Positions 1 through 43,842 of a stretch of 43,842 nt of DNA are shown here, in pieces (positions within the stretch are counted from its first letter, which is position 1; each line of letters starts with the position of its first letter). The stretch covers positions 1 through 43,842 of the forward strand of contig JAFMMJ010000009.1 in the NCBI GenBank assembly GCA_017859785.1. Reading direction: 5' to 3'. A program made the translations under genes and the position numbers. The stretch comes from Ilumatobacteraceae bacterium. GTDB taxonomy: Bacteria; Actinomycetota; Acidimicrobiia; Acidimicrobiales; Ilumatobacteraceae. The notes below the pieces were generated by a model. The model saw nothing but the letters and a program-made list of their open reading frames with translations. It did not search any database and was not told the DNA's origin.

Positions 1-8
1 ACGGCACG

Positions 9-49
9 GCAGGCGGCCATTTTGCGCCAAAATTCGTGCCGCCGCCTGC
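9..49. promoter_or_regulatory. Nested inverted repeat just upstream of tRNA-Lys
   Basis: A 9-base arm at 9-17 (gcaggcggc) is exactly complementary to 41-49, and inside it lies a second perfect 6-base hairpin, 19-24 with 28-33 and a 3-base loop. The outer right arm runs two bases into the 5' end of tRNA-Lys at 48. It could be the terminator of a gene to the left of the window or a processing or regulatory structure for the tRNA. No T-tract follows, so a classical intrinsic terminator is unlikely. The function is unknown. Confidence 0.4.
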
Positions 50-119
50 GCCTCTAGCTCAATGGCAGAGCAGCGGGCTTTTAACCCGTTGGTTCAGGGT
101 TCGACCCCCTGGGGGCGCA
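48..119 (+). tRNA. tRNA-Lys (anticodon TTT)
   Basis: A full cloverleaf can be folded. The acceptor arms GCGCCTC (48-54) and GGGGCGC (112-118) pair, with one T:G wobble. The D arm carries GCTC/GAGC, the anticodon arm has the loop CTTTTAA with anticodon TTT, and the T arm is CAGGG/CCCTG around TTCGACC. The discriminator base is A119 and CCA is not encoded. The gene lies 41 bases upstream of an enoyl-CoA hydratase on the same strand. Confidence 0.95.
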
Positions 120-160
120 CCGATCCGCACTGGTTCGCGGGTCCATGGCAGGCTGTTCGA

Positions 161-937
161 ATGGGAACAAACATCTCGGTGTCGCGCACCGACTCCATAG
201 CGACGATCACGCTCGCTAATCCGGCCAAGCGGAACGCCTTGGCCCTCGACGTGATGATCGAACTCACCGAGGCGCTCCGCGAAGTCGCGCGCTCTGATGC
301 GCTCGGTGTCGTGCTCGCCGCTGAGGGACCGGTGTTCTCCGCGGGTCACAACTTCGGTGACATGGCGGGTGCCTCGTTCGATGAGGCCCGTGACCTCCTC
401 GAGGTGTGCACCACGATGATGAACACGATTCAGCAGATGCCCCAGGTGGTGATCGCCAGGGTGCACGCACTCGCGACCGCCGCTGGATGTCAGCTCGTCG
501 CGTCCTGCGATCTCGCGATCGCCGCCGAGTCGGCTGGCTTCGCGCTCCCGGGTGGCAAGGGCGGTCTGTTCTGCCACACGCCGCTCGTTGCCGTGGCCCG
601 ACAGATCGGTCGCAAGCGCGCCCTCGAGATGGCGATGACCGGCGATGTGGTCGATGCCGCGACCGCCGTCGACTGGGGGCTGATCAATCGGGTGGTGCCC
701 GATGACGAGCTCGACGATGCCATCACCGATCTCATGGCGCGCGCCACGCGAGGCTCTGCGGCCTCAAAGGCGATGGGCAAGCGAGCGTTCTACGCCCAGG
801 TTGATCTCGATCAACCGAAGGCGTATGCCTACGCGATGGAGGTGATGGCCGCCGGGGTCGTCACTCCCGATGGCCAAGAGGGCATCAACTCGTTCCTCGA
901 GAAGCGCCGACCCGACTTCACGCCACCTGGGCGATAG
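161..937 (+). CDS. Enoyl-CoA hydratase/isomerase family protein (ECHDC3-like)
   Basis: The product is a 258-residue crotonase-fold protein. The first oxyanion-hole segment is GHNFGDM. The second region, AAGCQLVASCDLAIA, is followed by FALPGGKGGLFCHTP, which resembles ECHDC3-type members (GLFC-TP) more than classical fatty-acid EchA. The family hydrates or isomerises enoyl-CoA thioesters or acts in related acyl-CoA chemistry; the exact substrate cannot be read from the sequence. I place the start at ATG 161 because the reading frame upstream of it runs through the tRNA-Lys gene. The stop overlaps the end of the convergent sigma-like gene by 20 bp. Confidence is high for the family and low for the substrate. 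Confidence 0.88.
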   Translation: MGTNISVSRTDSIATITLANPAKRNALALDVMIELTEALREVARSDALGVVLAAEGPVFSAGHNFGDMAGASFDEARDLLEVCTTMMNTIQQMPQVVIARVHALATAAGCQLVASCDLAIAAESAGFALPGGKGGLFCHTPLVAVARQIGRKRALEMAMTGDVVDAATAVDWGLINRVVPDDELDDAITDLMARATRGSAASKAMGKRAFYAQVDLDQPKAYAYAMEVMAAGVVTPDGQEGINSFLEKRRPDFTPPGR

Positions 938-1673
938 CGGCGAGTTCGCTCGCGACTCGGCTGCACCGGTAGCGCACGGCCCGAGGGCTGATTCCCATGG
1001 CCTCGGCCACGCGCTCGGTCGAGCCGGTGAGGAGAACTCGACGCAAGGCCTCGAGGTTGACCGGATCGATGCCGTGCACTCTCGCCTCGATGAGCACCTC
1101 CCGAACTCGATCGAGCACCTGATCGTCGGTGGCGGTCAGGCTCCTCCAGTCCTGCGGGTCGACGAGCACCTCAGGTCGCTTCTCTCGCCGTCGACGATCC
1201 GACTTGAACACTCGGTAGACGGCGTCGTTGATGAGCGCTGCTGAGATGCACGAAGGAGAGCGCTTCGGGTCGTAGGAGCGAACGGCGATCCAGGCTGCGG
1301 CCACGAGTTCTTGGAGAGCGTCGTCGGCGGACATGTCGCTCGGTCGATGTCGGGTTGCGCTGATGAGGCCGGGCACGATCCGTTGCACCACGACTCGGGC
1401 GGCGAGTTCATCGGATTGAGCTCGTTCGACGAGGCGTCTCAGCACCCCCTCAGCGTCGTGGTCGTCGCGACGGTCGTAACCGGCGAGGGCGAGCAACTCA
1501 TCGAGGTCGCCGAAGTGGGTGTTGACGACACCCCAGGACTTCGCACGATGGATCGACGCTCGGTGACGGGCGGTTCGCTCCCATTCGGTGGTCAGTGCTC
1601 GGGCGAAGCCGCGCCGGCTATCGGCGCCGCTGCGGGGTCGGGGATGGTCGGTGTCGGATGAGCGTTGGTTCAT
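918..1673 (-). CDS. Sigma-factor-like regulator with C-terminal helix-turn-helix
   Basis: This is a 251-residue protein, basic at its N-terminus. The middle (AWIAVRSYDPKRSPSCISAALINDAV) has a weak resemblance to sigma-70 region 2. The C-terminus (STERVAEAMGISPRAVRYRC) is a clear region-4-like helix-turn-helix. I use ATG 1673 rather than the in-frame TTG at 1682, because a GAGG lies 9 bases before the ATG and would abut the TTG. The gene diverges from the EssC-like ATPase and could regulate it. It overlaps the enoyl-CoA hydratase by 20 bp at the 3' end. It may be an atypical sigma factor or simply a DNA-binding regulator. Confidence 0.7.
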   Translation of the reverse strand: MNQRSSDTDHPRPRSGADSRRGFARALTTEWERTARHRASIHRAKSWGVVNTHFGDLDELLALAGYDRRDDHDAEGVLRRLVERAQSDELAARVVVQRIVPGLISATRHRPSDMSADDALQELVAAAWIAVRSYDPKRSPSCISAALINDAVYRVFKSDRRRREKRPEVLVDPQDWRSLTATDDQVLDRVREVLIEARVHGIDPVNLEALRRVLLTGSTERVAEAMGISPRAVRYRCSRVASELAAIAQVA

Positions 1674-1818
1674 GACGGCCAACCTCGGGTAAGGGTCTCA
1701 CCGGCAGCCTCACCGCGAGCCTCCCTGGTCGTTTACCAGTGGCGATTCGTCTCACCGAATGGCTCCCCGCGCACTCATGCCCGTGCCGGAGCGGGGGTGT
1801 TTCACCGCCCACTGGTCC

Positions 1819-4800
1819 ATGGATATCGGAGCGATCGCGGTGGTCTCCGGACCCGACGCCGGCCGGATCATCAACCTCGGGGCGACTTCCGATGCGACGA
1901 TCGGCCGGGCCGCCGAACTGAGAATCGATGACCCCCGCTGCGAGGTGGTTCACGCCCGGTTCGACCGAGCGGGCGGCACCATCACGCCACTCGGCGGGCA
2001 TGTTGCTTCGGCAGTCGGAGGGGATTATCGGATCGGCGCGTCAACCCTGCGGCTGATTGCAAATCAGCCAAAGCCGGAACCTCGCATCGGTCCTGTGATC
2101 GAGCGACCGATCCGAGCGCAGCAGCCTCTCGATGGGTTGACTCCGGTCGCGGCGGTACCCGCGCAGCCGGCACCAGCGCCCTCACCGCGAACTGTCGGGA
2201 CTGGTCCGCTGATCGGCGCCGCGGTCGGAATCGGTGGGGCATCGATGATCGCCGTGGTGACCGGGAACGTCATGTTCATGCTCATCGGATCGATCGGCGC
2301 GCTGACCGCACTGGCGACCTGGACCGTCGACGTCATTCGGTCGCGTCGTGAGCGCCGTCGTGAGCGAGTCACCGCGGCAGAGCGTCGTAACGCGGAGATC
2401 GATCAGATGATCGCTGATCATGAGCGGAGAACTGTCGCCCTTCGGTATGTCTGGCCGCTCGACCTGGCTGCGATCGCGGGATCGAGAAGGGTCTGGGAAC
2501 GACGGCGAGTACATGGCGACCCCCTCAGGGTCGTGATCGCGATCGACCCCGACAACCACGGGGCTATTGAGCACTTAGAAGCGCCTGCTCCAGCCGTTCC
2601 CTGCATCGTCGACCTCGCATCGATCCGAGCTCTCGCCATTGTCGCCTCGTCCTCGATCTCGTCTTCGGTCCTCCGTTCGATCGTCGGTCAACTGGCGGTC
2701 GCCACCGGACCAGCAGACCTGATGATCGACGTCGATCAGTCGATGTCGCTTCGCGAGTTTCGAGATCTTCCGCATCGAGTTCCCGGAGGTTCCGACGATC
2801 GTCATCGCGTCATCATCAGTGCCGACCCCGGGGAACTCTCCGATCCATCCACCCGCGTTCGCCAAGCAGTCGACGGCTCGAGCCCGGTGACCGTCATTGC
2901 TGCTATCGCGCCCGGACAGCCCATTCCGGCCGCGATCGACGCCATCCTCGAGGTCGACGGTCAGTGGCGAGCGGAATGGACACCCGACACCACCCGGCCT
3001 GAGGATCGACGCGCTCTCACCGCTGCGGTGGGCATGTCTGGCGACACCGCCGCCCGGGTCGCCGCGCATCTCGACGGCCTGATCGACCCCGAACTCACGA
3101 CTTCGAGTCGACGGCTGCCGAGCCGAGTCGATCTCGGATCTCTCCTTGAGCGCACCTCGGTCGATCGAGCCTCGAATCGCTCTCTCGACATGATCGTCGG
3201 TGTCGGCGAGGACGGGACCCCAGTGATGGTTGACCTCGTGCGGGATGGACCTCACGCGCTCGTCGCCGGCACCACCGGATCAGGGAAGAGCGAACTGCTG
3301 CGCGCCATGGTTGTCAGCGCAGCTCGCCGCCACGACCCCGACGACCTCAATATCGCTCTGATCGACTTCAAGGGTGGTGCCGCCTTCGACACGCTTGCTT
3401 CCCTTCCCCACGTGGTCGGCACGCTGACCGATCTCGACGGCTACGCGGCCGGTCGTGTACTCACCGGTCTCACCGCGGAACTCCGTCGGCGCGAGGAGAT
3501 GCTCCGCGGAGGGGAGGGCTCGTCGACGATTCCACGCCTGCTCATCGTGATCGACGAGTTCGCTGAACTCGCGGCCGCCGACTCGGACGCTTCCCGCGCC
3601 ATGCTCGGAGTCGCGCGTCGCGGGAGAAGCCTCGGCGTCCACCTCGTGATCGCCACGCAGCGGCCCTCAGGAGTGGTCAACGACGAGGTTCGAGCGAACA
3701 CCGACCTGAGGTTCTGTCTGCGGGTCAACTCGACCGCTGACTCGATCGACGTCATCGGCGATCCGGCCGCGGCCCAGATCGAACGCGCTGTGCCCGGGCG
3801 GGCGGTCCTCGCGATCGCCGGCCGCGGGATCGCACATTTCCAGACGGCCCTGGTGAGCGACGGGGACATCGGTCCCCTCCGCGCGTGCCGATCTCGCAGT
3901 CAGCTCCGCCGCCCCTGGCAAGAGCCTCTCCCGAACGACTTGCCGCCCGCGGACGACGGCGACTTCGGACTCGTCGACCGACCAGAGACGCAGAGCAGCG
4001 AGCCGCTCCACTGGCAGCCGGAGCGGGGAAGCCTCCTCATCAGCGGCGATCCGGGCACGGGGAGGACGACTGCGCTGAGGACCGTGCTCGCCGGGACTCC
4101 ACACCCAACCCATTTCATCACCGCTCGGGTCGGCGAAGCCGATGCGTTCTTCGCTGAGCACGTCGGTGAGGCGATCCAAGCGAACGACACCGAACGGGTG
4201 AGGCGACTACTACGACACCTCCACCGAGAGGTCAGCCGACGACGAGATGGTCGCTCTGGCGACCGACTTCTGCTCGCCGTCGACGGCATCGACACCGTGA
4301 TCTCGGAATTCGAACGGCTCGGCGACGAGGACACGATCAGCCGCCTTCGATCGCTGATCAACGATGGCGCGTCCCTCGGGATCTCGATCGTCGCGACGAC
4401 ACGCTCGCTCCACCGCCTTGCCGACGTGGCGTGCGTCCACTGGCTCCTTCACCGAGCTGACAGCGGGGCAGCCCAACACCTCGGAGCGCCCGCAGCCCTC
4501 CTTCCCCCGAAGATTCCCGGCCGCATCCTCCGGTTCCCCGACCCGGCGCAGGCTCACATCCGTCGTCCACCACCTCGCGTGGCTGGGCGAGGGGTGAGTG
4601 CTCCGGCTCGAGTCGAAGTGCTGCCGAGCCGCACCAGTCGAATCCATCCGGTCGGCGCTCGGGTTGAGCGTGGAGTCCGACTCGAGCTCGGGATCGACGC
4701 CGACGACCTCTCCCCGGTCGACATCACCCTCACCGGCGGACGGCACGTGCTCGTGATCGGCGGTCGCGGAACCGGGCGCACCACCGCGCTCGATTGGATC

Positions 4801-5250
4801 GGCGAGAGCTGGCGTTCGATCACCGGAGCGTCTCCGGCGCGCGTCCGCCACAGCCTCGACGAACTGCCTGAGTCGACCTCAGGGCTGGTGATCGTCGACG
4901 ATGCGCTGGCTGTCGACGCGGGCGCATCCGCCGATCGGATTCGCAACGACGCTGGAGTCGTCCTGGTCGCCGCCACCGACGGGGACGGCCTCCGAGCGGC
5001 ATGGGGACACTGGCTCGGCGACCTTCGACGGTGGCGCACCGGCCTCGTGATCGCCTCCGGGGGCGCGCTCGACGGGGATCTGCTCGGGGCGACACTCCCG
5101 GCGCGCACACCGATCGCAGCCCGGCCCGGTCTGGGCTGGTGGGTTGCCGACGGTCGGACCCGACTGGTGCAGGTCCACGCAGGACCGGACGACCAGTCGA
5201 CGACCCTGCACCCCGGCCTGATGACCTCAGATGACATGCTGGCCCGATGA
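1819..5250 (+). CDS. FHA-domain FtsK/SpoIIIE-type ATPase (EssC/EccC-like)
   Basis: About 1143 residues from ATG 1819; an in-frame ATG at 1759 would add 20, and neither has a good ribosome-binding site. The order is an FHA-like N-terminal domain (MDIGAIAVVSGPDAGRIINL onward), a proline/alanine linker, two adjacent membrane helices (residues 131-170) with a basic stop-transfer stretch, and then three nucleotide-binding modules. Module 1 is intact, with GTTGSGKS at 484-491 and a Walker B LLIVIDEF ending near D579-E580. Modules 2 and 3 have degenerate P-loops (GDPGTGRT at 743, GGRGTGRT at 981), in which arginine replaces the catalytic lysine. This matches the architecture of type VII secretion motor ATPases. 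No WXG100 substrate or other ESX component is encoded nearby. The stop overlaps the next start as ATGA. The DNA-translocase alternative is less likely because of the FHA domain. Confidence 0.82.
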   Translation: MDIGAIAVVSGPDAGRIINLGATSDATIGRAAELRIDDPRCEVVHARFDRAGGTITPLGGHVASAVGGDYRIGASTLRLIANQPKPEPRIGPVIERPIRAQQPLDGLTPVAAVPAQPAPAPSPRTVGTGPLIGAAVGIGGASMIAVVTGNVMFMLIGSIGALTALATWTVDVIRSRRERRRERVTAAERRNAEIDQMIADHERRTVALRYVWPLDLAAIAGSRRVWERRRVHGDPLRVVIAIDPDNHGAIEHLEAPAPAVPCIVDLASIRALAIVASSSISSSVLRSIVGQLAVATGPADLMIDVDQSMSLREFRDLPHRVPGGSDDRHRVIISADPGELSDPSTRVRQAVDGSSPVTVIAAIAPGQPIPAAIDAILEVDGQWRAEWTPDTTRPEDRRALTAAVGMSGDTAARVAAHLDGLIDPELTTSSRRLPSRVDLGSLLERTSVDRASNRSLDMIVGVGEDGTPVMVDLVRDGPHALVAGTTGSGKSELLRAMVVSAARRHDPDDLNIALIDFKGGAAFDTLASLPHVVGTLTDLDGYAAGRVLTGLTAELRRREEMLRGGEGSSTIPRLLIVIDEFAELAAADSDASRAMLGVARRGRSLGVHLVIATQRPSGVVNDEVRANTDLRFCLRVNSTADSIDVIGDPAAAQIERAVPGRAVLAIAGRGIAHFQTALVSDGDIGPLRACRSRSQLRRPWQEPLPNDLPPADDGDFGLVDRPETQSSEPLHWQPERGSLLISGDPGTGRTTALRTVLAGTPHPTHFITARVGEADAFFAEHVGEAIQANDTERVRRLLRHLHREVSRRRDGRSGDRLLLAVDGIDTVISEFERLGDEDTISRLRSLINDGASLGISIVATTRSLHRLADVACVHWLLHRADSGAAQHLGAPAALLPPKIPGRILRFPDPAQAHIRRPPPRVAGRGVSAPARVEVLPSRTSRIHPVGARVERGVRLELGIDADDLSPVDITLTGGRHVLVIGGRGTGRTTALDWIGESWRSITGASPARVRHSLDELPESTSGLVIVDDALAVDAGASADRIRNDAGVVLVAATDGDGLRAAWGHWLGDLRRWRTGLVIASGGALDGDLLGATLPARTPIAARPGLGWWVADGRTRLVQVHAGPDDQSTTLHPGLMTSDDMLAR

Positions 5251-6029
5251 GCAACCCCGAACGTTCGCCCTCCGACGCGCTCGACCTCTTTCGTCTCGAC
5301 GGTCAGGTAGCGGTGGTCACCGGCGCCTCATCGGGGCTTGGCGAGCGCATGGCCCGCGTGCTGCACGGCGCGGGGGCGACGGTCGTGGTCACCGCGAGAC
5401 GCCGTGACCGACTCGAGCGACTCGCCGCTGATCTCGAGCGGGTCACCGTGATCGCCGCCGACCTCTACTCAGCAGACGACCGGGAGCGTTTGATCGCTGA
5501 GGCCGAACAGGCGCACGGTCAAATCGACATTTTGGTGAACAACGCCGGAACCACCTCGGTGGTCGGAGTCGCCGATGAGGAGGTTGAGCTCTTCCGGTCG
5601 GTGCTCGAGCTGAACACCACCGCGCCCTGGCACCTCGCGAAACTCTGCGCCCCCGGAATGATCCAGCGGGGAACCGGTTCGATCGTCAACATCGCTTCGA
5701 TGCTCGGCCACGTCGGCGCCACGCCGGTCAAACAGGCCAACTACTGCGCGTCGAAAGGCGCCGTGGTCAACCTGACCCGAGAGCTCGCGCTCCAGTGGGC
5801 GAGGAAGGGCATCCGCGTGAACGCGCTCTGTCCGGGCTGGTTCCCGTCAGAGATGACCGAGGACATGCAGGACGAGTCGAGCCAGGCCTTCATCCGGCAG
5901 AACTCACCGATCCCGCGGATGGGTGAGCCGCACGAGCTCGACGGGGCGCTCCTTCTGCTCGCCTCGGCGGCGGGCACCTTCCTCACCGGGCAGTCCCTCA
6001 TCGTCGACGGGGGCTGGACCGCCCGCTGA
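5247..6029 (+). CDS. Short-chain dehydrogenase/reductase (SDR) family oxidoreductase
   Basis: A 260-residue classical SDR. It has the cofactor motif TGASSGLG near residue 22, NNAG in the middle, the catalytic Ser (NIASM) and YCASK, then PGW and a C-terminal FLTGQSLIVDGGW. TARRR after the second beta strand suggests NADP(H), as basic residues there favour the 2'-phosphate. The start ATG overlaps the stop of the EssC-like gene as ATGA, which points to translational coupling, although no functional link is obvious. The substrate cannot be assigned; 3-oxoacyl or sugar-alcohol reductases have the same layout. Confidence 0.9.
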   Translation: MSNPERSPSDALDLFRLDGQVAVVTGASSGLGERMARVLHGAGATVVVTARRRDRLERLAADLERVTVIAADLYSADDRERLIAEAEQAHGQIDILVNNAGTTSVVGVADEEVELFRSVLELNTTAPWHLAKLCAPGMIQRGTGSIVNIASMLGHVGATPVKQANYCASKGAVVNLTRELALQWARKGIRVNALCPGWFPSEMTEDMQDESSQAFIRQNSPIPRMGEPHELDGALLLLASAAGTFLTGQSLIVDGGWTAR

Positions 6030-6036
6030 TTCGACT

Positions 6037-6630
6037 ATGCGTGAGATCTTCAGCCTCCGATTTTTCGCCGCCATCGGCGCGGTGATCGCCTCCTTCCTCA
6101 TCGCCTCCGCACTGGTGGGAGGCGAGTCGGACGTCGTGTCCGAGGAGGAGGTCGCCGCGCAGGTGATCCGACGTATCGACTTGGTCGAGCGAATCGAGCG
6201 GTTCCAAGACGATGGGGCGTCCTTCGCCGTTCGAGATGGGGTCGCAGCCAACGGCACGGTGCTCATCCTCGACGAGCGCCGGAGCGCGAGGATCGTCCCG
6301 GGCACACCGGGGGAAGATCGATGTCCGATCGGACGGCGCATCGGCGCCTGCGCATTGGTCGCTGATCTGCTGGGAGAGGCGGTGGTGTGGTTCCGCCTCG
6401 AGCCAGTGGAACCGGGCGGGGTGGTCGACTTCGGTCCGATCGTGTCGCTCGACGACGATCTCGCCACCCTTGCCGATGGCCTCCAGTTGCCGTACGCCCC
6501 AGTGCTCGCCCGACGCTGCGCGACGGAGTTCGAATCGTTCAGCGCGTTCCGTCGTGAACTTGGTGAGGAGTTCGTGTCGCGCTACACGCTGGCTGAACGT
6601 CGACTCACCGATGTGATCTGCACAGGGTGA
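6037..6630 (+). CDS. Membrane-anchored protein of unknown function
   Basis: A 197-residue protein that I do not recognise. Residues 1-28 (MREIFSLRFFAAIGAVIASF then LIASALVGG) form a single signal-anchor helix, so the remainder should be exported. The exported part is acidic and contains three cysteines in two clusters (CPIG, GACAL and RRCATEF), which could form a disulfide. I use ATG 6037, seven bases after the SDR stop; there is no strong Shine-Dalgarno sequence. The 3' end overlaps the convergent flavoprotein gene by 26 bp. It is probably cotranscribed with the SDR and EssC-like genes. Confidence 0.7.
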   Translation: MREIFSLRFFAAIGAVIASFLIASALVGGESDVVSEEEVAAQVIRRIDLVERIERFQDDGASFAVRDGVAANGTVLILDERRSARIVPGTPGEDRCPIGRRIGACALVADLLGEAVVWFRLEPVEPGGVVDFGPIVSLDDDLATLADGLQLPYAPVLARRCATEFESFSAFRRELGEEFVSRYTLAERRLTDVICTG

Positions 6631-7597
6631 CCACGGCTTCGGCTGCGGCGATGCCGGATTCCCAGGCGCCCTCGAACCTCGGTCCAGCGAAAGCGTCACC
6701 GCCGAGCACGAGCCGCGTCGACTCGTCGATCCAGCAGCGTTCACTCCACGGCTGTCGGGGAGTGGCGAAGCGCCAACGCTTCACCTGAGCCTCGACGATC
6801 CCAGCACCGCCGATGAAGGGTTCGGCGAGCCGGTGCAGTTCGGACTCGATGGCACTCGGGTCGGCATCCCAGCGTTCGAGCGACCAGTCCGGATCGGCGT
6901 GGAGGGTGAGTGCTGGAACAGCGCTGATGCCCTTCAGCGCGTTATCGGCCACGAAAGCCACACCAGACGAGGGCTGCTGCATTCCCCCCGGAGGCGCGAC
7001 AGCGCTTGGCCCGTCCAACACGACGAGCAGGCCGAGCGTCCGGTCGTAGTCGGCGTCGAACACGGCCCGCGGGAGACCCTCCACCGACTCGAACACCAGC
7101 GAGAACGATTGGGGCACGGGAGCCGTGGACACCAGGGAGCGACTGCGGTGGATGGTGCCGTCGTCGGTGGTCACCTCCCAGTGCCCAAGATCGTCGAAGC
7201 GGGTCGCGACCGCCATGGAGGGCACGCGAACATCGACCCCGGTGGCGAGATCTTTGGCGAGGGAGTTCATGCCGGTGGTGCCGATGTATCTCGGGTGACC
7301 ATCCTCACCCTCGAAGCCGCGGCACCACACCGTCACCAAGCCTCGGGAGGTCCAGTCGTCGACCTGATCAGCGAGCGACTGGCCGCGCACGGTGAAGAAT
7401 TGCGCGCCGTGGTCGACGACGGCGCCCGACATGCGGCGCGTCGCGAGGCGACCGCCGACCGAACGTCCCTTGTCGAGGACGCGCACTGACAGACCAGCGT
7501 CGACGAGTCGTCGAGCGGCGACGAGGCCGGAGAGACCTGCGCCGATGATGAGCGTGTCGACCTCGGGACCCGGCGCACGGCCGGCTTGGGAGGTCAA
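6605..7597 (-). CDS. Renalase-like FAD-dependent oxidoreductase
   Basis: A 330-residue flavoprotein. The N-terminal Rossmann motif is IIGAGLSGLVAARRL, followed by DKGRSVGGRLATRR and VDHGAQFFTVR, which are typical of the renalase and NAD/FAD amine-oxidase-like group. The C-terminus has the second FAD motif, LGGDAFAGPRFEGAWESGIA. Renalases oxidise aberrant dihydro-NAD(P) isomers; bacterial members with this pattern usually have no tested substrate. The start is taken as TTG 7597, which overlaps the upstream stop as TTGA. Any longer version would run back through the upstream phosphatase-like gene. The 3' end overlaps the convergent membrane protein by 26 bp. Confidence 0.85.
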   Translation of the reverse strand: MTSQAGRAPGPEVDTLIIGAGLSGLVAARRLVDAGLSVRVLDKGRSVGGRLATRRMSGAVVDHGAQFFTVRGQSLADQVDDWTSRGLVTVWCRGFEGEDGHPRYIGTTGMNSLAKDLATGVDVRVPSMAVATRFDDLGHWEVTTDDGTIHRSRSLVSTAPVPQSFSLVFESVEGLPRAVFDADYDRTLGLLVVLDGPSAVAPPGGMQQPSSGVAFVADNALKGISAVPALTLHADPDWSLERWDADPSAIESELHRLAEPFIGGAGIVEAQVKRWRFATPRQPWSERCWIDESTRLVLGGDAFAGPRFEGAWESGIAAAEAVVTLCRSHR

Positions 7598-8100
7598 CGC
7601 AGCTCGTGGGCTCGGATGATCAACTCGCGAGCGAACGGGTCCAGTTTCCGGCCGGTCAGCTGCTCGGTGACCGTGATCGTCTCGGTATCGCCGTCGACGA
7701 GCCCGGCCCAACGGATATATCCGCCCATCACTCCGACGAGCCGGTCACCGAGCTCCTCAGCGTGGACGATGACGCGCTGTCCGGCGCGCACCAGATCGTC
7801 GATCTCGGTGTAGAACGATCGGAGCCACGCGTCGAGGTCGTCGGTGCGCATCGGCCGATGCCGATACGGCATGCTGAGTTCCTCGTAGTTGTGCAGGTTG
7901 TGCGGTGCCTGGATGATCGAGACGACGTAGTTGAAGCCGTTCTCCCGGATCCAGATGATCTCCTCTTGGCGTCGGACCCGGCGATGGTTGTCACCGAATC
8001 CTCCCGGACGCTCGCAGATGGCGAGTTTGTCCTTCAGAATCCACGTGAAATTGCGGGGTTCGATGCCGAGAGCCCACTTGCCGCGAAGTTTTGGCGGCAT
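7594..8100 (-). CDS. Dual-specificity-phosphatase-fold protein lacking the catalytic cysteine
   Basis: A 168-residue protein. The segment RVIVHAEELGDRLVGVMGGY (residues 109-128) has the shape of the tyrosine/dual-specificity phosphatase P-loop, VxVHCx5R. Here Ala114 stands where the cysteine belongs, while His113 and Arg120 are kept. The preceding sequence (FNYVVSIIQAPHN and a PMRTDDLDAW loop) also fits the fold. A phosphatase with no nucleophile would be inactive and may bind a phosphorylated ligand instead. The family assignment is my reading of the motif, not a search result. It overlaps the renalase-like gene by 4 bp and follows tilS by 59 bp, so it is probably in the same operon. Confidence 0.6.
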   Translation of the reverse strand: MPPKLRGKWALGIEPRNFTWILKDKLAICERPGGFGDNHRRVRRQEEIIWIRENGFNYVVSIIQAPHNLHNYEELSMPYRHRPMRTDDLDAWLRSFYTEIDDLVRAGQRVIVHAEELGDRLVGVMGGYIRWAGLVDGDTETITVTEQLTGRKLDPFARELIIRAHELR

Positions 8101-8159
8101 TAGACGGCTCCTCGGAACGGGGCCTCGAGGTCAAAAATGGGCTGCATCCGGCGCCGATG

Positions 8160-9056
8160 CTACTCGTTATCGGTCGGGCCCGAGGTGAGTCGGAGCCGCC
8201 CACCTGATCGCGAGATGCGGATTCCACCCGAGAGCTCGCACGCCGTGACGCCACCCCCCACCACCTCCATCACCCGTTCGAGGGCACTTGCGGACGGTGG
8301 ATAACCCGTCGCCTCGCTGATCCAACGCCGCACGGCCCGTCGGGCGAGCACCGGCTCGGCCTCACGAAGGATCCGGCAGTCGGTCGGGTCGAGGTCGGAG
8401 GAGAGGCGGTCGAGGAGATCTCCCTCAGATCCAGAGAGCGCTGCCGTCCGAACGAGCAGGGGAACCGGGTCGCGGCCGGAGATGTCGGCGAGCAAGGGGA
8501 TCAGTTCCGAGCGCACGCGGTTGCGTCGGATCGAGGGATCCAAGTTCGACTCGTCCTCGATCGGCTCGATGCCGACTCTTCGGCAGAGCTCGACGGTCTC
8601 CGCTCGCCGAAGTTCGAGGATCGGGTGCTCGGGTCCGGGTCGCATCGCGGCGAGACCGGTCGGTCCGGAGCCTCGCAGGAGCCTGAGCAGCACCGTCTCG
8701 GCCTGGTCATCGGCGGTGTGCCCGGTCATTGCGCCGGCTGGGAGCGCATCACGACGTGCCTCGCGGGCCCGAGCTTCGAGATTCGGCCCGTGGGCGACCG
8801 TCACTTCATGGAGTTCGAAGGCGATTCCGAGTGACTTCGCGATCGACGCCGCGCGGCGGGCCTCGGCCCCAGAGGAGGCTCGGATGCCGTGATCGACGTG
8901 ATGGGCGACCGGCTCGAGTCCGGCCTCGCGGGCGAGGAGGATCAGCGCGGTCGAGTCGGGGCCTCCCGAGAAGGCGCAGGCAACGGAGCGGCCGGTATCG
9001 GGGAAACGGCAACGACCAAGGAGGTCGGTGACGAGGGGATCGACGGTGTCGATCAG
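8160..9056 (-). CDS. tilS: tRNA(Ile)-lysidine synthetase TilS
   Basis: TilS attaches lysine to C34 of the CAU-anticodon tRNA-Ile so that it reads AUA. The PP-loop ATPase signature is AFSGGPDST (SGGPDS at residues 30-35), followed by HHVDHGIR and GHTADDQAETVLLRLLRG, all diagnostic. With the start used here the protein has 298 residues, near the size of other short actinobacterial TilS. No ATG, GTG or TTG occurs in frame between the 50-residue upstream gene and the signature. The best start is CTG 9056, which overlaps the upstream stop as CTGA. This fits the coupled 4-base overlaps seen elsewhere in the window, but it is inference. Confidence 0.93.
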   Translation of the reverse strand: MIDTVDPLVTDLLGRCRFPDTGRSVACAFSGGPDSTALILLAREAGLEPVAHHVDHGIRASSGAEARRAASIAKSLGIAFELHEVTVAHGPNLEARAREARRDALPAGAMTGHTADDQAETVLLRLLRGSGPTGLAAMRPGPEHPILELRRAETVELCRRVGIEPIEDESNLDPSIRRNRVRSELIPLLADISGRDPVPLLVRTAALSGSEGDLLDRLSSDLDPTDCRILREAEPVLARRAVRRWISEATGYPPSASALERVMEVVGGGVTACELSGGIRISRSGGRLRLTSGPTDNE

Positions 9057-9205
9057 AGTTCCGCGTCGCGCTGGCGGCGACCGAGGGGGTGCTTGAGAGC
9101 GGTGACCGACTTCAGGTAGCCGACGACCAGGCCGAGCACAGCGCCGACTCCCGTGAGAGCGAGGACGACTCCGATCCACCAGTGCCAGATGTTGGCTGCG
9201 AGCAT
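9053..9205 (-). CDS. Small single-pass membrane protein (50 residues)
   Basis: Reading from ATG 9205 gives a 50-residue protein that begins MLAANIWHWWIGVVLALTGV, continues with one long hydrophobic glycine/valine-rich helix (to about residue 30) and ends in a short basic tail (KHPLGRRQRD). The frame is open to the TGA at 9055-9053, which overlaps the proposed CTG start of tilS. It looks like a real small membrane protein, because of its clean hydrophobic core, positive-inside tail and tight coupling to tilS. No family is recognised. Confidence 0.7.
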   Translation of the reverse strand: MLAANIWHWWIGVVLALTGVGAVLGLVVGYLKSVTALKHPLGRRQRDAEL

Positions 9206-9221
9206 GGTCTCAGCGTAGCCC

Positions 9222-9482
9222 TCAGGGCCCGTTGCCGATCACTCCGTCGCCGTCGAAATCCTCCGTCAAGCAGACTTCGAGGCGGCTGACCAGCGATTCG
9301 GGAAGCGCCTCCTCGCTGCACTTGCGGCGGATCGCTTCCTTGAGTTCAAGGTGGAATTCGAAGGCCTGCTGGCAGTCGGGGCAGGAGTCGAGGTGGTGAT
9401 GCACGTGGTGGCGGACCTCGTCGGCGAGTTCACCGTCGAGGAAAGGCTCCAGTTCTCTCAGCGTGTCGGCGCAATCTGACAT
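9222..9482 (-). CDS. rsrA: RsrA-like zinc-binding anti-sigma factor
   Basis: An 86-residue protein with the ZAS anti-sigma signature: Cys4, then His30-x3-Cys34-x2-Cys37, and a further Cys55 in RRKC, as in the redox-sensing RsrA family. In those proteins zinc is released on thiol oxidation and the partner sigma factor is freed. The gene starts 27 bp after the stop of the ECF sigma gene, which is the standard sigR-rsrA order. The tail, EDFDGDGVIGNGP, is unusual: it follows the DxDxDG spacing of a calcium-binding loop. That may be chance. Confidence is high for the family and moderate for redox sensing. Confidence 0.88.
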   Translation of the reverse strand: MSDCADTLRELEPFLDGELADEVRHHVHHHLDSCPDCQQAFEFHLELKEAIRRKCSEEALPESLVSRLEVCLTEDFDGDGVIGNGP

Positions 9483-9509
9483 GAGGTCGGTTCCGTGGTC
9501 TCGTCGGGC

Positions 9510-10070
9510 TCAGGTGGTGAGCCCCTTCTTCTGTGCGTACTCGTACAACTCGCGTTGCATCGCCTTTCTTCCCCGATGCAACCTCGACATGACAGTTCCG
9601 ATGGGCACATCGAGCATCTCGGCGATCTCTCGGTAGGCGAATCCCTCCACATCGGCGAGGAGAACCGGGAGCCGGAAGCTCTCCGGAAGGTTCTCGAGGG
9701 CGGTCTTGACCTCGTCGTCGGTGAACAGGTCGAGGAACTGCTCCTCGGCGGAGAGCGAGGCCGCGGCCGACTCCATCGAGGGGACCCGTCGATAGAGATA
9801 CATGTCCTCGACGTCGGCGAGATCGGATTCGTCAGGCCGTCGCTGCGCCGCCCGGTAGCGGTTGATGTACACGTTCGTGAGGATCCTGAAGAGCCAAGCC
9901 CGGAGGTTCGTTCCCTCGGTGAAGGTGTGGAAGCTCCGGTAGCCGCGAAGCATCGTCTCTTGGACGAGATCTTCGGCGTCGGCCCGGTTGCGGGTCATCC
10001 GAAGGGCGGCGGAGTAGAGCTGCGGGGCGAACTCCATCGCAGTGGCGGCGAAGTCGGAGCGGTCGGCCAC
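9510..10070 (-). CDS. sigR: ECF RNA polymerase sigma factor, SigR/SigH type
   Basis: A 186-residue group-4 sigma factor. Region 2 is [20 protein letters not shown] followed by [13 protein letters not shown] and [12 protein letters not shown]. Region 4 is [20 protein letters not shown] then [20 protein letters not shown]. The [12 protein letters not shown] pattern and the adjacent RsrA-like gene fit the SigR/SigH group, which controls thiol-oxidative stress responses in actinobacteria. The start is GTG 10070 (MADRSDF), 10 bases after the stop of the GDP-fucose synthase gene, so the three genes are probably cotranscribed. I see no clear GGAAT-N18-GTT autoregulatory promoter directly upstream. 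Confidence 0.92.
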
Positions 10071-10080
10071 CGACTTGAAA

Positions 10081-11082
10081 CTAGCGGGGTGCTGCCGCGC
10101 GATCGAAGCCGCGGAGCGTCTCGCTTCCCGAGGCGACCTCGTTGAGGAACCACGAGTAGGTGTCGGCCAGACCCGACTCGAGGTCGATCGACGGTTCCCA
10201 GCCGAGTTCGCGCAGGCGAGTGACGTCGAGGAGTTTCCTTGGGGTGCCGTCGGGCTTGGAGGTGTCCCACACGAGTTCCGCCTCCGGATTGACGATGCGC
10301 TGGACGGTCTCGGCGAGTTCCCGAATGGAGAGGTCAATTCCGGTGCCGACGTTGATGTGCGAGTCGTCGCTGTAGTTCTCGAGGAGGAAGAGGCAGGCCC
10401 GGGCGAGATCGTCGACGTGGAGGAACTCGCGGAACGCCGACCCGGTTCCCCACACCTCGACTCGATTCGACCCTCCTGAGCGCTCGGCCTCGACGCGCGC
10501 GTCGTGGAACTTGCGGATGAGCGCCGGGATGACGTGGGAGGAGGCGAGGTCGAAGTTGTCTCCCGGTCCGTACAGGTTGGTCGGCATAGCCGAGATGAAG
10601 TCGGAGCCGTATTGGCGGCGGTACGCCTGGCAGAGCTTGATGCCGGCGATCTTCGCGATCGCGTACCACTCGTTGGTCGACTCGAGAGGCCCAGTGAGCA
10701 GTTGATCCTCGGTGATCGGCTGGGTGGCGTGACGCGGGTAGATGCACGACGACCCGAGGTAGAGGAGCTTCTCGGTGCCGACCTCATGGGCCGCGTGCAC
10801 CACCGTGCCGTGGATCATCATGTTGTCGTAAATGAACTCGGCGGGACGGGTGCTGTTCGCGAGGATGCCACCGACTGTCCCGGCGACGAGCATGACGTAT
10901 CGCGGACGATTCGCTTTGAACCAGTGGGAAACCTCGGCCTGGCTCCGGAGATCGACCTGCTCGCGCGTGGCCGTAAGGATGTTGTCGAAGCCTTCCGCCT
11001 CCAAGTGACGGACTATCGCCGATCCGACGAGACCTCGGTGCCCGGCCACGTAGATCGGGGCTGAACGATCGATCACCGTCAT
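10081..11082 (-). CDS. fcl: GDP-L-fucose synthase
   Basis: An extended SDR enzyme of about 333 residues that makes GDP-L-fucose from GDP-4-keto-6-deoxymannose. It has the N-terminal nucleotide motif GHRGLVGSA, the LVAGTVGGI stretch characteristic of WcaG/Fcl, the SSCIYP serine, NEWYAIAK (catalytic Tyr and Lys), and [12 protein letters not shown]. The starts GTG 11088 and ATG 11082 are equally possible; I give the ATG. The partner gene gmd is not in the window. The gene sits directly upstream of sigR, so a cell-surface sugar enzyme is tied to a stress sigma operon. Confidence 0.93.
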
Positions 11083-11149
11083 AGGCACGAGGCTAACGAG
11101 TCGCGAGCAGCACGTGGGCCTGACTCAGTCCGCCGAGAGCGGATGCGAG

Positions 11150-11854
11150 TCAATCAAGTTTGGTGAACTCGAAGCGGAGGTGCTCGATTACTCGTGTCGT
11201 GAAGTCGTCGCGAAGGGAGGCGAGGAGGGCCGGGTATTTGGCCGAGAGCGATGCCGATCCGGGATGGTTGCCGGTGAGGAAGGTCGCCGCGCCGAGCGCC
11301 GACAGGGCGACGAACGCGGTGAGGTCGGCGAACTCGGGCCGGGAGAGCGGATCGTCGGCCGTGAGCTCATGGTCGATCGGGTGCCCGTGGTAGAGGGCGG
11401 CGACCGTCGCCGCAAGTCCCGCCATATCCGAGATGGTGATCTCGGACGCCCTCGCCTCAAACTCTTGGGTCAGGATCTCGCCGACCGGATCGAGGACGTG
11501 GGTGTAGTTGAGCATCGAGTCGATGCCGGGGTGCGAGGTGGTCCAGTCGAAGCGATACCGGAACCGGGCGCGGAACTGGTCCTCAGCGCTGGTGGTCGTC
11601 GCAAAGGTGACCGCGTTCATCTCCTGGACGAGCTTGGCGTGCTCGTGCACGACCGCCTCAGCGAGCAGCCGATCACGACCCCCGAAGTGGTAGTTGACGA
11701 GGGCGGGGGAGAGGTCGAGTTCTTGGCAGATGTCCGCGAGGACGACGGCCCGCGGCCCGTGAATAGCCAATTGAGCGCCGACGGTGTCGAGCAAGACCTG
11801 ACGGGCGTCTCCGTATCGGATGCCGTTGCTCCCCTCGGTGCTCGGTTTCACCAT
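11150..11854 (-). CDS. TetR/AcrR family transcriptional regulator
   Basis: A 234-residue regulator. The N-terminal helix-turn-helix is VVLADICQELDLSPALVNYH followed by FGGRDRLLAEAV, the standard TetR DNA-binding domain. The C-terminal all-helical region would bind a ligand and make the dimer. Neighbours are GDP-fucose synthase (67 bp downstream, same strand) and tRNA-Thr. Neither suggests a ligand, and I see no obvious palindromic operator in the short flanking gaps. Confidence 0.88.
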   Translation of the reverse strand: MVKPSTEGSNGIRYGDARQVLLDTVGAQLAIHGPRAVVLADICQELDLSPALVNYHFGGRDRLLAEAVVHEHAKLVQEMNAVTFATTTSAEDQFRARFRYRFDWTTSHPGIDSMLNYTHVLDPVGEILTQEFEARASEITISDMAGLAATVAALYHGHPIDHELTADDPLSRPEFADLTAFVALSALGAATFLTGNHPGSASLSAKYPALLASLRDDFTTRVIEHLRFEFTKLD

Positions 11855-11905
11855 GGGACAAGAGTACCGGAGGCGGCTGAGTCTGTTGAGCGGAGTGAAG
11901 CGATG

Positions 11906-11979
11906 GAGCCCGGGATGAGAATCGAACTCACGACCTACGCATTACGAGTGCGTTGCTCTACCGACTGAGCTACCCGGGC
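11906..11979 (-). tRNA. tRNA-Thr (anticodon CGT)
   Basis: On the minus strand the acceptor arm GCCCGGG begins at 11979 and pairs with CCCGGGC (11913-11907). The anticodon arm is ACGCA/TGCGT around CTCGTAA, giving CGT. The T loop is TTCGATT. The discriminator is T and CCA is not encoded. It lies 44 bp downstream of holB on the same strand and could be read from the same transcript. Confidence 0.94.
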
Positions 11980-12023
11980 GACGGCCGCCGATGCTACCGA
12001 GAGGTCGTGCCGCCGGCACGGGG

Positions 12024-13067
12024 TCACGGTAGGGGCAACGACCAGACCAACCGCTGGAGGGCGAGGGTGGAGTTGGCATTGCGGCCGAGCGACGAGATGG
12101 TCGCCTGGATCGCGGAGACGGCCTGAGCCGCGTCGGAGGTTGATACGCGCTCGCTCACCGCTGCATCTCGATAGGCGCCGGCCATCGCGGAGAGCCCCGA
12201 CCGGAGTTCGTCAGTGGTGAAGCGTCGAAGCTCGCGCTTGTGGCGGTCCTCGAGTTGCTTCCGGCCGCTTCCCCTCGCGCCGACCCGCTCGATCCGTTCC
12301 TGGAGATCGGCGGCTTCGGTCGCTTGGCGGGCCTTGAGCGGCTCGGCCGCCCGATCGATCAACTGCTCAACCCGGTCGACGAAGGCGAGCGCCGCGCGAC
12401 CCGATCCATCCAGGGTCTCAAGGACCGAGGCGAACGCCGCTCGTCGCTCGGCCACCTCGGGATCACCGGCGAGTACCCGCGCCCGCTCTAAGTCACCGGC
12501 GGCGCCGGCCGACACGACCTCGGCCAAGTTGGGATCGACACCCTCGGAGATCAGTCGATCGCGGATGACCGCGTCCGGGATGGTGGCGAAATCCACTCGA
12601 ACGCACCGGGACGCGATGGTGACCAGAGAGGTTGGAACCGACTCGGCGAGGATGACGAACCGCGTCGACTCCGGAGGTTCCTCGACGGTTTTCAGGAGTC
12701 GTCCAGCAGCGATCTCTGAGAGCAGGTGGAACTCGTGGAGCAACATCACCTTCGACGCTCCCTCAACCGGGCTGAGCCAGGCCTGCTCGTTGATCCACTC
12801 TGCCTGATCGCGGTCGATCGCCGCGCCGACCCGTTCGACCTCTCGGCAGTCGGGGTGCTCGCCGGCCATGACGAGACGGGCATCTCGGCCTTCGGCATCC
12901 TCGGATCCGGTGAGGAGCATCGCGGCGAACGCCCGAGCGGCCCGCTCGACGGTCGATCCGTGCGGCCCGACCAGCAGGTAGGCGTGCACCGGGTCGGCGG
13001 CGGCTCGACGTAGCCGCTCGACCGCGCGGTCCTGACCGACGACGTCGTCCCAGACCGAAGCGGTCAC
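12024..13067 (-). CDS. holB: DNA polymerase III delta' subunit
   Basis: A 347-residue clamp-loader subunit. It opens with WDDVVGQDRAVERLRRA, then LLVGPHGSTVERAARAF, then KVMLLHEFHLLSEIAAGRLL-KTVEEPP, the conserved TVEEPP segment, and ASRCVRV, whose SRC motif supplies the arginine finger to the neighbouring ATPase subunit. The P-loop is degenerate (GPHGSTVE, no GKT), so this subunit should not hydrolyse ATP. The usual zinc-binding cysteine cluster is also absent. The start is GTG 13067, overlapping the tmk stop as GTGA. The tmk-holB order is common in bacteria. Confidence 0.9.
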   Translation of the reverse strand: MTASVWDDVVGQDRAVERLRRAAADPVHAYLLVGPHGSTVERAARAFAAMLLTGSEDAEGRDARLVMAGEHPDCREVERVGAAIDRDQAEWINEQAWLSPVEGASKVMLLHEFHLLSEIAAGRLLKTVEEPPESTRFVILAESVPTSLVTIASRCVRVDFATIPDAVIRDRLISEGVDPNLAEVVSAGAAGDLERARVLAGDPEVAERRAAFASVLETLDGSGRAALAFVDRVEQLIDRAAEPLKARQATEAADLQERIERVGARGSGRKQLEDRHKRELRRFTTDELRSGLSAMAGAYRDAAVSERVSTSDAAQAVSAIQATISSLGRNANSTLALQRLVWSLPLP

Positions 13068-13672
13068 AACCCGAGGCGCTCCGCGACAACTGAACGGACG
13101 ATCGCCTCAACCTCGTCTTTAGGAAGGAGGCCGTCGATGACCACCCATCGCGAGGGGTCCCGCTCCGCCAGTTCGGCGAACCCTTCGGCCACTCGACGGT
13201 GGAAGTCGGCCCCGGCCCGCTCGAAACGATCGAGGTCGCGCTTGCGGAGTCTGATCTCCATCTCTTCAGCGGGAACGGCGATCAGGACGACGAGGTCGGG
13301 GAGCGTGTCTCCAACAGCCCAGGAGTTCACTCGGAGCACCTCGTCCATTCCGAGTTGCCGGCCCGCTCCTTGATAGGCGAGCGAGGAGTACACGGAGCGG
13401 TCGCTCACCACATGTCGTCCAGCCGCGAGGGAGGGGCGCACGACTTGGGCGAGGTGCTGGGCACGGTCCGCGGCGACGATGAGCGTCTCGGCTCGCTCAT
13501 CGAGATCGTCGACTTCGACATCGTGCAGGATTGCGCGGAGTCGCTCACCGATGGCGGTGCCTCCGGTCTCGCGGGTGAGCACCGCGTCGAGCGAGGCGGC
13601 GAGTCGGGTGGCGTGGGTGCTTTTTCCGCACCCCTCGGAGCCCTCGAAGGCGATGTATCGGGCGCTCGTCAC
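13064..13672 (-). CDS. tmk: Thymidylate kinase
   Basis: A 202-residue dTMP kinase. The P-loop is FEGSEGCGKSTHATRLA, the DRx motif is VVSDRSVYSSLAYQGAGR, and the lid is LRKRDLDRFERAG. It phosphorylates dTMP to dTDP for DNA synthesis. The start is GTG 13672, as no ATG is suitably placed. It follows topA by 21 bp and is coupled to holB through GTGA, so topA, tmk and holB form a DNA-replication operon. Confidence 0.95.
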   Translation of the reverse strand: MTSARYIAFEGSEGCGKSTHATRLAASLDAVLTRETGGTAIGERLRAILHDVEVDDLDERAETLIVAADRAQHLAQVVRPSLAAGRHVVSDRSVYSSLAYQGAGRQLGMDEVLRVNSWAVGDTLPDLVVLIAVPAEEMEIRLRKRDLDRFERAGADFHRRVAEGFAELAERDPSRWVVIDGLLPKDEVEAIVRSVVAERLGL

Positions 13673-13693
13673 GTCGCCAATGTAGACGGGGGG

Positions 13694-16381
13694 TCAGTCG
13701 GCGTCGCCGGAAGCGCGTTTGGCTCCGGCCTTCTTCGCCGGGCTCTTTCTCGCCGCGGACTTCTTCGCTCCCGCCTTCTTGGCGGTCTTCTTGGCTGCAG
13801 CCTTCTTCGGGGCCGCTCTCTTGGCGGTCTTCTTGGCGGGCGCTTGCTCGCGACGGATGGCGAGCAGCTCGAAGGCTCGCTCAGGGAGCATGTCCTCGAT
13901 CCGGTCGCCCTTGCCGATCGAGGCGTTGGTCTCGCCATCGGTCACGTAGACACCGAAGCGACCGTCTCGGGCGACGACCTTGCGTCCCGAGACCGGATCA
14001 TCACCGAACTCTCGAAGCGGGCCCGAGGCGGCCATCGAGCGGCCGGCGCGCTTGAACACCTTCGGTAGCTCGAAGATCCGGACCGCCTCATCGAGGCTGA
14101 TGGTGAGCAGTTGGTCCTCGGAGTCGATCGAGCGGAAGTCGCGACCTTTCACGACGTAGGGGCCGTAACGACCGTTGTCGGCTCGAATCTCCTCGCCATC
14201 GTTGGGGTCGATTCCGAGCACGCGAGGGAGGGTGAGCAGCCGCTCGGCGTCCTCCATGGTGATGTGCTCGAGGGACATGGTCGCGAAGAGGCTGGTCATC
14301 CGGGGCTTGTCCACACCGGGCGGAGGAGCATCCGGTGTACCCCACTGCACGTACGGTCCATAGCGGCCGTTCTTCGCGAACACCGGGAGGCCGTCGAGCT
14401 CGCCGATCGGCTCGTCGCTCTTTGGCAGTGAGAGCAAGCGGATCGCCTCGGCGATCGTGAGCTCATCGGGTGCGAGGGTGTCGGGGATGGATGCGGTGTC
14501 CTCACCCCGCTTCACGTAGGGGCCGTAGCGGCCGGGTTTCGCCACGACCTCGTTGCCGTCCTCGTCGAGGCCGATGGGGAAGGTGTTGATCTTCGCCGCG
14601 TCGATCTGGTCGAGGTTCTCCTCGACGAGGGTCTTGAGCCCGGGGAGGTCATCGGCGCCGAAGTAGAACCGCTGGAGCCACTCGTCCTTGTGTCGTGACC
14701 CGTCGGCGATGCCGTCGAGGTCCTCCTCGATTTTGGCGGTCAACTCGTAGTCGACGAGATCGTCGAAGTGCTGCTCGAGAAGGCCGACCACCGCGAACGC
14801 CGTCCAGGTCGGGACGAGGGCCTGCCCCTTCTTCCAGACGTAGCCGCGATCCTGCACCGTCTGGATGATCGATGCCCACGTCGACGGCCGACCGATGCCG
14901 AGCTCCTCGAGGCGCTTCACGAGGCTCGCCTCGGTGAACCGGGCTGGAGGCGAGGTGCTGTGGCCCTCGGCGGTGAGATCGGCGACCGGCACCCGGTCGC
15001 CGACCGCGAGCTCGGGGAGGAGGACATCGTCACCCGAACCGCTCTGCTCGTCACCATCCGAGGGGGCGCTGTCGAGCACCGCTCGGTGGCCGGGGAAGGT
15101 GATCGTGGTGCCGCTCGCCGCGAAGAGGCAGTCGGTGCCGTCGTCGGTGGTCGCGCCACCGATCCGCACGCTGACGGTGACGCCGCGGGCGTCGGCCATC
15201 TGAGAGGCCAGGGTCCGCTGCCAGATCAGGGTGTAGAGCGCGAGTTGCTGGCGGTCGCGAATCTCTCCTGACACCGACTTCGGTGACCGATAGGGAGTCG
15301 TTGGCCGGATCGCCTCGTGCGCCTCTTGGGCGTTCTTCGACTTCGAGGAGTACTGCTTCGGGGCGTCGGAGAGATAGGACGCTCCGTACTCCGCCTCCAC
15401 CGCGGCTCGGGTCGCGCTCAGCGCTTCACCGGAGAGCACGACATTGTCGGTCCTCATATAGGTGATGAAGCCCTGCTCGTAGAGGCCCTGAGCCAGACGC
15501 ATCACCTGCGAGGACGACAGACGGAGTCGACGTCCAGCTTCCTGCTGAAGTGTCGACGTCATGAAGGGAGCCTTTGGCGATGAGCGGTACGGCTTCTCCT
15601 CGACCGAGCGCACCGACACCTCCGCATCGGACAGTCCAGACGCCAAACGACGCGCCTCGGCCTCGTCGAGCACCCGTACGCGCTCATCGGCACGACCTGC
15701 GGCATCGAAGTCACGGCCGGTCGCCACTCGGACGCCGTCGACCTCGAGGAGACGGGCGGTGAACGCTGGCGCCGTGGCGGTCAGCAGTTCGAGATCCCAG
15801 TAGCCGGCCGAGATGAACGCGATTCGCTCGCGCTCTCGTTCGACGATGAGTCGAATCGTCGGGCTCTGCACTCGGCCTGCCGAGAGGCCTCGGTTCACCT
15901 TGCGCCACAGGATCGGGGAGACCTCGTAGCCGTAGAGCCGATCGAGGATGCGCCGAGTCTCGGCCGCGTCGACAAGGCCGTAGTCGATACTGCGAGGGTT
16001 CTCGACCGCGTGATCGATGGCGGCTCGGGTGATCTCGTGGAACACCATGCGCTTCACCGGAACCTTCGGCTTCAGATACTCGAGGAGGTGCCAGCTGATG
16101 GCCTCCCCCTCGCGATCCTCATCGGTGGCGAGGTAGAGCTCGCTGGCGTCCTTCAGCGCCGCTCGGAGGTCGCGAACCACCTGCTTCCCTCGTTCGGTCA
16201 ACTCATAGGTCGGCTTGAACCCATTGTCGACGTCGACAGCAAGACCCTTGGAGGGGAGATCGGCGACATGACCAACCGAGGCGCGCACGTCGAACTCGTC
16301 GCCCAAGAATCGGGAGATCGTCTTCGCCTTCGCTGGTGACTCGACGATCACGAGCGGGCGACCGGATGCGGTGGAGGCCAT
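13694..16381 (-). CDS. topA: DNA topoisomerase I (omega protein)
   Basis: About 895 residues from ATG 16381; the frame is open further upstream, but the family starts here with PLVIVESPAKAKTI. The Toprim domain has the catalytic Glu in VESPAKAK and the metal motif ATDEDREGE. The active-site tyrosine is in GFITYMRTDN. The C-terminal half has no zinc ribbons; it carries four repeats of the GRYGPYV type (GRYGPYVKRG, NGRYGPYVQW, NGRYGPYVVKG, DGRFGVYVTDG). It ends in a lysine/alanine-rich tail of about 45 residues (KKTAKRAAPKKAAAKK and so on), as in other actinobacteria, likely for DNA binding. The enzyme relaxes negative supercoils. Confidence 0.96.
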   Translation of the reverse strand: MASTASGRPLVIVESPAKAKTISRFLGDEFDVRASVGHVADLPSKGLAVDVDNGFKPTYELTERGKQVVRDLRAALKDASELYLATDEDREGEAISWHLLEYLKPKVPVKRMVFHEITRAAIDHAVENPRSIDYGLVDAAETRRILDRLYGYEVSPILWRKVNRGLSAGRVQSPTIRLIVERERERIAFISAGYWDLELLTATAPAFTARLLEVDGVRVATGRDFDAAGRADERVRVLDEAEARRLASGLSDAEVSVRSVEEKPYRSSPKAPFMTSTLQQEAGRRLRLSSSQVMRLAQGLYEQGFITYMRTDNVVLSGEALSATRAAVEAEYGASYLSDAPKQYSSKSKNAQEAHEAIRPTTPYRSPKSVSGEIRDRQQLALYTLIWQRTLASQMADARGVTVSVRIGGATTDDGTDCLFAASGTTITFPGHRAVLDSAPSDGDEQSGSGDDVLLPELAVGDRVPVADLTAEGHSTSPPARFTEASLVKRLEELGIGRPSTWASIIQTVQDRGYVWKKGQALVPTWTAFAVVGLLEQHFDDLVDYELTAKIEEDLDGIADGSRHKDEWLQRFYFGADDLPGLKTLVEENLDQIDAAKINTFPIGLDEDGNEVVAKPGRYGPYVKRGEDTASIPDTLAPDELTIAEAIRLLSLPKSDEPIGELDGLPVFAKNGRYGPYVQWGTPDAPPPGVDKPRMTSLFATMSLEHITMEDAERLLTLPRVLGIDPNDGEEIRADNGRYGPYVVKGRDFRSIDSEDQLLTISLDEAVRIFELPKVFKRAGRSMAASGPLREFGDDPVSGRKVVARDGRFGVYVTDGETNASIGKGDRIEDMLPERAFELLAIRREQAPAKKTAKRAAPKKAAAKKTAKKAGAKKSAARKSPAKKAGAKRASGDAD

Positions 16382-16485
16382 GGAAGCGGTGAGTTTGCCC
16401 CGATGCCGGGTCGACACCAACTCGGTGCGACGCCGGCTGAGGGCACGGATGGAGCGATGATGCCCGCGCTCGTAGTGTCCGAGGC

Positions 16486-17994
16486 GTGGCGACCGACACC
16501 GTCTGGGTTCTCGGCGACCAACTCGATGAGCGCCTCGCACATCTCGCGGACCGGGATCCGTCCGCCACCACCGTTCTCCTGGTCGTGTCGCGATCGAAAC
16601 TCGAGTCGCGGCGCTGGGGCCGGCAGCGCGCCCACTTCTACATCGCTTCCATGCGACGCTTCGCCGAGCGCCTCCGATCCCTCGGATTCACCGTCGACTG
16701 GCGAATAGCCGACTCGATGCGGGCCGGCATGGAGGACCACATCGCCGAGTACGGCCCGCGCGCCATCGTCGCGATGGAGCCCGCCAACCGAGCCGGGTTC
16801 CACCTGCTCGAGCGGCTCGGTGTTCGGTTGATCCCCTCCGACCAGTTCCTCTGCCACCGCGACGAGTTCCGAGGCTGGGCCGAGGAGCATCGTCGACGGG
16901 ATGGATCGCTGCTGATGGAGGACTTCTACCGGTGGCAGCGGCGGCGACTGGACATCCTGATCGAGGAGGATGGATCACCGGTCGGGGGTCGCTGGAACCT
17001 TGACGAGGAGAATCGACTCCCACCCCCCGCCGACGGAGGACAGTGGCCGGAGGCGCCCATCGATCTCCCCGACGACATCGACGACGAAGTCAACGAGCTC
17101 CTCGCGGGCTTCGACCTCACCGGAGGGCCGTGGAACGGGACGTGGGCCACCGATCGCAAGGGTGCCCTCAGGCGCCTCACCCACTTCGTCGAGGAGGCCC
17201 TCCCCGGTTTCGGCCCCTACGAGGACGCGGTGGTCAGCCACCACCGATATCTCAACCATTCGATGCTGAGCCCGTATCTGAACAACGGACTCCTTCACCC
17301 TCGTGAGGTGGTGGAGGCCGTACTGGCCGCTCATCGCGACGGCGGTGTCCCGCTCAATTCGGTCGAGGGTGTGATCCGCCAGATCATTGGATGGCGCGAG
17401 TACATCGCCGGCCTCTATTGGACGAACGACGAGGACTACATCGACGCGAACCACTTCGGGAACACGATGGAGGTCCCGCCGGCCCTCCTCGGAGCCGCGA
17501 CGAACATGAACTGCGTCTCCCATGTGGCTCGCTGGGTGGCCGAGGACGGATGGACCCATCACATCCCCCGCCTGATGGTCATCGCGAACCTCGCCACGCT
17601 CGCTGGGGTAAGGCCTCGGGCCATGGTCGACTGGATGTGGGAGACCTTCGTCGACGGAGCCGAGTGGGTGATGGTGCCCAACGTCGTCGGCATGGGCATG
17701 TACGCCGACGGTGGCGCCATGAGCACGAAGCCCTACGTCGCTGGAGGCAACTACCTCTCGAAGATGACCGACTTCTGTGGACCGTGCTCCTTCGATCGTC
17801 GACGACGAACCGGCGAGGACGCCTGCCCCTTCACCACCCTCTACTGGGACTTCCTCGACCGCCACCGCGACCTGCTCGCTGGCAACCACCGACTGGCCCG
17901 GGTCTACGCGAACCTCAATCGCCTCTCCGATATCGACGAGGTGCGAGAACGCGCGGTCGAGGTCCGCGGACGACTCGTCGCCGGGACCCTGTGA
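16486..17994 (+). CDS. phrB: Cryptochrome/photolyase family protein with iron-sulfur cluster (FeS-BCP, PhrB-like)
   Basis: A 502-residue protein of the deoxyribodipyrimidine-photolyase-related group. The N-terminal Rossmann-like domain starts VWVLGDQLDERLAHL. The helical FAD domain includes RQIIGWREYIAGLYW and NMNCVSHV. Four cysteines, Cys343, Cys431, Cys434 and Cys447, have the same spacing (88, 3 and 13) as the [4Fe-4S] ligands of Agrobacterium PhrB, a (6-4) photolyase. The start is GTG 16486. It diverges from topA across a 104-bp gap and is followed by rsgA after 22 bp. Repair of UV (6-4) photoproducts is the likely role; a photoreceptor role is possible. Confidence 0.9.
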   Translation: MATDTVWVLGDQLDERLAHLADRDPSATTVLLVVSRSKLESRRWGRQRAHFYIASMRRFAERLRSLGFTVDWRIADSMRAGMEDHIAEYGPRAIVAMEPANRAGFHLLERLGVRLIPSDQFLCHRDEFRGWAEEHRRRDGSLLMEDFYRWQRRRLDILIEEDGSPVGGRWNLDEENRLPPPADGGQWPEAPIDLPDDIDDEVNELLAGFDLTGGPWNGTWATDRKGALRRLTHFVEEALPGFGPYEDAVVSHHRYLNHSMLSPYLNNGLLHPREVVEAVLAAHRDGGVPLNSVEGVIRQIIGWREYIAGLYWTNDEDYIDANHFGNTMEVPPALLGAATNMNCVSHVARWVAEDGWTHHIPRLMVIANLATLAGVRPRAMVDWMWETFVDGAEWVMVPNVVGMGMYADGGAMSTKPYVAGGNYLSKMTDFCGPCSFDRRRRTGEDACPFTTLYWDFLDRHRDLLAGNHRLARVYANLNRLSDIDEVRERAVEVRGRLVAGTL

Positions 17995-18016
17995 GCGGCA
18001 GCGGTACCGTTCGGGT

Positions 18017-19078
18017 GTGAGCCCCGACCGCCTCCTCGGCTGGACCGATCGGTTCGCCGAGTCCTGGGAGCGACTCGGCGAACCCTCCGCGCACGGCACG
18101 CCGGGTCGCGTCGCGCGAATCGACCGGGGTTGGTCGACCGTGATGCGGAGCCATGACGACACCGACGGGCTCCGGGTGCGCAACATCGGAGCTGATGTCG
18201 CAGTCGGCGATTGGGTGGTGGTCGACGACGAGGGCGAGCGCATCGAGCACGTCCTCGATCGCACCTCCGCGTTCACCCGGCGCGCCTCCCATGAGGGCGA
18301 CCGTGCGGTGCCCGACGTGCTCGCCGCGAATATCGACGTCGTCTTCCTCGTACACGCCCTCACGGCACCCCCCAACCAGCGGCGACTCGAACGTGAACTC
18401 GTTTTGGCGTTCGACTCAGGTGCGGCACCCGCTGTGGTGCTGACGAAGGTCGATGTGGCCGAGGATCCATCCGCCGTGGTCGACGAACTGACCGCGGTGG
18501 CTCCTGATGTGCCGGTGCTCGTGGTCAGCGGGGTGACAGGGGAAGGGGTCGACGACATCGGTCGCCGCGCAGCCGACGGCTCCACCCTCGCACTGCTCGG
18601 CGCCTCCGGGGTCGGGAAGTCGACGATCGTGAACTTCTTGCTCGGACGCGATGAGATGGCCACCGGCGCGGTGCGAGACGGAGATCAACGCGGACGTCAC
18701 ACGACGGTCGCTACCCGCTTGTTACCGGTTCCGGGCGGAGGATGGTTGATCGATACACCGGGGTTCCGCGCCGTCAGTCTCTGGCTGTCGGGTCGAGGCA
18801 TCGAACGGGCCTTCTCCGACGTGTTCTCGCTCATGGACGACTGCCGCTTCCGTGACTGCAAGCACGATCGCGAGCCAGGCTGCGCCGTGAGAGCGGCGAT
18901 CGATGATGGCTCGCTCGATCCGTCGCGGTTCGCGAGTCTGGAGCGTCTCGTGGCAGAGGAGGCGGCGGTCGAGGCCGAGCAGGAACGACGTCTCCGTATC
19001 GCCGATCGACGTCGTCACGGCCGGCCCGGGCCGGGGGATGACGGCGACGATGAGCTCGACGCCACCGGTGCGGATTGA
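18017..19078 (+). CDS. rsgA: Ribosome small subunit-dependent GTPase A (RsgA/YjeQ)
   Basis: A 353-residue circularly permuted GTPase that acts late in 30S assembly. The order is an OB-fold (VARIDRGWSTVM ... VGDWVVV), G4 (LTKVD), G5, then G1 (LGASGVGKST), G2 (RGRHTT) and G3 (DTPGF), and a C-terminal zinc site DCRFRDCKHDREPGC. The start is GTG 18017, which is where the family homology begins; the frame extends upstream into the photolyase gene. The C-terminus ends in an acidic, low-complexity stretch. Confidence 0.94.
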   Translation: MSPDRLLGWTDRFAESWERLGEPSAHGTPGRVARIDRGWSTVMRSHDDTDGLRVRNIGADVAVGDWVVVDDEGERIEHVLDRTSAFTRRASHEGDRAVPDVLAANIDVVFLVHALTAPPNQRRLERELVLAFDSGAAPAVVLTKVDVAEDPSAVVDELTAVAPDVPVLVVSGVTGEGVDDIGRRAADGSTLALLGASGVGKSTIVNFLLGRDEMATGAVRDGDQRGRHTTVATRLLPVPGGGWLIDTPGFRAVSLWLSGRGIERAFSDVFSLMDDCRFRDCKHDREPGCAVRAAIDDGSLDPSRFASLERLVAEEAAVEAEQERRLRIADRRRHGRPGPGDDGDDELDATGAD

Positions 19079-19134
19079 CCGCTCGTTCCTCCACCGACTG
19101 ACCTCTGGTTCGACCCCGGCGGTACTGTCGTCCC

Positions 19135-20463
19135 ATGGCAGGCATGGAGACCACCCCCGACATGTTCGACCTCCGGATGTCGGAGGGCGCCCGACCCCTC
19201 TACGACCGGGTGTTGGAGTTCATCGCGACGGAGATCGAGCCGAAGACCGAGGAGTTCTTCCGGCTCGGACGTGACCGCGATGAGCGTTGGTCCTATGGGC
19301 CGGGCCAACTCGAACTGCTCGACGGCATCAAGGAACGCGCCAAGCAGGCCGGCCTGTGGAACTTCTTCCTGCCCGATGCCGAGACCGGTGAGGGGCTCAG
19401 CAACCTCGACTACGCGTACATCGCAATGGAGCTCGGTCGGAACCCGATCGCGAGCGAGTGCCTCAACTGCTCGGCTCCCGACACCGGCAACATGGAGGTT
19501 CTCGAACGGGTCGGAACGCCTGAGCAGAAGGAGCGCTGGCTCGCGCCGTTGCTCGCCGGCGAGATCCGCTCGGCCTACGCCATGACCGAGCCGGACACCC
19601 CGTCGTCGGACGCGAAGAACATCTCGTGTCGGGCGGTCAAGGACGGCGACGAGTGGGTCATCACCGGGGAGAAGTACTGGACCTCAGGCGCGGGTGACCC
19701 GCGCTGCAAGATCCTGATCGTCATGGTGCAGACGGATCCCGACGGTCCCCCGCACCGACGACAGTCGCAGATCCTCGTGCCGATGGACACGCCGGGTCTG
19801 CGGGTGATGGGCCCGATGCACGTTTTCGGTGAAGACGACGCACCGCATGGCCACATGCACCTCCGGTTCGAGGATGTGCGGGTGCCGGCCACGAACATGC
19901 TCCTTGGCGAGGGTCGCGGCTTCGAGATCTCGCAGCTGCGGCTCGGGCCGGGCCGGATACATCACTGCATGCGGTCGATTGGTGCCGGCGAGCGGGCGCT
20001 CGAGTTGATGGTGAAGCGCGGTCTGTCGAGGGAGGCCTTCGGTAAGCCGATCGCTCAGCTCGGCGGCAATGTCGAGACCATCGCTCGCGCTCGTGTCGAA
20101 CTCGAGTCGATGCGCCGGATGGTGCTCACGGCCGCGAAGGCAATGGACGAACTCGGCAATGCCGAGGCGCGCGTCTGGGTGAGTGCCGTCAAAGCCCTCG
20201 TGCCGGAGCGCGTCGTCGCCATCATCGACCAAGCCATCCAGGTGCACGGAGCGACGGGTGTCTCGCAATGGACTCCGCTCGCCAAGATGTACACCGCCCA
20301 GCGGACCCTCCGACTGGCCGACGGGCCCGACGAGGTGCATTGGTTCGTGGTCGGTCGGGCTGAGTTGGCTCGATGGGAGTCCGGAGCCGCCGATTACGAC
20401 CCGAAGCGCGAGTTCTACGCCGCGAAGGACGCGCGGGTCGACGCGGTCTTCTCCGGACCCTGA
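19135..20463 (+). CDS. Acyl-CoA dehydrogenase family protein (ACAD10/11-like)
   Basis: A 442-residue flavoenzyme. It contains AYAMTEPDTPSSDAKNIS and GEKYWTSGAGDPRCK (FAD and substrate binding), GRIHHCMRSIGAGERALELM, REAFGKPIAQLG and HGATGVSQWTPLAKMY. RSIGAGERA and the long N-terminus (FIATEIEPKTEEF) match the ACAD10/11-type group. It oxidises an acyl-CoA at the alpha-beta bond; chain length is not readable. ATG 19135 and ATG 19144 are both possible starts. It is followed after 9 bp by a convergent DUF952 gene. Confidence 0.92.
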   Translation: MAGMETTPDMFDLRMSEGARPLYDRVLEFIATEIEPKTEEFFRLGRDRDERWSYGPGQLELLDGIKERAKQAGLWNFFLPDAETGEGLSNLDYAYIAMELGRNPIASECLNCSAPDTGNMEVLERVGTPEQKERWLAPLLAGEIRSAYAMTEPDTPSSDAKNISCRAVKDGDEWVITGEKYWTSGAGDPRCKILIVMVQTDPDGPPHRRQSQILVPMDTPGLRVMGPMHVFGEDDAPHGHMHLRFEDVRVPATNMLLGEGRGFEISQLRLGPGRIHHCMRSIGAGERALELMVKRGLSREAFGKPIAQLGGNVETIARARVELESMRRMVLTAAKAMDELGNAEARVWVSAVKALVPERVVAIIDQAIQVHGATGVSQWTPLAKMYTAQRTLRLADGPDEVHWFVVGRAELARWESGAADYDPKREFYAAKDARVDAVFSGP

Positions 20464-20472
20464 CCGGTTGGT

Positions 20473-20838
20473 CTAACGCCCGAGGCTCCACCCGTCAGGG
20501 CCGCGTCGCCAGCGATGGATCGCGCTGACGGCCGTGGTGGGCAGTTCCCCGTAAAGGTGGGGGAACAACTCGCCTCCGCCCTCGGCGGCTGGTTCGTCGA
20601 CGAGTTCGGCTTTGAGCCGAGTCCGGTCGATTTCGAGCACCACTAACTCATCGAGATCGTCGTAGAAGCGGCGCGCGACTCCTTCGATCTGCCCGACCCT
20701 CGCGCAGTGGACGAACCCAACCTCGGCGAAGGTGAGCCCTCGGGTGCTCCACGGATACGAACCGGTGGTCGCGGCATGGGCCCAGTCGTCGGGCAGGGCG
20801 ATGTGGACGATCTGGTCGGCGTTGAGACCGCGGTCCAT
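20473..20838 (-). CDS. DUF952 family protein
   Basis: A 121-residue protein matching the DUF952 pattern: an N-terminal IVHIALPDDWAHA, then GFVHCARVGQIEGVARRFY, LVVLEIDRTRLKAEL and ELFPHLYGELPTTAVSAIHR. The family is widespread and of unknown function, with a fold related to ADP-ribosyltransferases by structural reports. The length is typical. It stands 21 bp upstream of the last base of the TadE-like gene on the opposite side; cotranscription with the tad genes is possible because all are on the minus strand, with this gene last. Confidence 0.85.
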   Translation of the reverse strand: MDRGLNADQIVHIALPDDWAHAATTGSYPWSTRGLTFAEVGFVHCARVGQIEGVARRFYDDLDELVVLEIDRTRLKAELVDEPAAEGGGELFPHLYGELPTTAVSAIHRWRRGPDGWSLGR

Positions 20839-20859
20839 GGCGCCGAGGGTAGCCAGCGG

Positions 20860-21243
20860 CTAGGGGCCGCTGATCGGCTCGATGGCCGCGGTCGCGTCGG
20901 CGGTGATCGATCTGGGGCCGAGGAGAGCGAGGGGCGACCAGGCCGACCGTCGTGTCCGTTCGACCGTGACCGTCACGAGAAGCCCGTCGCGGGTGATCTC
21001 GTGCGAGAAGGTGTCGGACGAGCCGGCTCCGGCGCGGCTGAGGAGCTCAGCGACCGCGCTCTCGGGGCGATCCGTTGAGGCAGCCACGCGGGCAGCGGCT
21101 CCGGCGGTGTGTTCGAGCGAGACCCGGGCGATCGAAAAGGCCGCCACATCGATGACCGTGGCGACCACCACGGCGACGAGCGGGAGGACCATGGCCAACT
21201 CGACGGCCGCTTGGCCCCGCTCACCCACCGGTGAGCGCCTCAC
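20860..21243 (-). CDS. TadE-like pilus assembly protein
   Basis: A 127-residue protein with the TadE motif GERGQAAVELAMVLPLVAVV: a short basic leader, a Glu at the +5-like position and one membrane helix. The rest is an exported domain. TadE pseudopilins are processed by the prepilin peptidase and are needed for Flp pilus assembly. The start is GTG 21243, overlapping the stop of the upstream pilin gene as GTGA. It is the last recognisable tad gene here; no TadG is seen. Confidence 0.82.
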   Translation of the reverse strand: MRRSPVGERGQAAVELAMVLPLVAVVVATVIDVAAFSIARVSLEHTAGAAARVAASTDRPESAVAELLSRAGAGSSDTFSHEITRDGLLVTVTVERTRRSAWSPLALLGPRSITADATAAIEPISGP

Positions 21244-21455
21244 ACCTGCTCGAGCACCGTTCGGAGGATTCGATCGAAGAGTCGCGACACCGTCTCAGCG
21301 CCTGATCCGGTGGTAGCCCATCCGACGACCATCAACCCCACGAACGCAGCAGCGAGGATGACGAGGGCGTATTCGGTGGTGGCTTGTCCGAGTTCCGACG
21401 GTGTCCTTCGCCGGTCGGGTTGCCGCTCGTTGGCGGGTCGCGCTGGTGGTGTCAT
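21240..21455 (-). CDS. Flp-like pilin, DUF4244 type
   Basis: A 71-residue protein. After a basic N-terminus come LGQATTEYALVILAAAFVGL and MVVGWATTG, which is the Flp/DUF4244 pilin segment with the conserved Glu-Tyr after the cleavage site. The C-terminus is VSRLFDRILRTVLEQV. ATG 21455 is preceded by a purine-rich stretch (aggagaagagagaaccgaag) that serves as a ribosome-binding site, so high expression is plausible. It is the likely pilus subunit of this Tad system. Confidence 0.85.
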   Translation of the reverse strand: MTPPARPANERQPDRRRTPSELGQATTEYALVILAAAFVGLMVVGWATTGSGAETVSRLFDRILRTVLEQV

Positions 21456-21510
21456 CTTCGGTTCTCTCTTCTCCTGGTGTGATGGCTCGGCCCGTTCGGG
21501 CGATGAGGTC

Positions 21511-22650
21511 TCAGAGATCGGCGCGGACCGCTGTGAGCGCGGCGACCGCGACCGGGGCGATAGCGATGAGCACGACGGCGGGCAGGGTGCACAGCACGAG
21601 CGGCGGCGTGAGCCGCACGGGGAGTTCGCCGATCGCCGTGTGGTGGAGCCGACGTGTCTCCGAGCGGAGGTCGCTGGCGAGGTGCTCGAGCGCCGGTGCG
21701 AGCGGCGAGCCATCGCGGGAACCGTCGACGAGGATCGTGGCGAGCCGTCGCGCGCTCCGGTCGGAGCCGAGTTCGACGAGGGCGGTGTCGAGTCGCATGC
21801 CGCGATCGACGGCCTCGGACACTCGTGTGAGCGATGGACGCAGTTGCGGTGGACCCACCTCAGCGAGCAACTTGATTGTCTCGATCGCTCCCGACCCCGA
21901 TCGGACGCCGATCGCGAGTAGCTCGACGAGGAGCGCGAGATCCTCTTCCCGTTGGACATCGCTCTGAGCGCCGTTTCGAACTCGGGGCCTCGTTCCTCGT
22001 TCGGCGAGGGAGCGCATCCAACGCCAGCCGATGATGTTGAGGGCCACCCCGAGTCCGATCACCATGACCATCGGAGGTTGGGTGACGCCGGCTCGCACCC
22101 CTGGTGACAGCAGGAGGGCGCCGATCAGGACTACCGGCGGGAGGGCTGTCATGACGCGCGCGGAGAGCACCGCCTGAGCGGCCGACGACCTTCGCCGTCG
22201 TCGGACGTCCTCGCGCGACCGCACCACGGTCGCTGCCCGGCGCAATCCGTCGACGAGCGCGGCGGTGTCGCCGCGGGTGGAGAGCAGCGACACCGAGACC
22301 ACATCAAGATCGCCGCGAATTGGAGCGAGTCGGACGGAGCGGTCGAGGGTCGCGCCGGTCGCAAGGCCGTGTTCGATCGCACTCCACCAGTCGTTGAGGG
22401 GCGAGCGTCGCCTTGGGTCGGCGTCCGGTCTCGAGGCGCGCAGCGCGACGATCGGACTCAACCCGGTCGCGATTCGACGGGCAAGGTCGTCGGCGTAGTC
22501 GGCGACTTCCGTCGCTGCGGTGCCGAGTGCCGGTGTATCGCACGACCTCGCATCCGCGACGAGACGACGCGAGGTGGGAGGGGCGAAGGCGAGCCGCGCG
22601 ATGAGGACGCCGATGAGTGTGGGTTCGGCAAGGAGCGAGATTGATCTCAT
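21511..22650 (-). CDS. Type II secretion F-domain protein, apparent TadB-TadC fusion
   Basis: A 379-residue membrane protein. Two type II secretion F-domain halves can be seen. The first (about residues 45-180) contains GLATGATLDRSVRLAP and GDTAALVDGLRRAA. The second (about 225-360) contains LLAIGVRSGSGAIETIKLLA, DRGMRLDTAL and DGSPLAPALEHLASDLR. Helices separate and follow them. Mycobacteria and Streptomyces encode TadB and TadC separately; here they form one chain. It is the inner-membrane platform of the pilus. ATG 22650 overlaps the cpaF stop (TGATG). A 55-bp gap to the pilin gene follows. Confidence 0.82.
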   Translation of the reverse strand: MRSISLLAEPTLIGVLIARLAFAPPTSRRLVADARSCDTPALGTAATEVADYADDLARRIATGLSPIVALRASRPDADPRRRSPLNDWWSAIEHGLATGATLDRSVRLAPIRGDLDVVSVSLLSTRGDTAALVDGLRRAATVVRSREDVRRRRRSSAAQAVLSARVMTALPPVVLIGALLLSPGVRAGVTQPPMVMVIGLGVALNIIGWRWMRSLAERGTRPRVRNGAQSDVQREEDLALLVELLAIGVRSGSGAIETIKLLAEVGPPQLRPSLTRVSEAVDRGMRLDTALVELGSDRSARRLATILVDGSRDGSPLAPALEHLASDLRSETRRLHHTAIGELPVRLTPPLVLCTLPAVVLIAIAPVAVAALTAVRADL

Positions 22651-23711
22651 CACTCGCTGACGGCCTCGAGCAGCGACCGCGGTCCGGTCGAGGTCAGCTC
22701 GACGATCTCGCTGACCAGCCGCTGTCCGGTGGGTAGGCGTCGAAGGTGCACGAGCAGGTCGATGGTTGATCGAAGGTGATCTCTCGCCGCCTCGGCTGAC
22801 CATGAGGGCATGGTGCGCGCGAGCAGGTTCTCAAGGCGAGTGAGGGCGTCCGTCGCGCTGTTCGCGTGGCAAGTGGCGAGAGCGCCGTCGTGCCCGGTGT
22901 TGATCGCTTGGATGAGCGCCACCACCTCGGAGCCCCGGATCTCGCCGACCACAAGCCGATCGGGTCGGAGTCGAAGCGCGGCGCGCACGAGGTCCTCGGC
23001 ATCGATCGCGCTGAGCCCCTCCGCCCTCGGCCGCGTCTCGAGGCGCACCGACTGCGGGTGCCGTGGGTTCAGCTCGGCGGTGTCCTCGATGATCACCACT
23101 CGCTGTTCGTCCGACACCACATCAAGCAGGGCGCCGAGGAGGCTCGTCTTGCCCGAGGAGGCGCCACCGGAAACGAGGATCGTGCTGCGCCGGTCGACCG
23201 CCGAGGTGAGTTGCTCGACGACCTCGCAAGGGCCGAAATCGTCGAGGCGTAAACGGCGTCGGGCCGGGGCCCTGACGGCTACTGCGGTGCCATCGACCGC
23301 CACGGGTGGGAGGACGGCGCAGAGCCTCGACCCATCGGCTAATCGCGCGTCGACCACCGGGTGAGAGCGGTCGAGTCGACGGCCGCTTCCGGCGAGCATC
23401 CGCTCGAGGACGACTTCGAGCTCTCCGTCGGAGATCTCCGCCCGGCGCTCCAACCGCCCGGCTCGTTCCGTCCAGACCTCTCGGCCTCGATGAACGAGCA
23501 CTTCGTCGACATCGCGTTCAGCGAGGAGCTCCCCGATGAGACCGTGACCCGTCATCCGCGCGAGAGCGCTACTCCTCAGTCGTTCTCGTTGGTGATCGTC
23601 GGCGAGGGCGAATCGGCTCCGAACGACCTGCTCGACAGACGCGGCTGGGTCGCCGTCGAGGCGGGTGGCAGCGGCGACGACCTCGGCGACCCGCTCCTCC
23701 CAAGGCGTCAC
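22650..23711 (-). CDS. tadA: Tad pilus secretion ATPase CpaF/TadA
   Basis: A 353-residue secretion ATPase. It has LVSGGASSGKTSLLGALL (Walker A), VVIIEDTAELNPRHPQSVRLE (Asp box), LRLRPDRLVVGEIRGSEVVA (Walker B) and GHDGALATCHANSA (His box). It powers pilin assembly from the cytoplasm. The start GTG 23711 (MTPWEERVAEVV) overlaps the stop of the CpaE-like gene as GTGA. The N-terminal domain is short compared with many CpaF proteins. Confidence 0.92.
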   Translation of the reverse strand: MTPWEERVAEVVAAATRLDGDPAASVEQVVRSRFALADDHQRERLRSSALARMTGHGLIGELLAERDVDEVLVHRGREVWTERAGRLERRAEISDGELEVVLERMLAGSGRRLDRSHPVVDARLADGSRLCAVLPPVAVDGTAVAVRAPARRRLRLDDFGPCEVVEQLTSAVDRRSTILVSGGASSGKTSLLGALLDVVSDEQRVVIIEDTAELNPRHPQSVRLETRPRAEGLSAIDAEDLVRAALRLRPDRLVVGEIRGSEVVALIQAINTGHDGALATCHANSATDALTRLENLLARTMPSWSAEAARDHLRSTIDLLVHLRRLPTGQRLVSEIVELTSTGPRSLLEAVSE

Positions 23712-24334
23712 GTCGGCAGCGCCGAGGCGAGCGCGCCAAGTGATGCCGGCAGCCTTGAGAGGAGGAGGCCGGCGTCCACTGCCCGCGCGACCGTCGGGTC
23801 GACGATGACGGTGGTGAGGACGGGCGCTCCGAGGCACCGGGCGACATCATCTGCTGAGAGGGCGCGTCCAGGTTCGGAGATCACGATGATCCCGTCGGGA
23901 GTCGTCGCTGTGCGCACCGATCGGCGGAGCGCGAGGTAGCAGGGCCTCACCACCATGACCGAACGCGCTGAGATGTCGGTCCAGGCGTCGGGTCGTCCCG
24001 TCCCAAGGTCGACGATCACCTCACCCGGACGCTTCGAGGCCCAGTCGGCGAGCCGGGCCCAGGATCGATCACCGAAGGGACCGGCGGCGGAACCCGAGCG
24101 GATGATCGAGAGTCGCTCGTCGATCTCCTCGACGAGATCGTCGAGACGTGAATCCGGAGAGTCACTCGCGAGCCAGTCGCGGATTCCTGGTGCGTCGGAT
24201 TCGGCGAGGCCGAGGACGGCGGGCACGTCTCCAGCCGTGTCGATGATGAGCGCGGGGTCGTGTAAGCGAGCGAGCGCGCAGGCGGTGACGGTGGTGCCGC
24301 TTCCACCTTTTGGTGTCCAGAGTCCGGTGAGCAT
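23708..24334 (-). CDS. CpaE/Ssd-like ParA-family protein of the Tad locus
   Basis: A 208-residue protein starting MLTGLWTPKGGSGTTVTACA. The deviant Walker A (KGGSGTT) and the later VIVDLGTGRPDAW are of the ParA/MinD type. It lacks the N-terminal receiver-like domain of full CpaE. Its position at the head of the tad cluster matches Ssd of mycobacteria. GGGAGG lies 4 bases before ATG 24334, the strongest ribosome-binding site in the cluster. It probably localises the pilus machine or signals its state. Confidence 0.82.
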   Translation of the reverse strand: MLTGLWTPKGGSGTTVTACALARLHDPALIIDTAGDVPAVLGLAESDAPGIRDWLASDSPDSRLDDLVEEIDERLSIIRSGSAAGPFGDRSWARLADWASKRPGEVIVDLGTGRPDAWTDISARSVMVVRPCYLALRRSVRTATTPDGIIVISEPGRALSADDVARCLGAPVLTTVIVDPTVARAVDAGLLLSRLPASLGALASALPT

Positions 24335-24389
24335 GTTCCTCCCAGGTAGGTGGTGGGAGGTCGGGATTCGAGGGTGGGCGGGAGATCCC

Positions 24390-25340
24390 TCAGCGCGCCG
24401 TCGTGCCGGGAGTCGTCTGCGCGAGGAGTTCGAGGAACGTGTCCTCGGCCCGACGGGCCGACCGGTGGGTCGATCCTGAGGAGTGCGGGGTGATGAGCAC
24501 CCGCTCCATCGTCCAGAGGGGCGACTCGTCGGGAAGCGGTTCGGTCGCGAAGACATCGAGCGCCGCTCCGGCGAGGTGTTCGGAATCGAGGGCGTCGATC
24601 AGCGCGTCCTCGTCGACGCATTCGCCGCGCCCCACGTTCACGAAGTACGACCCGTTCGGCATCGAGGCGAACTCGTCGTGGCCAAGCATCTCGCGGGTGT
24701 CATCGGTGAGCGGGGCGCACATGACGAGGGCATCGGATCGCGCGAGCAGTTCACCGAGTCGCTCGGGAGTCCAGGTGGGGCAGGGTTCTGTTCCCGTGGG
24801 ATGTCGGCGGAGACCGACGACGTCCATTCCGATAGCTGATGCGAGGCGGGCGATCTCCGACCCGATCGAGCCGAGACCGATGATCCCGAGGCGGAGATCG
24901 GCCGGATCGTCGGTGACGCGGTGCTGCCAGCGTCGGCGATCCTTGTCGCGTCCGATCTCGTCGAGTCTCCGGATGAGCGTGATCAGGTGGTGGATCACCG
25001 AGTGCGCGATCGCTGGCGCCGCTGCTCCTGGCGAGTTGGTAACGCGCACCCCGCGATTGGAGAGACGCGCGAACACCGGGTCGTCGAGCCCCGCTGAGAA
25101 GGTGTGTAACCAGTGGAGATGGGGGGCGTGGACCACGGGGCTCATCAGAGCGGACGTGCGTTCGGGCCACGCGTCCGCTGAGAAGAATCCGATCGTCAGA
25201 CGTTCGATATCGGCGTCGCTGACCGGCGACTCCCCGAGCACGACGAACTCGGCGCCTGGGGTGATCGCCCTCAGTTCCGCGGACCGCGCTTCCCACACGG
25301 TGTCGGTGAGCAGGATGACCTCACCTTTGCCTCGACCCAC
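24390..25340 (-). CDS. D-2-hydroxyacid dehydrogenase
   Basis: A 316-residue NAD-dependent enzyme. It has LGIIGLGSIGSEIARLASAI (NAD-binding), then the catalytic trio: Arg in FVNVGRGECVDE, Glu in ALDVFATEPLPDESPLW and His in LITPHSSGSTH. It reduces a 2-keto acid or oxidises a D-2-hydroxyacid; glyoxylate and hydroxypyruvate are typical but not provable here. The start is GTG 25340. It diverges from the selenocysteine tRNA across 41 bp, and its stop is 55 bp beyond the tad cluster head. Confidence 0.9.
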   Translation of the reverse strand: MGRGKGEVILLTDTVWEARSAELRAITPGAEFVVLGESPVSDADIERLTIGFFSADAWPERTSALMSPVVHAPHLHWLHTFSAGLDDPVFARLSNRGVRVTNSPGAAAPAIAHSVIHHLITLIRRLDEIGRDKDRRRWQHRVTDDPADLRLGIIGLGSIGSEIARLASAIGMDVVGLRRHPTGTEPCPTWTPERLGELLARSDALVMCAPLTDDTREMLGHDEFASMPNGSYFVNVGRGECVDEDALIDALDSEHLAGAALDVFATEPLPDESPLWTMERVLITPHSSGSTHRSARRAEDTFLELLAQTTPGTTAR

Positions 25341-25381
25341 GCTGGGGATGCTAGGTCGGCGGGATCGGTACGCTCATCGGT

Positions 25382-25477
25382 GGAGGTGTCCGCACGCCTG
25401 GTGGGTGCCGCCGCCTTCAAAGCGGTTGGGGCGGGTGTTCCCCGTCCGGCGGGTTCGATTCCCGTCCACCTCCGCCA
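25382..25477 (+). tRNA. selC: tRNA-Sec (selenocysteine, anticodon TCA)
   Basis: The 5' arm GGAGGTG (25382-25388) pairs with CACCTCC (25467-25473). The anticodon arm (25410-25414 with 25422-25426) holds the loop CTTCAAA with anticodon TCA at 25417-25419. A long variable arm pairs 25429-25435 with 25441-25447, with one G:T. The T loop is TTCGATT. The discriminator is G and CCA is encoded (25474-25477). The length, UGA-reading anticodon, long extra arm and extended acceptor are features of bacterial tRNA-Sec. The eighth acceptor pair (T25389/C25466) is a mismatch. No selA, selB or selD is in the window. Confidence 0.92.
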
Positions 25478-25504
25478 CACGGCCTCGGTCGTAGTGTCCG
25501 TTCC

Positions 25505-25930
25505 ATGACCGACACGCCCGCTCTCATTCGTCACGGCCAACGGGCCATCGATCTCGGAATCGTCGTGCGCGATGCCGAAGCCGCTCTCGGCTTCTATCGG
25601 GACGTTCTCGGTCTCGTCGACGAGGGATCGATGCCGATGCCGGTCGGCGCGGGCGGCACCATGCACCGGTTGCGCTGCGGGGATTCGCTCATCAAGCTCG
25701 TCGCTTTCGACGAGAACCCTGAGGCGAAGGCTCCGCGGGGAGGTATCCCGGGGGCTTCGGGCTACCGATACTTCACCATCCACGTCGTCAACATCGACGA
25801 GATCGCGGAGGCCTGCCGGTCGGCCGGAGTGAGAGTGGTGGTTGAACCGGTGGAGATCCGGCCCGGGGTACGAATCGCGCTGATCAACGATCCCGACGGC
25901 AACACCGTCGAGTTCGTCGAGTCGGCCTGA
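25505..25930 (+). CDS. VOC (glyoxalase/dioxygenase) family protein
   Basis: A 141-residue single-chain vicinal-oxygen-chelate protein with two beta-alpha-beta-beta-beta halves: AIDLGIVVRDAEAALGFYRD then VLGLVDEG, and YFTIHVVNIDEIAEACRSAG then IALINDPDGNTVEFVE. The first metal-ligand position normally held by His (DHVGI) is Asp here (IDLGI). His in FTIHV and Glu in VEFVE remain. The enzyme activity is unknown. It begins 28 bp after the selenocysteine tRNA on the same strand; no UGA codon lies inside it. Confidence 0.88.
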   Translation: MTDTPALIRHGQRAIDLGIVVRDAEAALGFYRDVLGLVDEGSMPMPVGAGGTMHRLRCGDSLIKLVAFDENPEAKAPRGGIPGASGYRYFTIHVVNIDEIAEACRSAGVRVVVEPVEIRPGVRIALINDPDGNTVEFVESA

Positions 25931-25948
25931 CGGTGGAGTGACTGCAGG

Positions 25949-26887
25949 TCAGACGGCGAGAAGGTCGCGCGCGCCCGTGTCGCTCGAGGGGTGACGCAGC
26001 TTCGACATGGCGCGCGCCTCGATCTGACGGATTCGCTCACGCGTCAAGTTGAAGTGCTCGCCGACCTCCTCGAGGGTGCGAGGCTCGCCGCGGTCGAGGC
26101 CGAAGCGCAACTTCAGGATCTCGCGCTCGCGCTCATCGAGGGGAGCGAGGAGCCGGCTGATCTCCTCGGGGAGCAGCGCGGTCGCCGCCACCTCGAAGGG
26201 GGACTCGGCTGAGCGATCCTCGACAACGTCGCCGAGTTCCGCGTCGCCATCCTCGCGGAGGGGCTCGGAGAGCGAGAGCGGCTCGGCTGCGAATCGGAGG
26301 GCCTCGGTGACCTTGTCCTCGGGCATCTCCACTTCGAGGGCCAGCTCGGCGAGCGTGGCGGGGCGGCCGTACTTGAGCTCGAGGCGCGACCGCGCCTTCT
26401 GCAGTCGGGCGAGGGTGTCGCCGGCGTGGACTGGCAGGCGGATGGTGCGGCCGGTGTTGGCGATGCCGCGAGTAATGGCCTGACGGATCCACCAGGTGGC
26501 GTAGGTGGAGAACTTGAAGCCTTTGCGCCAGTCGAACTTCTCGACGGCGTGCATGAGCCCGAGGTTGCCCTCTTGGATGAGGTCGAGGAGGGGGAGACCA
26601 GAGGCCTGATACTTCTTGGCGATCGACACCACCAGACGGAGGTTGGACTGCACGAACTGCCGCTCGGCCTCTTCGCCCTTGCGAGCGATGCGACGCAGTT
26701 CGCGCTTGCGGGCGGCGGTGACTGCTTTGCCGCCGGCGTCGAGCTCCTCGATCGCCTCCTTGCCCGCCTCGATCGCCTTGGCCAGACGGACCTCGTCGTC
26801 CTTGGTGAGCAGGGTGTATTGACCGATATCGGTCAGATACAGCCTGACGAGGTCTTCATCATCTCGGTCGACACGATCTTTGGCCAC
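25949..26887 (-). CDS. Primary-type RNA polymerase sigma factor (SigA/SigB family)
   Basis: A 312-residue sigma-70 with regions 1.2 to 4 and no region 1.1. Region 1.2 is [20 protein letters not shown]. Region 2 has [34 protein letters not shown] and [16 protein letters not shown]. Region 4 has [20 protein letters not shown] and [16 protein letters not shown]. The start is GTG 26887, with GGGAG about 7 bases upstream. The short N-terminus fits an HrdB-like or SigB-like group 1/2 factor; which of these it is cannot be decided without the rest of the genome. Confidence 0.94.
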
Positions 26888-27132
26888 TCTGACTCCCTTT
26901 TCGAGGTCTGGCTGACGGATGAAACTTCCCCTGAGACGGGCGTCACCATACCGAGGATTCGGGCCTGAGCCTCAGGGGAGCTCGAGGGTTATCGATCGCT
27001 TCCGGAGATGTCGACGGTGTCCGCGGACGGTTCGGACGACAGGCGCAGAATCGAACCGCGATCTATCATTGGAGAGCACCGAGTGGTCGGGTCGTCGACC
27101 CGCCGATCGGACCCACCGAGGAGGAACATTCG
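26888..27132. promoter_or_regulatory. Divergent intergenic region between sigma factor and Bax-inhibitor-like gene
   Basis: These 245 bp separate two divergent genes and must hold both promoters. A perfect hairpin, CGGGTC-GTC-GACCCG, lies at 27088-27102, about 30 bp before the Bax-inhibitor-like start. A TATCAT at 27064-27069 could be a -10 element for that gene, but I see no matching -35. No coding sequence of its own is supported. Confidence 0.35.
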
Positions 27133-27942
27133 ATGTCGAACCCCGTACTGAACGAGAAGGTCTTCAACAATTGGGCACCACCGCAACCGGGCACCGAATA
27201 CCGGGGCTCCGTGTCCGATGGCCCGTCGACGCCGTGGCGATCGGCCGGCGAAGTAATGACCATTGGCGGGACGATCTCAGCGACCGCCACGCTGCTTGCG
27301 CTCCTGCTCGCCTCGGCCACCGTCGGTTGGCTCGCAACCGGCGCGCCGGCTGTCGCCGCCGATGGTTCGATCAGTTACGGGATGCCGGGTCTCGCGATCC
27401 TCGGCGTGATCGTCGGCATCGCGGCGGCCTTCGCCATCGCCTTCCGACCGCAACTGGCCCGGATCGTCGGACCGATCTACGCGCTCGCCCAAGGATTCGC
27501 GGTCGGTTCGATCTCGCGGGTCTACGAGGAGTTCTACGACGGCATCGTCCTGCAGGCCGCTGGTGTGACCATCGCGGTCTTCGCGGTGATGCTCAGCCTC
27601 TATCGGTCTGGGGCCATCAAGGTGACCGATCGTTTCCGTCGGACGATTGTCATGGCGACGATCGGTGTGATGGTCTTCTACGGCATCAGCCTGCTGATCT
27701 CGCTGTTCGGCGGTTCGGTCTCGTTCATCTCGAGTCCCAGCCTCTTCGGAATCGGGTTCAGCATCTTCGTGGCCGGTCTCGCGGCCATGAACCTCGCCCT
27801 TGATTTCGACTTCATCGAGCGGGGCACCGCGGAGGGCTTGCCGCGCCACTTCGAGTGGTTCGCTGCCTTCGGCATGCTCGTCACGATCGTCTGGCTCTAC
27901 CTCGAGATCCTGCGTCTGCTCGCCAAGCTCCGCGAGCGGTGA
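27133..27942 (+). CDS. Bax inhibitor-1/YccA family membrane protein
   Basis: A 269-residue protein with a polar N-terminus (about 45 residues) and then seven predicted membrane helices. Family features include RIVGPIYALAQGFAVGSISR, MLSLYRSGAIKVTDRFRR and the acidic end NLALDFDFIERG. GAGGAGGAACATTCG precedes ATG 27133, a strong ribosome-binding site. The family includes calcium-leak channels and proteins of unknown role. The stop overlaps the next gene's GTG start (GTGA), so the two are coupled. Confidence 0.9.
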   Translation: MSNPVLNEKVFNNWAPPQPGTEYRGSVSDGPSTPWRSAGEVMTIGGTISATATLLALLLASATVGWLATGAPAVAADGSISYGMPGLAILGVIVGIAAAFAIAFRPQLARIVGPIYALAQGFAVGSISRVYEEFYDGIVLQAAGVTIAVFAVMLSLYRSGAIKVTDRFRRTIVMATIGVMVFYGISLLISLFGGSVSFISSPSLFGIGFSIFVAGLAAMNLALDFDFIERGTAEGLPRHFEWFAAFGMLVTIVWLYLEILRLLAKLRER

Positions 27943-28589
27943 CCCGCCCGTCGCGTCAGCTCGCTGAGGCGACGGCGCTTGGCGCGGCCGGCGCGGTGCT
28001 CGCCGGCCTGAGCTGGTCGACTGTCGGACTCGCGGCGCCAGCCGCGGTGGTGGGCGGAGCCAACGGGGTGCTGTCCGGCGCGAGAGGTGTCTACGGCCGG
28101 GATCGGGCGGGAGCACTCGCTTTCGTCCTCGACTCGACGTGGGCGCTCGCGACCACCACTGGCTCAGTCGGCCTACACCTCGTCGACGGCGCGCTCCGGG
28201 CGTCGTACCTCCCCGAGATCAGCCATCGACAGAACCGCCACGTCTACCGAGGCGGGTTCACGCCGAGGCGCGGTTACGCGGTGACCGTCGGGAACGTGAT
28301 CTCCTCAGCAGGGGACGTCTCGGTTGACAGCCGACGCCGCCTCGTTGAGGAGCATGAGGAGACCCACGTGTGGCAGGCCCGCATCCTTGGTCCGCTCTTC
28401 GCCCCCGCCTACCTCGGATGGAGCGTGATTGGAGCGGTGATCGGCGCGATTCAGTGGCTCACCTTCGCGAGCCCTCGCCCGAGACTGGCGTCGGTGGTTG
28501 ACCGGCTCGCGTATCGAGCGAACCCGTTCGAGCTTTGGGCGGATCGGCACCCGATCCGTCGTGGGTCGATCAGACCGATCGGGAGATGA
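27939..28589 (+). CDS. Glycine-rich membrane-associated protein with HExxH motif
   Basis: A 216-residue protein I do not recognise. Residues 15-52 are a glycine/alanine-rich hydrophobic stretch with GxxxG steps. In the middle comes VEEHEETHVWQARILGPLFA: HEETH fits the HExxH zinc-peptidase motif, followed closely by a Gln and another hydrophobic segment (LGWSVIGAVIGAI). NPFELWADRHP near the end could offer a third ligand. Metal binding is suggested but not shown. The start GTG 27939 is coupled to the Bax-inhibitor-like gene. The 3' end overlaps the convergent hydrolase by 20 bp. Confidence 0.7.
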   Translation: MTRPSRQLAEATALGAAGAVLAGLSWSTVGLAAPAAVVGGANGVLSGARGVYGRDRAGALAFVLDSTWALATTTGSVGLHLVDGALRASYLPEISHRQNRHVYRGGFTPRRGYAVTVGNVISSAGDVSVDSRRRLVEEHEETHVWQARILGPLFAPAYLGWSVIGAVIGAIQWLTFASPRPRLASVVDRLAYRANPFELWADRHPIRRGSIRPIGR

Positions 28590-29556
28590 AGTCGAGAAGG
28601 ACCCGGTTGAACTCTTCGGGCGCCTCCTGCTGGATCCAGTGGCCCGCTCCTGGGATGAGCACCGTGTCCCGGTGGTCGGGGAGATCGGTGTTCATTCGCG
28701 CGAGGTAGTCGTCGCGGCCGTGGATCACCGGATCGAGTGATCCAGCGACGAAGAAGGTGGGCATGGTGATCGGAGTCGCGCCGAGCGGTGCCGTGAGTTC
28801 GTAGTTGGCATCGAAGTTTCGATACCAGTCGATGGGTCCGTTGAAGCCGCTGCGCTCGAACTGCGATACGTACATCTCGAGGTCGGCGTCGCTCAGCCAT
28901 GGCGGTGGTGATGTCCGGCGACCGCCCGACTGATGCTCGAAGGCCTCGGTGACCGTTGTGCCCGATGCGGGCAGTGGCGATGGGTCGCGGGTGGGGTAGC
29001 CCTCGGCCGCTGCCGCCCAGATGATCGAGAGGAGGAAGCGGCGGATGTCGTGATGGATATCCGCCTCGGCGACGCGGGGCTCTTGGAAATGGAGGATGTA
29101 GAAGAAGTCGTCGCCATGCACCGCCCGGAGCAACTCGGTCGGCGCGAGCGGCCACGGGGTCCACGGCACGCTCGCGGCGATGACCGAGGCACATCGTTCT
29201 GGGTGAAGTTGAGCCATGTGCCAGGCGACGATCGCCCCCCAGTCGTGGCCGACGACAATGGCGCGCTCCACCTCGGCGTCGTCGAGGAGAGCCGCGATGT
29301 CTCCGGTGAGGTGGTCAGCCCGGTACCGGGCGGTGTCATCCGGTCGTGAGGAGCCGCCGTAGCCGCGTTGGTCGGGCGCTATCACTCGGAATCCCGCGGT
29401 GATGAGTGGCTCGATCTGATGGCGCCACGAGTGGGAGGTCTCCGGGAAGCCGTGAAGGAGGACGACGGTCCGTTCGGGTCCGGGTCCTGAGTCGAGGACG
29501 TCGAGTTCGACGCCGGGCGCCGTCTGCACGCGCCGGCGGGCCGTCGACTCAGACAC
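28570..29556 (-). CDS. Alpha/beta hydrolase, epoxide-hydrolase-like
   Basis: A 328-residue hydrolase. LLHGFPETSHSWRHQ carries the HGxP oxyanion motif, VIAPDQRGYGGSSRP follows, and the nucleophile elbow is VVGHDWGAIVAWH with Asp as nucleophile, as in epoxide hydrolases and haloalkane dehalogenases. The catalytic His is in GAGHWIQQEAPEEF. DWYRNF in the cap supplies the Tyr expected in epoxide hydrolases. The start is GTG 29556, overlapping the upstream stop by 8 bp. It is the last gene of a four-gene minus-strand operon. Confidence 0.9.
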   Translation of the reverse strand: MSESTARRRVQTAPGVELDVLDSGPGPERTVVLLHGFPETSHSWRHQIEPLITAGFRVIAPDQRGYGGSSRPDDTARYRADHLTGDIAALLDDAEVERAIVVGHDWGAIVAWHMAQLHPERCASVIAASVPWTPWPLAPTELLRAVHGDDFFYILHFQEPRVAEADIHHDIRRFLLSIIWAAAAEGYPTRDPSPLPASGTTVTEAFEHQSGGRRTSPPPWLSDADLEMYVSQFERSGFNGPIDWYRNFDANYELTAPLGATPITMPTFFVAGSLDPVIHGRDDYLARMNTDLPDHRDTVLIPGAGHWIQQEAPEEFNRVLLDFISRSV

Positions 29557-29962
29557 CGACTTGGGCGGCCTCGTCGATGAGGTCCGACATGGAGCGGACC
29601 ACCTCAGCGATCAGCCCATCGGTCGCTGGATCGCAGATCGGGTCGATCTCGCTTCGCCGGAGGGACAGTTTCTCGGATCGCGCGGCCATCGCCGCCCGGT
29701 AGTCCGCGAGGTCACCGGTTGGTTCTGGTGGATCGTTGTCCAGCATGTGAGCGGTGTCGTCGGTGATCGGGAGGCGCGCCTCCCAGTTGGCAGCGAGAGC
29801 CGCATGACGGTGTGACGCCGCGATCAGGTAGCGCTGACGTTCGCCTGGTCCGGCTTTGCGCGCCTCCTCGCCGAGAACGGTCGCCCAATGCCGATCATTC
29901 GCGGACTCGTCGCGGCAGAGACGGGCCACCGCCGCGAGGGATCCCGACCAGGCCGCTGTCAC
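29549..29962 (-). CDS. Helical protein of unknown function
   Basis: A 137-residue, mostly helical protein with no family that I recognise. It has an RDESANDRHWATVLGEEARK stretch, two histidines in IAASHRHAALAANW, and an acidic C-terminal half. It has no signal peptide and no membrane helix. The start is GTG 29962, overlapping the upstream stop as GTGA, and the stop overlaps the hydrolase start by 8 bp. The operon context is with an LppM-like lipoprotein and a degenerate DksA-like protein. Confidence 0.65.
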   Translation of the reverse strand: MTAAWSGSLAAVARLCRDESANDRHWATVLGEEARKAGPGERQRYLIAASHRHAALAANWEARLPITDDTAHMLDNDPPEPTGDLADYRAAMAARSEKLSLRRSEIDPICDPATDGLIAEVVRSMSDLIDEAAQVGV

Positions 29963-30165
29963 GGGTTCCGCCGGGCCGTCGGATCGGCGGCGAGCACCGA
30001 ATCATCGAGCGGCTCACCGGAGATCTCGTCAGACCAGTAGGTGCCGGACTCGAGGCGCGTGAGCGCGGAGGCCACGGCTTCCAGCTCGGCGGCCAGTCGA
30101 TCGAGCGCCGGCTGGGCGTCAGCCTCGCCGGGGTCGGCGTCGGTGGGCACCGGCTCGGTGGTCAC
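29959..30165 (-). CDS. Short DksA/TraR-like protein without zinc ligands
   Basis: A 68-residue protein. The helix LDRLAAELEAVASALTRLES and the following GTYWSDEISGEPLDD ... ADPTARRNP align with the coiled-coil end and zinc finger of DksA/TraR proteins (GTYGxCxxCGxxI ... RLEALPTARLC). Every cysteine position is substituted (Asp46, Ser49, Asn67, and the last one missing). The fold may be kept without metal. GTG 30165 starts 4 bp after the lipoprotein stop and overlaps nothing upstream; its stop is coupled to the next gene (GTGA). Confidence 0.6.
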   Translation of the reverse strand: MTTEPVPTDADPGEADAQPALDRLAAELEAVASALTRLESGTYWSDEISGEPLDDSVLAADPTARRNP

Positions 30166-30169
30166 GATG

Positions 30170-30985
30170 TCAGCGTACCCGTCGCCCAGCGGCGGCCGCG
30201 GCGCGTCGCCGCTCCTCGCGTCGACGACGGGCGAGGATGACCCAACCGATGAAGGCGACACTCGCCGAGACCCATACGACGAGAGCGACCCGGGCAGCGG
30301 TCGCGATGGGCTCTGCCCAGGAGCCACCGGTCGCGGTGCTTTGGAATGACGAGATCGTGACTGTCTGTGTGGTGCCGTCGAGGGGCGCAGTCCACGAGAC
30401 GCTGCGCGCGCCCGACTCGGTGGTGCTCTCCCGACCGTCGTGCTCAGTCAGTGCGCCGGGCAGGAGGACGGTGACGGTGAAGCCGAACCGGTCGGACAGC
30501 GGTGTCCCATCGGAGAGCACGTCGTTAAACGGGGGCGCGCCGAGGGCCTCGATGAGTCGTTCGTCAGAGAACGCGGCCGCGCCGTCGGGGAGTCCGAGGG
30601 TGGCCGACACCGTGTTGGTCGCTTCGGTCGAGTCCTCGTTCAACCCGCGTGCCACCTCGGCGGTGAGGAGAGGTGCGCCGACCGAACGCAGGAGTGCCGA
30701 AAGACCAGCTGCATCGTCGTAGCCATGGTCGAGGGTGACGACGGCCCCGCCGTCAGGGGTCGGTTCGGGCCCCGACACGATCCAACCGGCGGCGACGAGA
30801 TCGTCGACGGCGAGCCCGTCGACGACACCGGGTTCCGCGGCAACGAGTTCCGCGTCGGCGACCGCTCGAATCCTGACCGTGCCGGACCCGTCGGCATCCA
30901 TAGTCACGGCGACGTCAACGTCGAGCCGACAGGAGGTGAGCAGGCCCGCTGCCACGACGAGGAGGAGAAGGAGCGGGCGACGCAT
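30170..30985 (-). CDS. LppM-like lipoprotein with C-terminal membrane helix
   Basis: A 271-residue exported protein. The signal peptide MRRPLLLLLVVAAGLLTSC ends in a lipobox LTSC, so Cys19 should be lipidated. The domain VDVAVTMDADGSGTVRIRAV and what follows resembles LppM/DUF3153. A second membrane helix (ALVVWVSASVAFIGWVI) near residue 245 is followed by a strongly basic cytoplasmic tail. The start at ATG 30985 removes a non-signal-like upstream extension. It heads the operon that ends with the epoxide-hydrolase-like gene. Confidence 0.82.
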   Translation of the reverse strand: MRRPLLLLLVVAAGLLTSCRLDVDVAVTMDADGSGTVRIRAVADAELVAAEPGVVDGLAVDDLVAAGWIVSGPEPTPDGGAVVTLDHGYDDAAGLSALLRSVGAPLLTAEVARGLNEDSTEATNTVSATLGLPDGAAAFSDERLIEALGAPPFNDVLSDGTPLSDRFGFTVTVLLPGALTEHDGRESTTESGARSVSWTAPLDGTTQTVTISSFQSTATGGSWAEPIATAARVALVVWVSASVAFIGWVILARRRREERRRAAAAAGRRVR

Positions 30986-31046
30986 CCGCCCATGATGGCC
31001 TGAAATCAGGCGACACGCCGAGCATCGGATCGGCGATGCTCCGACC

Positions 31047-31949
31047 ATGTTCGGCTCACTGAATCATCGCGACCAACGTGGTCACACCGTGCGCATCGAG
31101 GGGCGACTTCTTCTCGAGCGAGTCACGGTGGTCCGCGACGGACGGCGTCACGAGCGCTTCCGCCTCGCGAGACCGGTCTCGCTGACGCACCCTGAACTCG
31201 GCCGACTCTTGGTGCCCGCCGACCCTGTTGGTTTCGAGACCGACCTGACCTCGGTGCCCGCGGTGTTCGGCTGGCTCATCGGTTCGACCGGTGCGCACCT
31301 CCCCGCTGCTGTGGTCCACGACGCGCTCCTCCACGGGTTGAACGAGGAGCGATCGCCGGTCGACCGTCGTGGTGCTGATCGGGTCTTCGGCGATCTGCTT
31401 CAGGCCTCTGGCGTCGGTTCGGTGAGGAGGACGATGATGATCGCCGCTGTCACCTTGGCCACCCGGTTGCGCTCGGGAGGAGCCGCGCGCCTCGGTGTGC
31501 TGCTTCATTTGCTCGTCATCGCGCTCGCCGGAGCGTGGGCGACCTCCGCCCTACTCGGGGCCGTGGTCGATCCACCTTGGATCATCGGGGAGGGAGTCGT
31601 CCGCTGGGTGAGCGCCCTGCTCGGCATCGCCATGGTGCCGGTGCCTCTCGCTCTGATGTGGGGGCGCGATCGCGTTCACGGACTGGTGACCGGATGGTCG
31701 CTCGCCGCCCTGTTGCATGTGACCGCCGCGGTCGGGCTGTTGCTGCTAGCGATCGATCGCCTCGACCGACTCGGCCGAGGCACCGACGAGAATCAGTCGA
31801 CCGGTGGCGGGTCGGTCTCGCCCTCGCCGGAGGCCGTCGTGGCGAGCTCGACCGCCGACGGCGGAACGAATCCCTCGACGGAGCTGAACGAGAATCGACG
31901 GCTGCCTTCGCGGTCGGGGTCGTCCTCGACATCGACCACGATGATCTGA
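31047..31949 (+). CDS. DUF1353 family membrane protein
   Basis: A 300-residue protein. The first half matches DUF1353: [20 protein letters not shown] and [14 protein letters not shown]1353 occurs in phage tail genes and in chromosomal proteins of unknown function. Three or four membrane helices follow (for example [19 protein letters not shown]). After about residue 250 the protein becomes Ser/Thr/Gly-rich and lies antisense to the 3' end of clpC, overlapping it by 157 bp. The natural end of the conserved protein may be near there, but no stop codon occurs earlier in frame. Confidence 0.75.
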
Positions 31950-34363
31950 CCGGCCCCGAACTCCTTATAGAGGAGTTTCTCGGAAAGCACGTCCTCGATC
32001 TGACGCTGAATCGCTCGACGGAGCGGACGAGCGCCGAGCTGCGGGTCGTAGCCGACATCGGCCAGCAACTCTTTGGCCGCTTGGGTCAGCTCGATCCCGA
32101 GACCCTGAGATTCCAACTGAACCGTCAGGCGCTTCAGCATGAGGTCGACCATCTGGACAACCTCGGTCTTGGAGAGTTCGTGGAACACGATGATCTCGTC
32201 GAGACGGTTGAGGAACTCCGGCCGGAAGTGCTGCTTCAGCGCGTCCATGACCTTGTCCTTCATGCGCTCGTAGGACATGGCCGAGTCGTCGGTGGTGAAC
32301 CCGACGTTCGCCTTGCGGAGGTCCTGTGTGCCGAGGTTCGAGGTCATGATGAGCACGGTGTTTCGGAAGTCGACCGACCGGCCTTGCGCGTCGGTGAGGC
32401 GACCTTCCTCAAGGATCTGCAACAGGGTGTTGAAGACGTCCGGGTGGGCCTTCTCGATCTCGTCGAAGAGCACCACGGAGAACGGCTTACGCCGAACCGC
32501 CTCGGTGAGCTGGCCGCCCTCCTCGTAGCCGACGTATCCGGGAGGCGAGCCGACCAGGCGGCTCACGGTGTGCTTCTCCATGTACTCGGACATGTCGAGG
32601 GTGATAAGCGCTGAGTCGTCACCGAAGAGGAACTCCGACAGCGTCTTGGCGAGTTCGGTCTTGCCGACACCGGTGGGTCCGAGGAAGATGAACGAGCCGC
32701 TCGGGCGCTTCGGGTCTTTGAGGCCGGCGCGGGTGCGTCGGATCGACTGCGACACCGCGGCGACCGCGTTCTCTTGGCCGATGATGCGCCGGTGGAGCTC
32801 CTCCTCCATGCGCAGGAGCTTCTGGGTCTCCTCCTCGGTCAACTTGTAGACCGGGATGCCGGTCCAGAGGGACAGCACCTCGGCGATCGCCTCCTCGTCG
32901 ACTTCGTCGAAGAGATCGACACCGGAGGCCTTCACCTCGGCCTCCTTGGCGGCCTTCTCCTCGAGGATCGACTTCTCCTCGTCGCGGAGCCGACCGGCGT
33001 CCTCGAAGCGCTGCTCTTCGACCGCGAGGCGCTTGGCGCGCAACACGTCGTCGAGTTTGCGCTCGAGTTCCCGAAGGTCGGGAGGGGTCTGCATCCGCTT
33101 GATCCGAAGTCGCGAGCCGGCCTCGTCGACCAGGTCGATCGCCTTATCGGGGAGGTGGCGGTCGGAGATGTAGCGGTCGGCGAGGTTCGCGGCAGCGACG
33201 AGCGCCTGATCGGTGATCGTCACGCGGTGGTGTGACTCGTACTGGTCGCGCACGCCCTTCAGGATCTCAATGGTGTGAGCGAGGGTCGGCTCCTCAACCT
33301 TCACGGGCTGGAAACGACGCTCGAGCGCCGCGTCCTTCTCGACATGCTTGCGGTACTCGTCGAGGGTGGTGGCGCCGATGGTCTGCAGTTCGCCGCGAGC
33401 GAGCATCGGCTTCAGGATCGAGGCGGCGTCGATCGCGCCTTCCGCGGCGCCCGCGCCGACGAGCGTGTGGATCTCGTCGATGAACAACACGATGTCGCCG
33501 CGGGTCTTGATCTCCTTGAGGACCTTCTTGAGGCGCTCCTCGAAATCGCCGCGATAGCGCGACCCCGCGACGAGCGCGCCGAGGTCGAGCGTGTAGAGCT
33601 GCTTATCGCGAAGGGTGTCGGGCACGTCGTCGTCGACGATCCGCTGGGCGAGACCTTCGACGATGGCCGTCTTGCCGACACCGGGCTCACCGACGAGCAC
33701 CGGGTTGTTCTTCGTGCGACGCGACAGGATCTGCATGACTCGCTCGAGCTCGTTCGCGCGACCGATCATCGGATCGAGCTTGTGCTCGCGGGCCATCTGC
33801 GTGAGGTTCCGACCGAACTGGTCGAGCACCTGTGAGCCCTTGTCATCGTCGCCCTTCGAGGATCCTCCGACACCCGCGGTTTGACCCTGCTCAGAGCCTC
33901 GGGCCTGCTGCGAGCCGGCGGGACCTTGGTAGCCGCTGAGCAACTGGATGACCTGCTGGCGGACGCGGCTGAGATCGGCTCCGAGCTTCACGAGCACCTG
34001 AGCGGCGACACCCTCGCCTTCACGGATGAGTCCGAGGAGGATGTGCTCGGTGCCGATGTAGTTGTGGCCGAGCTGGAGCGCCTCGCGGAGGGAGAGCTCA
34101 AGCACCTTCTTCGCGCGGGGGGTGAAGGGGATGTGACCCGAGGGCGATGATCCGCCCTGGCCGATGATCTCCTCGACCTGGGAGCGGACGGCCTCGAGAG
34201 AGATCGAGAGCGATTCGAGGGCCTTCGCGGCGACACCCTCACCCTCGTGGATCAGCCCGAGGAGGATGTGCTCGGTGCCGATGTAGGAGTGGTTGAGGAG
34301 ACGGGCCTCCTCTTGAGCGAGCACCACGACGCGGCGAGCCCTGTCGGTGAAGCGTTCGAACAT
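31793..34363 (-). CDS. clpC: ATP-dependent Clp protease ATPase subunit ClpC
   Basis: An 856-residue AAA+ unfoldase that feeds substrates to ClpP. The two N-domain repeats ([20 protein letters not shown] at 28-47, [20 protein letters not shown] at 103-122) are followed by AAA module 1 (GEPGVGKT at 225-232), the UvrB/C-type M-domain ([16 protein letters not shown]), and AAA module 2 ([12 protein letters not shown]). The length and domain set are typical of actinobacterial ClpC1. GAGAGGTGG precedes ATG 34363. The 3' end overlaps the convergent DUF1353 gene by 157 bp. Confidence 0.97.
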
Positions 34364-34522
34364 GTGCCACCTCTCAAGTCGTGTGCCTGCTAGTTGGGAT
34401 CACTCTACCGGTGACCCCTTCACGGTGAGGTCCCGTGCTCCAGTGAGAACGCCGAAATCATGGGCGGCTGTGATGGCCCGCACGGGTGCGCCTCGTGGCA
34501 GCAGTCGACATAGCCTGCGGGC

Positions 34523-35497
34523 GTGTCCTCGCCGTCTCCACTTCTCGTGCACGTCGGCGATCAGCGCGATCGCATTGAGCGCGCGATGTTGGCGTCGGTC
34601 ACCACGACCGATGCTCACCTGACGGAACTGGCCTCGCACCTGATCGTCGCTGGCGGCAAGCGGCTCCGACCGGTTTTAACGGTGATCGCCGGTTCCCTCG
34701 ATGGGCGCGCGGTCACCGATGACGTCGTGCTCGGAGGGGTGTCGTGTGAGCTCGTCCACCTCGGTTCGCTGTACCACGACGATGTCATGGACGAGTCGGA
34801 GACCCGACGCGGGGTCGAGACGGTTAACGCGCGGTGGGGGAATCTCCAAGCGATCCTCGCCGGTGACTTCCTCTTGGCGCGCGCCTCGGAGATCGCGGCC
34901 GGCCTTGGCACTGAGGTCGCTGGCCTTCTCGCGCGAACTATCGGTTGGCTGTGTGAGGGGCAGATCGAGGAGCTCCGTCACACCTATGACGTGGGTCGCA
35001 CGGAGGAGAGCTATCTCGCCTCCATCCACGGCAAGACCGCATCGCTGTACGGCACGGCGGCTCGGGTGGGGGGCATCGTCGCCGGACTCTCCGACGAGGA
35101 GATCGATGCGCTCACCGACTTCGGCAACGCCTACGGCATGGTGTTCCAGGTCGTCGACGACCTCCTCGACCTGACGGCCACCGACGAACGGCTCGGTAAG
35201 CGGGCCGGTCATGACATGGAGGTGGGCGTGTACACGCTCCCCGTGATCCACACGCTGTCGGTTGGCTCCGCCGAGCTCGAGAGTCTGCTCGGAGGGCCGC
35301 TGCACGGGCCCGAAGCGGAACGAGCTCTCGAGATCGTTCGCAGTGGTCCGGGGATCGAGTCGACGATCTCGCGGGCGCGCGACTTCGTGAACGACGCGGT
35401 TCGAGCTTGCTCGGCGCTCCCTGAGGGCCCGGCTCGCTCGGCGCTCGAGGAGGCTCCGGCCGCTTTGCTGGCGTCGGCGCTCAGCCCGACCGCCTGA
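34523..35497 (+). CDS. Polyprenyl diphosphate synthase
   Basis: A 324-residue trans-prenyltransferase. GGKRLRPVL, then LYHDDVMDESETRRG (first Asp-rich motif, with substrate-binding RR) and FQVVDDLLDLTATDERLGKR (second Asp-rich motif, DDxxD). It extends isoprenoid chains by head-to-tail condensation with isopentenyl diphosphate. The residues before the first motif (SLY) are of the type that allow long products, so a quinone side chain is plausible. The start is GTG 34523. It converges with the MenJ-like gene 37 bp away; the pair also sits together in M. tuberculosis (grcC1/menJ). Confidence 0.92.
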   Translation: MSSPSPLLVHVGDQRDRIERAMLASVTTTDAHLTELASHLIVAGGKRLRPVLTVIAGSLDGRAVTDDVVLGGVSCELVHLGSLYHDDVMDESETRRGVETVNARWGNLQAILAGDFLLARASEIAAGLGTEVAGLLARTIGWLCEGQIEELRHTYDVGRTEESYLASIHGKTASLYGTAARVGGIVAGLSDEEIDALTDFGNAYGMVFQVVDDLLDLTATDERLGKRAGHDMEVGVYTLPVIHTLSVGSAELESLLGGPLHGPEAERALEIVRSGPGIESTISRARDFVNDAVRACSALPEGPARSALEEAPAALLASALSPTA

Positions 35498-35534
35498 CGT
35501 CTCAGACTTGGCGACGCGCTCCCGACGACACGGT

Positions 35535-36767
35535 TCAGGCTTCCGGAGCGACGCGTCCCAACAGCCTCGCCGCCGAATGGAGTGTCTCGGCCACGCCTCC
35601 TGAGCTTCTGAATTCGGCGAGGGCGAAGCGCATGACTGTCGGGGCGCCCCACGGTGTGGTGGCGAGGGCCGCGAGGAGTCGCGCGCCGAGGGGTCTCCCG
35701 GTGAGCCGAACGATCTGCCGACCGGTCTTGTGGTGGTCGGCGTGGATCGCTCGGACCCGCGGCACGTAGGCCTGCAGCGCGTCAGGCGCGGTCCGGCTCG
35801 CCGCCGCCAGCACCTCGCCAGCCTCGATGCCGAGCCGGAGCGCGGCCTCGATGCCGGTTCCAGTCAGCGGGTTCGCGTGCCCCGCGGCATCACCCGCGAC
35901 CAGAAAGTTCGGGCCGGCGACCGGGACGATCGAGTCGCCGACTGGAGTGCGCGCGCCCTCCGCCCGCTCAGCCGCCTCCGCGGGATCAACAGTGATCCCC
36001 CATGACCCAGCGACCCGTTCGAGAAGTCGCTCAAGGAGGAGATGGAGGTTCACCGCGGTGGCGTCGCGCGCGGTCGACGCGACCTGCACACCGATGTTGA
36101 CGGTGTGGTCGTCGACGGGGAACACCCATCCGAAGCCCGGAAGGCCGTCACCCGGGCCTCGCTCGAGGTCGAGGTGGAATTCGACCCCGAACCGGTCGAG
36201 CGCGGTGTAGGGGAGCGTGACCCGGAGCGCGGAGACGGACGGCCAATCCTGTCGTCGTGACGTGCCGAGCTCGCGCCCGAAGGTGCTGTTCGCGCCATCG
36301 GCGACGAGGAGCAACTCGGCCGGCTCGGTTGACTCCTGCTCGCCGTTCGAGGTCCGAACCCCGCGTACGAACCCTCGCTCGACGATTGGTTCGATCGCCT
36401 CGCGACCGAGTTCGACCTCCACACCTAGTTCACTGGCGCGGTCGAGCAACGCTGAGTCGAGACGGCCGCGGGAGACGACGATGCCGGTGGTCTCGCCCGC
36501 GTCAGTCGACGTCGGCCACTTGATCCGCTGCCGGCGTCCTCGCGCCACCAGATCGACGAAGTCGATCGGTCGCCCAAGAGAGGCGACCTCCAGGCCGAGG
36601 GAGCCGAGGAGGTGGACAGCCCGCGGAGTGAGCAGACCACCGCACGCTTTGTCGATTGGGGCCGCCACGCCGCGACGGTCGATCAGCCGCGCGGGAACGC
36701 CTCGCTCGGCGAGCGTGATCGCCGCTGCGGTTCCGGCGGGGCCGCCGCCGATGATGAGCGGACGCAT
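35535..36767 (-). CDS. Geranylgeranyl reductase family flavoprotein (MenJ-like)
   Basis: A 410-residue FAD protein. It starts MRPLIIGGGPAGTAAAITLA, has KACGGLLTPRAVHLLGSLGL, typical of the geranylgeranyl-reductase family, and LVAGDAAGHANPLTGTGIEA as the second FAD motif. The family saturates isoprenoid double bonds in chlorophyll, archaeal lipids or menaquinone (MenJ). The neighbour is a polyprenyl synthase, and the gene follows a respiratory cytochrome c by 28 bp in the same operon. Menaquinone beta-isoprene reduction is therefore the best inference. ATG 36767 is the start; the frame is open upstream but unsupported. Confidence 0.85.
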   Translation of the reverse strand: MRPLIIGGGPAGTAAAITLAERGVPARLIDRRGVAAPIDKACGGLLTPRAVHLLGSLGLEVASLGRPIDFVDLVARGRRQRIKWPTSTDAGETTGIVVSRGRLDSALLDRASELGVEVELGREAIEPIVERGFVRGVRTSNGEQESTEPAELLLVADGANSTFGRELGTSRRQDWPSVSALRVTLPYTALDRFGVEFHLDLERGPGDGLPGFGWVFPVDDHTVNIGVQVASTARDATAVNLHLLLERLLERVAGSWGITVDPAEAAERAEGARTPVGDSIVPVAGPNFLVAGDAAGHANPLTGTGIEAALRLGIEAGEVLAAASRTAPDALQAYVPRVRAIHADHHKTGRQIVRLTGRPLGARLLAALATTPWGAPTVMRFALAEFRSSGGVAETLHSAARLLGRVAPEA

Positions 36768-36795
36768 CCCGTCGCCGCCCGGGGATGACCTGAAC

Positions 36796-37626
36796 TCAGT
36801 CGGCTCCGGCGGGCGACCCGGAGGCCGGGCCGTCGCCGACGGCGAGGATGCCGTCGTGCATCTCGTGGAGGGTGGCGAGCGACGCCCCCTCCTCAAGTTC
36901 GAGGAAGTACTCCGAGCTCTCCGAGCACCAGTGCTCGTACTCGTCGCCCCACTCCTCGGAGCCGGGGTCCGCTCCACTGAGGGTGTACCGCTCGTGGCAG
37001 ACGACTGACAGGATCTCGTAGTCGGTCAGGGCGCCCTCGAAACCGGGCATCGCTCCACGGGCTCCCGTGACATGCGGCCCGCCGGGTCGGTCGGGATTGC
37101 CGTAGATCTCGACGCCGGCGACGTTGTAGGCACCCGTGCCGTAGAGCACGTAGCGCAGCTGGTCCTCGATGTTCGGGAAGGTGAGGAGCACCTCTCCCTC
37201 GGTGAAGGCGTAGCCGACGCCTCCGCCTCCGGCTCCACCGTGGCAGGCCGCGCAGTTGGCGTAGATCTCGGCTCCCATGGCGAGGGGTCCACTGGCTTCC
37301 TCGGCCTGGGCAGTCACCGAACGCACGTACATGAACGTCCAGATCGGAAGGAGCGCCAGCGCCGCCATGGCCCAGAACGGCACCTTGCGCCGCGACCGAT
37401 AGGCAGCGACGACCGGCGAGTCGGGCTTTGGCGCGGGGGGCTCAGACGGAGCGGCGGCAGCCGTGCGCGGAGCGGGACCGGTGGAGGCCGGTGCCGCCGA
37501 TGCGGCCGCTGCGGGGGTGGCCTCCTTCGTGGTCGCGACCTCGGTTCCCGGGTTCTCTGAACTGTCGCCGGCAGCCGCGCGACGCTCTCGGCTTCGCTTC
37601 AGCAGGTGTTCGGGGATCTCGGTCAC
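36796..37626 (-). CDS. Membrane-anchored monoheme c-type cytochrome with IPEHLLKRS tag
   Basis: A 276-residue protein. The N-terminus is TEIPEHLLKRSRERRAA, followed by a low-complexity Ala/Pro/Thr linker (residues 20-70) and one membrane helix (82-101). The exported part holds the heme c site CAACH (Cys125-Cys128-His129) and acidic C-terminal sequences; ARGAMPGFEGALTDYEI contains a Met for the sixth ligand. GTG 37626 has AGAGGA 7 bases upstream. It diverges from the bc-complex operon and precedes the MenJ-like gene. The start motif recurs in the subunit IV protein (39818). It is likely an electron carrier of the bc complex or the terminal oxidase. Confidence 0.85.
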   Translation of the reverse strand: MTEIPEHLLKRSRERRAAAGDSSENPGTEVATTKEATPAAAASAAPASTGPAPRTAAAAPSEPPAPKPDSPVVAAYRSRRKVPFWAMAALALLPIWTFMYVRSVTAQAEEASGPLAMGAEIYANCAACHGGAGGGGVGYAFTEGEVLLTFPNIEDQLRYVLYGTGAYNVAGVEIYGNPDRPGGPHVTGARGAMPGFEGALTDYEILSVVCHERYTLSGADPGSEEWGDEYEHWCSESSEYFLELEEGASLATLHEMHDGILAVGDGPASGSPAGAD

Positions 37627-38095
37627 GCTGGTCCTCTCGAAGGGATGTCGTCCGTGTCGGGTTCGATCGTCTCGCGACTCACCCACCGGGCCGACGTCGC
37701 GCCCCCACGATAGACGGCGCGGCGGCGATCCGGCGAAACCCGTGGAGGTCGATGAGCGGGATTTTGGAGAGCTGTGCGGAGAACGTCCGAGAGAACTTAC
37801 GCACAACCCTGCATGGGGTCGGGGGGCTACTGGCAAACTGTTGATCGACCGATCGCGACGAGCGGTTCGGTCGACGCGAAAAACACCGTTAGCAAAATCG
37901 AGACAGCAAGACCGACACGACCACCAGTCGTTGGTTCTTCGAGGCTGAGTTGACCGCCGCCCTCACGGTGACGGAATGGCTCTATCGGGTGGACCTCCGA
38001 CTACAGTTGGGCGGGAGTGCGGACGGCCCGGTTCGCCGGCAGCCCACCCCCGATCGATCACGAGCACGAGATAACGAAAGGCAGCGCGACGAGTC
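37627..38095. promoter_or_regulatory. 469-bp divergent regulatory region of the respiratory locus
   Basis: No supported gene lies between the leftward cytochrome c and the rightward bc-complex operon. This is the longest non-coding stretch in the window. It includes the most AT-rich short segment here (37878-37900) and an inverted repeat, TCGACCGA at 37845-37852 with TCGGTCGA at 37867-37874 (14-base spacer). The rightward genes need a promoter here; a TTGACC at 37950-37955 is a -35 candidate without a convincing -10. The length suggests a regulated or multi-promoter region. Confidence 0.5.
37845..37874. repeat. 8-bp inverted repeat, possible operator
   Basis: The arms TCGACCGA and TCGGTCGA are perfectly complementary, separated by 14 bases, in the middle of the divergent promoter region of the respiratory locus. 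The spacing would suit a dimeric regulator. No known operator is recognised, and short GC-rich palindromes also arise by chance. Confidence 0.35.
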
Positions 38096-38578
38096 ATGTT
38101 CGCCTTCAACTGGAACGTCCTGGAGTGGCCCGGGATGAACACCGCCTTCCTCGTCTCGTTCATCGCGTCGAACGTCCTCGCGTTCGCGGTCATTCCCTAC
38201 GGCAAGCGGCGCCCCCTCGGCACACCGATGTCCTGGGGTGAGGCGATGCTCGGTTCCACCTACGTGTTCGGCGTCATGTTTCTCGCCTTCGGCATCGTTC
38301 CTCACCAGTGGATCGACCACGCCGACAAGGATCTTGGTTGGGATCGCACGAAGATCATCTACGGGCCCGGCGGGATCCTGAAGCCCCAGGCCCTCGACGG
38401 CTGGTTTCCGTTCACCCTGCAGTACGAGGCCATCCGCGACATCGTGGTGGTTGTCCTCCACGCCTATTACTTCGGTCTTGTGATCTTCCTCTGGTCCTAC
38501 TGGCAGAAGCGCGGCAAGGAAGTCAGCACCGAACTCGACACCAGCACCTACGGACGCCCACTGGTGAAGAAGGCCTGA
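38096..38578 (+). CDS. Three-helix membrane protein of unknown function, first gene of the bc-complex operon
   Basis: A 160-residue protein I do not recognise. Three membrane helices are visible: about 15-36 (TAFLVSFIASNVLAFAVIPY), 49-68 (MLGSTYVFGVMFLAFGIVP) and 120-142 (IVVVVLHAYYFGLVIFLWSY). The loop between helices 2 and 3 holds HQWIDHADKDLGWDRTK, and helix 3 contains a His (VVLHAYY), so heme or quinone contact is conceivable. GAAAGGCAGCG lies upstream of ATG 38096. The ferredoxin gene starts 1 bp after its stop. It may be a lineage-specific subunit of the complex, perhaps anchoring the ferredoxin. Confidence 0.8.
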   Translation: MFAFNWNVLEWPGMNTAFLVSFIASNVLAFAVIPYGKRRPLGTPMSWGEAMLGSTYVFGVMFLAFGIVPHQWIDHADKDLGWDRTKIIYGPGGILKPQALDGWFPFTLQYEAIRDIVVVVLHAYYFGLVIFLWSYWQKRGKEVSTELDTSTYGRPLVKKA

Positions 38579-38579
38579 T

Positions 38580-38993
38580 ATGGCGAAGACCGACGCCAAC
38601 CCCCCGATGATGCCGTTCACCGACGAGTACACGCTCGTCGAGGTCGACGCCGACTACCTCACGAAGGCGGTCAAGCCGAAGCAGTTCATCCACATCGACC
38701 AGACCGAGTGCATCATGTGCGAGGGCTGTGTCGACATCTGCCCATGGAAGTGCATCCACATGGTGCAGCCGGAGGCGATCGTCGAGTCCGAGGGAACCGA
38801 GCGCCCCGGTGACGACCCCTCCGACAACGTGGTCTTCATCATCGACGACGACATCTGCACGCGTTGCGCCCTGTGCGTCGACCGGTGCCCGACCGGGGTC
38901 ATCATCCTCGGCAAGGTCGGCCCGGCCACCGCGGCAGGCGACTCCCACACCCGAACCAACAACCATGGCTATGCCTACGGCATGCGGCTCTGA
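38580..38993 (+). CDS. 2[4Fe-4S] ferredoxin within the bc-complex operon
   Basis: A 137-residue protein with two complete cluster motifs: Cys44-x2-Cys47-x2-Cys50-x3-Cys54-Pro (ECIMCEGCVDICP) and Cys93-x2-Cys96-x2-Cys99-x3-Cys103-Pro (ICTRCALCVDRCPTG). An insertion of about 38 residues separates them, and there are an N-terminal extension (about 40) and a C-terminal tail with several His/Asn. The spacing of the two clusters is wider than in small clostridial ferredoxins and nearer to NuoI-type proteins, but no membrane-binding helix is seen. The start ATG 38580 is 1 bp after the previous stop. A ferredoxin in a bc operon is unusual. Confidence 0.9.
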   Translation: MAKTDANPPMMPFTDEYTLVEVDADYLTKAVKPKQFIHIDQTECIMCEGCVDICPWKCIHMVQPEAIVESEGTERPGDDPSDNVVFIIDDDICTRCALCVDRCPTGVIILGKVGPATAAGDSHTRTNNHGYAYGMRL

Positions 38994-39016
38994 CACCATC
39001 CGGAACGAGAACTGAC

Positions 39017-39802
39017 ATGGCAAAAATCATCGACGAGACACCACGACCGACCGCTAAGGAGCGGTTCCAGCAGACGGTCGACTCCGTTCAGGGCAGTCAG
39101 GCCTGGGCGAGCATCTTCCGTCCCGGCTCGATCTTCCGCAAGGGCTACACCGACAGCCCGAGGAACCGGAGCTACGTCATCATGAACTCGGTGCTCTACC
39201 ACCTGCACCCAGTGAAGGTGAAGCGCCATGCGGTCAAGGTCAGCTACACGCTCTGCCTCGGCGGGCTGAGCTTCTTCCTCTTCATCCTGCTCACGGTGAC
39301 CGGCATCTTCTTGATGTTCTTCTACCGACCTGAGGCGACCGCGGCTTGGGACGACATCTCCAACCTGCAGACCTCGGTCACCTTCGGACTACTCGTGAGA
39401 AATATGCATCGATGGGGCGCGCACCTCATGGTGCTCGCAGTGTTCTTGCACATGTCCCGCGTCTTTTATCACGGGGCCTACAAGCCACCACGCGAGTTCA
39501 ACTGGGTCATCGGTGTGATTTTGCTCACGCTCACGTTGCTGCTGTCGTTCACCGGCTATCTGCTCCCGTGGGACCAGCTCGCGCTCTGGGCGGTGGCGGT
39601 CGGCACCAACATGATGGGGTACACCCCGGTGTTCGGTCAGGAGGTCAGATTCGTGCTCCTCGGAGGAGCCGAGATTGGATCGGAGACACTCCTGCGTTGG
39701 TATGTGCTCCATGTGCTCTTCTTCCCATTCATCATCGTCATCTTCATGGCGATCCACTTCTGGCGCGTCCGCAAGGACGGCGGCATCAGCGGACCGCTGT
39801 GA
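39017..39802 (+). CDS. petB: Cytochrome b6-type subunit of the quinol:cytochrome c reductase
   Basis: A 261-residue protein with four membrane helices, equivalent to cytochrome b6 (the N-terminal half of cytochrome b). The heme ligands are His131/His145 and His232/His247; the second pair is 15 apart, as in b6 rather than mitochondrial cytochrome b. SFTGYLLPWDQLALWAV and the end RKDGGISGPL closely follow b6. Cys80 in TLCLGG lines up with b6 Cys35, which binds the extra heme c-n covalently. It begins 23 bp after the ferredoxin stop. The frame is open upstream, but ATG 39017 is the natural start. Confidence 0.95.
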   Translation: MAKIIDETPRPTAKERFQQTVDSVQGSQAWASIFRPGSIFRKGYTDSPRNRSYVIMNSVLYHLHPVKVKRHAVKVSYTLCLGGLSFFLFILLTVTGIFLMFFYRPEATAAWDDISNLQTSVTFGLLVRNMHRWGAHLMVLAVFLHMSRVFYHGAYKPPREFNWVIGVILLTLTLLLSFTGYLLPWDQLALWAVAVGTNMMGYTPVFGQEVRFVLLGGAEIGSETLLRWYVLHVLFFPFIIVIFMAIHFWRVRKDGGISGPL

Positions 39803-39817
39803 TCGGAGGCTGACCGA

Positions 39818-40591
39818 ATGACCGAGATTCCCGAACACTTGTTGAAGCGGGCCCAGGCGGCTCGTGAGAAGGCAGCCGAGTCGTCGGCTGAGCCCGCCGT
39901 GGAGGCAGACGCTCCGGCAGCTGAGGCCGACTCTCGTATCCCCGCGCACCTCCTCGAGCGCTCGAAAGCCGCCCGCACGAAGGCCGCGGGGGGCGAGGAG
40001 GAGTCAGGCGGCGGCGTCGCCGTTGCCGACAAGGTGGCGGCGGCTGTCGCCACTCCGGCGGCTGGCGGCGGTGTGCCGGTCGGCGCCGGCCCCGGTGGTC
40101 ACACGCAGCGCCTTCTCACCGTGGTGAAGTCGGGCTCGATCCAAGAGGTCAAGGCCCAGCCGGTCGACAAGGTCCACACCTGGCCGCATCTACTCGCCGC
40201 TGAGTTCGTCGCCTCGCTCGCCTGTCTGGTCTTCACGTTCCTGTTCTCGATCTGGGTGAACGCGCCGTTGCTTCAGCTCTCGAACCCGAACCAAACGCCG
40301 AACCCGTCGAAGGCGCCGTGGTACTTCCTCGGCCTTCAGGAGCTGCTGACGATGTTCCACCCGATGGTCGCTGGCGTGACCATTCCCGGTGTCGGCATCA
40401 TCATGTTGATCTTCGCTCCGTACATCGACAAGAACCCGTCGAACAAGCCGGAGGATCGCAAGTTCGCGACCTCCCTTATGACCGTGCACCTCATGTTCTG
40501 GGCGGTGCTCGTCATGATCGGCTCGTTCTTCCGGGGCCCTGGATTCAACTTCACGCTGCCGTGGCGTGACGGATTGTTCTTCGAGCTCTGA
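39818..40591 (+). CDS. petD: Cytochrome b subunit IV-like protein with duplicated IPEHLL tag
   Basis: A 257-residue protein. The C-terminal half is the second part of cytochrome b, with three helices and NPSKAPWYFLGLQELLTMFH; APWY replaces the PEWY of the quinol-oxidation site, as in several bacterial bc complexes. The N-terminal extension of about 135 residues is unusual. It has TEIPEHLLKRAQAAREKAA at residues 2-20 and RIPAHLLERSKAARTKAA at 40-57, two copies of the tag found in the divergent cytochrome c, joined by Ala/Glu linkers. GGAGGC precedes ATG 39818 by 8 bases. Confidence 0.92.
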   Translation: MTEIPEHLLKRAQAAREKAAESSAEPAVEADAPAAEADSRIPAHLLERSKAARTKAAGGEEESGGGVAVADKVAAAVATPAAGGGVPVGAGPGGHTQRLLTVVKSGSIQEVKAQPVDKVHTWPHLLAAEFVASLACLVFTFLFSIWVNAPLLQLSNPNQTPNPSKAPWYFLGLQELLTMFHPMVAGVTIPGVGIIMLIFAPYIDKNPSNKPEDRKFATSLMTVHLMFWAVLVMIGSFFRGPGFNFTLPWRDGLFFEL

Positions 40592-40610
40592 GGTCGAGGA
40601 GGGAAACACA

Positions 40611-41477
40611 ATGAGCGCAACCTCAGTCATCATCATCGCGGTGGTCGCCGTCGTCGTTCTCGGCGGCGCCGCGTTCGCCTCCCTTGCCCGTCGCTCTGAT
40701 GTGCGAGGGGCGGGTGCCCTCAGCGATGAGACGGTCGCTCGCGACCGGGCCGCACGCAAGGCGCGCCAGACCGCTGAAAGCGGTCCGACCGCTGCCTCGG
40801 TCGAAGCCGAAGGGGTGGCCGCTCGCGCTGGAACCGCCGTCGCCGTCGTTGAGGACCGGGCTCCGGTGCCCTTCGTGCCGGCCGATCCCGAGGCGATCGG
40901 CGTCAGTCGCCGCCAGTTCTTCAACCGCGCGACCATCTCGCTGATGTCAGCCGGTATCGGCGCGTTCGCCGCTGCCTCGTTCGTCGCCTTCCTCTGGCCC
41001 ACCAAGACCGGCGGCTTCGGCGGCAAGGTCCCGGTCGGTCGCTATGACGACATCGTGTCGGGTATCCGCCAGGGTCAGGGCTTCTTCTACGCCCCCGAGG
41101 CCCGCGCTTGGATCACCGAGTACCCGGTCGACGCGGTGCCGAAGGCCGAGGGTGTGTACAAAGAGTCGGTGCTCGCTGGAATGCGGCGCGGCTTGATCGC
41201 TTCGTACCAGAAGTGTCCGCATCTCGGTTGTCGCGTGCCGCAGTGCACGTCGAGCCAGTGGTTCGAGTGCGGCTGTCACGGCTCGCAGTACAACCGAGTC
41301 GGGGAGAAGAAGGGTGGCCCGGCCCCCCGTGGCATGGACCACTTCCCTCTCGAGTTCACTGCGGCGGGCGACGTGCTCGTCGACACCGGCACGATTGTCC
41401 AAGGTGTCCCGATCGGTGTGAACACCACTGGTCAGGAGGCCGAGGGCCCTCACTGCGTGGGAGCGAGTGATCACTGA
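40611..41477 (+). CDS. Rieske iron-sulfur protein
   Basis: A 288-residue protein with a membrane helix at 5-25, a charged Ala-rich linker, a twin-arginine segment (SRRQFF at 99-104) and a second helix (108-129), then the Rieske domain. The cluster ligands are Cys202 and His204 (CPHLGC) and Cys220 and His223 (CGCHGSQY), with Cys207-Cys222 as the disulfide; an extra Cys212 lies between them. The loop before the second motif is short. GAGGAGGGAAACACA precedes ATG 40611. The twin-arginine signal fits export of a folded cluster. Its stop overlaps the next ATG (TGATG). Confidence 0.94.
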   Translation: MSATSVIIIAVVAVVVLGGAAFASLARRSDVRGAGALSDETVARDRAARKARQTAESGPTAASVEAEGVAARAGTAVAVVEDRAPVPFVPADPEAIGVSRRQFFNRATISLMSAGIGAFAAASFVAFLWPTKTGGFGGKVPVGRYDDIVSGIRQGQGFFYAPEARAWITEYPVDAVPKAEGVYKESVLAGMRRGLIASYQKCPHLGCRVPQCTSSQWFECGCHGSQYNRVGEKKGGPAPRGMDHFPLEFTAAGDVLVDTGTIVQGVPIGVNTTGQEAEGPHCVGASDH

Positions 41478-42538
41478 TGCTGGCCCTGACCACCACCAAC
41501 ATCGCCTGGTTGCTGCTGCTCGTCATTACGGCGGGCTTCATCGTCTACGCGGTCCTGAACATCCGCCAGTCGCGCGCCGAACTCGGCTCGGAGATCGAGC
41601 TCGCTCCGAACCGCAAGGAGTACTACGACGACGAGACCCTCGAGGGCAGCCGTCTCGAGCGGGTTCAGCTGCTCGGAGTGCTCCTGCTTGTCGTGGTCGT
41701 GATCGGCCTCCCCGTCTACTGGGTGCTTGAGCCGGGTCGTCAGGCCGGAGCGGTCGAGGCCCAGGAGGAGATCTTCACCGAGTGGGGTCGCCGCCTCTTC
41801 GCTCCGACCGCCGAGGGTGGGTTCAACTGCGCCGGATGCCACGGCGGCTACGCCGGTGGCGGTGGCGAGGCGGCGTGGAACGTGACCGACGCGAAGACCG
41901 GTGAGGTCGAGGCCGTCAACTGGAAGGCGCCGGCCCTCGACACGATCTTCTATCGATTCGACGAGGACGAGGTGCGCTTCATCCTCGTCTACGGCCGTCC
42001 GTTCTCGCCGATGAGCCCGTGGGGCGTCGAGGGCGGAGGTCCGATGAACGACCAGCAGATCGACACGCTCATCTCCTATCTCTGGTCGATCCAGGTCGAG
42101 CGCGAGGACTGCGGCGTCGGCGAGGACGACCCGCGGAGTTGCCCGTCGGGGCACCTCCCCACCGACATGCAGGACGACATCGAGACGCGCGCTCGTCAAC
42201 TGGTCGCCGATGGCACCTACGCCTCCTACGGCGAGGCGCTCTTTAACCTCGACCTCGGTAGCGGCGCCTACAGCTGCGCGCGTTGCCATACCCCCGGTTG
42301 GAGCTGGGGTGACCCTGGCGTGACCGGTCAGGGTGGCTTCGGATGGAACCTCACCGGGGGCAAGGCGAACACCGTGTTCCCGAACGAGGACGACATGATC
42401 GACTTCATCAGCAACGGTTCGGTCTACGGCGCGAAGTACGGAGTTCAGGGTCAGGGGAGCGGCCGGATGCCCGGCTTCGGTGCATTGCTCACCGATGAGC
42501 AGCTCACCGCCGTCGTCGAGTACGTGCGGGGTCTGTGA
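41477..42538 (+). CDS. Membrane-bound diheme cytochrome c
   Basis: A 353-residue protein with two N-terminal membrane helices (9-27 and 64-84) and two exported cytochrome c domains, with heme sites CAGCH (118-122) and CARCH (267-271). GRMPGFGALLTDEQL near the C-terminus supplies a likely Met ligand, and PMSPWGVEGGGPMNDQQ a second. Between the domains is a Cys-containing loop (REDCGVGEDDPRSCPSGH). In this position it would take electrons from the Rieske protein and replace cytochrome c1 or f. It overlaps its neighbours by one base on each side. Confidence 0.92.
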   Translation: MLALTTTNIAWLLLLVITAGFIVYAVLNIRQSRAELGSEIELAPNRKEYYDDETLEGSRLERVQLLGVLLLVVVVIGLPVYWVLEPGRQAGAVEAQEEIFTEWGRRLFAPTAEGGFNCAGCHGGYAGGGGEAAWNVTDAKTGEVEAVNWKAPALDTIFYRFDEDEVRFILVYGRPFSPMSPWGVEGGGPMNDQQIDTLISYLWSIQVEREDCGVGEDDPRSCPSGHLPTDMQDDIETRARQLVADGTYASYGEALFNLDLGSGAYSCARCHTPGWSWGDPGVTGQGGFGWNLTGGKANTVFPNEDDMIDFISNGSVYGAKYGVQGQGSGRMPGFGALLTDEQLTAVVEYVRGL

Positions 42539-43365
42539 TGGTGTCGATGCTGCTCGCCGTCAACTGGGAACCCGAACTCCGTGGTCTTCTCACGGTCGTC
42601 CTCGGTCTCATCGCCTTCATGGGATCGGTGTACCTCATCCTCGGGACCAACCTCGGTGCCCGCCTCGGCTTCCTCGTCGCGCTCACCGGTCTCGCCGGAT
42701 GGATGGCGCTGATGGGAGCCATCTGGTGGATCTACGGCATCGGCTTGAAGGGCGAGGATCCGTCGTGGCATCAGGTGCCCGGGCGCACCGTGATTCAAGA
42801 CCCCGATGGTCTCTATCAGGCCGGCGTGTTCGAGCAGCGGCTCGCCGTGTCCCCTGACGCTCCGCTCGACGTGCTGGCCGATGGCATCGTCGACCAGTTC
42901 GTCGACGAGGGATGGCGCGTGGTCGGTGAGGCCGAGCCGGCGTTCGGTCAAGCTGAGGCTTCGGCGACGGTGTTCCTCGAGGAGGAGGGCGCGTTCGCGC
43001 CCGGCGAGTTCGACGTGACCCATGTCTACGAGGTCGGCGGCGAGGCGTATCCGAAGCTCTTCGGTCTCGATGCCCTCGATCAGATCGCGTTCTTCCACAA
43101 GCCGTACTACACCGTGGTCGAGGTGGCGCCGTATCTGCCGCTGAGGGAGGAGCCGGGTCGCGCTCCGTCCCCGCCCGAGATCGATTCGAGCCGCGAGCGT
43201 CAGTACGTCTACATGATCCGCGATCTCGGCTCTCGCCGAGAGCCGGCGGCGCTTATCACGATCGGATCGACGATCGTGTTCCTCGCGCTCTGCTGGATGC
43301 TTCACCGACGTGATCGGTTCGTGGCTGAGAACCTCGAACGGAAGGCACTCGCCACGTCGGCGTGA
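42538..43365 (+). CDS. Membrane protein of unknown function between bc complex and nuo genes
   Basis: A 275-residue protein I do not recognise. Two N-terminal helices (RGLLTVVLGLIAFMGSVYL and LGFLVALTGLAGWMALMGAI), an exported domain of about 160 residues (from GEDPSWHQVPGRTVIQDPDG), and a C-terminal helix (PAALITIGSTIVFLALCWML). The middle domain has no cysteines, so no heme c. It overlaps the cytochrome c stop by one base (TGATG; a GTG at 42535 is the alternative) and the nuoA start by four. It is probably an accessory subunit of the reductase, or a bridge to Complex I. Confidence 0.78.
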   Translation: MVSMLLAVNWEPELRGLLTVVLGLIAFMGSVYLILGTNLGARLGFLVALTGLAGWMALMGAIWWIYGIGLKGEDPSWHQVPGRTVIQDPDGLYQAGVFEQRLAVSPDAPLDVLADGIVDQFVDEGWRVVGEAEPAFGQAEASATVFLEEEGAFAPGEFDVTHVYEVGGEAYPKLFGLDALDQIAFFHKPYYTVVEVAPYLPLREEPGRAPSPPEIDSSRERQYVYMIRDLGSRREPAALITIGSTIVFLALCWMLHRRDRFVAENLERKALATSA

Positions 43366-43842
43366 CCTCGACGATGTCCCAGTACCTCCCCATCGTCGTT
43401 CTTCTGATCTTGGCGACGCTCTTCGGAGCGTTGAGCTTCGTGGCATCTCGACTACTGGCGCCGCGCCGTCCGTCGGTGGCCAAGGAAGCACCCTACGAAT
43501 GCGGAATCGTGCCGAGCCGTGAACCGCCTGAGCGGTTTCCGGTCAGCTTCTACATCGTCGCGATGCTCTTCATTATGTTCGACATCGAGATCATCTTCCT
43601 CTACCCCTACGCCGTGGAGCGCGGTGCTCTCGGCGCCTTCGGCTTCTGGGCGATCCTCGGTTTCTCTCTGGTGTTCTTCCTCACCTTCGTCTACGAGGTG
43701 GCCAAGGGTGGTCTCGACTGGGGCCCCCTCCAGCGCTACCGCGACCTGAGTGTCGACGCGCGAATGGTCTCGGCCGGACGCGACTCCTCCTCGACGATCC
43801 GTCGGGTCGGCCTCGAGGGTCGTACCCCGACGAACGATGGAT
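43362..43842 (+). CDS. nuoA: NADH-quinone oxidoreductase subunit A, partial (runs off the window)
   Basis: The frame from GTG 43362 (GTGA overlap with the upstream stop; ATG 43374 is the alternative) stays open to the end of the window. It has the NuoA features: an N-terminal helix, AKEAPYECGIVPSREPP, and FPVSFYIVAMLFIMFDIEII then FLYPYAVERG, followed by a third helix. NuoA is a membrane subunit of Complex I. The conserved part ends at about GGLDWGPLQRY, but at least 35 more residues follow, so there is a C-terminal extension. The 3' end is not in the window. Confidence 0.93.
   Translation, partial: MTSTMSQYLPIVVLLILATLFGALSFVASRLLAPRRPSVAKEAPYECGIVPSREPPERFPVSFYIVAMLFIMFDIEIIFLYPYAVERGALGAFGFWAILGFSLVFFLTFVYEVAKGGLDWGPLQRYRDLSVDARMVSAGRDSSSTIRRVGLEGRTPTNDG

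What the first reader, a model, noticed from the sequence alone, without database searches (positions are those of the whole stretch)
38096..43365. Modified b6f-like quinol:cytochrome c reductase with a ferredoxin and two unknown membrane subunits
The operon order is unknown 3-helix protein, 2[4Fe-4S] ferredoxin, cytochrome b6, subunit IV, Rieske, diheme cytochrome c, unknown membrane protein, then nuoA. Known actinobacterial complexes (QcrCAB) have a single long cytochrome b and no ferredoxin. A ferredoxin in the middle of a bc operon suggests that the complex may exchange electrons with a low-potential donor, or that the ferredoxin belongs to Complex I. The order and cofactor motifs are seen; the joint complex is inferred.
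Basis: partly seen in the sequence, partly recalled or inferred. Interest (0 to 1): 0.78.

Follow-up and report, generated by a model that had tools for sequence, protein, structure and literature searches.

The report
Respiratory bc complex with built-in ferredoxin
A conserved set of seven genes in several branches of the Actinomycetota probably encodes a respiratory complex that, unlike the textbook version, carries its own ferredoxin and two membrane proteins of unknown kind, so it may let ferredoxin exchange electrons with the quinone pool.

Summary
Seven close-packed genes at 38096-43365 encode an unknown 3-helix protein (orf1), a 2[4Fe-4S] ferredoxin, cytochrome b6, subunit IV, Rieske protein, diheme cytochrome c and an unknown membrane protein (orf7); nuoA follows. 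This b6 is the genome's only Cytochrome_B match. In an even draw of 296 genomes of the phylum, 90 of 99 b6-type loci have this ferredoxin directly upstream, in 24 families. In 100 further b6 loci all seven genes were found in 70; 25 of the other 30 are cut by a contig end. In the order, six genomes with only a weak, probably QcrB-type cytochrome b match lack ferredoxin and orf1. Elsewhere the seven genes stand without nuoA in 28 of 28 loci with room to see it, and two nuo operons have their own NuoI, so the ferredoxin belongs to the bc unit. The heme-ci cysteine of b6 is present in 155 of 155 sequences. Most likely: a b6-type menaquinol:cytochrome c reductase with a cytoplasmic ferredoxin subunit exchanging electrons at heme ci. 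The unit is well supported; the route is inferred. Five genomes lack the ferredoxin, so it is accessory.

The parts
38096..38578 (+). orf1: 160-aa membrane protein with three predicted TM helices, inferred cytoplasmic C-terminal tail (YGRPLVKKA); constant partner of b6
   Evidence: (AlphaFold mean pLDDT 79.5, helices 16-38, 47-78, 110-138); no Pfam/NCBIfam match; just upstream of b6 or of the ferredoxin across the phylum
38580..38993 (+). 2[4Fe-4S] ferredoxin, 137 aa, no TM helix, weakly NuoI-like; CPWxCI motif
   Evidence: (141 of 142 sequences of 85 aa or more carry both four-Cys motifs)
39017..39802 (+). cytochrome b6 (N-terminal half of cytochrome b) with a long N-terminal extension and the heme-ci cysteine (CLGG)
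   Evidence: Cys aligned with Cys35 of plant b6; CLGG in 155 of 155
39818..40591 (+). subunit IV (C-terminal half of cytochrome b), Qo motif APWY; N-terminal IPEHLL and IPAHLL motifs
40611..41477 (+). Rieske [2Fe-2S] subunit
41477..42538 (+). diheme cytochrome c with two N-terminal TM helices and a positively charged loop between them
   Evidence: one CXXCH only in some other families
42538..43365 (+). orf7: membrane protein, two N-terminal TM helices, a soluble domain inferred to face the outside (p-side), one C-terminal TM helix
   Evidence: (mean pLDDT 81.9); no Pfam/NCBIfam match; present in the 70 complete clusters
36796..37836 (-). divergent monoheme cytochrome c with one TM helix (start uncertain; relatives suggest a start at the TEIPEHLL motif); candidate eighth component in Acidimicrobiia
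35535..36767 (-). geranylgeranyl/menaquinone-reductase-like flavoprotein, neighbour in many loci of the order
43362..43842 (+). nuoA, first gene of complex I, overlapping orf7; the frame runs off the window

Best explanation
The seven genes encode one menaquinol:cytochrome c oxidoreductase of the split (b6/subunit IV) type. Menaquinol is oxidised at the Qo site; one electron goes through the Rieske cluster to the cytochrome c subunit and on to a cytochrome c oxidase, the other through hemes bL and bH to heme ci at the cytoplasmic side. The ferredoxin subunit sits at the cytoplasmic face, held by the cytoplasmic tails of orf1, b6 and subunit IV, and passes electrons to heme ci. Ferredoxin reduced by enzymes such as the 2-oxoacid:acceptor oxidoreductase of this genome can then feed the menaquinone pool. 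orf1 is a scaffold for the n-side; orf7 puts a domain on the p-side beside the Rieske and cytochrome c heads. Shown: the genes, their motifs, the conserved order, co-occurrence with b6 and not with nuo, the conserved heme-ci cysteine, the dispensability of the ferredoxin. Inferred: that it is one physical complex (about 0.8), the topology, and the ferredoxin-heme ci route (a little over one half, given the complex).
For: Order kept in 33 of 40 fetched loci of the order (5 of the other 7 run into a contig end) and in 70 of 100 further b6 loci (two places in that set are counted twice). Ferredoxin directly upstream of b6 in 90 of 99 b6-type loci of a 296-genome phylum draw, gap -22 to 175 nt; a 91st (G173, L207) was found later with a wider profile. 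In 61 genomes of the order, six with only a weak cytochrome b match (79-93 bits, probably QcrB-type) lack both ferredoxin and orf1. Ferredoxin-b6 distance correlation 0.96, the highest of 21 pairs in 70 loci. Heme-ci Cys in 155 of 155 b6. Seven genes without nuoA in 28 of 28 loci with room to see it (27 distinct places); NuoI and NuoF signatures in two nuo operons. Own genome has a 2-oxoacid:acceptor oxidoreductase alpha subunit, TIGR03710 642 bits over cut-off 483, and two COX1 matches. PMC9342900 (passages) describes ferredoxin to heme cn to plastoquinone as a proposed route in b6f.
Against: No protein was purified and no multimer could be predicted. Ferredoxin is absent beside b6 in G174, G225, G205, G185 and G344 although the heme-ci Cys stays in those read, so neither the core complex nor the cysteine depends on it; G117 is unresolved. 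Distance correlations are confounded by shared descent. The ferredoxin's potential is unknown. Of four distinct ferredoxin-less orf1 tails, two have lost the GGY[K/R] end and two keep their tail wholly or partly, so an orf1-ferredoxin contact is only suggested.
Confidence: 0.5

Rival explanations
1. The ferredoxin is a subunit of the complex but not an electron path to quinone: it is a structural or redox-sensing cap on the cytoplasmic side that tunes turnover, as regulatory subunits do in b6f.
For: Loss in five genomes with the rest of the cluster kept where it was read; a regulatory n-side subunit, PetP, binds near heme cn in cyanobacterial b6f (PMC9342900, passages).
Against: Both four-cysteine motifs are conserved in 141 of 142 sequences, more than a purely structural role needs.
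Confidence: 0.25
2. orf1 and the ferredoxin are assembly factors for b6 (for instance reductive attachment of heme ci) rather than stable subunits.
For: Both lie immediately before b6; orf1 is a small membrane protein found in 94 of 100 b6 loci, five of the other six having no room for it.
Against: Ferredoxin-less genomes keep the heme-ci Cys in b6. The heme-ci assembly factors of b6f that I recall are not ferredoxins (recalled, not tested).
Confidence: 0.1
3. The ferredoxin reduces the neighbouring geranylgeranyl/menaquinone-reductase-like flavoprotein (35535-36767), which saturates the menaquinone tail; its place beside b6 is regulatory.
For: The reductase gene is nearby in 33 of 40 loci and in L095-L097. 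Archaeal relatives use ferredoxin (recalled).
Against: In one search it was seen in only 11 of the 35 complete Acidimicrobiia-type loci that show it or have 3.5 kb or more upstream of b6, and in none of the other 31 complete loci, 27 of which have that room. The ferredoxin tracks b6.
Confidence: 0.07
4. The ferredoxin is a stray or accessory subunit of complex I, whose operon follows.
For: nuoA overlaps orf7, and the best NCBIfam match is NuoI at 48.7 bits, far below its cut-off of 113.
Against: NuoI and NuoF signatures of their own in the nuo operons of two relatives; 28 of 28 complete clusters outside the Acidimicrobiia-type loci with 700 nt or more after orf7 have no nuoA there.
Confidence: 0.03

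Closest known systems
Cytochrome b6f complex (cyanobacteria, chloroplasts)
   Same: Split cytochrome b, Rieske protein, heme-ci cysteine aligned with Cys35; proposed ferredoxin entry at heme cn (PMC9342900, passages)
   Different: No cytochrome f model matched in the cluster; a diheme cytochrome c instead; a dedicated ferredoxin gene and two unknown membrane proteins; Qo motif APWY
Heliobacterial Rieske/cytochrome b complex (PetABCD)
   Same: b6, subunit IV, Rieske and a diheme cytochrome c (PMC7143216, passages)
   Different: Those passages name no ferredoxin, orf1 or orf7 as part of it
Actinobacterial cytochrome bcc (QcrCAB)
   Same: Menaquinol:cytochrome c reductase with a diheme cytochrome c in the same phylum
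   Different: Single long cytochrome b; window b6 scores 116 bits against a cut-off of 500 for QcrB; six relatives with only a weak, probably QcrB-type match lack the ferredoxin and orf1
Geobacter Ext cluster (ExtO Rieske, ExtP b, ExtQ)
   Same: Window b6 passes the ExtP model, 308 bits over cut-off 290
   Different: Ext has multiheme cytochromes, a porin and a rhodanese; ExtO is a Rieske protein, and 'ferredoxin' does not occur in the main text (PMC5877670, passages). The ExtP name looks like over-annotation here
Split-b complexes of Nitrospina and relatives
   Same: Non-photosynthetic b6/subunit IV (PMC3578206, passages)
   Different: An octaheme cytochrome c lies beside it; no ferredoxin is mentioned in the passage on that operon

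Membership tests
Rieske/cytochrome b (bc/b6f) superfamily | cytochrome b, or b6 plus subunit IV | tested here: met
   Pfam PF00033 157 bits and PF00032 33.5 bits, both over cut-off
Rieske/cytochrome b (bc/b6f) superfamily | Rieske [2Fe-2S] protein with both ligand boxes | tested here: met
   PF00355 32.5 bits over cut-off; both boxes in 117 of 121 homologues
Rieske/cytochrome b (bc/b6f) superfamily | c-type cytochrome partner | tested here: met
   two CXXCH in the 41477-42538 product; Cytochrom_C and Cytochrome_CBB3 over cut-off
Rieske/cytochrome b (bc/b6f) superfamily | quinol:cytochrome c reductase activity | not testable with these tools
   needs biochemistry
cytochrome b6f complex in the strict sense | heme-ci cysteine in b6 | tested here: met
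   aligned with Cys35; 155 of 155
cytochrome b6f complex in the strict sense | cytochrome f encoded in the cluster | tested here: not met
   the c-type subunit matches only Cytochrome_CBB3, Cytochrom_C and CCP_MauG models in Pfam; the rest of the genome was not searched for cytochrome f
cytochrome b6f complex in the strict sense | small subunits PetG/L/M/N | not tested
   no search made
actinobacterial QcrCAB | single long cytochrome b (QcrB) | tested here: not met
   NF050120 116 bits against cut-off 500; b is split
actinobacterial QcrCAB | QcrC-type diheme cytochrome c | tested here: not met
   NF050122 12.7 bits against cut-off 200
Geobacter Ext cluster | ExtP-type b6 | tested here: met
   NF040969 308 bits over 290
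Geobacter Ext cluster | ExtQ membrane protein | tested here: not met
   NF040970 43 bits against cut-off 150
Complex I subunit NuoI | NuoI model score over cut-off | tested here: not met
   TIGR01971 48.7 bits against 113; a separate NuoI signature in L210 and L211

The most novel reading that the evidence does not exclude
This is a three-way redox junction that was probably present early in the Actinomycetota: a respiratory bc complex with its own 2[4Fe-4S] subunit wired to heme ci, so that menaquinol, cytochrome c and cytoplasmic ferredoxin meet in one enzyme. It would be a natural, genetically fixed form of the ferredoxin:quinone reductase activity long proposed for b6f, and perhaps reversible, drawing low-potential electrons from the Q cycle.
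Probability: 0.37. Interest if true: 0.88.

Novelty: new variant of a known kind. Interest (0 to 1): 0.7.

Why it matters
Whether ferredoxin can pass electrons to quinone through heme ci of a bc-type complex is an open question in cyclic photosynthetic electron flow (PMC9342900, passages). A bacterial complex whose ferredoxin is encoded beside b6, with relatives that lack only that gene, gives a direct comparison. It also shows that a good part of the phylum (b6-type loci in 98 of 296 drawn genomes) has a respiratory complex III whose two extra membrane proteins match no family model in the window genome, and whose b6 a current model would name as a selenite/tellurite reduction cytochrome.

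Tried and rejected
Complex I ownership of the ferredoxin: rejected. Chance neighbourhood: rejected. Known fold for orf1 or orf7: Foldseek against PDB gave no match at E <= 0.001 (best 3.3 for orf1; 0.013 for orf7). VIA-align of Foldseek's own candidates gave best Z 9.3 (orf1, against a designed channel) and 6.3 (orf7), within what the tool's note calls common for unrelated folds. Some SdhC/SdhD chains of complex II appear among the orf1 rows at Z 4.2-5.5 with rmsd 7.6-9.9; I read no kinship into them. phmmer of orf1 against PDB sequences gave cocaine esterases at E 0.004-0.009 over about 75 residues and weaker light-harvesting proteins (E 0.4 and above), taken as chance. One orf7 homologue (L195) passes the Biotin_lipoyl cut-off; the other three orf7 homologues scanned do not. 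A count of the IP[E/A]HLL motif against the upstream cytochrome c outside Acidimicrobiia was muddied because that cytochrome's profile cross-matches the diheme protein, so I make no claim from it. Literature: searches (open-licence PubMed Central only) listed no paper whose title or shown abstract start describes a ferredoxin in such an operon; I read passages of six papers only, and subscription papers are not held. Names of families f35, f40, f41, f44, f67, f70, f75 and f83 are unknown. The groups 'Acidimicrobiia-type' and 'other' are my split by locus number, guided by record titles and kinship labels.
Full report
Where it is. The window is a whole 43,842-base contig of a 1.96 Mb genome, 98.8% complete. 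Its family f1 is most likely Ilumatobacteraceae (Acidimicrobiia): contig G031:C65 has the same length, 21,966, as a named Ilumatobacteraceae contig, and G027 is a 4,830,181-base single contig, which I recall as the length of Ilumatobacter coccineus. The genome has one Cytochrome_B match, so this should be its only bc-type complex; there are five Rieske-domain matches and two COX1 matches.

What is there. b6 is closest to solved b6f cytochrome b6, and its CLGG cysteine aligns with Cys35 of spinach and cyanobacterial b6, the attachment site of heme ci (position recalled; the heme itself is described in PMC9162462, passages). The ferredoxin has two C-x2-C-x2-C-x3-C-P motifs and no TM helix. orf1 and orf7 have no Pfam or NCBIfam match. 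Of their distant homologues, eight were scanned in Pfam (weak sub-threshold hits, and one Biotin_lipoyl match over its cut-off) and three in NCBIfam (none).

Conservation in the order. I fetched up to 15.8 kb round b6 from 40 places in 39 relatives. In 33 of 40 all seven genes follow in order, and in all 33 nuoA follows orf7 (L066 has a cut orf1). Of the other seven, L043, L046, L051, L055 and L064 run into a contig end; L071 has ferredoxin and b6 but the orf1 of that genome lies on another contig beside a second, partial ferredoxin; L058 is a lone b6 duplicate in a genome that has a full cluster elsewhere. Over 61 genomes, orf1 was found in 54 and the ferredoxin in 53. Six genomes with only a weak b match of 79-93 bits (G039, G043, G050, G055, G056, G057; probably QcrB-type, not read further) lack both. 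G014 lacks all three. G045 (70% complete) has b6 and orf1 but no ferredoxin. G011 and G029 have ferredoxin and orf1 but no b6-type match; both are fragmented assemblies.

Conservation in the phylum. In an even draw of 296 genomes, an orf1 profile matched 46. The tool made loci of the best 30, and I read those: in 30 of 30, orf1 lies upstream of b6, with the ferredoxin between them in 27. 90 have the ferredoxin directly upstream, in 24 families: 19 outside the order and 5 in it. The nine others: four in f72 (G174, G225, G205, G185), and G344, G117, G173, G085 and G294. G173 does have one on closer reading (L207); G085 has one on another contig; G294's b6 starts at the first base of its contig; G117 is unresolved. 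A search of these genomes at 1e-8 found none in G174 (a single-contig genome), G225, G205, G185, G117 and G294, and in G344 only a 38-bit match some 13.6 kb away. Conversely four ferredoxin rows have no counted b6 beside them: G085, G223 (a b6 fragment lies there), G242 and G287. Twenty further regions show the same order wherever they are not cut, apart from the ferredoxin-less ones.

Over 100 b6 loci (L110-L209: 80 named ones and 20; L127/L205 and L129/L209 are the same places), the ferredoxin is present in 94 and orf1 in 94. Five of the six without orf1 begin within about 600 nt of b6; the sixth, L178, is a lone b6. The six without ferredoxin are L127, L203, L204, L205, L206 and L178. 70 loci hold all seven genes. 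Of the other 30, 25 are cut by a contig end, four (three places) lack only the ferredoxin, and one is the lone b6.

Which complex the ferredoxin belongs to. Among the 70, the 39 Acidimicrobiia-type loci all have nuoA next. Of the 31 others, 28 (27 places) have at least 700 nt after orf7 and none of them has nuoA there; three are too short to tell. The nuo operons of G003 and G027 carry their own NuoF and NuoI signatures. The ferredoxin therefore goes with b6. In 70 loci the ferredoxin and b6 distance matrices correlate at 0.96, the highest of 21 pairs (0.65 to 0.96), though shared descent inflates all of them.

Mechanism. Both four-Cys motifs are kept in 141 of 142 ferredoxin sequences of 85 aa or more (the exception, L207, was cut short in the profile match), and CLGG in 155 of 155 b6. 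The cytochrome c subunit, by contrast, has two CXXCH in most of the loci listed but one in others (L192-L194, L196, L197, L200, L201, L206, L207; L206 is cut by the contig end). A ferredoxin without TM helix should lie in the cytoplasm, the side of heme ci; I ran no signal-peptide predictor. The genome encodes a 2-oxoacid:acceptor oxidoreductase alpha subunit, a likely source of reduced ferredoxin. Ferredoxin to heme cn to quinone is the route proposed, not proven, for b6f (PMC9342900, passages seen). I infer that here the donor has become a subunit. orf1 ends in lineage-specific tails such as GGY[K/R], KGYxxGK or YGRPLVKK. Of four distinct ferredoxin-less tails two have lost it (L203, L204), one keeps GGYR (L205) and one keeps a partial form (L206); this hints at a contact and proves nothing.

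Against. No biochemistry exists here. The ferredoxin can be missing while b6 keeps its heme-ci cysteine, so it is an accessory. Its potential is unknown. orf1 and orf7 have AlphaFold models of moderate confidence (mean pLDDT 79.5 and 81.9) from shallow alignments (17 and 16 rows) and no clear fold match. Topologies rest on hydropathy and charge.

Verdict. A real, widely conserved seven-gene unit: a new variant of the split-b bc complex. The unit is well supported; the electron route is a testable inference.

Noticed in passing
window 36796-37836 (-) and 39818-40591 (+): The divergent cytochrome c and subunit IV share an IPEHLLKR / IPAHLLER motif. DNA that can encode IP[E/A/D]HLL-type hexapeptides occurs three times in the whole genome, all in these two genes. 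It may mark a shared binding partner.
   Followed up: partly
window 25382-25477 (+): A selenocysteine tRNA gene; selenoprotein genes and SelA/SelB were not sought in the genome.
   Followed up: no
window 39017-39802: b6 passes NCBIfam's ExtP 'selenite/tellurite reduction' model (308 over 290 bits), although none of the neighbours tested passes an Ext model: a likely source of misleading annotation.
   Followed up: partly
L058 7001-7786 and L178 6001-6741: Lone b6 genes without any partner gene; in G031 (L058) the genome has a full cluster elsewhere.
   Followed up: partly
G008:C98, G023:C1, G025:C1, G028:C54 and others: A second class of b6-like proteins, 49-56% identical to the window's, in some genomes; their neighbourhoods were not read.
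   Followed up: no
L195 1819-2850 (-): An orf7 homologue with a Biotin_lipoyl match (26.3 over cut-off 22.1) in its soluble part; a similar fold occurs in the small domain of cytochrome f (recalled).
   Followed up: no
G039, G043, G050, G055, G056, G057: Members of the same order with only a weak, probably QcrB-type cytochrome b match: complex III may have been replaced within the order.
   Followed up: partly
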